Part shown: one piece after another, positions 1-45,890 of the stretch
How the letters are laid out: each line of letters begins with the position of its first letter
Numbering within the stretch: position 1 is the stretch's first letter
DNA from: Candidatus Brocadiaceae bacterium
GTDB lineage: Bacteria > Planctomycetota > Brocadiia > Brocadiales > Brocadiaceae
Reading direction: 5' to 3'
DNA length: 45,890 bases
NCBI GenBank assembly: GCA_015661205.1
Contig: JACVXV010000002.1
Span: 1-45,890 of the forward strand
The notes under the pieces: model-generated
Told to the model about the DNA's origin: nothing
Databases searched by the model: none
What the model saw: the letters and a program-made list of their open reading frames with translations, nothing else
Program-made: the position numbers and the translations under genes

Positions 1-567
1 GCGAAGCTCAAAAGCCTGAGAATAGATACGTGGGTGCAGGTAAAAGAGGAAGGCCGAATCCTGAAAATAGAGAGTGACGAAGAAGCGTTGAAAGAGGAGA
101 AATTTCTTGACGGTTGTTACGGAATAAAGACAGACCTTAAGGAGGACGCTGCCGATAAATGCGTGGTGCATGACCGGTACAAGGATTTGACAGAGGTGGA
201 GAGGGCGTTTCGTGATTGCAAGACAGTGAATTTGGAGGTTCGCCCTGTCCATGTGAGAATCAAGGGGAGTACGCAGGGGCATGTGTTTGTGGTGATGCTT
301 GCGTACATGATTATTCGAAGACTTCGGAAGGCATGGGAATCTTTTGACCTAACGGTGAAGGATGGCGTTGGACAATTGGCAACCGTTTGTTCGATGGAAG
401 TGAAGATCGAAGGGCAAGCCACCAGTTGCGTGAAAATCCCACAGCCACGAGAACAATCTCGTCGGTTGCTGGAAGCGTTGAAAATAAAGTTGCCGGAGGC
501 ATTACCAAAGAGGGATATACGTGTAGTCACAAGAAAAAAACTACCGAAACGAAGAAAATCCCAATAA
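1..567 (+). CDS. DDE transposase, C-terminal part (IS1634/IS4-like), cut by window edge
   Basis: The frame is open from the first base of the window, so the 5' part lies outside it. The visible part has the typical end of an IS4-superfamily DDE transposase: a YKDLTEVERAFRDCK block, where the Glu would be the third catalytic acidic residue, then LEVRPVHVR and a hydrophobic HVFVVMLAYMIIRRL helix, and a basic tail rich in Lys and Arg. This order is known from IS1634-type transposases. The enzyme would catalyse excision and insertion of its own IS. No terminal inverted repeat could be identified in the 258 bases downstream because the left end is not visible. Family assignment is fairly secure, subgroup less so. 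Confidence 0.8.
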   Translation, partial: AKLKSLRIDTWVQVKEEGRILKIESDEEALKEEKFLDGCYGIKTDLKEDAADKCVVHDRYKDLTEVERAFRDCKTVNLEVRPVHVRIKGSTQGHVFVVMLAYMIIRRLRKAWESFDLTVKDGVGQLATVCSMEVKIEGQATSCVKIPQPREQSRRLLEALKIKLPEALPKRDIRVVTRKKLPKRRKSQ

Positions 568-825
568 TATTAAGGCATCTCAGTTGATTTTGTTTTTTCG
601 ATTGGGATGAACATCCGTTAAAATGAAATGATAGGAAATGCTTTTGCCATCAAATGACATACTACCAAAACATCTTACGTATTTCCACGATTTACAAGGT
701 TTTTTTCAGATGTTTGATTTTCGAATCGGAATTTGGTACTTGAGGGGATGGGGCTGAAGAAAAACAATAATACTTGGGGGGCTGCTTGAACTTGCAAGAT
801 TGAGTCCGCGCGAAGAGCGCTAAGT

Positions 826-1056
826 TTATTTATACGCATCGCCTCTTGTACGTATCTTTTGAATCAGCAAAGTATCCTCAATAGCGGTAAACAGAATTCT
901 GTATTTTCCAACTCGAACCCTGTAAGTGCCAACCTCTCCAGCAATGTGTTTTATATCAACGGGTAATCCTTGAGACAGCTTTAACAAAGCCAAATCAACC
1001 AAAAGCTTATAATCCTTTGCCGCTTTTTTTGAAAATTCTATTTCAAGTCTTGACAT
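826..1056 (-). CDS. RelE/ParE-type toxin
   Basis: A 76-residue protein with the RelE/ParE pattern: an N-terminal helical part (EIEFSKKAAKDYKLL), then GTYRVRVGKYRILFTAIEDTLL and a final basic KIRTRGDAYK strand. In this superfamily the GxYRvRvGkYRilF block forms the core beta sheet, and RelE members act as ribosome-dependent mRNA interferases while ParE members inhibit gyrase. The sequence does not decide between them. The start overlaps the 3' end of the upstream 68-residue gene by 19 bases, the antitoxin-first arrangement usual for such pairs, so translation is probably coupled. Confidence 0.82.
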   Translation of the reverse strand: MSRLEIEFSKKAAKDYKLLVDLALLKLSQGLPVDIKHIAGEVGTYRVRVGKYRILFTAIEDTLLIQKIRTRGDAYK

Positions 1057-1244
1057 GGAATTGTTTCACCTTTTTCATACTCGATTTTCCCTTTTCTAAC
1101 GTCTTCTTTTTCCTCGTCAGTAAGAGGGGAAATATCACTTTCCACTAAGGTTTTCCAGAAAATCTCCACCAGTGTATCCTCCGGTAACGCCTTGAGCATA
1201 TTTACCAAAGCATCTTCCGGCATAGCTAACGTTTTAATACTCAT
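1038..1244 (-). CDS. Antitoxin partner of the RelE/ParE-type toxin
   Basis: A 68-residue acidic protein upstream of and overlapping the toxin gene. The start at 1244 is supported by an AGGAGG ribosome binding site about 7 bases upstream (minus strand). It begins with a helical stretch (PEDALVNMLKALPEDTLVEIFWKTLVE) and ends in a charged tail (LTDEEKEDVRKGKIEYEKGE) that could wrap the toxin. No ribbon-helix-helix or helix-turn-helix domain is obvious, so whether it binds its own promoter is open. The role is inferred mainly from gene order and overlap. Confidence 0.7.
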   Translation of the reverse strand: MSIKTLAMPEDALVNMLKALPEDTLVEIFWKTLVESDISPLTDEEKEDVRKGKIEYEKGETIPCQDLK

Positions 1245-1576
1245 GCTTCTTGCCTCCTAATAATAGGGAAAAATGGATCACACCTTGAACAGTGATTTAA
1301 TTCCTTCTAATCGTTTATTCATTTTGCCTTCTCCAGGCCTCTTTGATTACACAATGGTCACTCGTCCTCTCTTTTCCTCGTGATAAGATGTGGTAGTAAG
1401 CCTCTTCGAATTCTATGTGGCATGACAGATAGGATAGCAAAATTGACTTTCGTTGTTAATAATTTAATCACTAATCAAGGTACAACCCCAAACTGACCTG
1501 TTATATGGGACAAAAAGCGTTAGATTTATGGGGGTTTTGGCGCTATTAATTCATTATTTTTGCTATGGTTTAATTG

Positions 1577-1609
1577 TTTGGCGCTCCGCTTAATCCAACC
1601 TACTTGGCG
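1577..1609. repeat. GTAGGTTGG-type hairpin repeat in a 450-base gap
   Basis: The gap between the toxin-antitoxin pair and the next gene (1245-1694) contains no convincing gene. Near its right end is a short dyad, TTGGCGCTCCGC followed by CCAACCTACTTGG. Related sequences occur at 2382-2412 and 45645-45677, each with CCAACC and a CGCTTC-like loop. It is probably a dispersed hairpin repeat. Confidence 0.45.
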
Positions 1610-1694
1610 AATACGGAAGTCACCGGGAGCAGGAAAAACTCGACGTCAGAAAAATACTTGAAAAGCAGCACAGTACCCACAAGTCCACTGCATG

Positions 1695-2372
1695 CTATGT
1701 TAGGCTTCGTTTTGATTCTACCACTTGCATTGTAACTATAGGCACTTTTGCTATTATACGGATTTCTGGTTTGTATGTAGATAAAGCCCATGGAACGATG
1801 TATTTTTGAAAACGAGTGCACGCTTCAAAAATTGGGTCAAAATTAAACGATTTTTCTCTAACGCCAAGACAAACTTTGCTCACCCATTTGCGTTCAACTG
1901 TATCAAAGACACTTCCTGAGTAACTCGTGCTGCTGATTTGAGCACCAATAAAAACTGTGTGGGTGCAAGATGAATCTTTTGGGTCAACCCATGACAGAGA
2001 CCCCCAAACTGGGAAGGGGCTTACTTCTCGCTTAGACAGTTCAGCCCTGAGATGCTGTATGTAATGGCGATATTCTTCTGCCAAATTTGTTTCTTCAAGA
2101 AATGAAACTAATTCTTTATCTTTCCTGCTAAGTCCAGGCAGAGCCTGTGCAATCTCTCTAATTCTGTGTAACACATCTACAAATGACCAACATTGCCAAA
2201 TGGCTGGAATTAGTGCTTCTTGGTCATCTTTAATTTTTGCACACACTTCATGTAATGACGAGTAAACATATCGAAGAATCTCGAATGAATAGTGAAGACC
2301 ATCAAGGCATTTTACAATTCTGATGTCTGATGAAGCGTGCATATAGTATTTTTCCTGACCCGTTCGTGGCAT
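1695..2372 (-). CDS. Hypothetical protein, 225 residues
   Basis: No family is recognised. The protein is soluble, with a mostly helical N-terminal half (FEILRYVYSSLHEVCAKIKDDQEALIPAIWQCW and a charged RKDKELVSFLEETNLAEEYRHYIQHLRAELSKRE segment) and a C-terminal half that looks beta-rich (PVWGSLSWVDPKDSSCTHT, SKVCLGVREKSFNFDP). The frame opens at 2372, but a second Met at 2342 is equally possible. The upstream sequence is a hairpin repeat, so the true N-terminus may have been lost or replaced. The C-terminal tail after WALSTYKPEIRII is basic. It stands alone between repeats, with no operon partner. Confidence 0.5.
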   Translation of the reverse strand: MPRTGQEKYYMHASSDIRIVKCLDGLHYSFEILRYVYSSLHEVCAKIKDDQEALIPAIWQCWSFVDVLHRIREIAQALPGLSRKDKELVSFLEETNLAEEYRHYIQHLRAELSKREVSPFPVWGSLSWVDPKDSSCTHTVFIGAQISSTSYSGSVFDTVERKWVSKVCLGVREKSFNFDPIFEACTRFQKYIVPWALSTYKPEIRIIAKVPIVTMQVVESKRSLT

Positions 2373-2381
2373 TCAAAAGAT

Positions 2382-2943
2382 GTTGGGTTTGCTCCGCTTC
2401 ACCCAACCTACTTGGCTGTTTACTTTTTTTACAAATTCTCTGGCTTCCGGATAAAACCAAAAGCCTTTCATGGATATTTCTTGTGAAGGCGCAAGAGCGT
2501 CTCTTCTCCAGGCACAAGCTTTATTTTGCTCTTGTCAACTTACGGGCAAGTACCCATAGCTGTTAAGCTAAGCGGTTTTGCTGGTGGCCTGGCAAACTTT
2601 GTTTGTCGGCGCCGACACGCGGCTTATACTGTTCATCCGGTTTGTGTCGCCCCTACAGGGCTAAAAACAACAGGTATTTCTCTTTACCCACCGCTTACGC
2701 AGTGGGCTACTGTTGTTACACCCCGATGGGGTGTCTTTGTCTGCCCCGTCAGGGGCTACACAATAGTAGCCCACTGCGTAAGCGGTGGGAAAGCTGTTGT
2801 GAAACGTTATCAAGCCCCATAGGGGCGACACAAATACCAAAATATCCAAATATTCTTTTGTACAACACCAAAAATAGGCGCCAAAAACCTTATTTAATAA
2901 GGGAGAGAGTAATTACAAACATACCACACTCTGATTGTTATAT
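2382..2943. repeat. Gap with hairpin repeat and symmetric three-hairpin element
   Basis: At 2382-2412 is a GTTGGGTTT...CACCCAACC hairpin. At 2646-2829 is a nearly symmetric 184-base element. An outer GTCGCCCCTACAGGGC (2646-2661) is mirrored by GCCCCATAGGGGCGAC (2814-2829). A 29-base inner arm (2687-2715) is mirrored at 2761-2789 with one mismatch. Two small GC hairpins (CACCCCGATGGGGTG, GCCCCGTCAGGGGC) lie in the centre. The open frames that cross this stretch are by-products of the repeats. Confidence 0.7.
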
Positions 2944-3507
2944 TTACTTGTTTCGTCTAAATAGCGTTTTAATATCTATTGATATTCCGCCAATACCCGG
3001 CTTTAGTGATACTGCTTCAATAATACGTTCAACAATACGCTTTAGCCATGTAATTGCGCCTTTTTCAACCCTCTGAATGTAAGGAGTAATACTAATTGGC
3101 TCCTCTTCATCAAAGCGAATTTCTTTAATATTTTCTGAATCGTAAACCTTTAAAAAATTAAGAACTTCGTTATTACATGAATTATAAATTTCAATATACA
3201 TTGAATTTATTTCTTCATATTGTGGATTAGATTCAAAATTATCAATATCCCATTTCTTATATTCTAATTCTAACCATTGGCACATAGAGTAATACTCGCC
3301 CAAAATATTTATGTTTCTTCGGGTAAGATTATTTTTCTTGGATATTTCAGCGACAAGGAATTTGAGATATTTTTCGAATTCAAAATATGGCATAAACTCA
3401 ATAAAACCATTAAGAACTCTATCAAGGTCATGAAGGTGTTTATTAATGACTTTACAAAGTTGATCTACTGCTTTTGAATTCATTGATTTGTATCCATGTA
3501 AAGACAA
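2944..3507 (-). CDS. Hypothetical protein, 187 residues, AT-rich
   Basis: No family is recognised. The gene is clearly more AT-rich than the housekeeping genes of the window, with lysine, asparagine and isoleucine codons ending in A or T, which suggests recent transfer. The product is largely alpha-helical and charged. Around residues 125-150 it has an acidic FDEEEPISITPYIQRVEKG stretch, then a helix (ITWLKRIVERIIEAVSLKP) and a short basic C-terminus (KTLFRRNK). No signal peptide or membrane segment is visible. A second Met at residue 9 (MNSKAVDQ) could be the start. Confidence 0.5.
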   Translation of the reverse strand: MSLHGYKSMNSKAVDQLCKVINKHLHDLDRVLNGFIEFMPYFEFEKYLKFLVAEISKKNNLTRRNINILGEYYSMCQWLELEYKKWDIDNFESNPQYEEINSMYIEIYNSCNNEVLNFLKVYDSENIKEIRFDEEEPISITPYIQRVEKGAITWLKRIVERIIEAVSLKPGIGGISIDIKTLFRRNK

Positions 3508-3601
3508 CTCTCCGCATAAGCCGCGCTGCCAACGACCTTGATGTGTAGCAACACCGTGATTCCCGGCGTAGGCCTTAATGCGGTTGTTAGACGTTTCTTG
3601 T

Positions 3602-4060
3602 TCATAGTTTTATTTTTGGAACTTGCAGTATGCCAAAAAGGCTAAAAATAAAACCAAGCAGTAGTACTGTACAGCATAAACGGGGAATAATAATTCCAAT
3701 TACACGTCGGCGGCTACCACCTTTTGAAGCATGTTTGTTAATAATTGTGGCGGGATGCGACTCATCAGAAAATAAGTCTTTTAAGATTAGATCTAGTTTT
3801 TCTTGAGAACGTTCAAGAGTCGAGGCAAGAAGTGTGCATATGAGAGAACCGATGCCGAGGATGATTTGTAACTGGAATTGAATTTTAGCGTTTATTGAGC
3901 CAGCCACAACAAGAGAAAAAAATACGAGGAAAAAATTAAAACGTTGGCTTAATAAATTTTCTATAAATGCCCGTTCTTGACTCATGTCCCAAACAGGCCC
4001 AGATTTATCTCTTTCTGATGCCGTTTGTTTCGGGTGTATTTCATCTTCAGGGCAACTCAT
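3602..4060 (-). CDS. Hypothetical three-helix membrane protein
   Basis: A 152-residue protein with a charged, soluble N-terminus of about 40 residues, then three hydrophobic segments at roughly 44-60 (FFLVFFSLVVAGSI), 64-82 (QLQIILGIGSLICTLLAS) and 120-145 (VIGIIIPRLCCTVLLLGFIF). A cytoplasmic-looking charged loop (ERSQEKLDLILKDLFSDE) lies between the second and third. No known family is recognised. The gene is an orphan next to another AT-rich hypothetical gene and may belong to the same acquired segment. Met26 (MSQERAF) is an alternative start. Confidence 0.5.
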   Translation of the reverse strand: MSCPEDEIHPKQTASERDKSGPVWDMSQERAFIENLLSQRFNFFLVFFSLVVAGSINAKIQFQLQIILGIGSLICTLLASTLERSQEKLDLILKDLFSDESHPATIINKHASKGGSRRRVIGIIIPRLCCTVLLLGFIFSLFGILQVPKIKL

Positions 4061-4476
4061 AAAATATCATCCTTCATTATTTCTTATTCGTATAACCAGT
4101 TATTAGATAGTTATAGAAAATGTAGCACAAAGTTTTGATTCTGTCAAATGCTTCGGTCGTTGACTCAGGTAAAACTTTCGCAAGGGATTGGTTATGCATA
4201 ACTTACCGGTACACATTATGCGGAAAATGCCTTCATCACAACAAATCATTCATTTACAAAACGGTTTCATGCATATTAACCATTTACGCCCGTACAAATC
4301 TCGCATAAATAGAAATACATGGTAGGCTATGCCTCCCATGTGTGGCTTAACACGTATGGAGAGAAGGGAGTGGCAGGGGGAGGAATAATTGGTTTGAAAT
4401 TCGTGATTGCGACGAATACGGAACATTCTGACTCCCGTCCCCTGTCTCCCGAATTCTGTGTAGATACTTGACCATC
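4061..4476. other. Intergenic gap with one hairpin and a repeat end
   Basis: No gene is seen. An 11-base-pair dyad (ACATGGTAGGC, TAT, GCCTCCCATGT; one mismatch) lies at about 4317-4341. It is followed at 4348-4362 by CTTAACACGTATGG, the terminal motif of the MITE-like element found complete at 19561-19905. This is probably a solo end or relic. Confidence 0.4.
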
Positions 4477-6072
4477 TTATGTCCCCAGCGACGCCCTGAT
4501 AAACTCCTTAAACAACGGATGCGGATTTGTGGGTTTTGATTTAAATTCCGGGTGGAATTGTACGCAGAGGAACCAGGGGTGGTCTTTGAGTTCCATGATC
4601 TCTACCAAGTCGTCCTTCGGCGAGCGGCCGCTGAATATCATGCCGTGTGACTGGAATAGCTCTTTGTAGCCGTTGTTGAATTCGTAACGGTGGCGGTGCC
4701 GCTCGGATATCTCCTCGCGTCCGTAGGCGCTGAAGGCCTTTGTGCCTGGTTGTATGATGCACGGTTGCGCGCCCAGACGCATCGTGCCGCCTTTGTGGGA
4801 CACCTTGTGCTGTTCTTCCAGGAGGCTGATTACTGGGTGTGGGGTGTTGACCTCAAATTCCGTGCTGTTTGCGCCTTTCAGGGCGCACACGTTTCTTGCA
4901 AATTCGATGGACGCGCACTGCAAACCCAGGCAGATGCCGAAGAAGGGGATGTTCTTTTCGCGCGCGTACCGTATTGCGGCAATCTTCCCCTCTACGCCGC
5001 GTACCCCGAAACCGCCCGGCACTAGGATGCCCTTTACTCCTTCGAGATGTGTCTGCACACCGTTTTTTTCGATGTCTTCCGACTCCACCCTTCGCACCCG
5101 CACCCGCGCGTTGTTGCCGATCCCGCCGTGGATGAGGGATTCGTAGATTGACTCGTACGATGACTGATGGCAAATGTACTTGCCGACGATGGCGATCTCC
5201 GTCGCCTGCTGCGGGTTCTTCAGGATATCCAATATCGCGAGCCACTTGTGCAGGGTGTTACCGTTTGTTTTGAGTCCCAGTTTTTGGATGATGAGCTTGT
5301 CCAGCCCTTGTTCTACAAGGATCAGCGGGATTTCGTAGAGGTACGGCTTTACGTCGCGTTCTTCAATAATTGCGTTTCTGTCCACGTTGCAGAAGAGCGA
5401 CAGCTTTTCCTTTATCTCCGCGCTGATGTGCTTTTCCGTCCGGCAGATGAGGATGTCCGGCTGGATCCCGGCCTGGCGCAGCATGCCCACGCTGTGCTGG
5501 GTGGGCTTTGTCTTTATCTCCTCCGCGGCGCTCAGGTAGGGGACGAGCGTGAGGTGGATGTACAGGACGTTTTCCCGCCCCGTCCTTTGGCCGAACTGCC
5601 TTATGGCCTCAAGGAAGGGCTGGTTTTCTATGTCTCCCACGATGCCGCCGATCTCCGAGATAGCCACGTCGGTGTCGGGGCCGTCCAGTCTTTGAATGCA
5701 TTCGATAATCTCGTTGGTAATGTGCGGGATGACTTGCACCGTCTTCCCCAGGTACTCCCCCTTGCGTTCCTTCATAATAACCGCGTTGTAGATGGAGCCT
5801 GTGGTGTAATTACAGTGTTTGGAGGTATCCGAATGGGTAAAGCGCTCGTAGTGTCCGAGGTCAAGGTCAGTCTCCGCCCCGTCCTCCGTCACGTAGACCT
5901 CCCCATGTTCGTACGGGCTCATCGTGCCGGGGTCTACGTTTACGTAAGGATCAAACTTCTGTAATTTCACCTTCAACCCCCGGCTTTCCAGCAACATGCC
6001 GATAGAAGCCGCATTGAGTCCCTTTCCGAGGGAAGAAACCACACCGCCTGTCACAAATATATGCTTAGTCAT
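4477..6072 (-). CDS. pyrG: CTP synthase (glutamine-hydrolysing)
   Basis: Makes CTP from UTP, ATP and glutamine, the last step of pyrimidine nucleotide synthesis. The 531-residue length from [10 protein letters not shown] fits the family. The upstream extension to 6117 lies inside kdsB and is not needed. The N-terminal synthase domain shows [30 protein letters not shown] and [16 protein letters not shown]. The C-terminal class I glutaminase domain has [10 protein letters not shown], whose Cys is the nucleophile, and a late FHPEFKSKP carrying the catalytic His and Glu. The start overlaps the 3' end of kdsB by 8 bases, so the two are co-transcribed and probably translationally coupled. CMP-Kdo synthetase uses the CTP made here. 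Confidence 0.97.
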
Positions 6073-6829
6073 GCTTGAATTTCCCCATAAAAGCAACCAA
6101 ATCTTCCCGTGTATCAATACCGATGGAAGTATCGCCGGTTATCGATACCTTTATCTTGTAACCGTTGGAAAGCGCGCGCAACTGTTCCAGCTTTTCCGCG
6201 CCTTCCAAAGGAGAAGGGGGGAGTTTGGAATATTGCAGCAAAAAACCCTTCCGGTACGCATAAATGCCCAAATGCCTCAAATGTGCAACGCCCGCATCGC
6301 CCGCGGCACGCCCACGATCCCGTATATACGGAATGGGCAGGCGCGAAAAATAGAGCGCATACCCGCGATTGTCCAGCGCCACCTTTACGACGTTCGGATT
6401 TGCCAGTTCCGCTTCGTTCTTTATCACGTGCGCAAGGGTGGACATTGCCGCCCCGTCGTCACCCGCCAGTGCGTCGATCACCAGATCGACCATGTTCGCG
6501 TTCACCTCCGGCTCGTCTCCCTGCACGTTTACGATAATATCGGCCTTCAGCCGTCCCGCCACTTCGGCAATCCGGTCTGTGCCGGATTCATGGGCGGGCG
6601 AGGTCATTTCCACCTCGCCGCCAAACCCTTTGACGATATCGTAGATCAGTTGGCTATCTGTGGCGACGATCACCCGTTCCAGACGCCTCGACCGCTTCAC
6701 GTTCTGATAGACGTGTTCTATGATATATTTTCCCGTAGCAACCTTTACTTCCGGCAGGATGAGCTTGCCGGGCAGCCTGGTTGACGCATACCGTGCGGGA
6801 ATGATGACAACGGCGTTCAATTTATTCAT
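6065..6829 (-). CDS. kdsB: 3-deoxy-manno-octulosonate cytidylyltransferase (CMP-Kdo synthetase)
   Basis: Activates Kdo with CTP for incorporation into lipopolysaccharide, so the organism is expected to make a Kdo-containing outer membrane. The start is placed at Met 6829 ([22 protein letters not shown]). A longer open frame to 7015 would read through intergenic repeat sequence. Conserved blocks visible are [40 protein letters not shown] and [12 protein letters not shown], with [14 protein letters not shown] at the end. The 254-residue length is normal. It is the first gene of a two-gene unit with pyrG. Confidence 0.96.
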
Positions 6830-7230
6830 GCAACGGTACACCTTTGAAACCACAGATTTCACAGATTTTTGATTAATAAAACCCACAGCCAAGCAGGGCA
6901 GGGTATTTCCTGCCGAAAACAACAAGTTTAGCCTTATGAGAAAAGGAATCGTTAACCACATCTCCAGGCGTTTCACCTGAGAAATCCTTTTCTCACACAA
7001 AGGCGCGAAGGACACAAAGAAGACGATAAAAAGGAGAACGTAGAAAAACTTTCCCTACCGCTTGCCTTTGTGATCTTTGCGTCTTTGTGTGAAAATTTCC
7101 ATTCCCCTCCTGGGAGGGGTTAGGGGTGGGTTGGCATTGAAAAAGATTTTCTATTCACGTTGCCACAACCATACCTACCGCAAAACCCCTTTAAACAAAA
7201 ATCTCATTTTATGGCACAAGTATCGCTTAT
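6830..7230. repeat. 401-base gap filled with dispersed repeats
   Basis: No gene is seen. The contents are the ACCACAGATTTCACAGATT repeat (6846-6870), an inverted pair of CACAAAGGCGCGAAGGACAC-type sequence (about 6995-7020 and 7063-7092), and a CCCCTCCTGGGAGGGG hairpin followed by TAGGGGTGGGTT (7104-7132). Inverted copies of the last element lie at 39871-39905 and, in part, near 17309. Confidence 0.6.
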
Positions 7231-8139
7231 TCAAACATTTTTTGTCAAATTTATTTCGAGCGAGATATCGAGCGCCCTTGCCGAATGGGTGATTGCGCCG
7301 ATGGAAATTCTGTCGATGCCCGTTTCGGCCACCTGGCGCACGTTTTCCAGCGAGACATTGCCGGACGCCTCGGTAAGAGGTTTATGAAAACCCTTCCAGC
7401 CCTTTACCAGGGAAACCGCCTCTTGCATCCGGGCGACGTCCATGTTGTCAAACAAGATAATGTCCGCCCCGGACTTTAGGGCGTCGCGCACCTCGTCAAG
7501 TGTCCTCGTCTCTACCTCAATCAGGACGCCCTCTTTTACCTTTTTCCGCAGGACGGAAACCACCGTTTCTATGACGCTCGCGGACAGCGGCACATTGCTG
7601 CCCGGCCTGTCTTTCATGATGTCCACGTGATTATCCTTCACGAGAACCTGGTCGTAGAGTCCCATCCGGTGGTTCACGCCGCCGCCGGTAATGACGGCGT
7701 ATTTTTCCAGGTAACGCCAGCCGGGTGTGGTTTTCCTCGTGTCCATAATGGCGGTTTTCAACGGTTTTATCTTTTCGGCAAATTGAGCGGTAACCGTTGC
7801 GATGCCTGACAGCCGTTGGAGGAAGTTTAATGCGATCCGCTCCCCAGTAAGTAGCGTCCTTGCCCTGCCGGATATCGTGGCGATGATTTCACCGGCACGC
7901 ACAAAGGCGCCTTCTGCGGCGACGCGATTGATAAGAACAGATGTGTCGAGCCGTGAGAAGAAGTATTCAACAACGGGCAAACCAGCGACAACGCCGCTTC
8001 CCTTTGCAAGAAAGCCGCCTGTGGCGGAAAGGCTATCCGGTAAGAGATTTGCCGTCGTAATGTCACCCGTTCCGATATCCTCATCAATGGCTAGTTGAAT
8101 GAGTGCATCGATCTTTTTTGGTTCAAATGTGTTATTCAT
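7231..8139 (-). CDS. nadC: Nicotinate-nucleotide pyrophosphorylase (quinolinate phosphoribosyltransferase)
   Basis: Converts quinolinate and PRPP to nicotinate mononucleotide in de novo NAD synthesis. The 302-residue protein starts with the family pattern LIQLAIDEDIGTGDITTANLLP. It then shows the GERIALNFLQRLSGIAT core, DTRKTTPGWRYLEKYAVITGGGVNHRMGLYDQVLVKDNH with the arginines, lysine and histidine that bind quinolinate and PRPP, and EVETRTLDEVRDAL, DIILFDNM and GIDRISIGAITHSA near the end. The sequence is complete and typical. It stands alone, since nadA and nadB are not in the window. No strong ribosome binding site precedes the ATG. Confidence 0.96.
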   Translation of the reverse strand: MNNTFEPKKIDALIQLAIDEDIGTGDITTANLLPDSLSATGGFLAKGSGVVAGLPVVEYFFSRLDTSVLINRVAAEGAFVRAGEIIATISGRARTLLTGERIALNFLQRLSGIATVTAQFAEKIKPLKTAIMDTRKTTPGWRYLEKYAVITGGGVNHRMGLYDQVLVKDNHVDIMKDRPGSNVPLSASVIETVVSVLRKKVKEGVLIEVETRTLDEVRDALKSGADIILFDNMDVARMQEAVSLVKGWKGFHKPLTEASGNVSLENVRQVAETGIDRISIGAITHSARALDISLEINLTKNV

Positions 8140-8422
8140 GGGTTAAGTAGCGCAGGCTTCCAGCCTGCTGTGTCCCTTTCATGAAGCTATGCAGGCTGGA
8201 GCGTGTTGTCGAGACGCGGCTCCCGCGTCCCCGTTGTGTAAACACCTAAAGCCGCCAAATGCCTTATTCAATGTTTAGGAATTTCAAACGCATCGTTGTA
8301 GAGCGAAGAGGCTCTTCGCTCTACATGAAAAAGTCGCCGAATGCCTAATGCGAGCCCGGAGTTTCTACCTAACAGACACTGGTGCGTGTTCGTTGCAGGC
8401 ACGACGCCTGCGCTACGCAACG
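8140..8422. repeat. Intergenic hairpins between ABC-F gene and nadC
   Basis: Contains several short perfect dyads: GCAGGC/GCCTGC pairs near 8152-8168 and 8395-8411, and a 27-base hairpin (GTAGAGCGAAGAG, G, mirror) at 8298-8324. Two copies of a GCCGCCGAATGCCTAAT-like module occur at about 8254 and 8329. That module recurs at 11202, 11283, 17468, 33651 and 39985. Confidence 0.6.
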
Positions 8423-10243
8423 CTACGGCATCTGCAACCGTAGGCCATCCAGCGACTCCCATCGTTGATAGACCTTGGTCAGTTCTTCTTCGATGGCTGA
8501 TATCCTGGACTTGACTTGCGCTATCTCTTCCTTCCCCTTTTGAAAAAAGAGAGGGTCACTCATGGTTTGGTACAGTTGGTGTTGCTCTGTCTCCAAGGCT
8601 TCAATGCGTTGCGGAAGAGAGTCGAGTTCGCGTTGTTCCTTAAAGCTGAGTTTACGTTGGCGTTCGCCTGGTTTGCGCGCAGGCTCAGACTTCGCCGGGG
8701 TTTTCTCCGGTGACGCCTTCTTTTTTTCTTCTACCAGACGCTGCCAATCGTCATACCCGCCGACGTACTCGTTTATCTTCCCGTCTCTCTCGTACACAAA
8801 GACGCTGGTAACCACGTTATTGAGAAAGGCGCGGTCGTGGCTGACCAGGAGGAGGGTTCCCTGATAGTCCAAAAGCAACTCCTCCAAAAGTTCCAGCGTC
8901 TCTATGTCCAGGTCGTTCGTCGGCTCGTCCATCACGAGGACGTTGGAAGGCCTGGTAAACAGGCGAGCCAGGAGGAGCCGGTTGCGTTCCCCGCCCGAAA
9001 GGGCGTTCACGGGGACGCGCACGCGTTCGGGTGAAAACAGAAAATCCTGCAAATAGCTGATGACTTGGCGCGGCCTCCCGTTAAAGGTAATAATGTCGTT
9101 GCCGTCCCCCACGTTGTCAAATACTGATTTATTCTCTTTTAGTTGCGCGCGAAGCTGGTCAAAATAGGTGACGTTGAGACGTGTTCCCATGCGCACGGTT
9201 CCCTGTTGTGGCTCCAATTCTCCCAGCAGCAGGCGGAGAAGCGTGGTCTTGCCGGAACCGTTGGGTCCGATAATCCCGATCTTGTCGCCCCGCATAATTG
9301 CCGCGGAAAAGTCGCTGACTACCGGATTTTCGCCATAGCCATAGGAAATATGCTCAACCTTCACCACCAGCGCGCCGGAACGTTCGGCCTCCTGGGTTTG
9401 CATACGCGCAACGCCCACGACCTGCCGACGGTCTCGCCGCTCCTTACGCATGTCTTCCAGCACCCGCACGCGACCCTCGTTCCTCGTGCGGCGTGCCTTG
9501 ATGCCCTGCCGTATCCAAACCTCTTCCTGCGCCAGCTTTTTATCAAAAACAGCCTGCTGTCCCTCTTCCGCGTCAAGCACCGCCTGCTTGCGCACAAGAA
9601 AGGTCTCGTAATTGCACGCCCAGCTTGAAAGGCGTCCCCGGTCAAGTTCGATAATGCGGGTGGCCAGTTTCTGTAGGAACGCACGGTCGTGGGTAACGAA
9701 GAGTATCGTGCCGCCGTAACGTATGAGAAATTCCTCCAGCCAACGGATTGAATCGACGTCCAGATGGTTGGTCGGCTCGTCGAGCAGTAAGATGTCCGGG
9801 TCGCACGCAAGCCCCCGGGCGAGTAGCACCCGGCGTTTGAGTCCGGCGGAAAGGGAATTGAACTCGACGTCGCCATTTAATTGCATTTGAGAGATCACCT
9901 TCTCCACCCGGTGCTGCCGTTTCCAATCCGTATCGGTATGGTGGCCGGATTGCTGGTGATCTACCGCCCCGGCGCTGCCCGATACGATATTGAATACGGT
10001 ACCCTCCAGGTCTTTGGGGATATCCTGGGAAAGGTATGCGGTACGCATCCCCTTTTGCCTGATAATCTCGCCGGAATCGGGCGGCAGGTCGCCATTAATC
10101 AGCTTGAGCAAGGTGGACTTGCCGGCGCCGTTGCGGCCAAGCAGGCACACCTTTTCGCCCCGTTCTATCTGCAACTGTGCGCCCTCAATCAACAAAGGCC
10201 TTCCAAAGCCCATACTTACGTCCTGCAAGCTTATCAATGCCAC
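8423..10243 (-). CDS. uup: ABC-F family ATPase, Uup type
   Basis: A 606-residue soluble protein with two fused ABC ATPase domains and no membrane segments. Domain 1 has Walker A GRNGAGKST at residues 36-44 and LLLDEPTNHLDVDS. Domain 2 has GPNGSGKTTLLRLLLGE, the LSGGERNRLLLARL signature and VLVMDEPTNDLDIETLE. A linker follows each core, and the last 90 residues form a basic, then coiled-coil tail (QRIEALETEQHQLYQTM, IAQVKSRISAIEEELTKVY), which is the Uup hallmark. ABC-F proteins act on the ribosome, and Uup also binds DNA junctions. The start is a GTG at 10243 with an AGGAGG six bases upstream. Confidence 0.92.
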   Translation of the reverse strand: MALISLQDVSMGFGRPLLIEGAQLQIERGEKVCLLGRNGAGKSTLLKLINGDLPPDSGEIIRQKGMRTAYLSQDIPKDLEGTVFNIVSGSAGAVDHQQSGHHTDTDWKRQHRVEKVISQMQLNGDVEFNSLSAGLKRRVLLARGLACDPDILLLDEPTNHLDVDSIRWLEEFLIRYGGTILFVTHDRAFLQKLATRIIELDRGRLSSWACNYETFLVRKQAVLDAEEGQQAVFDKKLAQEEVWIRQGIKARRTRNEGRVRVLEDMRKERRDRRQVVGVARMQTQEAERSGALVVKVEHISYGYGENPVVSDFSAAIMRGDKIGIIGPNGSGKTTLLRLLLGELEPQQGTVRMGTRLNVTYFDQLRAQLKENKSVFDNVGDGNDIITFNGRPRQVISYLQDFLFSPERVRVPVNALSGGERNRLLLARLFTRPSNVLVMDEPTNDLDIETLELLEELLLDYQGTLLLVSHDRAFLNNVVTSVFVYERDGKINEYVGGYDDWQRLVEEKKKASPEKTPAKSEPARKPGERQRKLSFKEQRELDSLPQRIEALETEQHQLYQTMSDPLFFQKGKEEIAQVKSRISAIEEELTKVYQRWESLDGLRLQMP

Positions 10244-10871
10244 GAAAATCCTCCTGACAAATTATCCCCGGAAATGGTACTGCGCGCCGCAGCGGTTGCA
10301 AGCATATCGGTGACGTGGTGGAAAACTACTCAGGTGTTTAGGCTGAAGACTGAAGGTAAAAACCTTTGCCTGCCGGAAACTTTGTGTATTTAACCTTCAG
10401 CCTGGCTACCTGAGTATTTAAGATAATAAAGATTTCATTGTGCGGCCAAGCCGCAGCAAAAGGAAATTTTAACCGCGAAGGGCGTGAAGGTCACGAAAAA
10501 AACATTTTAGGAGGGAAATACGGAATGCGGTTGGCATTGCAAGAAGTGAAACGGCGATGCAAATCCCGGCATTGTAAAAGGCGAATTAGGTAAATTAGGC
10601 AACCCCCCCCCCATGCGTAGGGGCGGGGTTTCCCCGCCCTTGTCAGCTCTTGTACCGCAACCGAGAAATCAGGCTTGCGTCTTGTTTCACGATGGCTGAA
10701 TTCATAGTCGCCGTAGGCGACACAATTTGAAACTCGAAACTCGAAACTTGGAACATAAACATGAAACATAAAAAAGGGGGTGAAACGTGTTTGGGATGAA
10801 AAGGACAGGCGCGAGGTGCGCTGTTGTATGCTTGATAGTTTTCGGCGTGTGCCGTAAACCGTTGATTATAT
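10244..10871. repeat. Repeat-rich gap before tRNA-fMet
   Basis: No gene. An imperfect 20-base dyad (CTCAGGTGTTTAGGCTGAAG against CTTCAGCCTGGCTACCTGAG) spans about 10329-10417. A C10 homopolymer lies at 10603-10612, followed by a GGGGCGGGGTTTCCCCGCCC hairpin (10620-10639). A partial CGCCGTAGGCGACACAATTT module at about 10708-10727 is the 3' module of the cloverleaf-like element at 16178. Confidence 0.55.
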
Positions 10872-10948
<77 letters not shown>

Positions 10949-11002
10949 TTATTTTTACGATGTGAACTACTTTGTCATCAACATGCTTTCTTGACGTTTG
11001 TT

Positions 11003-11030
11003 AGTATAACAGTCCACGCTTAAGTGTCAA
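11003..11030 (-). promoter_or_regulatory. Sigma70-type promoter of tRNA-fMet
   Basis: On the minus strand TTGACA (11030-11025) and TATACT (11008-11003) are separated by 16 bases, about 55 bases upstream of the mature tRNA 5' end. Confidence 0.75.
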
Positions 11031-11373
11031 GTATAAAAAACTTTCCATTTTTTCCCGGAGTTCTGGTACAATATTTTTATGCGGCAAAATATTTCACCGG
11101 TTTGTACACGGAAAGGCTGGGTGGTATTTTTTTAACGATACCGTTGGTAATCCCGCAGGAATTTTAAATTGGTAGCGCAACCGTCTCGGTTGCGCGGATG
11201 AAAGCCGCCGAAATGCCTAATTTAACGTGCAGGAAATTCAAAACGACCGTGTAATGGCAAGGCGCGCCTTGCCACTACGCTGTTGAAAGCCGCCGAAGGC
11301 TTAATTTTTAAGATGATGTCTTATACATAATAAACGTTTTACGTGCCTGGTAACATAAAAGGTGGAGAATAAG
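11031..11373. repeat. Gap upstream of purD with GCCGCCGAATGCC modules
   Basis: No gene. Two copies of the module reading GAAAGCCGCCGAA(A)TGCCTAATTT occur at about 11200 and 11283, with small dyads such as GGCAAGGCGCGCCTTGCC (11256-11273) and GCAACCGTCTCGGTTGC near 11177. An AAAGGTGGAG ribosome binding site for purD lies at 11358-11367. Confidence 0.5.
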
Positions 11374-12657
11374 ATGAAGGTATTAATCGTTGGGAGCGGC
11401 GGAAGGGAACATGCGCTCGCATGGAAGATTGCCCAGTCGCCTTTGGTGAAAAAGATTTTCTGCGCCCCCGGCAACCCCGGAATCGCTGAAATTGCCGAAT
11501 GTGTGGATATTGAGGCGGAAAATATCGAAGGGCTTTATATCTTTGCGCAAAAACAGAAGATCGATTTGACCGTGGTCGGGCCGGAAGACGCGCTTGTGGC
11601 CGGCATTGTGGACAGATTTAGGGATGGCCATCTGAACGTCTTCGGGCCGGATAAAAGGGCCGCTATTATCGAGGGAAGCAAGGCCTTTGCAAAGGCGCTT
11701 ATGAGAAAACATGGCATCCCAACGGCTGATTTCAAGGCGTTCGACGATGCAAAGCAGGCGAAGAAACACCTGACTACGGGCAAATTCCCCGTTGTCATAA
11801 AGGCCGACGGCCTGGCAAAGGGAAAGGGCGTTTTTATCTGCCAGACGCTGGAGGATGGCGAACGGTATATTGACGATATTATGAAGGAGAAGATTTTCGG
11901 TTACGCCGGGAATAAGGTTGTTATTGAAGAGTTTCTGGTCGGGGAAGAGGTCTCGATCCTTGCCATTACGGACGGAAACACCATCGTTCCCCTCTCGACG
12001 GCGCAAGACCATAAAGCGGTTTTCGACGGCGATAAGGGGCCAAACACCGGCGGTATGGGGGCGTACTCCCCCGTCCCCCTCGTTACTCCAAGTATGCAGA
12101 TTTTTGTCGAGGAAAACATCCTTGTCCCCATTGTACACGCAATGAAGCGGGAAAACCGGCCATACAAAGGCGTTATTTATGCCGGGCTTATTATTACCGG
12201 CACGGGCCCCAAAGTATTGGAGTTTAACGCCAGATTCGGCGACCCCGAAACGCAGGTGCTGCTTATGCGGATGAAAAGCGACATTGTGCCGCTTCTGCTG
12301 TCAACGGCAAACGGTAGCTTGGACCTGGAGAAGACGGTGATAGACTGGGACGACAACGCCTCTATCTGTGTCGTTATGGCGTCCAAAGGCTATCCCGGCG
12401 GCTATGAAAAAGGGTTTTCCATTACCGGGATTGAAGCGGCAAAAGGGCTGAACAAGGCGCAGGTCTTTCATGCAGGGACGACCAAAAAGCATGGGAGGCT
12501 CGTGAGCAATGGGGGGCGCGTTCTGGGGGTGACAGCGCTCGGCAAAACGATACAGGATGCACAAAGCAATGCTTATGCGGCAGTGCAAAAGATATCGTTT
12601 GAAGGGGCGCATTACAGAAGGGATATCGGCGCTAAGGCGATTGTTAGTAATAAATAG
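11374..12657 (+). CDS. purD: Phosphoribosylamine-glycine ligase (GARS)
   Basis: Joins glycine to phosphoribosylamine with ATP, the second step of purine synthesis. The start is placed at ATG 11374 because AAGGTGGAG lies just upstream; an in-frame GTG at 11362 falls within that site. The 427-residue protein has the family N-terminus MKVLIVGSGGREHALAWK, VVGPEDALVAGIVD, an ATP-grasp domain with FPVVIKADGLAKGKGVFI and VIEEFLVGEEVS, the DHKAVFDGDKGPNTGGMGAYSP loop, and EFNARFGDPETQ for metal binding. Length and motifs are normal. It is a single-gene unit; no other pur gene lies nearby. Confidence 0.97.
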   Translation: MKVLIVGSGGREHALAWKIAQSPLVKKIFCAPGNPGIAEIAECVDIEAENIEGLYIFAQKQKIDLTVVGPEDALVAGIVDRFRDGHLNVFGPDKRAAIIEGSKAFAKALMRKHGIPTADFKAFDDAKQAKKHLTTGKFPVVIKADGLAKGKGVFICQTLEDGERYIDDIMKEKIFGYAGNKVVIEEFLVGEEVSILAITDGNTIVPLSTAQDHKAVFDGDKGPNTGGMGAYSPVPLVTPSMQIFVEENILVPIVHAMKRENRPYKGVIYAGLIITGTGPKVLEFNARFGDPETQVLLMRMKSDIVPLLLSTANGSLDLEKTVIDWDDNASICVVMASKGYPGGYEKGFSITGIEAAKGLNKAQVFHAGTTKKHGRLVSNGGRVLGVTALGKTIQDAQSNAYAAVQKISFEGAHYRRDIGAKAIVSNK

Positions 12658-12939
12658 CCGCGGGTTGGGTTCCGGGCACAAGTAAGAATGTTAGCAAGTG
12701 TACCACCCGGCAATCTATATTATTTGTTTAGACAATCATGTGAACTATGCAATGATTGGTGAACTAACCGTACGATTCAGGAAGAAAATTGGTATTCAAA
12801 GAAAAGGGGTAGTTGAAGATATGAACAAGTTCCATATCCCCCCCCTACCCCCCGCCAGCGGGGGACACGTAGGGTGCGATACGCTCAAGGGCTTAATGGT
12901 AATTATTGTTTTCTTCACTTAAGCACGAATGGGAGCGGG
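12658..12939. other. Short gap with C-rich hairpin and repeat end
   Basis: At about 12836-12880 is a C-rich run followed by CCGCCAGCGGGGG, which can form a hairpin. At 12887-12930 is a degenerate version (AAGGGCTTAATGGTAATTATT..CTTCACTTAAGCACGAATGG) of the tail found at 17988-18027 and 18072-18114. A 74-codon open frame over this stretch has no recognisable protein features. Confidence 0.4.
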
Positions 12940-13602
12940 ATGGACACAAATAAAAAATGTATTCCTTATTACGGCTGTTTTTTGTGTATAATAATTGTTC
13001 ATATTGCAATGGGTATAATGTGTACTGCCGTGTTTTCCGGTGAACGGGATAAGGTTTTTTGGGATACAAAGTACGGGACGGAGGCTTATATTTTCGGGAA
13101 AGAACCGGTCGCGTTTTTAAGGGAGCATATTGACGTCCTACCCAAAGGAAAGGCGCTGGACGTTGCGATGGGGGAAGGCCGCAACGCCGTGTTCCTGGCT
13201 AAAAATGGGTTCGAGGTGGACGGTTGCGATATTTCCGAAACAGCCATTAAAAAGGCGCTGGAACTGGCACGGGAAATGCGAGTGGATATCCACGCCTTTG
13301 CGGCGGATTTAGAGACTTACCGGATGCCTGAAAATACGTACGACGTGATTTCCTGCTTTTACTACCTCCAGCGAGACCTCTTCGCCCAAATGAAGGATGC
13401 GCTGAAGCCGGGCGGTATGATTATTTACGAAACCTACACCACGGAAAACCTGGAACGCGGTTTTGATGGTCCCAAAAACAAGGATTATCTGCTGCAACCC
13501 AACGAGCTTTTACACGCCTTCAAAGACCTCAAAATCATCTATTACCGGGAATTGGTGGTAGATAATAAAAAGGCTGTTGCAAGTTTGATTGCACGGAAAT
13601 AA
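12940..13602 (+). CDS. SAM-dependent methyltransferase with N-terminal signal or anchor
   Basis: The start at ATG 12940 follows GGGAGCGGG. Residues 1-35 have two basic residues and then a long hydrophobic stretch (FLCIIIVHIAMGIMCTAVFSG), which reads as a signal peptide or membrane anchor. The remainder is a class I Rossmann methyltransferase: KALDVAMGEGRNAVFLAKNGFEVDGCDIS (motif I and the acidic end of strand 2), a conserved acidic residue in AADLETY, YDVISCFYYLQRDLFAQM and LKPGGMIIYETYT. This layout resembles the TehB-like, tellurite/thiopurine-type family. The substrate is unknown. An exported SAM enzyme would be unusual, because SAM is cytoplasmic, so the segment may be an anchor with the catalytic part inside. 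Confidence 0.8.
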   Translation: MDTNKKCIPYYGCFLCIIIVHIAMGIMCTAVFSGERDKVFWDTKYGTEAYIFGKEPVAFLREHIDVLPKGKALDVAMGEGRNAVFLAKNGFEVDGCDISETAIKKALELAREMRVDIHAFAADLETYRMPENTYDVISCFYYLQRDLFAQMKDALKPGGMIIYETYTTENLERGFDGPKNKDYLLQPNELLHAFKDLKIIYYRELVVDNKKAVASLIARK

Positions 13603-13953
13603 GGCGGAAACGCTTACCGCAGAGGGAGCGGAGGTGCAGAGGAGATGTGGAGAACGTAAAGGGTGGACACAATGATCGGTTGCTTCGACCACAAATTACA
13701 CAGGGTTGGAGCAGGTGGTGTGATAAAAACCCTGCTTACGAGCCTTAGAACAATCTAAGTGTTTTGTTAATACAATCTGTGTAGTCTGTGAAATCTGTGG
13801 TTTCAGGTTTTTTTATTTGATTTGCGACGTGACCGCGCTCGTTACCGTGTTTCCAATAGGTAACAATGAAGAGTCCTATTATCCGCACCCCTTTACGCGG
13901 GTGCGGTTGAAGCATTTTTGATACTTTCAAGAGGAAGATTAACGGCAAATACT
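13603..13953. repeat. Gap with ACAGATT repeat upstream of pcrA
   Basis: No gene. At 13771-13806 is an inverted copy of the dispersed repeat (AATCTGTG, GTCTGTGAAATCTGTGGTTTC). A CCGCACCCCTTTACGCGGGTGCGG hairpin (13878-13902, imperfect loop) lies just upstream of the helicase gene. Confidence 0.5.
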
Positions 13954-16158
13954 ATGCAGCTTTTACATGACGTTACTGACCAGCAGCGGGAGGCGATCGT
14001 CCATTTCGAAGGGCCGCTTTTAATTGTGGCGGGCGCGGGCAGCGGAAAGACCCGTGTGATTACACGCCGCATCGGCTATTTGATGTCGCAAGGGGTAAGC
14101 CCTTACAATATCCTGGCCATTACCTTTACCAACAAGGCCGCCCACGAAATGGGCGAGCGCGTTAAGCAATTCACGTCCCACAAGGGGCTGTGGGTTTCCA
14201 CCTTCCACAAGATGTGCGCACGCATCCTTAGGCAAACAATTGACAGGCTCGGCTATTCCAGAGACTTTAGTATTTACGATTCGGCTGACCAGATGAGCCG
14301 TATTAAGGCTATTATGGCCGAATATAAAATGGATACGGCGCAGTGGAAACCAAAGACCATCATCGCCGCCATCAGCAATGCAAAAAACAAGCTTATCAGC
14401 ACGGAGCAGTTTGCCGCTAGTGCCTCCGGCTATTTTAATGAACACGTCGCAAAAATTTATAGAAGATACCAACACATTCTTAGGACGGATGACGCATTGG
14501 ATTTCGACGACCTCTTAATTAAAACGATTGAATTGTTCAAGGCGCACGCCGATATCCTGCAGATGTATCAGGAGCGGTTCAAGTTTATCCTTGTTGATGA
14601 ATATCAGGATACCAATTACGCCCAGTATATCATCACACGCCTCCTGGCAGACCGGTACAGGAACCTTTGCGTGACGGGCGACCCTGACCAGTCCATCTAT
14701 GGCTGGCGCGGCGCGGATATCAGAAATATTATGGATTTTGAGAAGGACTACCCGGACGCGCGGGTGGTGCTGCTGGAACAAAATTACCGTTCCACGAAGC
14801 ACATCCTCCACGCGGCATCCAGCATAATCAAGAGGAACAAGTATCGAAAACAGAAGGATATTTGGACGGAAAACATGCAGGGCGAAAAGATCAAAGTGGT
14901 CGCCTGTGAAAATGAATACGCGGAGGCGGACGAAATTGTCAAGTTGATTCGGGCATGTAAGAATAAGAATATCAAGTATTCTGACATAGCCATATTTTAC
15001 CGCACCAATGCCCAGTCCCGCGTCCTGGAAAAGGCCTTGCGCAACCACGCGATCCCTTACACGCTCGTCGGGGGGCTGGCGTTTTATCAGCGGAAGGAGA
15101 TCAAAGACCTTTTGTCGTATCTTAGGCTCTACGTTAATCCAAACGACGAGGTGGCGTTGGAACGCGTGGTCAACACGCCGGCGCGCGGCATAGGGGACAT
15201 GACGGTTTTTAAACTCAGGGAATGGGCGGCAACGCAGGGGAAAAACCTCCTGTATGCCATACGGAACGTTGATCAAATCCCGGAAATCAAGGGGAAGACG
15301 GCGTTGGCGATAAAGCGTTTTGCGGAAATTATTGCGCATTTGCATACGCTGCCAAACTCGCCGGTAGAAGAAATCCTGAAACAGGCCATCGACAAAACGA
15401 ATTACATGACGTTCCTCAAAGAATCCGGAGAAGGTGAACGGGATGCAAAGGACCGCATCGCGAACGTGGAGGAAATGGTGAACGCCGCGCATGAATACGA
15501 CATGAATTATTCCGAAGGCTCGGCGCAGGGATTCCTGGAAGAGGTGGCGTTGGTTTCCGACGTGGATGAGATGAAGGACGTTGCGGATGGCGTGACGCTC
15601 ATGACGCTGCACACCGCCAAAGGGCTGGAGTTTCCCGTCGTCTTCATTACCGGTATGGAAGAGCGGCTGCTGCCCCACGTCGAATCAAACGATTCGGATG
15701 AAAAGGTGGAAGAGGAACGGAGGCTCTGCTACGTCGGCATTACGCGGGCGATGAAGGAGCTTTTCATTACGTACGCCAGACGCCGCACCAGATACGGCGA
15801 GACGACCTTCTGCACGCCTTCCAGGTTCCTGGGAGAAATCCCAAGAGAGATTTTAGAAACGATAGACAAGACCGACCGCAGGGATTGCTCCAGCAGCTTT
15901 TTCGCTAAAGACGATGATTTTGGGGAACCAGTCTTTTCGGTCGATATGGAACAAGACGTCTTCGTGCCTGTGCAGGTAAAACCGAAAGCCTTTGTCGCCT
16001 CTTTTGCAAATGGCGAGATAGTCAGGCATCCTGTTTTCGGTATTGGCAGGATACTTGAGGTGTATGGCAGCAACGACAAGGCAAGCGTCAAGGTCAACTT
16101 TAGCGCCGGAGGGGTAAAGAGTCTCCTGCTGGCTTATGCGAAGCTGGAGAAGGCGTGA
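13954..16158 (+). CDS. pcrA: ATP-dependent 3'-5' DNA helicase, PcrA/UvrD family
   Basis: Superfamily 1A helicase that unwinds DNA in excision repair and removes recombinase filaments. All motifs are present: Q-motif TDQQREAIVH, Walker A VAGAGSGKTRVIT, Ia AITFTNKAAHEM, II LVDEYQDTN, III TGDPDQSIYGWRGAD, IV LEQNYRST, V LMTLHTAKGLEFPVVFITGMEE and VI ERRLCYVGITRAMKEL. After a variable linker the C-terminus has a Tudor-like domain (VRHPVFGIGRILEVYG..VNFSAGGVKSLLL) typical of PcrA. The ATG at 13954 gives 734 residues; a TTG at 13918 would add 12. It is closer to PcrA than to Rep, and the gene stands alone. Confidence 0.94.
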   Translation: MQLLHDVTDQQREAIVHFEGPLLIVAGAGSGKTRVITRRIGYLMSQGVSPYNILAITFTNKAAHEMGERVKQFTSHKGLWVSTFHKMCARILRQTIDRLGYSRDFSIYDSADQMSRIKAIMAEYKMDTAQWKPKTIIAAISNAKNKLISTEQFAASASGYFNEHVAKIYRRYQHILRTDDALDFDDLLIKTIELFKAHADILQMYQERFKFILVDEYQDTNYAQYIITRLLADRYRNLCVTGDPDQSIYGWRGADIRNIMDFEKDYPDARVVLLEQNYRSTKHILHAASSIIKRNKYRKQKDIWTENMQGEKIKVVACENEYAEADEIVKLIRACKNKNIKYSDIAIFYRTNAQSRVLEKALRNHAIPYTLVGGLAFYQRKEIKDLLSYLRLYVNPNDEVALERVVNTPARGIGDMTVFKLREWAATQGKNLLYAIRNVDQIPEIKGKTALAIKRFAEIIAHLHTLPNSPVEEILKQAIDKTNYMTFLKESGEGERDAKDRIANVEEMVNAAHEYDMNYSEGSAQGFLEEVALVSDVDEMKDVADGVTLMTLHTAKGLEFPVVFITGMEERLLPHVESNDSDEKVEEERRLCYVGITRAMKELFITYARRRTRYGETTFCTPSRFLGEIPREILETIDKTDRRDCSSSFFAKDDDFGEPVFSVDMEQDVFVPVQVKPKAFVASFANGEIVRHPVFGIGRILEVYGSNDKASVKVNFSAGGVKSLLLAYAKLEKA

Positions 16159-16177
16159 TTTAACGTATAGAAATCTC

Positions 16178-16283
16178 GTAGCGCGGGGGTTCATCCCCCG
16201 CCTGGCGTGCATTCCCAATGCCATTGCCGGCCATGAAGGCCGGCGCTACACAAAAACCGTCGCCGTAGGCGACATAATTTAAA
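16178..16283. repeat. Cloverleaf-like hairpin repeat, copy 1
   Basis: GTAGCGC (16178-16184) can pair with GCGCTAC (16243-16249), closing three hairpins: GCGGGGG-TTCAT-CCCCCGC, TGGC..TGCATTCCC-AATGCCA and CCGGCCATGAAGGCCGG. A separate GTCGCC-GTA-GGCGAC hairpin and CATAATTTAAA follow. A second full-length direct copy lies at 33693-33800. Confidence 0.75.
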
Positions 16284-16345
16284 TTGTATAAAAATTCCAA
16301 ATTCAGGGGAATAAGGGATGTTGTTTATTAACAAGGAGGTTAAAT

Positions 16346-17287
16346 ATGGCACATGATATTTTACTGGAGAGTGGAACAAATGAGGCGGAAATTGCTGAGC
16401 TTATAGTTGGCAGTCAGCACTTCGGCGTGAACGTTGTAAAGATTAAGGAGTTTGTCCAGTACGACCGGCTGACCGTTACAAAGCCGCCCGGCAGGCATTC
16501 CTCCGTACAAGGGATATTCTTGTTGCGCGGCAAAACCGTTCCGCTCATCGACCTCAACGCGCATCTCGCTATTAAGGCAGAAAAGCTAACGACTACGCGC
16601 ATTGTCGTAATTACCGAATTCAACAGTATTGTCATGGGATTCATCATTGATGCGGTTGATCGTATTCACCGTGTATCGTGGAAAGACATTCAACCGTTGA
16701 GCGCCATGCTTCAGGCGCACCCTTTACCCGTTACCAGTTCTGTAAACATAAAAGGCACGGAAATCATGATGCTTGATCTTGAGCGTATTGTGGGGGAAAT
16801 TATCCCTTCTGCAGGGTTTGGCGCTCCGGTAGTCAATCCCAAACTTATTGAGGTCAGCAAAGAAGAGGCACGCAAGGCATACAAACTTTTGTTTGCCGAA
16901 GATTCCAATACGATCAGATCTCATGTGACAAAAGCGCTTAAGGCTGTCGGTTATATCAATATAACGGGTTATGAAAACGGTCAGGACGCCTACGAAGCCA
17001 TTATTGCACTGCAAAAACAGGCGGAAGTTGAAGGACGTAAAATAAGCGACTTCATATCCTTGGCAATTTTAGACATTGAAATGCCGCAACTGGATGGATT
17101 AACGTTATGCAAGAGGATAAAGTATGACCTTGGCCTGACAAGCGTTCCCGTTTTGATATTTTCATCCCTGATAACGGAGCAAATGGCTATTAAATGTGAA
17201 AAAATGGGGGCAGATGGATATACAACAAAACCCAGCATGGAACATCTTATTGAGATGATTGATAAGTTTTGTTTTAAGAAGGGATGA
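16346..17287 (+). CDS. cheV: Chemotaxis coupling protein CheV (CheW domain plus receiver)
   Basis: A 313-residue, two-domain protein. Residues about 15-155 are a CheW-like coupling domain (FGVNVVKIKEFVQYDRLTV, GIFLLRGKTVPLIDLNAHL, MLDLERIVGEI) that links chemoreceptors to CheA. Residues about 178-310 are a response receiver with the acid pair E185/D186, phospho-acceptor D243 in LAILDIEMPQLDG and K295 in YTTKPSM. CheV adapts the signalling array through phosphorylation of its receiver. A strong AAGGAGG site lies 8 bases before the ATG. No other che gene is in the window, so it must work with a CheA encoded elsewhere. Confidence 0.94.
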   Translation: MAHDILLESGTNEAEIAELIVGSQHFGVNVVKIKEFVQYDRLTVTKPPGRHSSVQGIFLLRGKTVPLIDLNAHLAIKAEKLTTTRIVVITEFNSIVMGFIIDAVDRIHRVSWKDIQPLSAMLQAHPLPVTSSVNIKGTEIMMLDLERIVGEIIPSAGFGAPVVNPKLIEVSKEEARKAYKLLFAEDSNTIRSHVTKALKAVGYINITGYENGQDAYEAIIALQKQAEVEGRKISDFISLAILDIEMPQLDGLTLCKRIKYDLGLTSVPVLIFSSLITEQMAIKCEKMGADGYTTKPSMEHLIEMIDKFCFKKG

Positions 17288-17534
17288 TTGTGCATCCTTA
17301 GTACGTTGCGGAAAACCCACCCCTGCACGATGTGTAGGGACTTGATGAGGCTATGTATATTTCGGAGCGTTGCAAGCCGCAAAACGTTCGGTTCAGGCTA
17401 CAAGCATGAACCGTCCGGCTGTTGATGTAGGGACACGGCGCCCGTGTCCCCGGCGCGAATACGAATAGATCGCCGAAGGCCAAATTTACGCCGTATAGAA
17501 ATTTCAAAATAATCTCGTTGCGCGGGGGGCATCC
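17288..17534. repeat. Repeat-filled gap, left part
   Basis: No gene. The stretch contains AACCCACCCCTGC (partial copy of the element at 7104), a GTAGGGACACGGCGCCCGTGTCCC hairpin near 17428-17452, and GATCGCCGAAGGCCAAATTT. A GCGCGGGGGGCATCC half of the cloverleaf hairpin ends exactly where the next element begins. Confidence 0.55.
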
Positions 17535-18114
17535 CATACGTGTTAATCTCTTACAAATAATATTTTGATATTTTCAGCAAAAATATTTTTACCCATAAGA
17601 GAAGTAATCACACAAAGGCACAGAGGCACAAAGAATTACAAAAAAGATAAATTGCGATAAATCTTTGTGCCTTCGTATCTTTGTGTGAGAAAACAGAGAT
17701 TTTTCCTCTTCCGATTCCGACTCGTTCGAGTTAGGAAATGAAAAGGCGGACAAACTCAGCCTAACCGTATTAGCAATACAGCCCCAAAGGGGCGCAATAT
17801 GACAGCCCAGGGCAACGCCCTGGGTTCTGCATTGATAGCAAAACCAGCCCTGAAAGGGCGATATAAAGGTATAAACCAACGTGTAATTTCGTATCACGCC
17901 CTTTCAGGGCTTGTTGGTTTTTCCGTGTCCCCCAGGGCGTTGCCCTGGGCTCAGCTACTTCGCCCCTTCAGGGCTAACAAAAACAAGGGTTTGGTGGTAA
18001 TTATAGGTTTCTTAACTTAACACGTATGCCCTCCCCCACTAACGGGAGACATGTTGGAAGCAACATAAACAAGGGTTTCACGGTGATTATTGATTCCTTA
18101 GCTTAACACGTATG
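17535..18114. mobile_element. Composite MITE-like element with CATACGTGTTAA ends inside a hairpin repeat
   Basis: The left end is CATACGTGTTAA (17535-17546) and the right end TTAACACGTATG (18103-18114). The flanks are GGGGGCATCC (17525-17534) and GGGTTCATCC (18115-18124), a likely 10-base target duplication with two changes. Rejoining the flanks restores the GCGGGGGTTCATCCCCCG arm of the cloverleaf repeat. The interior holds a CACAAAGGCACAGAGG inverted pair (17612-17695), a mirrored three-hairpin array (17781-17975) and a second internal TTAACTTAACACGTATG (18010-18026). It has no coding capacity. Confidence 0.6.
17781..17975. repeat. Three-hairpin element, inverted pair
   Basis: The left half reads GCCCCAAAGGGGC, then CCCAGGGCAACGCCCTGGG, then GCCCTGAAAGGGC. 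The right half mirrors it: GCCCTTTCAGGGC, CCCAGGGCGTTGCCCTGGG, GCCCCTTCAGGGC. The right half matches 19955-20037 in order and orientation. Confidence 0.75.
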
Positions 18115-18223
18115 GGGTTCATCCCCCGTTTGGCGTGCATACACAGAAAGGAACAAGGCTGAAGCCTTGCCCTACGTGTGAAAACACAAAATGATCTAAA
18201 GATTTTTTTTAAAGGACTTTTTT

Positions 18224-19399
18224 ATGAACAAAATATATATGGACAATGCATCGGGCGCCCCCATGCATCCACAAGCCATTGAGGCCATGATCCCATTTTT
18301 AAAAGATGGGTTTGGCAATCCATCCAACCTTCACCAATTCGGCAGGATGACAAACGAGGCAATCCTGACGGCAAGAGGGCAGGTAGCCAAGCTCATCAAC
18401 GCAAAACCGGGTGAGATAATATTTACATCGAGCGGCACGGAGTCCAACAACTTTGCCCTGAAGGGTATTTTGGAGTCTCACAAAAAAAAGGGCAACCACA
18501 TGATTACTTCGGAAATCGAACACTTTTCCGTCCTCAACCCCTTAAAAACGCTGGAAAAGTCGGGGTACGAAGTGACCTACGTCCCCGTTGACAAGCATGG
18601 AATGGTGAACCCAGACGACGTCAAAAAGGCTATCAAGCCCACAACGGTGATGGCGTCTATTATGTACGCCAATGGAGAAATCGGATCCATTGAACCGATA
18701 AAAGAAATTGGCGCAATTACGCGGGAAAAAGGCATCGTTTTCCATACGGACGCGGTTGCTGCCGTGGGGCAGGTACCCGTGAACGTTGCAGAGGTACAGG
18801 TGGACGCATTAAGCATGTCGGCCAACCAATTCGGGGGGCCTTCGGGAATTGGCGCGCTTTACCTGCGAGAAGGAATGAGAATACTTCCCTTATTACAAGG
18901 AGGCGTGCAGGAAGGCGGGCGCAGGGCGGGTACGGAAAACATCACCGGTATTGTCGGTATGGGTAAGGCGGCGGAACTGGCAAATGCAGAGATGCAGCAG
19001 CGGGTAGATAAAGTAAGGGAATTAAGGGATCGGTTAAAAGACGGCATTTTAAAAAACATCGGCAACGTGTTTCTTAACGGCCACCCGACAAACCGCCTTC
19101 CCGGAAACCTTAGCTTGTGTATTGAATTTATTGAAGGCGAGTCCGTCCTCTTGTTTTTAGACATGCAGGGCATTGCCGTGTCGAGCGGTTCCGCATGCAC
19201 GTCGCGGTCGCTGAAGGCGTCGCACGTCATCATGGCCACGGGCGTGGATGCCGCGCTCGCCCAGGGAACCATACTCTTCAGCCTGGGCGTCAACAACTCG
19301 GACGCCGACATCCAATACGTCCTGGAAAAGCTGCCGTCCATCGTGAACAGGCTGAGGGAAATGTCGCCACTCTACAACACGAGAGGTAAGAAATCTTAA
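18224..19399 (+). CDS. NifS/IscS-like cysteine desulfurase homologue lacking the PLP lysine
   Basis: A 391-residue class V aminotransferase-fold protein aligned along its length with NifS/IscS: YMDNASGAPMHP at the N-terminus, GTESNN for the phosphate loop, H100 in SEIEHFSV stacking on the cofactor, D176 and Q183 in HTDAVAAVGQVP, RRAGTEN, and the mobile loop SSGSACTSRS with the persulfide Cys at 325. The normal SAHKxxGPKG that holds the Schiff-base lysine reads S-A-N-Q-F-G-G-P-S-G here, so the lysine position (202) is glutamine, codon CAA at 18827-18829. Archaeoglobus fulgidus IscS is a known case with Asp there. Activity as a desulfurase is therefore uncertain. No nifU/iscU neighbour is present. 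Confidence 0.85.
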   Translation: MNKIYMDNASGAPMHPQAIEAMIPFLKDGFGNPSNLHQFGRMTNEAILTARGQVAKLINAKPGEIIFTSSGTESNNFALKGILESHKKKGNHMITSEIEHFSVLNPLKTLEKSGYEVTYVPVDKHGMVNPDDVKKAIKPTTVMASIMYANGEIGSIEPIKEIGAITREKGIVFHTDAVAAVGQVPVNVAEVQVDALSMSANQFGGPSGIGALYLREGMRILPLLQGGVQEGGRRAGTENITGIVGMGKAAELANAEMQQRVDKVRELRDRLKDGILKNIGNVFLNGHPTNRLPGNLSLCIEFIEGESVLLFLDMQGIAVSSGSACTSRSLKASHVIMATGVDAALAQGTILFSLGVNNSDADIQYVLEKLPSIVNRLREMSPLYNTRGKKS

Positions 19400-19477
19400 C
19401 CATCAGGAATTTCTTCTTCACAAAGGATACCGGGTCTGATAGAATGGCAAAAATTTTTTTAGTGAAATGAGAAAGGT

Positions 19478-19926
19478 CGCCAACGGCGACGGCTTTTCGT
19501 GTGGCGCCGACCTTCATGGTCGGCATTGCTGAGAATGCACGCCAAGCGGGGGATAAACCCCATAGGTGTTAAGTTAAGAAACACAACCCGAACGAATTGA
19601 GGGAGTGAAGTGAGGACATCGCTGGCATCTCAGTACGATTTAACCGTGCATTGAATTACGAATATCGAACAAGGAATTTCGAGGTAGGAAGTATGGATAC
19701 GGAGCGCCATTTCACGACACAAACCGTGACTAAACGCTAATACTTTTCTTTGCTTCGAGTTTGCCAGCATTCATTGGCGGTTATCGGGGAAATATCTTTT
19801 ATCATTCGACATTCGATATTCCTTGTTCGATATTCGCTTTCGTGTTAACCGCAACTTACGGTTGCCATTAGTGCTTAAAGTGCTTTCCTTAACTTAACAC
19901 GTATGGAATAAACCCCCTGGCTACAG
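19478..19926. repeat. Inverted cloverleaf-like repeat interrupted by a MITE-like element
   Basis: GTCGCCAACGGCGAC, then GGCGCCGACCTTCATGGTCGGC, then a GCACGCCAAGCGGGGG arm runs to 19560. The arm resumes at 19906 as AATAAACCCCCTGGCTAC. This is the reverse complement of the repeat at 16178, split in the loop of its C/G arm. Confidence 0.65.
19561..19905. mobile_element. MITE-like element, 345 bases, copy 1
   Basis: Ends are CATAGGTGTTAAGTTAAG (left) and CTTAACTTAACACGTATG (right), imperfect inverted repeats. Flanks GGATAAACCC (19551-19560) and GAATAAACCC (19906-19915) match at 9 of 10 bases, a probable target duplication. Inside, TTCGATATTCCTTGTTCGAT-like sequence occurs in opposite orientations near both ends. 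No coding frame is evident. A homologous copy in inverted orientation lies at 31493-31800. Confidence 0.7.
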
Positions 19927-19950
19927 AATTACCCGTTATTTTATACCTTT

Positions 19951-20040
19951 ATGTCGCCCTTTCAGGGCTTGTTTTGTTAATAATACCATAGCCCAGGGCG
20001 TTGCCCTGGGCTATGGTATTTCGCCCCTTTGGGGCTTGCA
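19951..20040. repeat. Three-hairpin element upstream of the conserved unknown gene
   Basis: GCCCTTTCAGGGC, a 17-base perfect stem (ATACCATAGCCCAGGGC, loop GTT, mirror; 19983-20019) and GCCCCTTTGGGGC follow each other. They end only about 20 bases before the ATG at 20059, so they could affect its expression. Confidence 0.75.
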
Positions 20041-20058
20041 TTTTAAAAAAATATATCC

Positions 20059-21183
20059 ATGACCCACGCATATACACCCGGTTTACGCATATCAGAGAAG
20101 AAGGTGGTCACGAGCCACCGCTCGCTTCCCTTGCTTGGCGACGTTATTGTAAAAAAGGGGGACATCCTCAAGGCGGAGGACGTTGTGGCACGGGCGCATC
20201 TGCCCGGTAAGGTGCAGGCCATTAATGCCGTTAACCGTTTAGGTATCCAGCCCAAAGACCTCAAAGAATACATGCTCAAGAAGGAAGGCGATCCCGTCCA
20301 GAAGGACGAACCCATCGCCGAGACCAAGCCATGGGTGAAAATGATGAAATCGGTTTTGCATTCGCCGATTACCGGTACCATCGAGACCATTTCCACGGTG
20401 ACGGGACAAGTCCTTTTGAGAGAACCGCCAAAACCTATCCAGGTGCTTGCATACATAGACGGCGCCGTTATCGAGGTGATGGAGAAGGAAGGGGTTGTTA
20501 TGGAGGCGATGGCCACCTACATCCAGGGCATCTTCGGGGTTGGCGGCGAGGCCGTCGGCGAGCTTGTTATTGCCGTGGAGAAGCCGGGTGACATTCTAAC
20601 GAACGGCCATATCCTGCCGGGACACAAAGACAAGATAATCGTAGGCGGCGCCTTTATTCAGCACGATGCGATTAACAAGGCGCAAAAGATAGGGGTCAAA
20701 GGCATCATTACCGGCGGGTTTGACGACGAAGACCTGCGAAAGCTCCTCGGATACGACCTCGGCGTGGCAATCACCGGATCGGAAGAAATCGGCATCACCC
20801 TTATCATGACGGAAGGGTTCGGCAATATTCAAATGGCGCAAAGAACCTTTGATCTCTTAAAATTCCGTTCCGGCGCCAAGACGTCTATTAACGGTGCTAC
20901 TCAGATTCGGGCAGGCGTTGTAAGGCCGGAAATTATTATCCCCTATACAGACAAGTCATCCGGCGAAGAGGTCACTCAGCCCATCGACAGAGGCATGGAC
21001 GTTGGGGACCCGGTAAGGGTTATCCGTGTGCCGCATTTTGGAAAGATTGGAAAGATAAAGAACCTTCCTTTCGCCCCTTGCACTATAGAGACAGAGGCAA
21101 CGGTTCGTACACTTGATGTGGAGTTTCTTGATGGTTCCACGGCAACGGTACCACGTACAAACGTAGAGATGATTGAAAAATAG
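20059..21183 (+). CDS. Conserved protein of unknown function with lipoyl/RnfC-like barrel-sandwich and KOW-like parts
   Basis: 374 residues, no signal peptide or membrane span. Residues about 12-60 (SHRSLPLLGDVIVKKGDILKAEDVVARAHLPGKVQA) and 85-115 (KSVLHSPITGTIETISTVTGQVLL) have the glycine-spaced pattern of a barrel-sandwich hybrid fold as in biotinyl/lipoyl and RnfC N-terminal domains. No conserved lysine in an MKM motif is seen, so it is not a biotin carrier. The middle has GGAFIQHDAINKAQKIGVKGIITGGFDDEDLRK, and the C-terminal about 55 residues (GDPVRVIRVPHFGKIGKI..VPRTNVEMIEK) look like a KOW/SH3 barrel. Function is unknown. No ribosome binding site is evident, and the upstream space is a hairpin repeat. 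Confidence 0.7.
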   Translation: MTHAYTPGLRISEKKVVTSHRSLPLLGDVIVKKGDILKAEDVVARAHLPGKVQAINAVNRLGIQPKDLKEYMLKKEGDPVQKDEPIAETKPWVKMMKSVLHSPITGTIETISTVTGQVLLREPPKPIQVLAYIDGAVIEVMEKEGVVMEAMATYIQGIFGVGGEAVGELVIAVEKPGDILTNGHILPGHKDKIIVGGAFIQHDAINKAQKIGVKGIITGGFDDEDLRKLLGYDLGVAITGSEEIGITLIMTEGFGNIQMAQRTFDLLKFRSGAKTSINGATQIRAGVVRPEIIIPYTDKSSGEEVTQPIDRGMDVGDPVRVIRVPHFGKIGKIKNLPFAPCTIETEATVRTLDVEFLDGSTATVPRTNVEMIEK

Positions 21184-21276
21184 AAAAATAATGATGAAAT
21201 ACGGCAAAAATAGTATATAATATTCGCCGTATGTGTATCGCATCACACTTGCGAATACCGTAGCCTAATATTTTGT

Positions 21277-21362
21277 GCCAGAGTGGTGGAATTGGCAGAC
21301 ACGCCAGACTCAAAATCTGGTCCCCGTCACAGGGGGTAAGGGTTCAACTCCCTTCTCTGGCA
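21277..21362 (+). tRNA. tRNA-Leu (CAA anticodon)
   Basis: 86 bases with acceptor GCCAGAG pairing with CTCTGGC, anticodon stem CCAGA/TCTGG enclosing CTCAAAA, a long variable arm (TCCCCGTCACAGGGGG) as in leucine tRNAs, and a T arm GGGTTCAACTCCC. The discriminator is A. CCA is not encoded, unlike in the tRNA-fMet of this window. Confidence 0.96.
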
Positions 21363-21621
21363 TTTAACAAATATCACGGTAACGAAACAAGAAACAAAAC
21401 GCACCTTCCTTTGTACGCCCCTTAGCAGTAACATCAGCCTTGACAGAATCCATCAATTGAATTGCAAAAGTAAAGTTATAGCCAAACAAACTGTTTTCGA
21501 GAAACATCGGAAAAAGAAATGTTTTGGAAAAAATGAAGCTGGAGTTTCTGAGAAAGGCAAATTACTAACCTGAAGATTAGGAACGAGAAAATATTTGTAC
21601 GAAGAAAGACCTTGAAATCAA

Positions 21622-22424
21622 ATGCCAGAACCTACGATTAAGTGCCCAAAGTGCCAAACCGAGTTTCAAAAACGTTACTTGCGTTGCACAAAATGCAATG
21701 AGATCGGCATCCATAAACTATGCAAGTATGTAGGGTTTTGCGATCGTTCACTCAAAATATTGAAAGACAAAAGTATTTGGTTTCCAACTGGAGAATCATT
21801 AAACGACCCATTTGAGTTTAGTTTTAATCTTTCTGAAAAGCATGTCGGGGGAGTTAAGATAAATGACCAATCTCGCGAAGAAGCGATAATTGATATGAAA
21901 CAAATGGGGGGGTGCTTTCACTTAGCGAAATTAACGATAATATCTTGATGTGGTCGCATTATTCATATTCGCATACGGGTTTTTGTATCGAATTTGAGCG
22001 AACAGGCAGTAACGATTTGGGAAATGGGAAGTATTGTATACCTGTCCTGTACGATGATCCCCTTCCAACATTTAAACTGATGGAACTGTCCGATCCAGCG
22101 GTTGTCTCAAAGATATTAACTACAAAATCATCGCATTGGTCATATGAAAGAGAGTGGCGCATTCTAAGTAAAGACGGTAATCAAGAACACCCTTTACCAG
22201 GCAACATCACGGGAATAGTGTTTGGCTGCCAGATGCCTAGTGATAATCGTCTAAAAATCGCAGATATTCTCGGTAACACTGTCATATATATGCAGGCCAC
22301 TAAGAGTGAAACCAAGTTTGCTATTGATATAAAGCCTGTTTCGTTATCTGATTTAACAAGTGATGTAGAGTTGGTCAAGCGAATGAGAACCTACCCCTGT
22401 TCTCCCTCCCAGGATGGGGACTAA
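21622..22424 (+). pseudogene. DUF2971 family protein with N-terminal zinc ribbon, frameshifted in a G7 run
   Basis: Two overlapping frames form one protein. The first, from 21622, has a CPKC...CTKC zinc ribbon, then the DUF2971 start (HKLCKYVGF..LKDKSIWFPTGESLNDPFEFSF). The second, from about 21912, continues with the family core (VLSLSEINDNILMWSHYSYSHTGFCIEF, YDDPLP, KSSHWSYEREWRIL). The break is at a run of seven G (21906-21912); one extra G would give QMGGVLSLSE and a continuous reading frame. DUF2971 proteins are uncharacterised and often found in accessory or defence regions. The gene may be dead, phase-variable, or a homopolymer miscall. Confidence 0.75.
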
Positions 22425-22488
22425 CTAACAATGAAGGATGTATAATAAAATAACAGAAATTTGCATAAACGATTTTGAATAATTACAA

Positions 22489-22677
22489 ATGACTATCATT
22501 GACAGAATTGAGATTAATCCACGAATATGTGATGGTAAACCGGTAATCAAGGGAACAAGGATACCCATATCAGTGATCCTTGAACTTGTAGCAGAGGATA
22601 AATCGTGGCAGGCAATACTTGATGGTTATCCTGAATTGACGAGAGCTGATATCCATGCGGCCATGCAATGTACGTAG
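22489..22677 (+). CDS. DUF433 (VapB45-like) antitoxin, C-terminus truncated by a repeat
   Basis: A 62-residue protein starting with the DUF433 pattern: IDRIEINPRICDGKPVIKGTRIPISVILELVAEDKSWQAILDGYPELTRADIHAAM. The family is a small winged-helix DNA-binding protein usually paired with a PIN-like DUF5615 toxin. Family members normally continue with about 10-15 more residues after DIHAAM. Here the frame ends 4 residues later, where the GTACGTAGGGCAAGGC repeat begins, so the tail seems replaced. No toxin partner follows. Probably a relic. Confidence 0.75.
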   Translation: MTIIDRIEINPRICDGKPVIKGTRIPISVILELVAEDKSWQAILDGYPELTRADIHAAMQCT

Positions 22678-23300
22678 GGCAAGGCTTTAGCCTTGCAACT
22701 GTCTGACATGTACCAGGAGGTGCAACCCTAAAGGGTCGCCCTGCAACAGGCCCGAAGGGCAGAAAGTATATAGCCAGGGGTGAAGCCCCTGGTAAACGCA
22801 ATAATATAACAAGCCCCGAAGGGGTGACAGAAAAGAAGACTCAACATGGCCAGGACGCCAGTTTTTTCTAAAATTTCTTGTTGTTTTGATCACGAAAACA
22901 AAACGTCGTGCCCCCCCTTCGGGGCTTGTATTCTTTTATTATCTTTACAGGGGGCTTCACCCCCCGCTATATCCTGTCGGCCTTTCAGGCCTGATTTTGA
23001 ATTTACAATACATTAAATTATGCCTATGGAAAGGATTTTGATGCGTTCTCAAGAGATCTGAAAAACAAGGCAACTCCGGAATTAGAAGATGGATGGAGTG
23101 GAGTGGCGCAATAGAAATGAAAAAGGCTTGGAATGATGCATTGAATGAGGTTATTGCCAGTGAAGCCGCCGTTTAGCTTTCATGACGTGATTTTATCGTT
23201 AAAAGAAGTGGATGCTGAATTGAATGTCAATATCACCAAATAAGAATTTTAATGTTATAACAAAACATAACAATCATTAAATTGAGAAAGGGAATACAAC
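22678..23300. repeat. 623-base gap: inverted three-hairpin pair and short gene relics
   Basis: 22672-22742 is a 70-base unit (GCAAGGCTTTAGCCTTGC, AACTGTCT, GCAACCCTAAAGGGTCGCCC) repeated in inverted orientation at 33557-33635. 22747-22826 has GCCCGAAGGGC, CCAGGGGTGAAGCCCCTGG and GCCCCGAAGGGGTG. 22908-22995 carries the mirrored series CCCCTTCGGGGC, AGGGGGCTTCACCCCCC and GGCCTTTCAGGCC. Between 23020 and 23245 short frames (for example YGKDFDAFSRDLKNKATPEL) look like pieces of lost small genes, but no family is clear. Confidence 0.6.
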
Positions 23301-25448
23301 ATGCTGGTGGCTTTGGTTTGGAGGTGTCTGCCGTTTTTGTTAGGTGTCGTTGCCATTGCGGCGGCGTTTGATCTGCACGCAGGGGTGGCTGGCAATACAA
23401 GGATTTTAGGCCACAATTTGGAGGTGGAGCTATATCTGAAGGAGCATAAGCTGAAGGCGACAGACCACCTGCTTGCACAGGTCGCGGATGCGGAGACGTT
23501 TTCGTGCTTTCTCAATAAGTCATTCCGCATCCTGTCCGTAAAATCTTCTAGTGCCAAGTTAGATTTTAAGGTACGAGATGCCATGCCGGGAAAAGGCGTT
23601 ACCGCTCATCCCGATATGTCCGGACGTCCGCAGCGCCTGGAGATATCCATACCGCAAGAGTTACGGGCGCTACCGGCGGTCACAATCTCCATCGAATATG
23701 AAGGCGCGTTGCCCGCATCGCCCTATTCCCTAGAGAAAGAAGACGTTGGTGATACAACCGGCATTATTGGTGAAGATGGCGTTTATTTGAGTCCCGCGTG
23801 CCTGTGGTATCCCGATGAGCCTGATTCACTGGCAACGTTCAAGGTGACGGTGACAACCCCCGGTGAATACGAGGCAATAACCGAGGGAGCGCTTGTTAAC
23901 AAAGGGGTGTCCGGTGGGAAGTCGGTTTCCACCTGGGAGGAAAAGAACGTGTCCGATGGGTGTAATCTGGTCGCGGGCAAATACAAAGTGACAACTGTGC
24001 AACATAACGGCATAGAGGTGTATGCCTACTTTTTCCCTGAAGACCAAGGCCTGGTAGAGTCGTATCTGAACGCTACAAAACGGTATCTGGACATGTACCA
24101 AAAACTCCTGGGGGATTATCCCTACAAAAAGTTTGCCATCGTGGAAAATTTCTTTCAAACGGGATATGGTATGCCGTCGTACACCTTGCTGGGCAGCGCC
24201 GTTGTAAAACTGCCCTTTATCGTCGATACCTCGCTGGGACACGAGATTTTGCACAATTGGTGGGGCAACTCCGTCTTTGTCGAAGAGTCGGAGGGAAACT
24301 GGTGCGAGGGGCTAACCACCTACATGGCCGATTATCATTACAAAGAACTTAAGGGCGAGGCACAGGCGGAGGATTACCGCAGGGATCTATGCAGAAAATA
24401 TACCAGTTACGTGACGGGACGCAACGATTTTCCGCTAAAACATTTTGTCAGCAGGAGTGATCAAGCCAACCGCGCGATCGGATACGGAAAGACGGCCATG
24501 GTGTTCCACACCCTTCGGCGGATGGTCGGAGATGAACTGTTTTACCGGTCGCTCAGAAAATTTTATGCGGATAAAATATGGCAAAGCGCCAGTTGGAAAG
24601 ACATACAGCACACCTTTGAGGCGGTTTGTGGAAAGGATTTGGCCTGGTTTTTTGACCAATGGGTTAATAGGGAGGGCGCGCCCTTCATTGAACTGGGAAA
24701 GACCGGGGTGGAGAAGACCGATGACGGCTGGGTGACACGGGTGGAGATTATCCAGGGAAAACCCCCATACCAATTCCCGTTGCCGATCCGGATAGGATTG
24801 GACAATGAAAGCAGTACGACCGTTGTTGACATAAAAGAACAGGTTAACACTGTGCTGATCAAGACAAAATCCCAACCCTTAAATATTACGATAGACCCGC
24901 AGTGCGAGGTTTTTAGGCGTTTCTACGCCGAAGAAATCCCGGCGACCATCGATTCCATCTTGGGCGATGAAAATAAGATTGTTGTGTATCCCACCGGGGG
25001 TGAAGCGGCGTCACGGCAGGCATACAAAAAGCTTGCGCGCCTTTTGGCGGGGGACAAGGGATTCGTGAAGGCCGATAATGAAATTACGGAAACAGAGGCC
25101 GCGCAAAAAAGCCTGTTCGTTCTGGGCGGGCTGGAAAACAAGCTGACAGGCTCATTCCTGGCAAACGTGCCAAAGAATTTTTCCCTGAAAGAAGGGGAAT
25201 TTACGGCGGACAACACAGCCTACCGCACTACCGGCGACGCCCTGTTCGTGGCCGTCAAGCATCCCACGGGCAAGGGGAAGGGGGTTGCCTTATTTTATGG
25301 CATTGGTGCATCTGCCATTAACAACGTGGGCGCCAAGCTGCCGCACTACGGGAAATACGGCTACCTGGTCTTTTCCGCGGAAAAGAAGATCGATAGCGGC
25401 ACACCCGCCCCGGCGGACAATCCGCTTCAACGGTCTTTGAAGGACTGA
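23301..25448 (+). CDS. Exported M1-family (gluzincin) aminopeptidase-like protein
   Basis: 715 residues with an N-terminal signal peptide (MLVALVWRCLPFLLGVVAIAAAFDLHAG). The zinc site is HEILH at 314-318 followed by the third ligand Glu336 in GNWCEGLTTY. The spacing is 17 residues rather than the 18 of classical HExxH-x18-E enzymes. The exopeptidase GAMEN motif is replaced by GYGMPSYT (288-295), so N-terminal amine recognition may differ. A Tyr in IGYGKTAMVFHTLRR could be the transition-state tyrosine. The C-terminal 200 residues are beta-rich (DEE-poor, FDQWVNREGAPFIELG) and then a domain of unknown role. It probably degrades peptides outside the cytoplasm. It is a single gene. Confidence 0.88.
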   Translation: MLVALVWRCLPFLLGVVAIAAAFDLHAGVAGNTRILGHNLEVELYLKEHKLKATDHLLAQVADAETFSCFLNKSFRILSVKSSSAKLDFKVRDAMPGKGVTAHPDMSGRPQRLEISIPQELRALPAVTISIEYEGALPASPYSLEKEDVGDTTGIIGEDGVYLSPACLWYPDEPDSLATFKVTVTTPGEYEAITEGALVNKGVSGGKSVSTWEEKNVSDGCNLVAGKYKVTTVQHNGIEVYAYFFPEDQGLVESYLNATKRYLDMYQKLLGDYPYKKFAIVENFFQTGYGMPSYTLLGSAVVKLPFIVDTSLGHEILHNWWGNSVFVEESEGNWCEGLTTYMADYHYKELKGEAQAEDYRRDLCRKYTSYVTGRNDFPLKHFVSRSDQANRAIGYGKTAMVFHTLRRMVGDELFYRSLRKFYADKIWQSASWKDIQHTFEAVCGKDLAWFFDQWVNREGAPFIELGKTGVEKTDDGWVTRVEIIQGKPPYQFPLPIRIGLDNESSTTVVDIKEQVNTVLIKTKSQPLNITIDPQCEVFRRFYAEEIPATIDSILGDENKIVVYPTGGEAASRQAYKKLARLLAGDKGFVKADNEITETEAAQKSLFVLGGLENKLTGSFLANVPKNFSLKEGEFTADNTAYRTTGDALFVAVKHPTGKGKGVALFYGIGASAINNVGAKLPHYGKYGYLVFSAEKKIDSGTPAPADNPLQRSLKD

Positions 25449-25493
25449 CGTTCCTCGGTTTGCAATGAATTTACATTTGAAACGGAGATAGCA

Positions 25494-25703
25494 GTGAACA
25501 ATACTATTTCACATGACCGTAGCGAAGAGACGCCGGAAGCCAAGGCCCACTGGTTTCAATCATTGCCACTTTCGGAACGGATGGATATGCTCTGCTATTT
25601 CACCGATCTGATATTAAACTGCAACCCTAAAATCATGGAGCAGAAAAAAAATGATCAACCGGCTTCGGGACGTATTCGCGTCATTTCAAAAACACCAGGT
25701 TAA
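25494..25703 (+). CDS. Small partner of the downstream nucleotidyltransferase
   Basis: 69 residues, GTG start at 25494 with GGAGA upstream. The sequence EAKAHWFQSLPLSERMDMLCYFTDLILNCNP is helical, and the C-terminal part is polar. It overlaps the nucleotidyltransferase frame by 53 bases. Small genes of this type (WFxxLxxxERMxxLxxxxDL) commonly precede MNT-like nucleotidyltransferases, and the pairing suggests a toxin-antitoxin or regulatory couple. It has no identifiable DNA-binding motif. The function is inferred from position. Confidence 0.6.
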   Translation: MNNTISHDRSEETPEAKAHWFQSLPLSERMDMLCYFTDLILNCNPKIMEQKKNDQPASGRIRVISKTPG

Positions 25704-26106
25704 GTACGTTGTCATTGGAGGTATTGCCGCCGTATTGCATGGCGTACCACGCGCGACGTTTGACCTCGACATACTCATTGCAGCCACGCAGGATAACGCG
25801 CGGCGGTTGCTTGACGCATTTTTGGATGCGAAAGTAGGCACGGCGTCGCTTATTTCTGCCGATGAATTGCTTGCCAACGAAATCACCATATTTAAAGATC
25901 GCGTTCGCATTGACGTTCAAACTTCAACTCCAGGGCTTCTTTTCGATGATGCCTGGCAAAATCGGGAAACCATGAATTATAAAGGCCAAAGCTTTTATGT
26001 CGCTTCACGCGATAACCTCATCGCTTCAAAGCGTGCTTCAGGCCGTAAGATAGACATGGAAGATGTACGGTTGCTTGAACTGGGTAATGAGAATGGCAAG
26101 ACCTAA
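25651..26106 (+). CDS. Nucleotidyltransferase-fold protein (AbiEii/DUF6036-like)
   Basis: 151 residues. VKYVVIGGIAAVLHGVPRATFDLDILI carries the GG..HG and the D-x-D (DLD) metal motif of the DNA polymerase beta-like nucleotidyltransferase fold. A third acidic residue is probably in RIDVQTSTPG, and a C-terminal helix (DNLIASKRASGRKIDMEDVRLLE) matches the conserved LIxxKxxxGRxxDxxDV region of these proteins. Relatives include toxins that modify tRNA or proteins and antitoxin-like NTases. It overlaps a 69-residue upstream gene, so a two-component module is likely. Confidence 0.8.
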   Translation: MINRLRDVFASFQKHQVKYVVIGGIAAVLHGVPRATFDLDILIAATQDNARRLLDAFLDAKVGTASLISADELLANEITIFKDRVRIDVQTSTPGLLFDDAWQNRETMNYKGQSFYVASRDNLIASKRASGRKIDMEDVRLLELGNENGKT

Positions 26107-26379
26107 CAAGTCGCTCAAGTTGCGACATGGTAATGTAAAAAGTGGAGGAGTCAAAGTCATGAAGGAAAGCGCACGAGTAGTCGTTTAGCTAAAGAATGTA
26201 CCACGCTTGACACAGCCTTTGAAAAAGTAATGGCGGAGAAAGGTTTGACTGAAGAATTAGGACAAATCATTGAAGGACTAAATGAAATAACAGGGACATA
26301 ATAAACCACTTCATAGGATACGGAGAAACAATCGCCACACCTGTACGTTTTGTGTTATATCATATCAGGAGGGAAAGAC
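26107..26379 (+). other. Gene relics between NTase and small membrane gene
   Basis: 26159-26185 begins like the hicB-like pseudogene at 45345 (GGAGTC, then ATG and codons for KESA), then stops after nine codons. 26171-26302 has an open frame ending SRLAKECTTLDTAFEKVMAEKGLTEELGQ without a start codon. Both look like remnants of small accessory genes. Confidence 0.35.
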
Positions 26380-26534
26380 ATGGACGGAGAGGCAGTTATG
26401 AGAACTGTTTCTATCATTGCAGGTGCGTCGAGCCTTACTTTTGGCGCTGTTTCTGGCGGTTTAGCTCTTTTCGCCAAAGCCAAGGAACTCAGGCGAATCC
26501 AAGCCGAAAAACGTCAACAAGAGATACTTCGTCT

Positions 26535-26683
26535 ACTAGTATAGCGTTTCATTAAAACATTGACATATTATTTGCCATTGAAAACAACATCAATCTGTCT
26601 TACGTGATTTACCTACAAGGCATTAAACTAATTACAATGACACCTTTAACTATGTATATATTTTAATGAAACGTTATACTAGT
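26535..26683. mobile_element. Miniature inverted-repeat element A (149 bases)
   Basis: Ends are 23-base inverted repeats beginning ACTAGTATARCGTTTCATTA with a single mismatch (26535-26557 and 26661-26683). The interior is AT-rich and non-coding. It supplies the stop codon of the split gene. Confidence 0.75.
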
Positions 26684-26789
26684 GCTTAATTGCAATAACA
26701 AGCGATACATGTTATCGCCTTTGGTGACAATAAGTACGGGGATTGTAATTTAAAAACCATATCGCTAATTTATGCAATTAAGCACTAGT
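26678..26789. mobile_element. Miniature inverted-repeat element B (112 bases)
   Basis: Ends are perfect 17-base inverted repeats ACTAGTGCTTAATTGCA (26678-26694 and 26773-26789), with further imperfect pairing to about 30 bases (AGCGATA in both arms). It shares its ACTAGT with the right end of element A, so the two abut or one inserted at the other's end. Confidence 0.75.
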
Positions 26790-26886
26790 ATTCCTGAACA
26801 GATTAGCGGACTGGACAGCAAAGTCACGAGAACTGAAAGAGCTTAAAAAAGAATGTCCATGGTGGACAACCATAGAGAATGATTAG

Positions 26887-27253
26887 GAACTATTATGGCT
26901 TATGTAGAAAGAACCATAATTCTGGCGTGTGCATGATCGAACGAGCCATTGTAATATTGATATTTCAGCATGTCTGATATAGCGAATAAAACGAGCAGCA
27001 ATATCGAAGTAACAATAGAGTCCATGAGGCTATCACAGGTGGCGTTCATTGACGTCTATATTGCCGTTGATTACCCTAAAAAATCTGAGGTTTGAAATGA
27101 AAAAGAATGTAAAAAAACCAAGTTGGCAACAGGGCGCTATCAGGACTTGCAAGGCGTGGAAAGATAAGTAGGGACACGGCGCGCCGTGTCCCTACGTGTG
27201 AATTATGACAAACCGCCAAAAAAGGGTGATTTTGCCGGTCATAAACAGATTAT
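26887..27253. other. Gap with 28-base perfect palindrome
   Basis: No supported gene; a 24-codon frame at 27097 is too weak to call. At 27168-27195 GTAGGGACACGGCG and its exact mirror form a perfect 28-base palindrome between the relics and the convergent end of the PpiD-like gene. It could act as a transcription terminator, though there is no T run. Confidence 0.5.
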
Positions 27254-28966
27254 CTACTGAAACCTCGTATATATCTCCGCGTTCCGACCGACGCCTATCT
27301 GCCATTCAGACATAATAGCCTCTTGTTTTTCAGCTAAATACCGTTTGGTTACGTTGTCTTTGTCACGTTCGAAGGCTATTTTGTCGGCTGGTTTTCGTTC
27401 AAGCAGGTTTACAATGTAACACGCCTTTTCTCCCGTCGTTTCCTGCGCAACGCCGAACTGTCCAGCCTTCAAATCAAATGCCTTTTTGGCCACGTTGGGG
27501 CAATCCTCCTTAAGAGCCTCTATGTAACGGGACTCCTTGTTGAAGATTTTCATAGGACGGGCAAAGTAATCCGTTTCACTGACGGGAAATTGCTTGCCTC
27601 CGCCTTCCGTTTTTAACAGGTTTATGGTCTCGTCAAGGGTCATTGCCTTTGTGCTGCCGGTGATTTTTTCAGCGATCTCCTTTGCCTTCAAAAGTCCCTT
27701 TTCCATCTTTAAGTCGTTTACCACCACGTTCCGAACCTCTTCCAGTGGCGCAGCTTCAGATGGTTTTTTGTCGATAACCTGGAAGACCACCTTCCCTGCC
27801 ACAAAGGCAATGGGGGTGGAAGGCTCGTATACCTCTCTGGAGAACGCGGCCTGAGCCGGATGCTCTGCGCCCGGTAGTACGTCAAGGAAGTCTTTTTCCG
27901 TAAGATATTCGCTGCCGGTGACCTTGCTTTTTGGTATTTCATAAACCAGCTTGTACTTGTTTGCCAGGTCTTTAAAGGATGGCCGCTCTGTTTTGTCCAT
28001 GGCCTCGTAAACTTCTTCATCCATTGTACCGATCACTTCAGACACCTTTTCCGTTGCCTTCTGTCTGCGGAGCGTTGTTTGGATGTCTTCCTTTACTTCG
28101 GCGAGGGGTTTGTAAGAAAGCACCGGTTTATTGTCATCCGCGCCGTCAGCCTTTGCCGCGGGAGGAGGCTCCGGTGCGGCTATTTTATATTGCGCGTCTT
28201 TGTTTTCTTCGTAATATTTCTTTATTTCATCTTCGCTAACGACGGCGAGTTTTGCAAAATCTTCTAAATTTGCCACAACACACTCGATCTTCACCCGATC
28301 AGGAAGTTTATAGCCTGGCTTTCCGGCGTCACGATTATCTTCTTCATTCCTGTGTTTTTCATAAAATGCCCTGATTTCATCTTCCGTCACGTTCACTGAA
28401 TCCACGAAATCCCTGGCTTTTAAGGCAATCGCCTTAATCTTCGCCTGCTCGTTTTCCATGGAATACCTTTGCCATATCTCCTCCGACGTCATTTTTACGG
28501 AAGACCGCATGAAGGAATCCAGTTTCTCAACAAGGAGCGCCTCGCGCAACGTGCGCATGATTTGTTCCTGGTTAAGCCTGAAGTTGTTGCAGAGAAATTG
28601 CACAAGGGTGTTTCTATCGATGTTTGCCGCTTCACCAAACATCTGGAAACCGAGTCGCAGGAAGCCTTCTTCTGCCTCCTGATCCGTCACGGCAATACCC
28701 ATCCGTCCTGCCTCTTCGACAAGCATGAGCTGTTTCCAAACCAGGGAAACAACCGACTGTTGCTCCTGCGGGAAAAACAATCTTTGCCAGCGCCCCAGCA
28801 TATCGGCAAACTCGTTCTGGGTGATTTTCCTTCCCTGTATTTTTCCTATCGGTTTTTGAGGTATCAATTCCATAGCGGAATAGCTGATACCCCATACAAA
28901 CATCGCAAATATCATGACACTGTAAACTATTTTTTGATGCCTTCTGAACCAAGAACTCGAAACCAT
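27254..28966 (-). CDS. PpiD/SurA-type periplasmic folding chaperone
   Basis: 570 residues. A short basic N-terminus and one membrane helix (IVYSVMIFAMFVWGISYSAM) anchor it to the inner membrane, as in PpiD. Then comes a SurA-like N-terminal domain (KIQGRKITQNEFADMLGRW..LVWKQLMLVEEAGRMGIAVTDQEAEEGF, residues about 40-150) and long charged helical segments. The parvulin signature with GG and the conserved histidines is not visible, so it may act only as a chaperone. The C-terminus has KKAFDLKAGQFGVAQETTGEKACYIVNLLERKPAD, which resembles a degenerate parvulin end. GAGGGGAAT precedes the ATG. It diverges from topA across 197 bases. Confidence 0.85.
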   Translation of the reverse strand: MVSSSWFRRHQKIVYSVMIFAMFVWGISYSAMELIPQKPIGKIQGRKITQNEFADMLGRWQRLFFPQEQQSVVSLVWKQLMLVEEAGRMGIAVTDQEAEEGFLRLGFQMFGEAANIDRNTLVQFLCNNFRLNQEQIMRTLREALLVEKLDSFMRSSVKMTSEEIWQRYSMENEQAKIKAIALKARDFVDSVNVTEDEIRAFYEKHRNEEDNRDAGKPGYKLPDRVKIECVVANLEDFAKLAVVSEDEIKKYYEENKDAQYKIAAPEPPPAAKADGADDNKPVLSYKPLAEVKEDIQTTLRRQKATEKVSEVIGTMDEEVYEAMDKTERPSFKDLANKYKLVYEIPKSKVTGSEYLTEKDFLDVLPGAEHPAQAAFSREVYEPSTPIAFVAGKVVFQVIDKKPSEAAPLEEVRNVVVNDLKMEKGLLKAKEIAEKITGSTKAMTLDETINLLKTEGGGKQFPVSETDYFARPMKIFNKESRYIEALKEDCPNVAKKAFDLKAGQFGVAQETTGEKACYIVNLLERKPADKIAFERDKDNVTKRYLAEKQEAIMSEWQIGVGRNAEIYTRFQ

Positions 28967-29094
28967 ATTCCCCTCTTTATCAAATTACGATAAGCCGTTG
29001 CAGCAGTGACGCAGAAAATAATTACAAAAGAAGCATTCTAGCGACATTTATACCAATTATCAAATGGTTTTTTGTTTATGAAACAAAAAAAGTC

Positions 29095-29124
29095 TTGACT
29101 CTCTTTGGCATCATTGCTTACAAT
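29095..29124 (+). promoter_or_regulatory. Sigma70-type promoter of topA
   Basis: TTGACT (29095-29100) and TACAAT (29119-29124) are separated by 18 bases, about 40 bases upstream of the topA start. Confidence 0.6.
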
Positions 29125-29163
29125 TCCAATCTTTCGCCCCTAATACTTTAGGTAACAACACGC

Positions 29164-31458
29164 ATGGCTAAAGCAAAAAAGAATCTGGTAATAGTAGAAT
29201 CGCCCGCTAAAGCAAAGACAATCGGTAAGTATCTCGGCCCAACGTTTACTGTCCGATCGTCAATGGGACACATTCGGGACTTGCCGGAAAAGAAACTATC
29301 CGTCGATGTTGAAAACAATTTCACGCCTGAATATAAAGTAATTCCCAGCAGGAAAAAACTGGTTTCTGAATTGTTGGCAGACGCAAAGAAGGCTGACGCC
29401 ATTTATCTCGCATCCGATCTTGACCGTGAAGGGGAAGCGATTGCATGGCATCTTTCTCAGGCGCTTGAAATACCGGAGGAAAAGACCTATCGTGTTACCT
29501 TTAATGAGATTACCAAGGATGCGATTGTAGAGGCATTCAAGCATCCCAGCCCCATAAATATGGCAAAGGTCAACGCCCAGCAGGCGCGGAGGATTCTTGA
29601 CCGCATCGTGGGATACCAAATAAGCCCACTCCTTTGGAAAAAGATTACAAAAGGTCTCAGCGCGGGGCGAGTCCAGTCCGTTGCCGTACGCCTTATTGTA
29701 GACCGCGAGAAGGAAATTGGTGCGTTTAAGCCGCAGGAATATTGGAAGATCACTGCAGATTTAACGACGGATTTGTCTGAATCGCCGGCGGAAAAGAAAA
29801 GCTTTAAGGCTCTTTTGCACAAACAAGATGATGAGACTATCGAGGTAAAAAATGAGCAGCAAGCAAAGGACATCGTCGGTGAACTCCAAATAGCAGTCCA
29901 CGTTGTCTCCAATATAAAGAAACAAACAAAGCGTAATAACGCGCCTCCCCCTTTCACGACCAGCCTTTTACAACAACAGGCCTCTACGCGCCTGCAATTC
30001 AGCGCAAAGAAGACCATGCTCATCGCCCAGCAGCTTTACGAAGGTGTCGATGTGGGGAGTGAAGGATCCGTGGGTCTTATTACCTATATGAGGACGGACT
30101 CTTTTCACGTTTCGGAACAGGCGCTGACCACTGCACGGAAATATATTGTAAGCGCGTATGGCGATAATTACCTCCCGGAGAAACCCAACATGCACGCGTC
30201 TGACAAGAAGGGGACGCAGGGCGCGCACGAGGCCGTTCGCCCGACGAGCACAGACTATGCGCCGGAGAAGGTGAAGGATCATTTAACGAAGGACCAATAC
30301 AAGCTGTACGAGTTGATATGGAACCGCTTTATTGCCAGCCAGATGAAACCCGCCCTCTACGCCGTTACGGAGGCGGAAATCGGCGCCGGAAGATATATGC
30401 TTAAGGCCAGAGGCAGGGAACTGTTGTTCGACGGCCATACGGTCATTTCGGGACACGATATGGATAAGGATGAGCAAATCCTTCCGCCTTTGGAGCAGGC
30501 TCAGCCGCTTAAGCTGTTGGAATTAGCGCCCACCCAGCACTTTACCCAACCGCCGCCGCGTTTTAGTGAGGCGTCACTCGTTAAAACACTGGAGAAAATG
30601 GGCATCGGACGTCCCAGCACGTATGCGTCGATTATTTCTACTATCCAGGACAGGGGTTATGTTAAACAAGAAAAACGCGCCTTTTATGCAACGGAATTAG
30701 GCATCCTGGTCACGGAAAAGCTTGTCGATCACTTTGCAAAAATAATGGACGTCAAGTTTACCTCACACATGGAGGATGAACTGGATAAGATTGAAGATAA
30801 AAAGGTCGAATGGATTGACGTGCTGCGGGACTTTTACGGGCCGTTTAAGGCCGACCTGGAACGGGCAACGGGTGAGATGAAGAGCGTGAAAGGCGCGCCT
30901 GAAGATAGCGGGCAGAAATGCACTGTTTGCGGGCAGCCTATGGTCATCCGATGGGGAAGGCACGGTAAGTTTTTAGGTTGTTCTGCCTTTCCCAACTGTA
31001 AAACCACGCTTCCGCTGGGAGAAACGGGTGAGGTTCTTCCTCCCGAAACTACCGAGCAGAAGTGTGAGAAGTGTGGTAGCGCAATGGTGGTTAAGACCGG
31101 TCGCCACGGGAAATTCCTGGCATGTTCCGCATACCCCAACTGTAAAAGCACAAAATCACTTGCGGGCGATAGCGTCAAGTCTGAACCCACCGACGAAAAG
31201 TGTGAGAAGTGCGGTAGCGCGATGGTTATCCGTATCAGCAAAAAAGGCAGGTTTATGGGCTGTTCCGCCTATCCGAAATGCAGAAACCTCAAACCCCTTC
31301 CTACCGGTGTAAAATGCCCGAAAGAAGGCTGCGATGGAGACCTGATACGTCGCCGCTCGAAAAAGGGCGGGGTGTTTTTCGGATGCAGTAAGTATCCTGA
31401 CTGCGACTATATCACCAATGAACTGCCGGACGCCGCGAGTACCCCGAAGGAAGAGTAG
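29164..31458 (+). CDS. topA: DNA topoisomerase I (type IA)
   Basis: Relaxes negative supercoils by single-strand passage. 764 residues. The Toprim domain starts KNLVIVESPAKAKTIGKYLG and includes YLASDLDREGEAIAWHL with the DxD acids. The active-site Tyr308 is in GLITYMRTDSFHV. EKMGIGRPSTYASII follows at about 480. The C-terminus has four tandem zinc ribbons, each with two Cys pairs: CTVC..CSAFPNC, CEKC..CSAYPNC, CEKC..CSAYPKC and CPKEGC..CSKYPDC. All catalytic parts are intact. The gene is transcribed alone from its own promoter. Confidence 0.97.
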   Translation: MAKAKKNLVIVESPAKAKTIGKYLGPTFTVRSSMGHIRDLPEKKLSVDVENNFTPEYKVIPSRKKLVSELLADAKKADAIYLASDLDREGEAIAWHLSQALEIPEEKTYRVTFNEITKDAIVEAFKHPSPINMAKVNAQQARRILDRIVGYQISPLLWKKITKGLSAGRVQSVAVRLIVDREKEIGAFKPQEYWKITADLTTDLSESPAEKKSFKALLHKQDDETIEVKNEQQAKDIVGELQIAVHVVSNIKKQTKRNNAPPPFTTSLLQQQASTRLQFSAKKTMLIAQQLYEGVDVGSEGSVGLITYMRTDSFHVSEQALTTARKYIVSAYGDNYLPEKPNMHASDKKGTQGAHEAVRPTSTDYAPEKVKDHLTKDQYKLYELIWNRFIASQMKPALYAVTEAEIGAGRYMLKARGRELLFDGHTVISGHDMDKDEQILPPLEQAQPLKLLELAPTQHFTQPPPRFSEASLVKTLEKMGIGRPSTYASIISTIQDRGYVKQEKRAFYATELGILVTEKLVDHFAKIMDVKFTSHMEDELDKIEDKKVEWIDVLRDFYGPFKADLERATGEMKSVKGAPEDSGQKCTVCGQPMVIRWGRHGKFLGCSAFPNCKTTLPLGETGEVLPPETTEQKCEKCGSAMVVKTGRHGKFLACSAYPNCKSTKSLAGDSVKSEPTDEKCEKCGSAMVIRISKKGRFMGCSAYPKCRNLKPLPTGVKCPKEGCDGDLIRRRSKKGGVFFGCSKYPDCDYITNELPDAASTPKEE

Positions 31459-31492
31459 GGGCTTAAGTGAAGAGGTGAAGGGGGAGCAGGGG

Positions 31493-31800
31493 CATAGGTG
31501 TTAAGGTGCTATAAGCACAAAATCGAATATCGAACAAGGAATAACGAATGTCGAATGATAAACTATCTTTCCCCGATAACCGTCAATAAATGCTAATAAA
31601 CCCGAAGCAAAGACAAGGGTTAGCGTTTAGTCATGATTTGTGTAGTGAAACAGCGCTCCGTATCGATACTTCATAATTCGAAATTCCTTGTTCGATATTC
31701 GTAATTCAATACACGATTAAAACAGCGCTGAGACGCCGGCGATTTCACCACTTCACTCCCTCGACTCGTTCGGGTTGTGTTTCTTAACTTAACGTCTATG
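31493..31800. mobile_element. MITE-like element, inverted copy 2
   Basis: The reverse complement of this stretch matches 19561-19905 along its whole length. It shares the TTAAGTTAAGAAACACAACC end, GAGGGAGTGAAGTG, the ATTACGAATATCGAACAAGG block, GACTAAACGCTAA and GGTTATCGGGGAAA. It starts CATAGGTGTTAAG and ends CTTAACTTAACGTCTATG. A clear target duplication is not seen here. It lies between topA and the dinD relic. Confidence 0.7.
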
Positions 31801-31997
31801 GAGTAGGCGTGCGTTGCCTCTGTTCCCGTGCGTGCTTAGTAGCGCATGGCTGCCAGCCTGCGTGTATTCGCTTGCCGGTAACAATTTCGTTAATATCCGG
31901 CACAGCCGCTCAAAACAACCATTAACTGTTTGTATCTCTTTTGCCTCTTTTAACATCGCCGAACCAGGCATTGTTTGGTGGATATTCCACCATTCAG

Positions 31998-32228
31998 ATG
32001 AAGAAGAAGCTATCCGTTCCCGATAACCGGCCACTGGCGGATTTCCTGCCCACGCTGACGATTAAGGCCAAAGATTTTGCAGCCGAACTTAACAGCCATA
32101 ACGTAATTGAAAAAGATTTGTCGGGTGAAAAAGCCATCTCCATTGAGCATGTCGAACACAACCGCGCTGTCCGAAAAATAAGGAAAATTCTATCTCCGGC
32201 GGGTTCAGGCTTGCAACATGAACCCTGA
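31998..32228 (+). pseudogene. dinD remnant (C-terminal part)
   Basis: The frame KLSVPDNRPLADFLPTLTIKAKDFAAELNSHNVIEKDLSGEKAISIEHVEHNRAVRKI matches, from memory, the C-terminal third of DNA-damage-inducible protein D (VPDNRPLADFLPTITIKAKDFA.. pattern). DinD is an SOS protein that modulates RecA filaments in E. coli. The N-terminal two thirds are absent: the sequence upstream is unrelated and then a MITE-like element. The normal lysine-rich tail is replaced by SPAGSGLQHEP. It is therefore a relic even though an ATG happens to precede it. Confidence 0.65.
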
Positions 32229-32336
32229 TTTTGATAGCATATATGCATCGTGTCGTTGATAATGCTCTCAAAAAATAATGGTAGGGTTTTAAATATTCGC
32301 TAAGTTGTTACCAAAATCAATCTACAGGGAGAAACA

Positions 32337-32699
32337 ATGCTGAGGGAGATGTGCAAATCCAAAATTCACGCTGCAACAGTTACCGAAACCAACCTGAGCT
32401 ATAATGGCAGCATAACCATAGACAAGGCGCTTCTTGAAAGGGTAGACATCCTGCCCTTCGAGCGGGTACAGGTTCTCAACGTTAACAATGGGTCACGGGT
32501 GGAGACTTATGTTATTGAGGGGGAACCAAATTCCGGCGTTATATGCTTAAATGGCGCGGCAGCCCGCTGGGCACAGCCGGGCGACAAGGTTATTATCATT
32601 TCGTATTGCTTGATGGAAGACTCGAGCGCAAAGTCATGGAAGCCGAAGATTATCCTCGTGGACGGAACCAACAAGTTTGATAAGAGTCTCCCGGTATGA
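32337..32699 (+). CDS. panD: Aspartate 1-decarboxylase
   Basis: Makes beta-alanine from aspartate for pantothenate and CoA. The 120-residue proenzyme has the self-cleavage site Gly24-Ser25 in SYNGSITID, which creates the pyruvoyl group. [40 protein letters not shown] matches the core of the family. A GGGAGAAAC site precedes the ATG. The stop codon overlaps the start of lgt by four bases (ATGA), so the two are translationally coupled. Confidence 0.96.
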
Positions 32700-33556
32700 G
32701 AAGGATTTTATTCGAAATACCCTTGCCTTTTTTCCAGAAACACATCCCTATTTATGCTTACGGTTTCATGCTCATGGTTGCCTTTCTGGTGGCCATTGCC
32801 GTTGCGCGTTGGCGTGCAAGGAAGGAAGGCATCGATCCGGCCAAGGTTACCGACGTCGGCATTTATCTCGTCTGCGCCGGCATTGTAGGGGCAAGAATCT
32901 TTTTTGTTATCCAGTTTTTTGATGACTACAAAAACAACCTCTTCAGTATCTTTAAGGTTTACGAAGGTGGACTGGTTTACTACGGAGGATTATTTGCCGG
33001 CGCCCTGACGTTGTTTGTGTATGTGAGGAAGCACCGCCTGCCGGTTTTGAAACTGTTTGATATCGTCGCCCCATCCATTGCATTAGGGCTTGGCATCGGC
33101 CGTATCGGGTGCTTCCTGAACGGATGCTGTTTCGGGAAGCTGGCACCCCATATTCCATGGGCTGTTCAATTCCCAAGGACGATAGATAAAGCGGGTATGA
33201 TTGACGGCAGCCCGGCGTTTCTTCATCATTATGAACTTGGACTCGTGCGCCTGTCTGACACCCATGCCCTCCTAATTCATCCCACACAGTTGTATTCTTT
33301 TCTCGCGGACGTCGTCCTCTTCTTTCTCTTGAACGCTTTTTTTAAGTATCGGAAAAAGGATGGGGAGGTTCTCCTCCTTTTGGGAATTCTTTACCCCATC
33401 ATAAGATACTCCATGGAATTGCTGCGAAACGATACGCCGCTCTTCTTTAGCTTTTTTACCGTAGCCCAAATCATCAGTATTTTGGTATTCATTGTCTCGG
33501 TAACTCTTTTTGTTGTTCTCAGATGGAGAATGGCAAAAAACAATCCATCTGCATAG
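32696..33556 (+). CDS. lgt: Prolipoprotein diacylglyceryl transferase
   Basis: Inner-membrane enzyme transferring diacylglycerol from phosphatidylglycerol to the lipobox cysteine of prolipoproteins. 286 residues with about seven hydrophobic segments. Visible motifs are [35 protein letters not shown] and the signature [13 protein letters not shown] at 135-147, with [18 protein letters not shown] in the second half. The start codon overlaps the panD stop. An insert of about 30 residues after the signature ([21 protein letters not shown]) appears in many environmental homologues. Confidence 0.96.
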
Positions 33557-33823
33557 TAGCAGTAGGGCGACCCTTTAGGGTTGCAACCCCTGGGTCGTAT
33601 TTAGACAGTTGCAAGGCTAAAGCCTTGCCCTACGTATAAACAGCTAAAAGCCGCCGAATGCCTAATTTAACGGACAGGAAATCCGATGCAATCTTGTAGC
33701 GCGGGGGTTCATCCCCCGCTGGGTGTGCATACCCAATCCCATTGCCGACCATGAAGGTCGGCGCTACACAAACGCCGTCGCCGTAGGCGACATAATTTAC
33801 CAGTTTTTATCAAAAAAATGTTG
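33557..33823. repeat. Gap with inverted 70-base unit and cloverleaf-like repeat copy 2
   Basis: 33557-33635 is the inverted counterpart of 22672-22742. A GCCGCCGAATGCCTAATTTAAC module lies at 33651-33672. 33693-33800 repeats 16174-16283 in direct orientation at roughly 90 percent identity by eye, including the GCGGGGG-TTCAT-CCCCCGC arm, the CCGACCATGAAGGTCGG hairpin and GTCGCCGTAGGCGAC. Confidence 0.7.
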
Positions 33824-34090
33824 TTACCCTGCCGTTTCTATGGAGTGAAGCGTCCATAAAAGGGTGTCGGCATTGTAGGACAGGGAAAAAAGGGTTGCAC
33901 CATCAGTAACCGCAAAATAGTGGATTACCGCCTTTCCTATCCGTTCTGTCCAAATATAGGTAATTTCCTGAACGGCGTACTTTCTGCCGCTCCACACAAA
34001 CCAGACGGGTTTGAGTTTTTTCTTGTTATCGCCAAAAATGGCGCCAACCTTGATGGATTCGTTTATTTCTGTAATCATAAAATGGCTCAC
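33824..34090 (-). CDS. Small protein co-encoded with lexA (DUF6504-like)
   Basis: 88 residues. VWFVWSGRKYAVQEITYIWTERIGKAVIHYFAVTDGATLFSLSYNADTLLWTLHSIE shows the W-x-G-x-Y-x-V-x-E-x-x-x-x-W pattern and a final beta strand ending in W-x-L. This resembles small beta proteins (DUF6504-type) found beside lexA/imuA in other bacteria. The start overlaps the lexA stop by four bases, so it is in the SOS-regulated unit. Family assignment is tentative; linkage to lexA is clear. Met5 is an alternative start. Confidence 0.65.
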   Translation of the reverse strand: MSHFMITEINESIKVGAIFGDNKKKLKPVWFVWSGRKYAVQEITYIWTERIGKAVIHYFAVTDGATLFSLSYNADTLLWTLHSIETAG

Positions 34091-34782
34091 TTATGGCGTA
34101 GCTTTACCCCCGCCTGCTTATCCACCTGTCTTATTACCGCCACAACCCTTCCGATGATGGATACGTCGGCGGTTTCTCCCCTGATAATGATGGGCTTCAT
34201 CGTCGGATGTTCCGGTTTTAGGTGTATGGCGTCGCCCCTTTTGTAAAACCGTTTTACCGTTGCCTCGTCGTTGACGAGGGCTACGACGATCTCGCCATTA
34301 TTGGCCACCGGCTGCGGGACGACGAGAACAAGGTCTCCATCCACAATGTGCGCCTCGCACATACTGTCCCCCACCACCCGGAGGAGGAATGCCTTATTGT
34401 TGCGGCATATCGTCTTGTCCACCGAAATGTGTCCTTCAACGTCCTCTATGGCCGGGTGTGGCGTGCCTGCACGCACCTTTCCCACGATAGGCACGGACAC
34501 CACGTCTGCCCCCCTTGCGGAGAGTATCTCCCTGGAGTCATAACCACCAACGATCTCTATGGCACGCGGGCTGTTGTATTGCCTCCTGATATAGCCCTTG
34601 CGCTCCAGGACGTTCAGGTATTTTTGGACGATATGTGGGCTCGAAAATCCCAGTCCCGCCATAAGCTCACGCACCGTAGGCGGATAGCCCTTCTCCTGAA
34701 GACTCTCTTTCAGAAAGGAAAAGAATTCGGCCTGCTTTTTGGTAAGCGCCGGTTGTTCAGGTTTTTGATTATTGGTGTACAT
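34087..34782 (-). CDS. lexA: LexA repressor, SOS regulator
   Basis: 231 residues. The N-terminal winged helix-turn-helix is LTKKQAEFFSFLKESLQEKGYPPTVRELMAGLGFSSPHIVQKYLNVLERKGYI. The C-terminal S24 protease domain has cleavage site Ala105-Gly106 in GKVRAGTPHP, nucleophile Ser140 in VVGDSMCEAHI and Lys177 in DEATVKRFYK. RecA-stimulated self-cleavage would derepress the SOS genes. The start codon lies inside a palindrome that is probably its own operator, and no ribosome binding site would be left on a transcript from the consensus promoter. It is followed by a coupled 88-residue gene. Confidence 0.96.
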   Translation of the reverse strand: MYTNNQKPEQPALTKKQAEFFSFLKESLQEKGYPPTVRELMAGLGFSSPHIVQKYLNVLERKGYIRRQYNSPRAIEIVGGYDSREILSARGADVVSVPIVGKVRAGTPHPAIEDVEGHISVDKTICRNNKAFLLRVVGDSMCEAHIVDGDLVLVVPQPVANNGEIVVALVNDEATVKRFYKRGDAIHLKPEHPTMKPIIIRGETADVSIIGRVVAVIRQVDKQAGVKLRHK

Positions 34783-34791
34783 GTGTACACC
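34774..34791 (-). promoter_or_regulatory. Candidate LexA operator overlapping the lexA start codon
   Basis: GGTGTACA-CA-TGTACACC, two 8-base mirror arms. The inner form TGTAC-N4-GTACA has the same 5-4-5 geometry as the TGTTC-N4-GAACA and GAAC-N4-GTTC boxes known for other LexA groups. It covers the predicted transcription start and the ATG. Confidence 0.6.
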
Positions 34792-34792
34792 T

Positions 34793-34820
34793 ATTATAAA
34801 TAAAATGTATTACCTGTCAA
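34793..34820 (-). promoter_or_regulatory. Consensus sigma70 promoter of lexA
   Basis: On the minus strand TTGACA (34820-34815) and TATAAT (34798-34793) with a 16-base spacer. Transcription would start near 34786, about four bases before the ATG, giving a nearly leaderless mRNA. Confidence 0.75.
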
Positions 34821-34874
34821 GTGCCATTTGTTTTAAGGGGGGCGTCCGATTGGAACGCCGTCGATACGCGGCGT

Positions 34875-35483
34875 TCACAAGGAAGGGTTTTTAAGGTTGC
34901 AATAGGTATTATATTCTTCCGGCGTGTTCAGGTTGAGGAGCGGTTGAATGGAAGGGTCTATCGCCTTGAGTTCGTCCTCGTTAACAATCTTTACCTTTAC
35001 TTCTGAAAAAAAATCGATGACCCTCAATCGCCCCTCTTTGAGGCACTGCTGCATGGGTGCAATGCAATTCTTGGAATAAAACGCGTGCAGGGGTTCCAGG
35101 CCGCGTTCCGTCCGGGGGACGACTACGTCGTAGTCCGTGATGAATTTCCTGAGATGAAGGATTACCTTTTCACTGAGAAAAGGCATGTCGCAAGCAACCG
35201 CAAAGGTATAATAGTTTGTGGCGCGCATGATTCCCGCGCAGATACCGCCAAGCGGCCCCTTTCCCGGTATTACGTCGGGTACCACAGGCAGCGGCAAATG
35301 CGCATAGATGCTTGCGTCGTTAGCAGACAGGATGATTTCATGAAAGATTTTACTAAGTCTTGCTATCTGGCGCTCAATAAAGGTAGTGTCTCCGTATTTC
35401 AGGAGCGCTTTATTTGACCCCATCCTTTGGCTTTTGCCGCCTGCCAGTATGATTGCCGTTACTTCTGGATTTTCCACGGACAT
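34875..35483 (-). CDS. mobA: Molybdenum cofactor guanylyltransferase
   Basis: Attaches GMP to molybdopterin to form the guanine dinucleotide cofactor of DMSO-reductase-family enzymes. 202 residues. The nucleotide-binding start VTAIILAGGKSQRMGSNKALLKYG, PVVPDVIPGKGPLGGICAGI, FAVACDMPFLSEKV (catalytic Asp) and VPRTERGLEPLHAFYSKNC are all present, as is a final NLNTPEEY. Length is normal. The organism should therefore have a molybdo- or tungsto-bis-MGD enzyme. Its upstream region holds a GTTTAAGCGG-type repeat. Confidence 0.94.
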   Translation of the reverse strand: MSVENPEVTAIILAGGKSQRMGSNKALLKYGDTTFIERQIARLSKIFHEIILSANDASIYAHLPLPVVPDVIPGKGPLGGICAGIMRATNYYTFAVACDMPFLSEKVILHLRKFITDYDVVVPRTERGLEPLHAFYSKNCIAPMQQCLKEGRLRVIDFFSEVKVKIVNEDELKAIDPSIQPLLNLNTPEEYNTYCNLKNPSL

Positions 35484-35502
35484 CTTTGAACTCCTGCAAA
35501 CC

Positions 35503-35553
35503 GCTTAAACGGTTTGAACAGTTTAAGCGGCTTAAACCGTTTAAGCCGGAATT
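35503..35553. repeat. GTTTAAGC-type degenerate tandem/inverted repeat
   Basis: Alternating CGCTTAAACGGTTT, GTTTAAGCGG and AAACCGTTTAAGC units within 50 bases upstream of mobA. They can form several alternative hairpins. Confidence 0.6.
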
Positions 35554-35635
35554 TGAACGCGCGGTATTTCCCTGCCGGTACCGCAGAATCTTCCCGGTAA
35601 TCAGGGGGCGCAAACCTGCCGTATTCCAAAAAACA

Positions 35636-35665
35636 TTGACACTGTAATTTTAACTGTGATATAAT
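35636..35665 (+). promoter_or_regulatory. Sigma70-type promoter of the parvulin gene
   Basis: TTGACA (35636-35641) and TATAAT (35660-35665) with an 18-base spacer, 60 bases upstream of ATG 35725. Confidence 0.75.
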
Positions 35666-35724
35666 CAAAAATCAAATTTACTTTAAATACAAATTATTCT
35701 ATAGGTACGGTTACTCGTTACATT

Positions 35725-36759
35725 ATGATATGTGCAAGAACAGGGATTTCCACTAGTGTGTCTTTTTTTTCTGTCGTAATTTTTTCCGCAAGTGTTTTTT
35801 TTGCCCAAAACGTTTTGGGAGAAACGTCAAAAAACTCTAAACCTCCTTCTCAGAAGAGTCCTCCGCCGGCCGCACAGAAGACCACGTTGCAGCCTGCCCC
35901 TCCTCAGAAAAGCGATCAACCGGCAATTGAAGACAGCAACGTCGTTGCCTTAGTTAACAACAAAAAGATTGCGCGGCAGGAGCTTTACGATATTTTGGTT
36001 GAGACGTATGGAGAGGAAGCCTTGGACGTGCTTATCAGGAGGACGTTGATTTACCAGGCAGCGGAAAAAGACGGGGTTATCGTTACCGGCGCGGAAGTGG
36101 AACAAAGGCTAAAAATCTTGGTTGGCAACGAAATTGACGGTTTGATGGCCAATTACAAGATAAAAGACAAGGCTGACCTTGATAAAGAGTTAGCCAAAAT
36201 GGGGGGCAGCCTCGCGAAACTTGAGGAAAGGCTTTCCAAGAAGATGAAAAAGCAGGCAGAAATAGAACTTCTTGCCGAAAAGGTTTTGGCAAAGACCATT
36301 ACCATTACGGACGAAGACCTTCAAAAGGTTTATGAACTGGAATACGGTGAAAAGATAGAGGCCAACCAGATCGTCTATAAATCCCGCAGGGAGGCGGAAG
36401 AAGCGCTTCAGAAATTACGCTCGGGCGCAGATTTTGCCGCGCTTGCTAAAAGTGAATCAATTGACCGTGTTACGGCTGCCAGAGGCGGGAAGATGCAGCC
36501 ATTTAGTCCTAAGGATACCCTTGGCGCACAAGTGGCGAACCTTAAGGTGGGGGAACTTAGCGACATCATTAAAACGGACTACGGGCATCACATAATTAAA
36601 ATTACCGGGAAAAAGGCAGCAAACGGCAAGGGATTTAAATCGGTAAAAGGGGAGTTGGAAAAAATTGCCAGAAATCAACAGTATAAGGAAAGGCTCGGTC
36701 CGTGGCTCTTGAATCTGGTAGAAAGCGCGTCAATTACTAAAAATCTGAATACTAAGTAA
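35725..36759 (+). CDS. Exported peptidyl-prolyl isomerase, PpiC/SurA (parvulin) type
   Basis: 344 residues. The N-terminal signal segment (SVSFFSVVIFSASVFFAQNVLG) is followed by a low-complexity Pro/Lys/Gln linker (PPSQKSPPPAAQKTTLQPAPPQKS). Then comes a SurA_N-like helical domain (VVALVNNKKIARQELYDILVETYG..LDVLIRRTLIYQAAEKDGVIVT) and a parvulin domain at about 222-315 (ANQIVYKSRREAEEALQKLRSGADFAALAKSES, GGKMQPFSP, LKVGELSDIIKTDYGHHIIKITG). It assists folding of exported proteins. Its own promoter precedes it. The C-terminal helix repeats the chaperone pattern. Confidence 0.92.
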   Translation: MICARTGISTSVSFFSVVIFSASVFFAQNVLGETSKNSKPPSQKSPPPAAQKTTLQPAPPQKSDQPAIEDSNVVALVNNKKIARQELYDILVETYGEEALDVLIRRTLIYQAAEKDGVIVTGAEVEQRLKILVGNEIDGLMANYKIKDKADLDKELAKMGGSLAKLEERLSKKMKKQAEIELLAEKVLAKTITITDEDLQKVYELEYGEKIEANQIVYKSRREAEEALQKLRSGADFAALAKSESIDRVTAARGGKMQPFSPKDTLGAQVANLKVGELSDIIKTDYGHHIIKITGKKAANGKGFKSVKGELEKIARNQQYKERLGPWLLNLVESASITKNLNTK

Positions 36760-37112
36760 GTGTGTTGTCAAGGCTTGTCTTGACAAACGAGTAAGAACTA
36801 CTGGAACCACAGATTGCACAGATAAAAAAAAGCCAAAGAGTCTGTTGCCTCAGTGCATAATCTAAATGTGGTTTTAAAATACTCGCCCAAAAAGAAGATT
36901 GAAGCTGGAAGAGATTCCTTTTTGCCATTACAGGCACTGTGCAAACTCTAAAACAATGCATGGGTATTATTAATACCAAAATCTGTGAAATCTGTGAAAT
37001 CTGTGGTTTCAGGCTTTTTCTTGGCCTGAGGCTTTGCTGCGTTAACGTATTTTAATACTCAATAAACCCTCATAAGGGGGTTTATATACATCATTTATTA
37101 TAATAATATACA
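36760..37112. repeat. Gap with inverted ACAGATT repeats
   Basis: Contains ACCACAGATTGCACAGATAA (36806-36825) and, 170 bases on, an inverted copy with three ATCTGTGAA units and GGTTTCAGG (36980-37012). A TAAACCCTCATAAGGGGGTTTA hairpin lies at 37063-37084. No ribosome binding site is visible before the next ATG. Confidence 0.6.
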
Positions 37113-38303
37113 ATGCCTGAAGAATTTGTTATTAATGTTGCAAATAGGGTTAAGCAATTACCGCCTTATCTTTTTGGCCGGCTGAATGCGTTAAAGTACG
37201 AAAAGCGACGTAACAACATCGACATTATCGACCTCGGTATGGGAAACCCCAACGACCCCACCCCGCAGCCGATCATTCAGAAGCTGTGCGAGGCCGTACA
37301 AGACCCCAGAAACCACCGCTACACGGTCTCCGCCACCGGTTTGTTTAACCTGCGGCGTGAGGTTGCCCGGTATTACGAGAAGCAGTTCGACGTTAGCCTT
37401 GACCCGGAAACAGAGGTTGTCTGCACCATCGGGTCAAAGGAAGGGATATCACACCTGTGCTTGGGGCTGTTGGAGACGGGTGACACCGCAGTTGTGCCTA
37501 GCCCTGCGTTTCCTATTCATATCCATGCCGTGAATTTGGCGGGCGGCAGCGTTGTCAGTGTGCCGCTTACCGATGATGAGGCCTTTTTGCCGAAATTGAT
37601 GAACACGATAAAGGGCCTTATTCCGCGTCCAAAGATTCTCATCCTGAATTTTCCCCACAACCCTACGGCTGTTACCGTCGAATTGGGCTTCTTTGAAGAA
37701 ATAGTGGCATTTGCCAGAAAGTACAATATTATCGTTGTCCACGATTTTGCCTATTGCGGAATTGCCTTCGATGGCTTTAAGCCGCCGAGCTTTTTAAAGG
37801 TGAAGGGCGCCAAGGATATCGGGGTGGAGTTTAATACCATGTCGAAGTCGTTTAATATGGCAGGCTGGCGGCTGGGATTTTGTGTGGGAAACAAAGAGAT
37901 TGTGGCCACACTGGGAAAGGTAAAGGGGTATTACGATTACGGTATTTTCCAGCCCGTGCAGATTGCGTCAATCATAGCGCTCCGGGAATGTAACAAATAT
38001 ACCAAAGAACAAGCGCAGATTTATCAGGCCAGGCGGGACGTGATCTGCGACGGATTGAACCGCATCGGGTGGGATATTAAAAAGCCGCGTGCGTCAATGT
38101 TTGTCTGGGCGCCCATCCCCGAAAAGTGGAAGGCAATGGGTTCGGTGGATTTTGCCTTTAAGCTCATGGACGAAGCAGAAGTATCTGTTGCGCCAGGCGC
38201 GGCCTTTGGTGAAAACGGAGAGGGCTACCTGCGGTTGGCTATTGTGGAAAATGAACTGCGTTTAAAACAGGCCATAAGACAGATTGATCGAGCATTGAGA
38301 TAA
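37113..38303 (+). CDS. PLP-dependent aminotransferase class I/II, AlaC/LL-DAP-like
   Basis: 396 residues of fold-type I. IDIIDLGMGNPNDPTPQPI and HRYTVSATGLFNLRREVARYY form the substrate and N-terminal region. GSKEGISHLCLGLL, VPSPAFPIH and LNFPHNPTA follow. The Schiff-base lysine is K245 in FNTMSKSFNMAGWRLGFCVGN, and the substrate arginine is in EGYLRLAIVENE. This pattern is that of AlaC-type glutamate-pyruvate transaminases, with LL-diaminopimelate aminotransferase as the close alternative. It catalyses amino transfer to a 2-oxo acid, probably pyruvate/alanine. It precedes rnfC by 76 bases on the same strand but is not clearly linked in function. Confidence 0.9.
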   Translation: MPEEFVINVANRVKQLPPYLFGRLNALKYEKRRNNIDIIDLGMGNPNDPTPQPIIQKLCEAVQDPRNHRYTVSATGLFNLRREVARYYEKQFDVSLDPETEVVCTIGSKEGISHLCLGLLETGDTAVVPSPAFPIHIHAVNLAGGSVVSVPLTDDEAFLPKLMNTIKGLIPRPKILILNFPHNPTAVTVELGFFEEIVAFARKYNIIVVHDFAYCGIAFDGFKPPSFLKVKGAKDIGVEFNTMSKSFNMAGWRLGFCVGNKEIVATLGKVKGYYDYGIFQPVQIASIIALRECNKYTKEQAQIYQARRDVICDGLNRIGWDIKKPRASMFVWAPIPEKWKAMGSVDFAFKLMDEAEVSVAPGAAFGENGEGYLRLAIVENELRLKQAIRQIDRALR

Positions 38304-38379
38304 CCCGGTGAAATTTTAGAATTACCATTATGACAAGGCAACAGCTACCGTGTTATCCGGTGAAGCGCCCATTAAAATT

Positions 38380-39717
38380 ATGACAACGCATCAAACATCA
38401 AGACTGAAAACCTTCGTTGGCGGCATACATCCCGAAGATGACGGAAAACATCTCACAAGGGAGAAAAGCGAAGTAACTGCCGTCGTCCCCAAAACGGCCT
38501 ATTTGCTTATGGGCCAGCACATCGGGGCTCCTTGCAAGCCATTGGTGAAAAAAGGCGATATCGTTAAGAAAGGGCAGATGGTTGGCGAGTCGCAGGGGTT
38601 TGTTTCCGCCCACGTGCACGCCTCCATTTCCGGCAAGGTGATGGACGTTGTACCCTGGCCGCATCCTATTACAGGCGCAAAATCACCGGCGGTAATTATA
38701 GAAAAAACGGAAGAAGACTCCTGGTTTGACGACGGCGAGCAGCCCGTAGCATTCGAAGCGCTTTCTTCAGACGATATCCGGCGGCGTATTCAGGCGGCGG
38801 GCATTGTCGGATTGGGCGGCGCGACCTTTCCCACACACGTAAAGTTTACCCCTCCAAAAGACAAGACCATAGATACGGTTGTTGTGAATGGCGCGGAATG
38901 CGAGCCATATCTCACCTGTGATTACCGGCTTATGATGGATAAGCCGCACGAGATTATCCAAGGTTTGAAGCTGGTGTTGAAGTGTCTTGGGTGTAAACAG
39001 GCGCATATTGGCATTGAGGCGAACAAAGAGGACGTTTACAACCTTTTCAAAGATATCTTATTAAATGACCCCCAAATTAAAATAGACCTCGTTGAGGTGA
39101 AGTACCCGCAAGGCGCTGAGCATCAGCTTATTAAGGCGCTGTTGAACCGTGAGTTCAAGCCCACCCAGTTACCCCTTGAAGTAGGCGCAATGGTAATTAA
39201 CGTGGGAACTGCCTTTGCCATCTATGAAGCGGTAAAATTCAAAAGGCCGCTCATCCAGCGAATCGTTACCGTTACGGGGGATGGCGTGGACAATCCCCGG
39301 AATTTCCTGGTGCGGCTGGGAACGCCTATTAAGCAGTTGCTGGACGAGGCCAAGGTTTCCCCAAATATAAGCAAGGTTATCTTTGGGGGACCCATGATGG
39401 GTATTGCCCAGGGTAAAATTGATACGGCTGTCACCATTAAAGGCACGGGTGGTATCCTCGTGCAGAAGGGCGCGCAGCAGTGGGAATCGCACGCCTGCAT
39501 ACGATGTGGACGCTGCATAGATAGTTGCCCCTACGGACTTAACCCCAGTGAATTAAGCATTATTTGTGAGGCAAAGGAGTTCAGCCTGGCGAAGGAAAGT
39601 GGCGCTATGGAATGCAAGGAGTGCGGTTGTTGCAGCTATATTTGCCCGGCAAAACGACCCATCGTCCACCTCATTAAATTTGCAAAGGGAGAGATTGTAA
39701 AGCAGAAGGCAAAGTAA
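38380..39717 (+). CDS. rnfC: Rnf complex subunit RnfC
   Basis: Peripheral FMN/Fe-S subunit of the ion-translocating ferredoxin:NAD oxidoreductase. It carries the NADH-binding part (GIVGLGGATFPTHVKFTPPK, VVVNGAECEPYLTCDYRLM) and a SLBB/barrel-sandwich region (KKGDIVKKGQMVGESQGFVSAHVHASISG). Two [4Fe-4S] motifs, CIRCGRCIDSCP (Cys 373, 376, 379, 383) and CKECGCCSYICP (412, 415, 418, 422), lie at the end. The ATG at 38380 is preferred over a GTG at 38350 because KTFVGGIHP follows at the usual distance. 445 residues. A 344-base repeat-filled gap separates it from rnfD. Confidence 0.95.
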   Translation: MTTHQTSRLKTFVGGIHPEDDGKHLTREKSEVTAVVPKTAYLLMGQHIGAPCKPLVKKGDIVKKGQMVGESQGFVSAHVHASISGKVMDVVPWPHPITGAKSPAVIIEKTEEDSWFDDGEQPVAFEALSSDDIRRRIQAAGIVGLGGATFPTHVKFTPPKDKTIDTVVVNGAECEPYLTCDYRLMMDKPHEIIQGLKLVLKCLGCKQAHIGIEANKEDVYNLFKDILLNDPQIKIDLVEVKYPQGAEHQLIKALLNREFKPTQLPLEVGAMVINVGTAFAIYEAVKFKRPLIQRIVTVTGDGVDNPRNFLVRLGTPIKQLLDEAKVSPNISKVIFGGPMMGIAQGKIDTAVTIKGTGGILVQKGAQQWESHACIRCGRCIDSCPYGLNPSELSIICEAKEFSLAKESGAMECKECGCCSYICPAKRPIVHLIKFAKGEIVKQKAK

Positions 39718-40061
39718 GCAAGGTTCGGACGGATAAAAGGTTTTTGAAACCACAGATTTTACAGATTGCACAGATTTTGGATTGTTAAGGTGTTTGGTTT
39801 GAAGCATTCGGTCTTCCGCTGCTTATTAATGCGGGTTTGCTGGTGGGTATGAGAACTATTGTTAGACACGGTAACCCACCCCTGCGCCCCTCCCGGGAGG
39901 GAAAGTATAAGGAATCCCGAGCGATGAGGTTTTCTTACTCACTTCAACATTCGATATTCGACATTCGGTGGTAATTAAGGTTGCCAAATGCCTAACGTAG
40001 CGTATTTTTGTCAGTAGACGTGTGTAAAATAGAATATCAAATTTAACTTCTAAGAGTTCCC
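39718..40061. repeat. Gap between rnfC and rnfD filled with repeats
   Basis: Contains GAAACCACAGATTTTACAGATT (39746-39767) with a further CACAGATT, an inverted copy of the TAGGGGTGGGTT/CCCGGGAGGG element (39871-39905), part of a TTCGATATTCGACATTCG motif (39951-39969, also inside the MITE-like elements) and GCCAAATGCCTAACG (39986-40000). No gene is seen. Confidence 0.6.
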
Positions 40062-41087
40062 ATGGCCGATCAGGTTAAAGAAAACAATTCATTGATAGTG
40101 AGCGCGTCTCCGCATATCCGGGACATTGATAGCATCCCCAGGATCATGTGGGGGGTAGTATTTTCCTTAATCCCAGCAGGGATTGCGAGTACCGTTGTGT
40201 TTGGGTATTACAGCCTTTACATCGTCTTTTTAAGCTGTCTAGCCGCAGTCTGTTCGGAAATGTTTGTGCTGCAATTACGAAAACTCCCCGTTTTGAGTAC
40301 CATCAAAGACGGCAGCGCCGTCGTTACGGGCATATTACTGGCATACACCTTGCCGCCCAGCGTTCCGTGGTACGTGCCGGTGGTCGGCTCGTTCTTCGCC
40401 ATTACCATCGTAAAACACACCTTTGGCGGATTAGGAAACAATATCTGGAATCCGGCACTCGCGGCGCGCGCATTCCTGCAGGTGGCATATCCAGCCACCA
40501 TAAATTCAGATTGGCGCATTTTGAATCCGGACAAACTTTTCCACAACATCATGAAGGTTGACGCCGACGGCAAGCTGTTAGACGCCGTAACAAGGGCCAC
40601 CCCATTAGCAAAGGAAGCGGGCGCTGAAACGTACCGGTTCGCCGAATTGCTTATCGGAAATGTTCCGGGCTGTATTGGAGAGACCTCGGCAATTGCCCTT
40701 TTGCTGGGCGGTTTTTACCTGATCTATAAACGGTACATCAAATGGTACGTTCCCACGTGCTATATTGCCGTCGTTTTTTTCATGGCAATGTTTTTACCGC
40801 CACGGGTAGCAACGCCGTGGGCGAATAACCCATTTTATCACGTTTTTGCGGGTGGGTTGCTGTTGGGGGCATTCTTTATGGCCACCGATATGGTCACCTC
40901 TCCCTTGACAAAAAAAGGACTCATCATTTTTGCCGTAGGCGCCGGGGCGCTGACGGCGCTGATACGCTTTTATTCCGGGTATCCTGAAGGCGTCTGCTAT
41001 TCTATACTACTCATGAATACCGCAACGCCGCTTATTGACCGGTTTACAAAACCACGGTTGTATGGTTCTAAAATAAAGAAGGTTTAA
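40062..41087 (+). CDS. rnfD: Rnf complex subunit RnfD
   Basis: Integral membrane subunit with about eight to nine hydrophobic segments over 341 residues. SPHIRDIDSIPRIMWGVVFSLIPA, IKDGSAVVTGILLAYTLPPSVPWY and GGLGNNIWNPALAARAFLQVAYP are highly typical. The covalent FMN site is the SGAT-like motif V-T-R-A-T-P-L-A with Thr180; the usual Gly is Arg here. FFMATDMVTSPLTKKG and IRFYSGYPEGVCYSILLMN lie near the end. It is followed after 5 bases by rnfG, so the two form one unit. Confidence 0.94.
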   Translation: MADQVKENNSLIVSASPHIRDIDSIPRIMWGVVFSLIPAGIASTVVFGYYSLYIVFLSCLAAVCSEMFVLQLRKLPVLSTIKDGSAVVTGILLAYTLPPSVPWYVPVVGSFFAITIVKHTFGGLGNNIWNPALAARAFLQVAYPATINSDWRILNPDKLFHNIMKVDADGKLLDAVTRATPLAKEAGAETYRFAELLIGNVPGCIGETSAIALLLGGFYLIYKRYIKWYVPTCYIAVVFFMAMFLPPRVATPWANNPFYHVFAGGLLLGAFFMATDMVTSPLTKKGLIIFAVGAGALTALIRFYSGYPEGVCYSILLMNTATPLIDRFTKPRLYGSKIKKV

Positions 41088-41092
41088 GACAG

Positions 41093-41842
41093 ATGCAAAA
41101 GAAGGCTCAATATACGATAACGTTAACGATAGTTTCTCTTCTGGCCTCTTTGGGCGTGTCATCAACGTTTCTGCTGACAAGGAACACCATCAGGAAGAAG
41201 GAACAGGCCGCTCGCACGGAGGCGTTGTATAAGGTGTTGCCGGGGCTGGAAGGCGAACCGGTAGAAGTCACGCCGGCCAATGCGCCGGACAGCGACCGTA
41301 TCTATAAAGGGATTGACAAGTCAGGCCAGATTCTCGGCTATGCGGCGTGCGGCGAAGCACAGGGATATTCGAGCAAAATCAAAGTGATGGTTGGCGTAGA
41401 CACCCATTTCGAAAAAGTCCTCGGCGTCAGCGTCCTTGCGCAAAACGAAACCCCCGGACTTGGCACTAAGATGACCGAGGTGGAAAGCAATGAAACGTGG
41501 TGGAGCTTGATCTTTGGAAGAGGGGGGGAGTCCTTCGTCGTAAAATCATTCACTGATGACGACGGCGTTCCATCCTGGAAATTACCCATTATGGAACAAG
41601 CGAAAAAGGCAAAAAACATTAAACAGTCAGCCAGGTCTGCTGATATCCCCCAACCGTGGTTTCAGGAACAGTTCATGCATAAAACGAACCGCCAACTCGT
41701 CGTAACAAAGACGCCTGACCCTGAAAAGATACTGGCCATTACCGGCGCCACCATATCTACAAAGGCGGCAATCAACGCGGTGCAGAACGCCCTTGAAAAG
41801 GTTACGCACGGTATTCAACCAGAGAAATGGGAAATAAAATAG
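41093..41842 (+). CDS. rnfG: Rnf complex subunit RnfG
   Basis: Periplasmic FMN-carrying subunit with one N-terminal membrane helix (YTITLTIVSLLASLGVSSTFLL) and an FMN-binding domain. GVSVLAQNETPGLGTKM is a family block, and ITGATIST carries the flavinylated Thr (about residue 220) that ApbE would modify. 249 residues. It follows rnfD by 5 bases. No rnfE, rnfA or rnfB comes next, unlike in the usual rnfCDGEAB order. Confidence 0.94.
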   Translation: MQKKAQYTITLTIVSLLASLGVSSTFLLTRNTIRKKEQAARTEALYKVLPGLEGEPVEVTPANAPDSDRIYKGIDKSGQILGYAACGEAQGYSSKIKVMVGVDTHFEKVLGVSVLAQNETPGLGTKMTEVESNETWWSLIFGRGGESFVVKSFTDDDGVPSWKLPIMEQAKKAKNIKQSARSADIPQPWFQEQFMHKTNRQLVVTKTPDPEKILAITGATISTKAAINAVQNALEKVTHGIQPEKWEIK

Positions 41843-41875
41843 TCACTCCGGCCATAGAAAGCGATCATTCCTGCC

Positions 41876-42028
41876 ATGGAAGAACACAAAAGTATTTTGG
41901 AATTAAGAGAAGACCTTGAAGACGCCAATGATCTTCTGAGTGCAGTGCGAGAAGCAACGTCTTTTATCCCATATAACGAATTTCGTAAAACATGGCTTAA
42001 AGAAGGGAAAAGCCGTAGTTGTTTATAG
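41876..42028 (+). CDS. Small antitoxin-like protein, 50 residues
   Basis: ATG 41876 to TAG 42028. MEEHKSILELREDLEDANDL and LLSAVREATSFIPYNEFRKTW resemble, by eye, the dimerisation and C-terminal part of Phd/RelB-type antitoxins (acidic helix, then IPYxEFR). No toxin gene follows before scpB. It may be a relic or a solitary antitoxin. Confidence 0.4.
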   Translation: MEEHKSILELREDLEDANDLLSAVREATSFIPYNEFRKTWLKEGKSRSCL

Positions 42029-42074
42029 GATAAAGAACAAAGGGATATCCACCTATAAATCCAATCCATAATCT

Positions 42075-42602
42075 ATGAAAACCGCTGAAGAAATCAAACC
42101 TATTGTTGAATCTCTCATCTTTGCCGCAGAAGAACCTGTCACCCTTCGTAAACTGGCGGATATCATCGGGGACGTCGAACACGACAAAATTCTGGAGGCC
42201 GTTGCACACCTAAGAAACGACTATGAGGCGCAGGGACGGTCTTTCCAAATTGAAGAGGTTGCAGGCGGTTATCGGTTTTATACGAAACCGGACTACCATG
42301 AGTGGGTAGCGAAACTTCGAAAGAAATCGGGAGAAGCAAAGCTTTCCCAGGCGTCTCTTGAGACGTTGGCTATTATTGCATACAAACAGCCCGTTTTGCG
42401 GGCAGACGTAGAAGCGATTCGCGGTGTACAATCCGGCCAAATCATCCGGCTGCTTATGGAGAAAGACCTTGTCAAGGTTGCGGGAAGGGATGAATCGTTA
42501 GGACACCCTTTGCTCTACGGCACGACAAAAAGATTTCTCGAATACTTTGGCTTAAAAGACATTCACGACTTGCCCAAGATTGAAGAGTTGGAAGCACCGT
42601 GA
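42075..42602 (+). CDS. scpB: Segregation and condensation protein B
   Basis: Partner of Smc and ScpA in chromosome condensation. 175 residues with two winged-helix domains: IVESLIFAAEEPVTLRKLADII at the N-terminus, and LSQASLETLAIIAYKQPVLRADVEAIRGVQSG in the middle, the most conserved family block. RDESLGHPLLYGTTKRFLEYFGLKDIHDLP is at the end. Complete and typical. scpA is not adjacent, although it usually is, so it must be elsewhere. Confidence 0.95.
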   Translation: MKTAEEIKPIVESLIFAAEEPVTLRKLADIIGDVEHDKILEAVAHLRNDYEAQGRSFQIEEVAGGYRFYTKPDYHEWVAKLRKKSGEAKLSQASLETLAIIAYKQPVLRADVEAIRGVQSGQIIRLLMEKDLVKVAGRDESLGHPLLYGTTKRFLEYFGLKDIHDLPKIEELEAP

Positions 42603-42839
42603 TGCACGGGTACGGTTTCCCCCAAACGGTGTGGTTTCATTTACCGGCAAAAGTCTCCACCTGTAGCTCAAACCTTTAGGTTTGATGGATGTAGCACTCG
42701 GCACAGGCATTGTATGGGTATTTAGCACAACGTACAATGCAAGCGGCCATCAGGGCTGAAGCCCTGAGCTACAGCGACGGCCTTCATGGCCGGGAATGCA
42801 TACACAGCGGGGGATAAACTCCCGCACTACGAGGTCCCT
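42603..42839. repeat. Inverted hairpin repeat reaching into the endonuclease V start region
   Basis: TGTAGCTCAAACC (42662) and AGGGCTGAAGCCCTGAGCTACA (42752-42773) are followed by CGGCCTTCATGGCCGG and GCATACACAGCGGGGGATAAACTCCCGCACTAC. The last part is an inverted, diverged version of the cloverleaf-like repeat. Its final bases provide the GAGGT ribosome binding site of the next gene. Confidence 0.55.
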
Positions 42840-43523
42840 TTGAAATTTAAACAACTACACTCGTGGCGGATAAGCGGTAAGAAAGCCGTTCAGGTTCAAA
42901 CGGCATTAAAGAAATTATTGGTTTTTAGAAAACAACGGGGGGTAATAAGGATAATCGCGGGGGCGGATATCTCTTACGACAAACAAAGCGAGCGATTTTT
43001 TGCGGGCGTTGTCGTGTTTCGGTTAAACGGACGTTTGGAATTGATTGAGGAGTGCGCGGTTACAGGTAAGGCGCGATTTCCCTATATCCCTGGACTTTTG
43101 TCATTTCGTGAGGGACCTATCCTGCTTAGGACATTCCGTAAACTAAAGGCCAGTCCTGACGTCATCCTGTTTGATGGACAGGGCATTGCCCATCCCCGCA
43201 ACTTTGGTTTGGCGTCGCACATAGGGCTAATCCTTGATACGCCCTCCATCGGGTGCGCGAAAAGCCGGCTGGTAGGTGAGCATGGCGACGTGGAAAACGT
43301 CGCTGGCGCGTACTCAAAACTCATCTACAAGAACAAGACCGTTGGCGTGGCGCTTCGAACAAAAGTAAACACAAAACCCATTTTCGTTTCTATCGGACAT
43401 AAAATAACGTTGGCATCGGCCATCAGCGTGGTTTTAAGAACCTGCTGCGGATACCGTATTCCGGAACCGGTACGGTATGCCCACCTATTAGTGAACAAAT
43501 TACGAAAACAACACTTATCGTAA
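42840..43523 (+). CDS. nfi: Endonuclease V (deoxyinosine 3' endonuclease)
   Basis: Cuts DNA or RNA one base 3' to inosine in deamination repair. The protein shows IIAGADISYD (Asp), PYIPGLLSFREGPILL (Glu), PDVILFDGQGIAHPRNFGLASHIG (Asp and His) and IGCAKSRLVG, the complete catalytic set. An ATG at 42786 exists, but the residues from there are encoded by a hairpin repeat. The TTG at 42840 has GAGGT five bases upstream and gives 227 residues, the usual size, so it is preferred. The next gene starts 10 bases after the stop. Confidence 0.93.
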   Translation: MKFKQLHSWRISGKKAVQVQTALKKLLVFRKQRGVIRIIAGADISYDKQSERFFAGVVVFRLNGRLELIEECAVTGKARFPYIPGLLSFREGPILLRTFRKLKASPDVILFDGQGIAHPRNFGLASHIGLILDTPSIGCAKSRLVGEHGDVENVAGAYSKLIYKNKTVGVALRTKVNTKPIFVSIGHKITLASAISVVLRTCCGYRIPEPVRYAHLLVNKLRKQHLS

Positions 43524-43532
43524 GGACTAACT

Positions 43533-45230
43533 ATGAAAATAAAGGCTGTAATCTTTGATCTGGATGATACCCTCTACGACTGCACCGGCTCGCTTATTGA
43601 TGCATCACGGCGGCGCGCGGCCAAGGCAATGGTTGAAGCAGGGTTGCCCTGCAGCGAAGAAGAGGTGTATGTACTGCAAAAAGAACTTACCGAAAAGCAT
43701 GGCCCTTACCACCTCGTGTTCAATGAAATCGTGAACAAATATGGGGCGGATAGAAAGCTGGTCACCCTTGCTTACAAGGCATACAATAGCAGTGAAGTTG
43801 TCGATATCAAACCGTTTCCCGACGTCATACCAACCCTGCAGGAACTAAAAGGCAAAGGCCACAAGCTCTTTCTGTTAACGGTGGGTGTGTACGAGCGACA
43901 GGAGAAGAAGATACAAATCCTGGGATTAAAACCATACTTTGATGAAATAATCATTAATGACCAGGAAATAGGCCTTCGCGTGGAAGATTGCATTCTTGAT
44001 ATCCTTGGCAGGCATTCCATCAGCACGGGAGAAACCGTCATGGTGGGAGATAGGGTGCGGGATGAACTACGGATCGCTAAATCCATGGGCATGACAACCA
44101 TCCAAATGCTGCATGGCAGGTTCAAGAATGAACCCGCCGATAATGGACACGACAAACCGGACTACAAGGTAAAACGCATCTTCCAGATACCCACGATACT
44201 CCAGCTTAATAACATGGGGAAAATACCAGATACGCTTAAGATTGTCGCCATCGGCGGAGGCACGGGACTGCCCATTTTGCTGGAAGGCGCAAAGACGTAC
44301 AGCAGGCACCTTACCGCCGTAGTCGGTGTGACGGATTCCGGCAGAAGTTCAGGCATTTTGCGGAATGAGTTTAAAATGCTTCCCCCTGGTGATGTGAGAA
44401 ACTGCCTTGTGGCGCTTTCTGAAACGGAAGAGCAGGAACGGGAACTGTACCAACTGTTTCAGTACCGTTTTAACAGGGGGTCGCTGGAGGGCATGAGTCT
44501 TGGAAACCTACTGATGACTGCGCTGACGGACATTACGGGCAGTTTTGAACAAGCCATTAAGACCGCCAGCAGAATACTCCATATTCGTGGAAAGGTGCTT
44601 CCTTCCACCCTGACCGATACGCACATCTGCGCGAACCTGGAAGACGGCACTTACGTTGAGGAGGAATTCAACGTGCGCGGGTTAGGCAAGTCGCCCATAA
44701 AGGAAGCCTTCCTGAAAAACGCAGACGCGGTGGCGCCCTCGGAGGCGATAGAGGAAATCCTGAAAGCAGACATCGTTGTTATCGGCCCTGGCAGCCTTTA
44801 TACAAGCTTGGTAACAAACATACTGGTACAGGGCGTCAGAAATGCAATCCGGCAAAGCAAGGCAACGAAGATTTATATATGCAATATCGTTACCCAGCCC
44901 GGCCAAACGGACAAGTACAATGTTTTCAACCACATTAGCACGATTGTCAAGTATTTAGGGGAAGGGGTGCTGGACTACGTCCTCGTGAACAACAATATCC
45001 CCCGCAAATCAATCCTTGAAAGATACCAGAAAGAAGGGGCAGACATTGCGCAGATGGATGAAAGCGTCTCTCACCTGCAAGTAAAAGTCAAAATGGCCGA
45101 TCTGGTTGAAGACCTTGAGCAAAAACGCATCCTATGGGAAAAGCAAGATCTGATCCGCCACGACCCAGACAAGTTGGCCGACGCGATTTGCCGGGTATAT
45201 GCAAACTTGCCGCCACAGACGGCGCAATAA
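43533..45230 (+). CDS. HAD hydrolase fused to YvcK/CofD-like domain
   Basis: 565 residues in one uninterrupted frame. Residues 1 to about 215 form a HAD-superfamily phosphatase: FDLDDTLYD (nucleophile Asp9 and Asp11), KLFLLTVG, and VMVGDRVRDELRIAKSMGM with the metal-binding Asp pair. This resembles pyrimidine 5'-nucleotidase-like enzymes. From about 235 a complete YvcK/GlmR-like domain follows: LKIVAIGGGTGLPILLEGAK, VGVTDSGRSSGILRNEF, LPPGDVRNCLVALS, SLGNLLMTALTDITGSF and VVIGPGSLYTSLVTNILV. YvcK proteins bind UDP-sugars and steer carbon to cell-wall precursors. The fusion suggests a phosphatase acting on or gated by the same metabolite. It is probably co-transcribed with endonuclease V. Confidence 0.92.
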   Translation: MKIKAVIFDLDDTLYDCTGSLIDASRRRAAKAMVEAGLPCSEEEVYVLQKELTEKHGPYHLVFNEIVNKYGADRKLVTLAYKAYNSSEVVDIKPFPDVIPTLQELKGKGHKLFLLTVGVYERQEKKIQILGLKPYFDEIIINDQEIGLRVEDCILDILGRHSISTGETVMVGDRVRDELRIAKSMGMTTIQMLHGRFKNEPADNGHDKPDYKVKRIFQIPTILQLNNMGKIPDTLKIVAIGGGTGLPILLEGAKTYSRHLTAVVGVTDSGRSSGILRNEFKMLPPGDVRNCLVALSETEEQERELYQLFQYRFNRGSLEGMSLGNLLMTALTDITGSFEQAIKTASRILHIRGKVLPSTLTDTHICANLEDGTYVEEEFNVRGLGKSPIKEAFLKNADAVAPSEAIEEILKADIVVIGPGSLYTSLVTNILVQGVRNAIRQSKATKIYICNIVTQPGQTDKYNVFNHISTIVKYLGEGVLDYVLVNNNIPRKSILERYQKEGADIAQMDESVSHLQVKVKMADLVEDLEQKRILWEKQDLIRHDPDKLADAICRVYANLPPQTAQ

Positions 45231-45344
45231 GAAAAGGCGTCTGCATGATGAGCGTCAATTTGCGTTCATTCGCGGTTGATGAACGTCGATAAGAAAGATT
45301 CGCAATTTCTAATTCAAGGCTACAAGGATTGAGGAGTCTCAAAG
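45231..45344. other. Short gap downstream of the fusion gene
   Basis: No promoter or terminator is evident. A GGAG ribosome-binding-like site at about 45332 precedes the hicB-like relic. Confidence 0.3.
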
Positions 45345-45581
45345 ATGAAAGAGAGCGCAAAATATATCAAAATCGTTGAAGGGTCTGAATAAGACCAATG
45401 TTTTGTTGGTTCTTGTCCGGGAATCATAGGTACATATTGTCATGGCGATGATGAGGTTGAGGTATACAAGGAACTATGCCAGATTGTTGAAGAGTGGTTA
45501 GAAATTGCTCATCAACAAAATAAAGAATTACCACCCCCGACGGCCGGCAGAAATGCCGCTGCATTATTGATAACGGCTTAA
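45345..45581 (+). pseudogene. HicB-like antitoxin gene with in-frame stop
   Basis: Reading from ATG 45345: MKESAKYIKIVEGSE, stop TAA at 45390-45392, then DQCFVGSCPGIIGTYCHGDDE, VEVYKELCQIVEEWLEIAHQ and LPPPTAGRNAAALL to TAA 45579-45581. This is the HicB pattern (IVEWSEEDQCFIGSCPG..CHGDDE..EVYKELCQIVEEW) in one frame, broken only by the stop. HicB proteins are antitoxins or regulators of HicA mRNA interferases. No hicA is seen. Unless the stop is a sequencing error or is read through, the gene is dead. Confidence 0.75.
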
Positions 45582-45592
45582 CCTAATCAGTC

Positions 45593-45677
45593 GGTTACGG
45601 TTACGGTTGGGTTGGGTTGGGTTGGGTTGGGTTGGGTCGAGTCAGGTAGGTTGGGTTGAGTGAAACGAAACCCAACT
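45593..45677. repeat. Telomere-like GGGTT array and adjoining GTTGGGTT hairpin
   Basis: GGTTACGGTTACGG is followed by six GGGTT-type units (45608-45637), then by a GTTGGGTTGAGTGAAACGAA...CCCAAC hairpin (about 45650-45676) and a T7 run. Six G3 runs at 2-base spacing could form G-quadruplexes on the plus strand. Confidence 0.7.
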
Positions 45678-45890
45678 TTTTTTGAATGCCACAAACGTTT
45701 ATCGTTCGGTTACGCCTTGCTTAACCAAACCTTATAGAACTGGCAGGAAAGCAATGCAATATCGTAGACCAAAAACATCGGGGCAACCTTTTTTGGCTCG
45801 TCCGCAGAATCTGTGGGTAACAAGTAAGACTTAGGAAGAGAAAAGGTGTATTGCCTTCCCAAAAGGTGTAAGATGTTTTTATTGAGAAAA
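45678..45890. other. Right edge of window, no gene seen
   Basis: No coding frame or tRNA is recognised. The sequence may lead into a gene beyond the edge. Confidence 0.4.

Follow-up and report, generated by a model that had tools for sequence, protein, structure and literature searches.

The window, that is, the whole 45,890-nucleotide stretch of Candidatus Brocadiaceae DNA analysed here, encodes a member of the NifS/IscS fold family (class V aminotransferase) that lacks the PLP-binding lysine and is probably, judging from its sequence and by analogy, a bacterial counterpart of the inactive IscS of Archaeoglobus fulgidus (AfIscS): a non-desulfurase partner or platform for IscU that would be fed by sulfide or by TusA persulfide. 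In the alignments, the residues predicted to hold and cleave cysteine have been lost together, and the sulfur-handling cysteine and the IscU partner have been kept. The source genome (G000) is an assembly of 3.89 Mb in 292 contigs; family and order assignments in what follows are taken from the genome search. The features of the window that bear on this reading are listed below by window position, with residues of the protein set against those of E. coli IscS.

17780..17975, no strand: inverted repeats upstream of the iscS-like gene (repeat search)
18211..18216, + strand: likely ribosome-binding site AAAGGA, with the ATG 7 nt further on (direct sequence reading)
18224..19399, + strand: iscS-like gene, lysine-less NifS/IscS (class V aminotransferase fold), 391 aa (ORF list, Pfam/NCBIfam, AlphaFold)
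18446..18448, + strand: Asn75 at the E. coli Asp79 site; Asn in every lysine-less protein (alignment)
18521..18523, + strand: His100, equivalent to E. coli His104; the same residue throughout the lysine-less and the lysine-bearing group (alignment)
18749..18751, + strand: Asp176, equivalent to E. coli Asp180; likewise the same throughout the two groups (alignment)
18758..18760, + strand: Ala179 (GCT) at the E. coli Gln183 site, PLP contact lost (alignment)
18812..18856, + strand: PLP-lysine loop SMSANQFGGPSGIGA, compared with SFSGHKIYGPKGIGA in E. coli (alignment)
18824..18829, + strand: Asn201 (AAC) and Gln202 (CAA), at the sites of E. coli IscS His205 and Lys206 (alignment; Brocadiaceae orthologues)
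19196..19198, + strand: Cys325 (TGC) in SSGSACTS, the catalytic/persulfide Cys328 of E. coli IscS, retained (alignment)
19274..19276, + strand: Leu351 at the E. coli Arg354 site, substrate-carboxylate Arg gone (alignment)
19400..20058, no strand: no recognisable gene where relatives carry iscU and tusA; inverted repeats inside (sequence, tblastn)

The window protein matches Pfam PF00266 with 257.5 bits and the NCBIfam NifS model TIGR03402 with 521.7 bits, narrowly missing the curated cut-off of 530.75; the lysine-bearing NifS paralogue encoded on contig C20 of this genome reaches 620.2 bits with the NifS model. The AlphaFold model of the window protein has a mean pLDDT of 84, with low confidence at the Cys loop and residues 224-235, and superimposes with a TM-score of about 0.9 on NFS1, E. 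coli IscS and AfIscS (0.91 to A. fulgidus IscS 4eb5_A). Among the residues that mark a cysteine desulfurase, Lys206, Arg354 and Gln183 are absent from the window protein and the mobile-loop cysteine is present.

A first-pass annotation of the sequence had read the loop as S-A-N-Q-F-G-G-P-S-G with a CAA glutamine codon at 18827, and this reading is borne out: positions 18812-18856 encode S-M-S-A-N-Q-F-G-G-P-S-G-I-G-A within an intact ORF, and Gln202 (codon 18827-18829) aligns with E. coli Lys206 and Asn201 with His205. The alignment likewise agrees that the SSGSACTS Cys loop, the stacking histidine (His100) and the aspartate (Asp176) are kept. The glutamine cofactor contact, which had also been described as kept, is lost, as E. 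coli Gln183 aligns with Ala179; the window protein's own residue 183, four positions past Ala179, is a glutamine and may be the source of the error. Changes that had gone unlisted are those of Arg354, which presumably binds the substrate carboxylate, to Leu351, Asn155 to Gly151 and Asp79 to Asn75. The broader statement that selection has mostly preserved the active site holds for the Cys loop, for His104 and Asp180 and for some of the phosphate contacts, and fails for Lys206, Gln183, His205, Arg354 and mostly Asn155, which have been lost jointly.

The same losses recur among relatives of the window protein. Alignment of 146 homologues with E. coli IscS (1p3w) and AfIscS (4eb5), both reference sequences having been checked residue by residue, divided them at the Lys206 position into 91 lysine-less proteins, from several bacterial phyla together with the archaeal AfIscS, and 55 lysine-bearing ones; because the lysine-less proteins were gathered mostly by similarity to the window protein and are mutually related, the counts apply to a single related group and not to independent events. 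Arg354 is retained in none of the 91 lysine-less proteins, Gln183 in one, His205 in nine and Asn155 in 16, whereas each of these residues is present in all 55 lysine-bearing proteins. Cys328, His104 and Asp180 are found in every one of the 146. Nine columns are differently conserved between the groups, six of which (79, 106, 183, 205, 206 and 354) lie in the pocket or adjacent to it, and the C-terminal SPLY of IscS is present in 89-90 of the 91 lysine-less proteins.

From sequence and model, the dimer probably retains the IscS fold and the IscU-binding C-terminus, and the mobile-loop Cys325 would reach the cluster forming on IscU, where it would either act as a temporary ligand or bring in persulfide sulfur. 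With the lysine lost, along with the substrate-carboxylate arginine and other cofactor contacts, cysteine should, in all likelihood, not be the source of sulfur on the window protein, which by analogy with AfIscS and the K206A variant of E. coli IscS would be without desulfurase activity. Sulfur would instead be drawn from free sulfide or from persulfide delivered by TusA, with a DsrE2-like protein also taking part in some lineages; TusA persulfide is a candidate source because of the neighbouring genes in relatives. Sulfide can feed cluster assembly via IscU in anaerobic E. coli without IscS (PMC13015791). A sulfur-binding scaffold was one of three roles proposed in the first-pass annotation, and as an IscU partner it is the best supported of them, given the linkage to iscU and tusA.

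This linkage was counted by tblastn at loci with at least 1450 nt of downstream sequence, comprising 73 lysine-less and 31 lysine-bearing genes. An iscU gene adjoins 58/73 lysine-less genes versus 10/31 lysine-bearing ones, tusA adjoins 56/73 versus 0/31, and a dsrE2-like gene 20/73 versus 0/31. The 71 IscU proteins encoded beside lysine-less genes all keep Cys37, Asp39, Cys63, Cys106, Tyr3 and Lys103, the last being a residue whose substitution (K103E) disrupts binding of IscU to E. coli IscS (PMC2854127). Every adjacent TusA protein retains the cysteine of its CP motif. In the window's genome neither partner gene lies beside iscS, with iscU at C39:1247-1672 and tusA at C65:130-360, and the operon logic is therefore borrowed from relatives; several other genomes of the order are likewise without an adjacent iscU.

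The usual iscS-iscU-tusA cluster is thus split over three contigs in this genome, and inverted repeats flank the window iscS on both sides (window 17280-18223 and 19400-20058); that the repeats caused the separation of iscS from iscU and tusA is a guess. Beyond the downstream repeats, a 374-aa ORF at 20059-21183 matched nothing in Pfam or NCBIfam at E 0.001, a pair of overlapping ORFs that lie in different frames at 21622-22424, the second with a DUF2971 match, resembles one frameshifted gene, and a single ORF at 43533-45230 appears from its sequence to fuse a HAD-type hydrolase to a YvcK/CofD-like domain. In several anammox genomes a Uma2-family gene (PF05685) is located between iscS and iscU (L041:6186-6740, L094:5485-6039 and other Brocadiaceae loci). 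In Chloroflexota and Aminicenantes (flanks of loci L043-L093), lysine-less isc clusters often lie near genes that resemble, by sequence likeness, those for rubrerythrin, flavodiiron protein, thioredoxin reductase and 2-oxoacid:ferredoxin oxidoreductase.

A narrower form of the preferred explanation is a sulfur relay in which TusA, having received its sulfur from DsrE2, a rhodanese or a second desulfurase, would load persulfide onto Cys325 or IscU, with the window protein acting as a docking hub. Such a relay, which would run opposite to that of E. coli, where IscS charges TusA, is a serious possibility, if still a doubtful one. The adjacency of tusA and dsrE to lysine-less genes and to none of the lysine-bearing genes speaks for it, as do the CP-motif cysteine of the adjacent TusA proteins and the invariance of Cys325; however, TusA could instead accept sulfur for another pathway, and the TusA-docking residues known from E. 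coli (Trp45 and Asp52) are conserved in neither the lysine-less nor the lysine-bearing group. For this reason these residues were not used as proof of TusA binding, and handover at that site is unsupported.

It is also conceivable that the protein is an enzyme working with non-covalent PLP, capable of slow cysteine desulfuration or of some other PLP reaction. Because His104 and Asp180 never vary, the pocket may still bind PLP non-covalently, and the lysine-less proteins also share Thr243 (90/91) and Thr or Ser at position 76 (89/91); the K206A variant of E. coli IscS holds some PLP and forms adducts (PMC9978102). That variant nevertheless has zero desulfurase activity (PMC9978102), AfIscS with similar losses has none either (PMC7585200), and the lysine-less proteins have lost Arg354 in 91/91 cases, Gln183 in 90/91 and His205 in 82/91, so that an enzymatic role of this kind is unlikely. 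The first-pass suggestion of a non-covalently held cofactor accordingly remains tenable for the cofactor, and cysteine turnover is unlikely.

A further proposal, that the lysine-less protein is a dedicated partner to which the cell's own canonical NifS would pass sulfur, draws on the genomes in which both occur. The window's genome carries the lysine-bearing NifS of contig C20 near a NifU, so that its cell need not rely on the lysine-less protein, and a lysine-bearing copy is present in other anammox genomes as well. Outside the anammox bacteria, however, six of 22 genomes with the lysine-less gene contained no other IscS/SufS-type protein (PF00266, E 1e-40); in two of the six the chromosome is a single contig (CP070819 and CP070693), and the rest are drafts, in which the absence carries less weight. 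The next PF00266 matches in the six genomes are much weaker and are presumably class V aminotransferases of the serine-glyoxylate type. Dependence on a second desulfurase, which the first-pass annotation had also offered, is therefore improbable as a general role, and pairing with the C20 protein is distinctly so here. A second lysine-less IscS paralogue was observed in two other families of the order (L136-L141), its loop containing SHTF, SQPF or GHAF and its Cys loop SGSACSS; several of the genomes that encode it also carry both an Asn-Gln copy and a lysine-bearing copy.

Close relatives, which the first-pass annotation had singled out for checking, share the Asn-Gln pair: the loop was read in 28 other Brocadiaceae orthologues, and every one of them has the pair, with glutamine and not lysine at the critical site. 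Lysine in close orthologues, named in that annotation as a refuting outcome, was not encountered. Of the 14 orthologues checked for codons, 13 encode the Gln by CAA and one by CAG. Three Brocadiaceae genomes of 58-91% completeness (G208, G209 and G225) yielded no orthologue at the cut-off. Among some 50 proteins from other phyla at 54-61% identity, most also have Asn-Gln, including proteins of Dehalococcoidia and other Chloroflexota, Aminicenantes, Aerophobota, Elusimicrobiota, a Deltaproteobacterium and others, and a few relatives in this range have Ala, Ser, Thr or Pro at the lysine site. As dS to the window protein is saturated, dN/dS was taken from pairs within Brocadiaceae, where it is 0.04-0.08; this strong purifying selection in the family is in keeping with the earlier view that a lysine-less NifS/IscS has been maintained by selection. 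A decaying pseudogene or a sequencing error, to which the split of iscS from iscU and tusA in the window's genome might point, was ruled out for practical purposes by the intact ORF, the orthologues' Asn-Gln pair, these ratios and the recurrence of the pattern across phyla.

Lysine-less, inactive IscS is already known from archaea; the bacterial clade, its full residue signature and its link to TusA look new. In the open-access literature searched, no report was found of a lysine-less IscS in anammox bacteria or Dehalococcoidia, nor of a broad bacterial group combining the full signature with a tusA/dsrE2 link. The same residue losses mark a conserved group in anammox bacteria, Chloroflexota, Aminicenantes, Elusimicrobiota, Aerophobota and others, usually beside iscU and tusA, and the automatic annotation of these lysine-less genes as cysteine desulfurases is probably wrong. 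Anammox metabolism leans heavily on iron-sulfur and haem proteins, which makes the route of sulfur physiologically interesting in these bacteria, and the building of Fe-S clusters by anaerobes without a cysteine desulfurase becomes testable in bacteria. Tentatively, and with more doubt than attaches to the window protein itself, an ISC pathway independent of cysteine might operate in many anaerobic bacteria, anammox bacteria and Dehalococcoidia among them, with a dead IscS and IscU taking persulfide from TusA (and DsrE2), opposite to the IscS-to-TusA direction of E. coli, the dead IscS being the sole IscS/SufS-type protein in some genomes.

Among characterised systems, E. coli IscS and human NFS1 have in common with the window protein the fold, the Cys loop, His104, Asp180 and the C-terminal SPLW/SPLY region at the IscU interface; however, they desulfurate cysteine and hold Lys206, Gln183, His205, Asn155 and Arg354, all five of which are missing from the window protein. 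The minimal iron-sulfur (MIS) system (PMC12442378) resembles the proposed arrangement in that MisS and MisU form an IscS-/IscU-like pair without the remaining ISC operon, but its MisS has been assigned to the type I cysteine desulfurases. IscS1 of Methanosarcina acetivorans (MA0808) is also without the lysine, is paired with IscU and has been detected in the proteome (PMC7585200), although it is archaeal and its Cys loop reads STGSACFS.

The archaeal AfIscS (PDB 4eb5/4eb7/4hvk), put forward as a precedent in the first-pass annotation on account of the aspartate at its lysine site, has proved an apt one. Like the window protein, with which it shares 45% identity, it is lysine-less and keeps the Cys, His104 and Asp180, and both are altered in the same way at E. 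coli positions 79, 106, 183, 205 and 354, including Gln183 to Ala, His205 to Asn and Arg354 to Leu; over 12 compared sites AfIscS reads THNDASNDKSCL and the window protein THGDASNQRTCL. AfIscS differs in having Asp199 in place of Gln at the lysine site and in keeping Asn155. A quick tree from which the trait columns had been omitted placed 34 bacterial lysine-less proteins in one group (SH-aLRT 92) with AfIscS outside it, suggesting separate losses of the lysine in AfIscS and in bacteria; a tree forcing all lysine-less proteins into one clade was equally good (AU p 0.55), hence no claim is made for separate losses. AfIscS forms a complex with IscU, the gene for which lies on contig C39 in the window's genome and adjoins the lysine-less gene in most relatives, and in the crystal structure the cysteine of AfIscS ligates a [2Fe-2S] cluster on IscU (PMC7585200).
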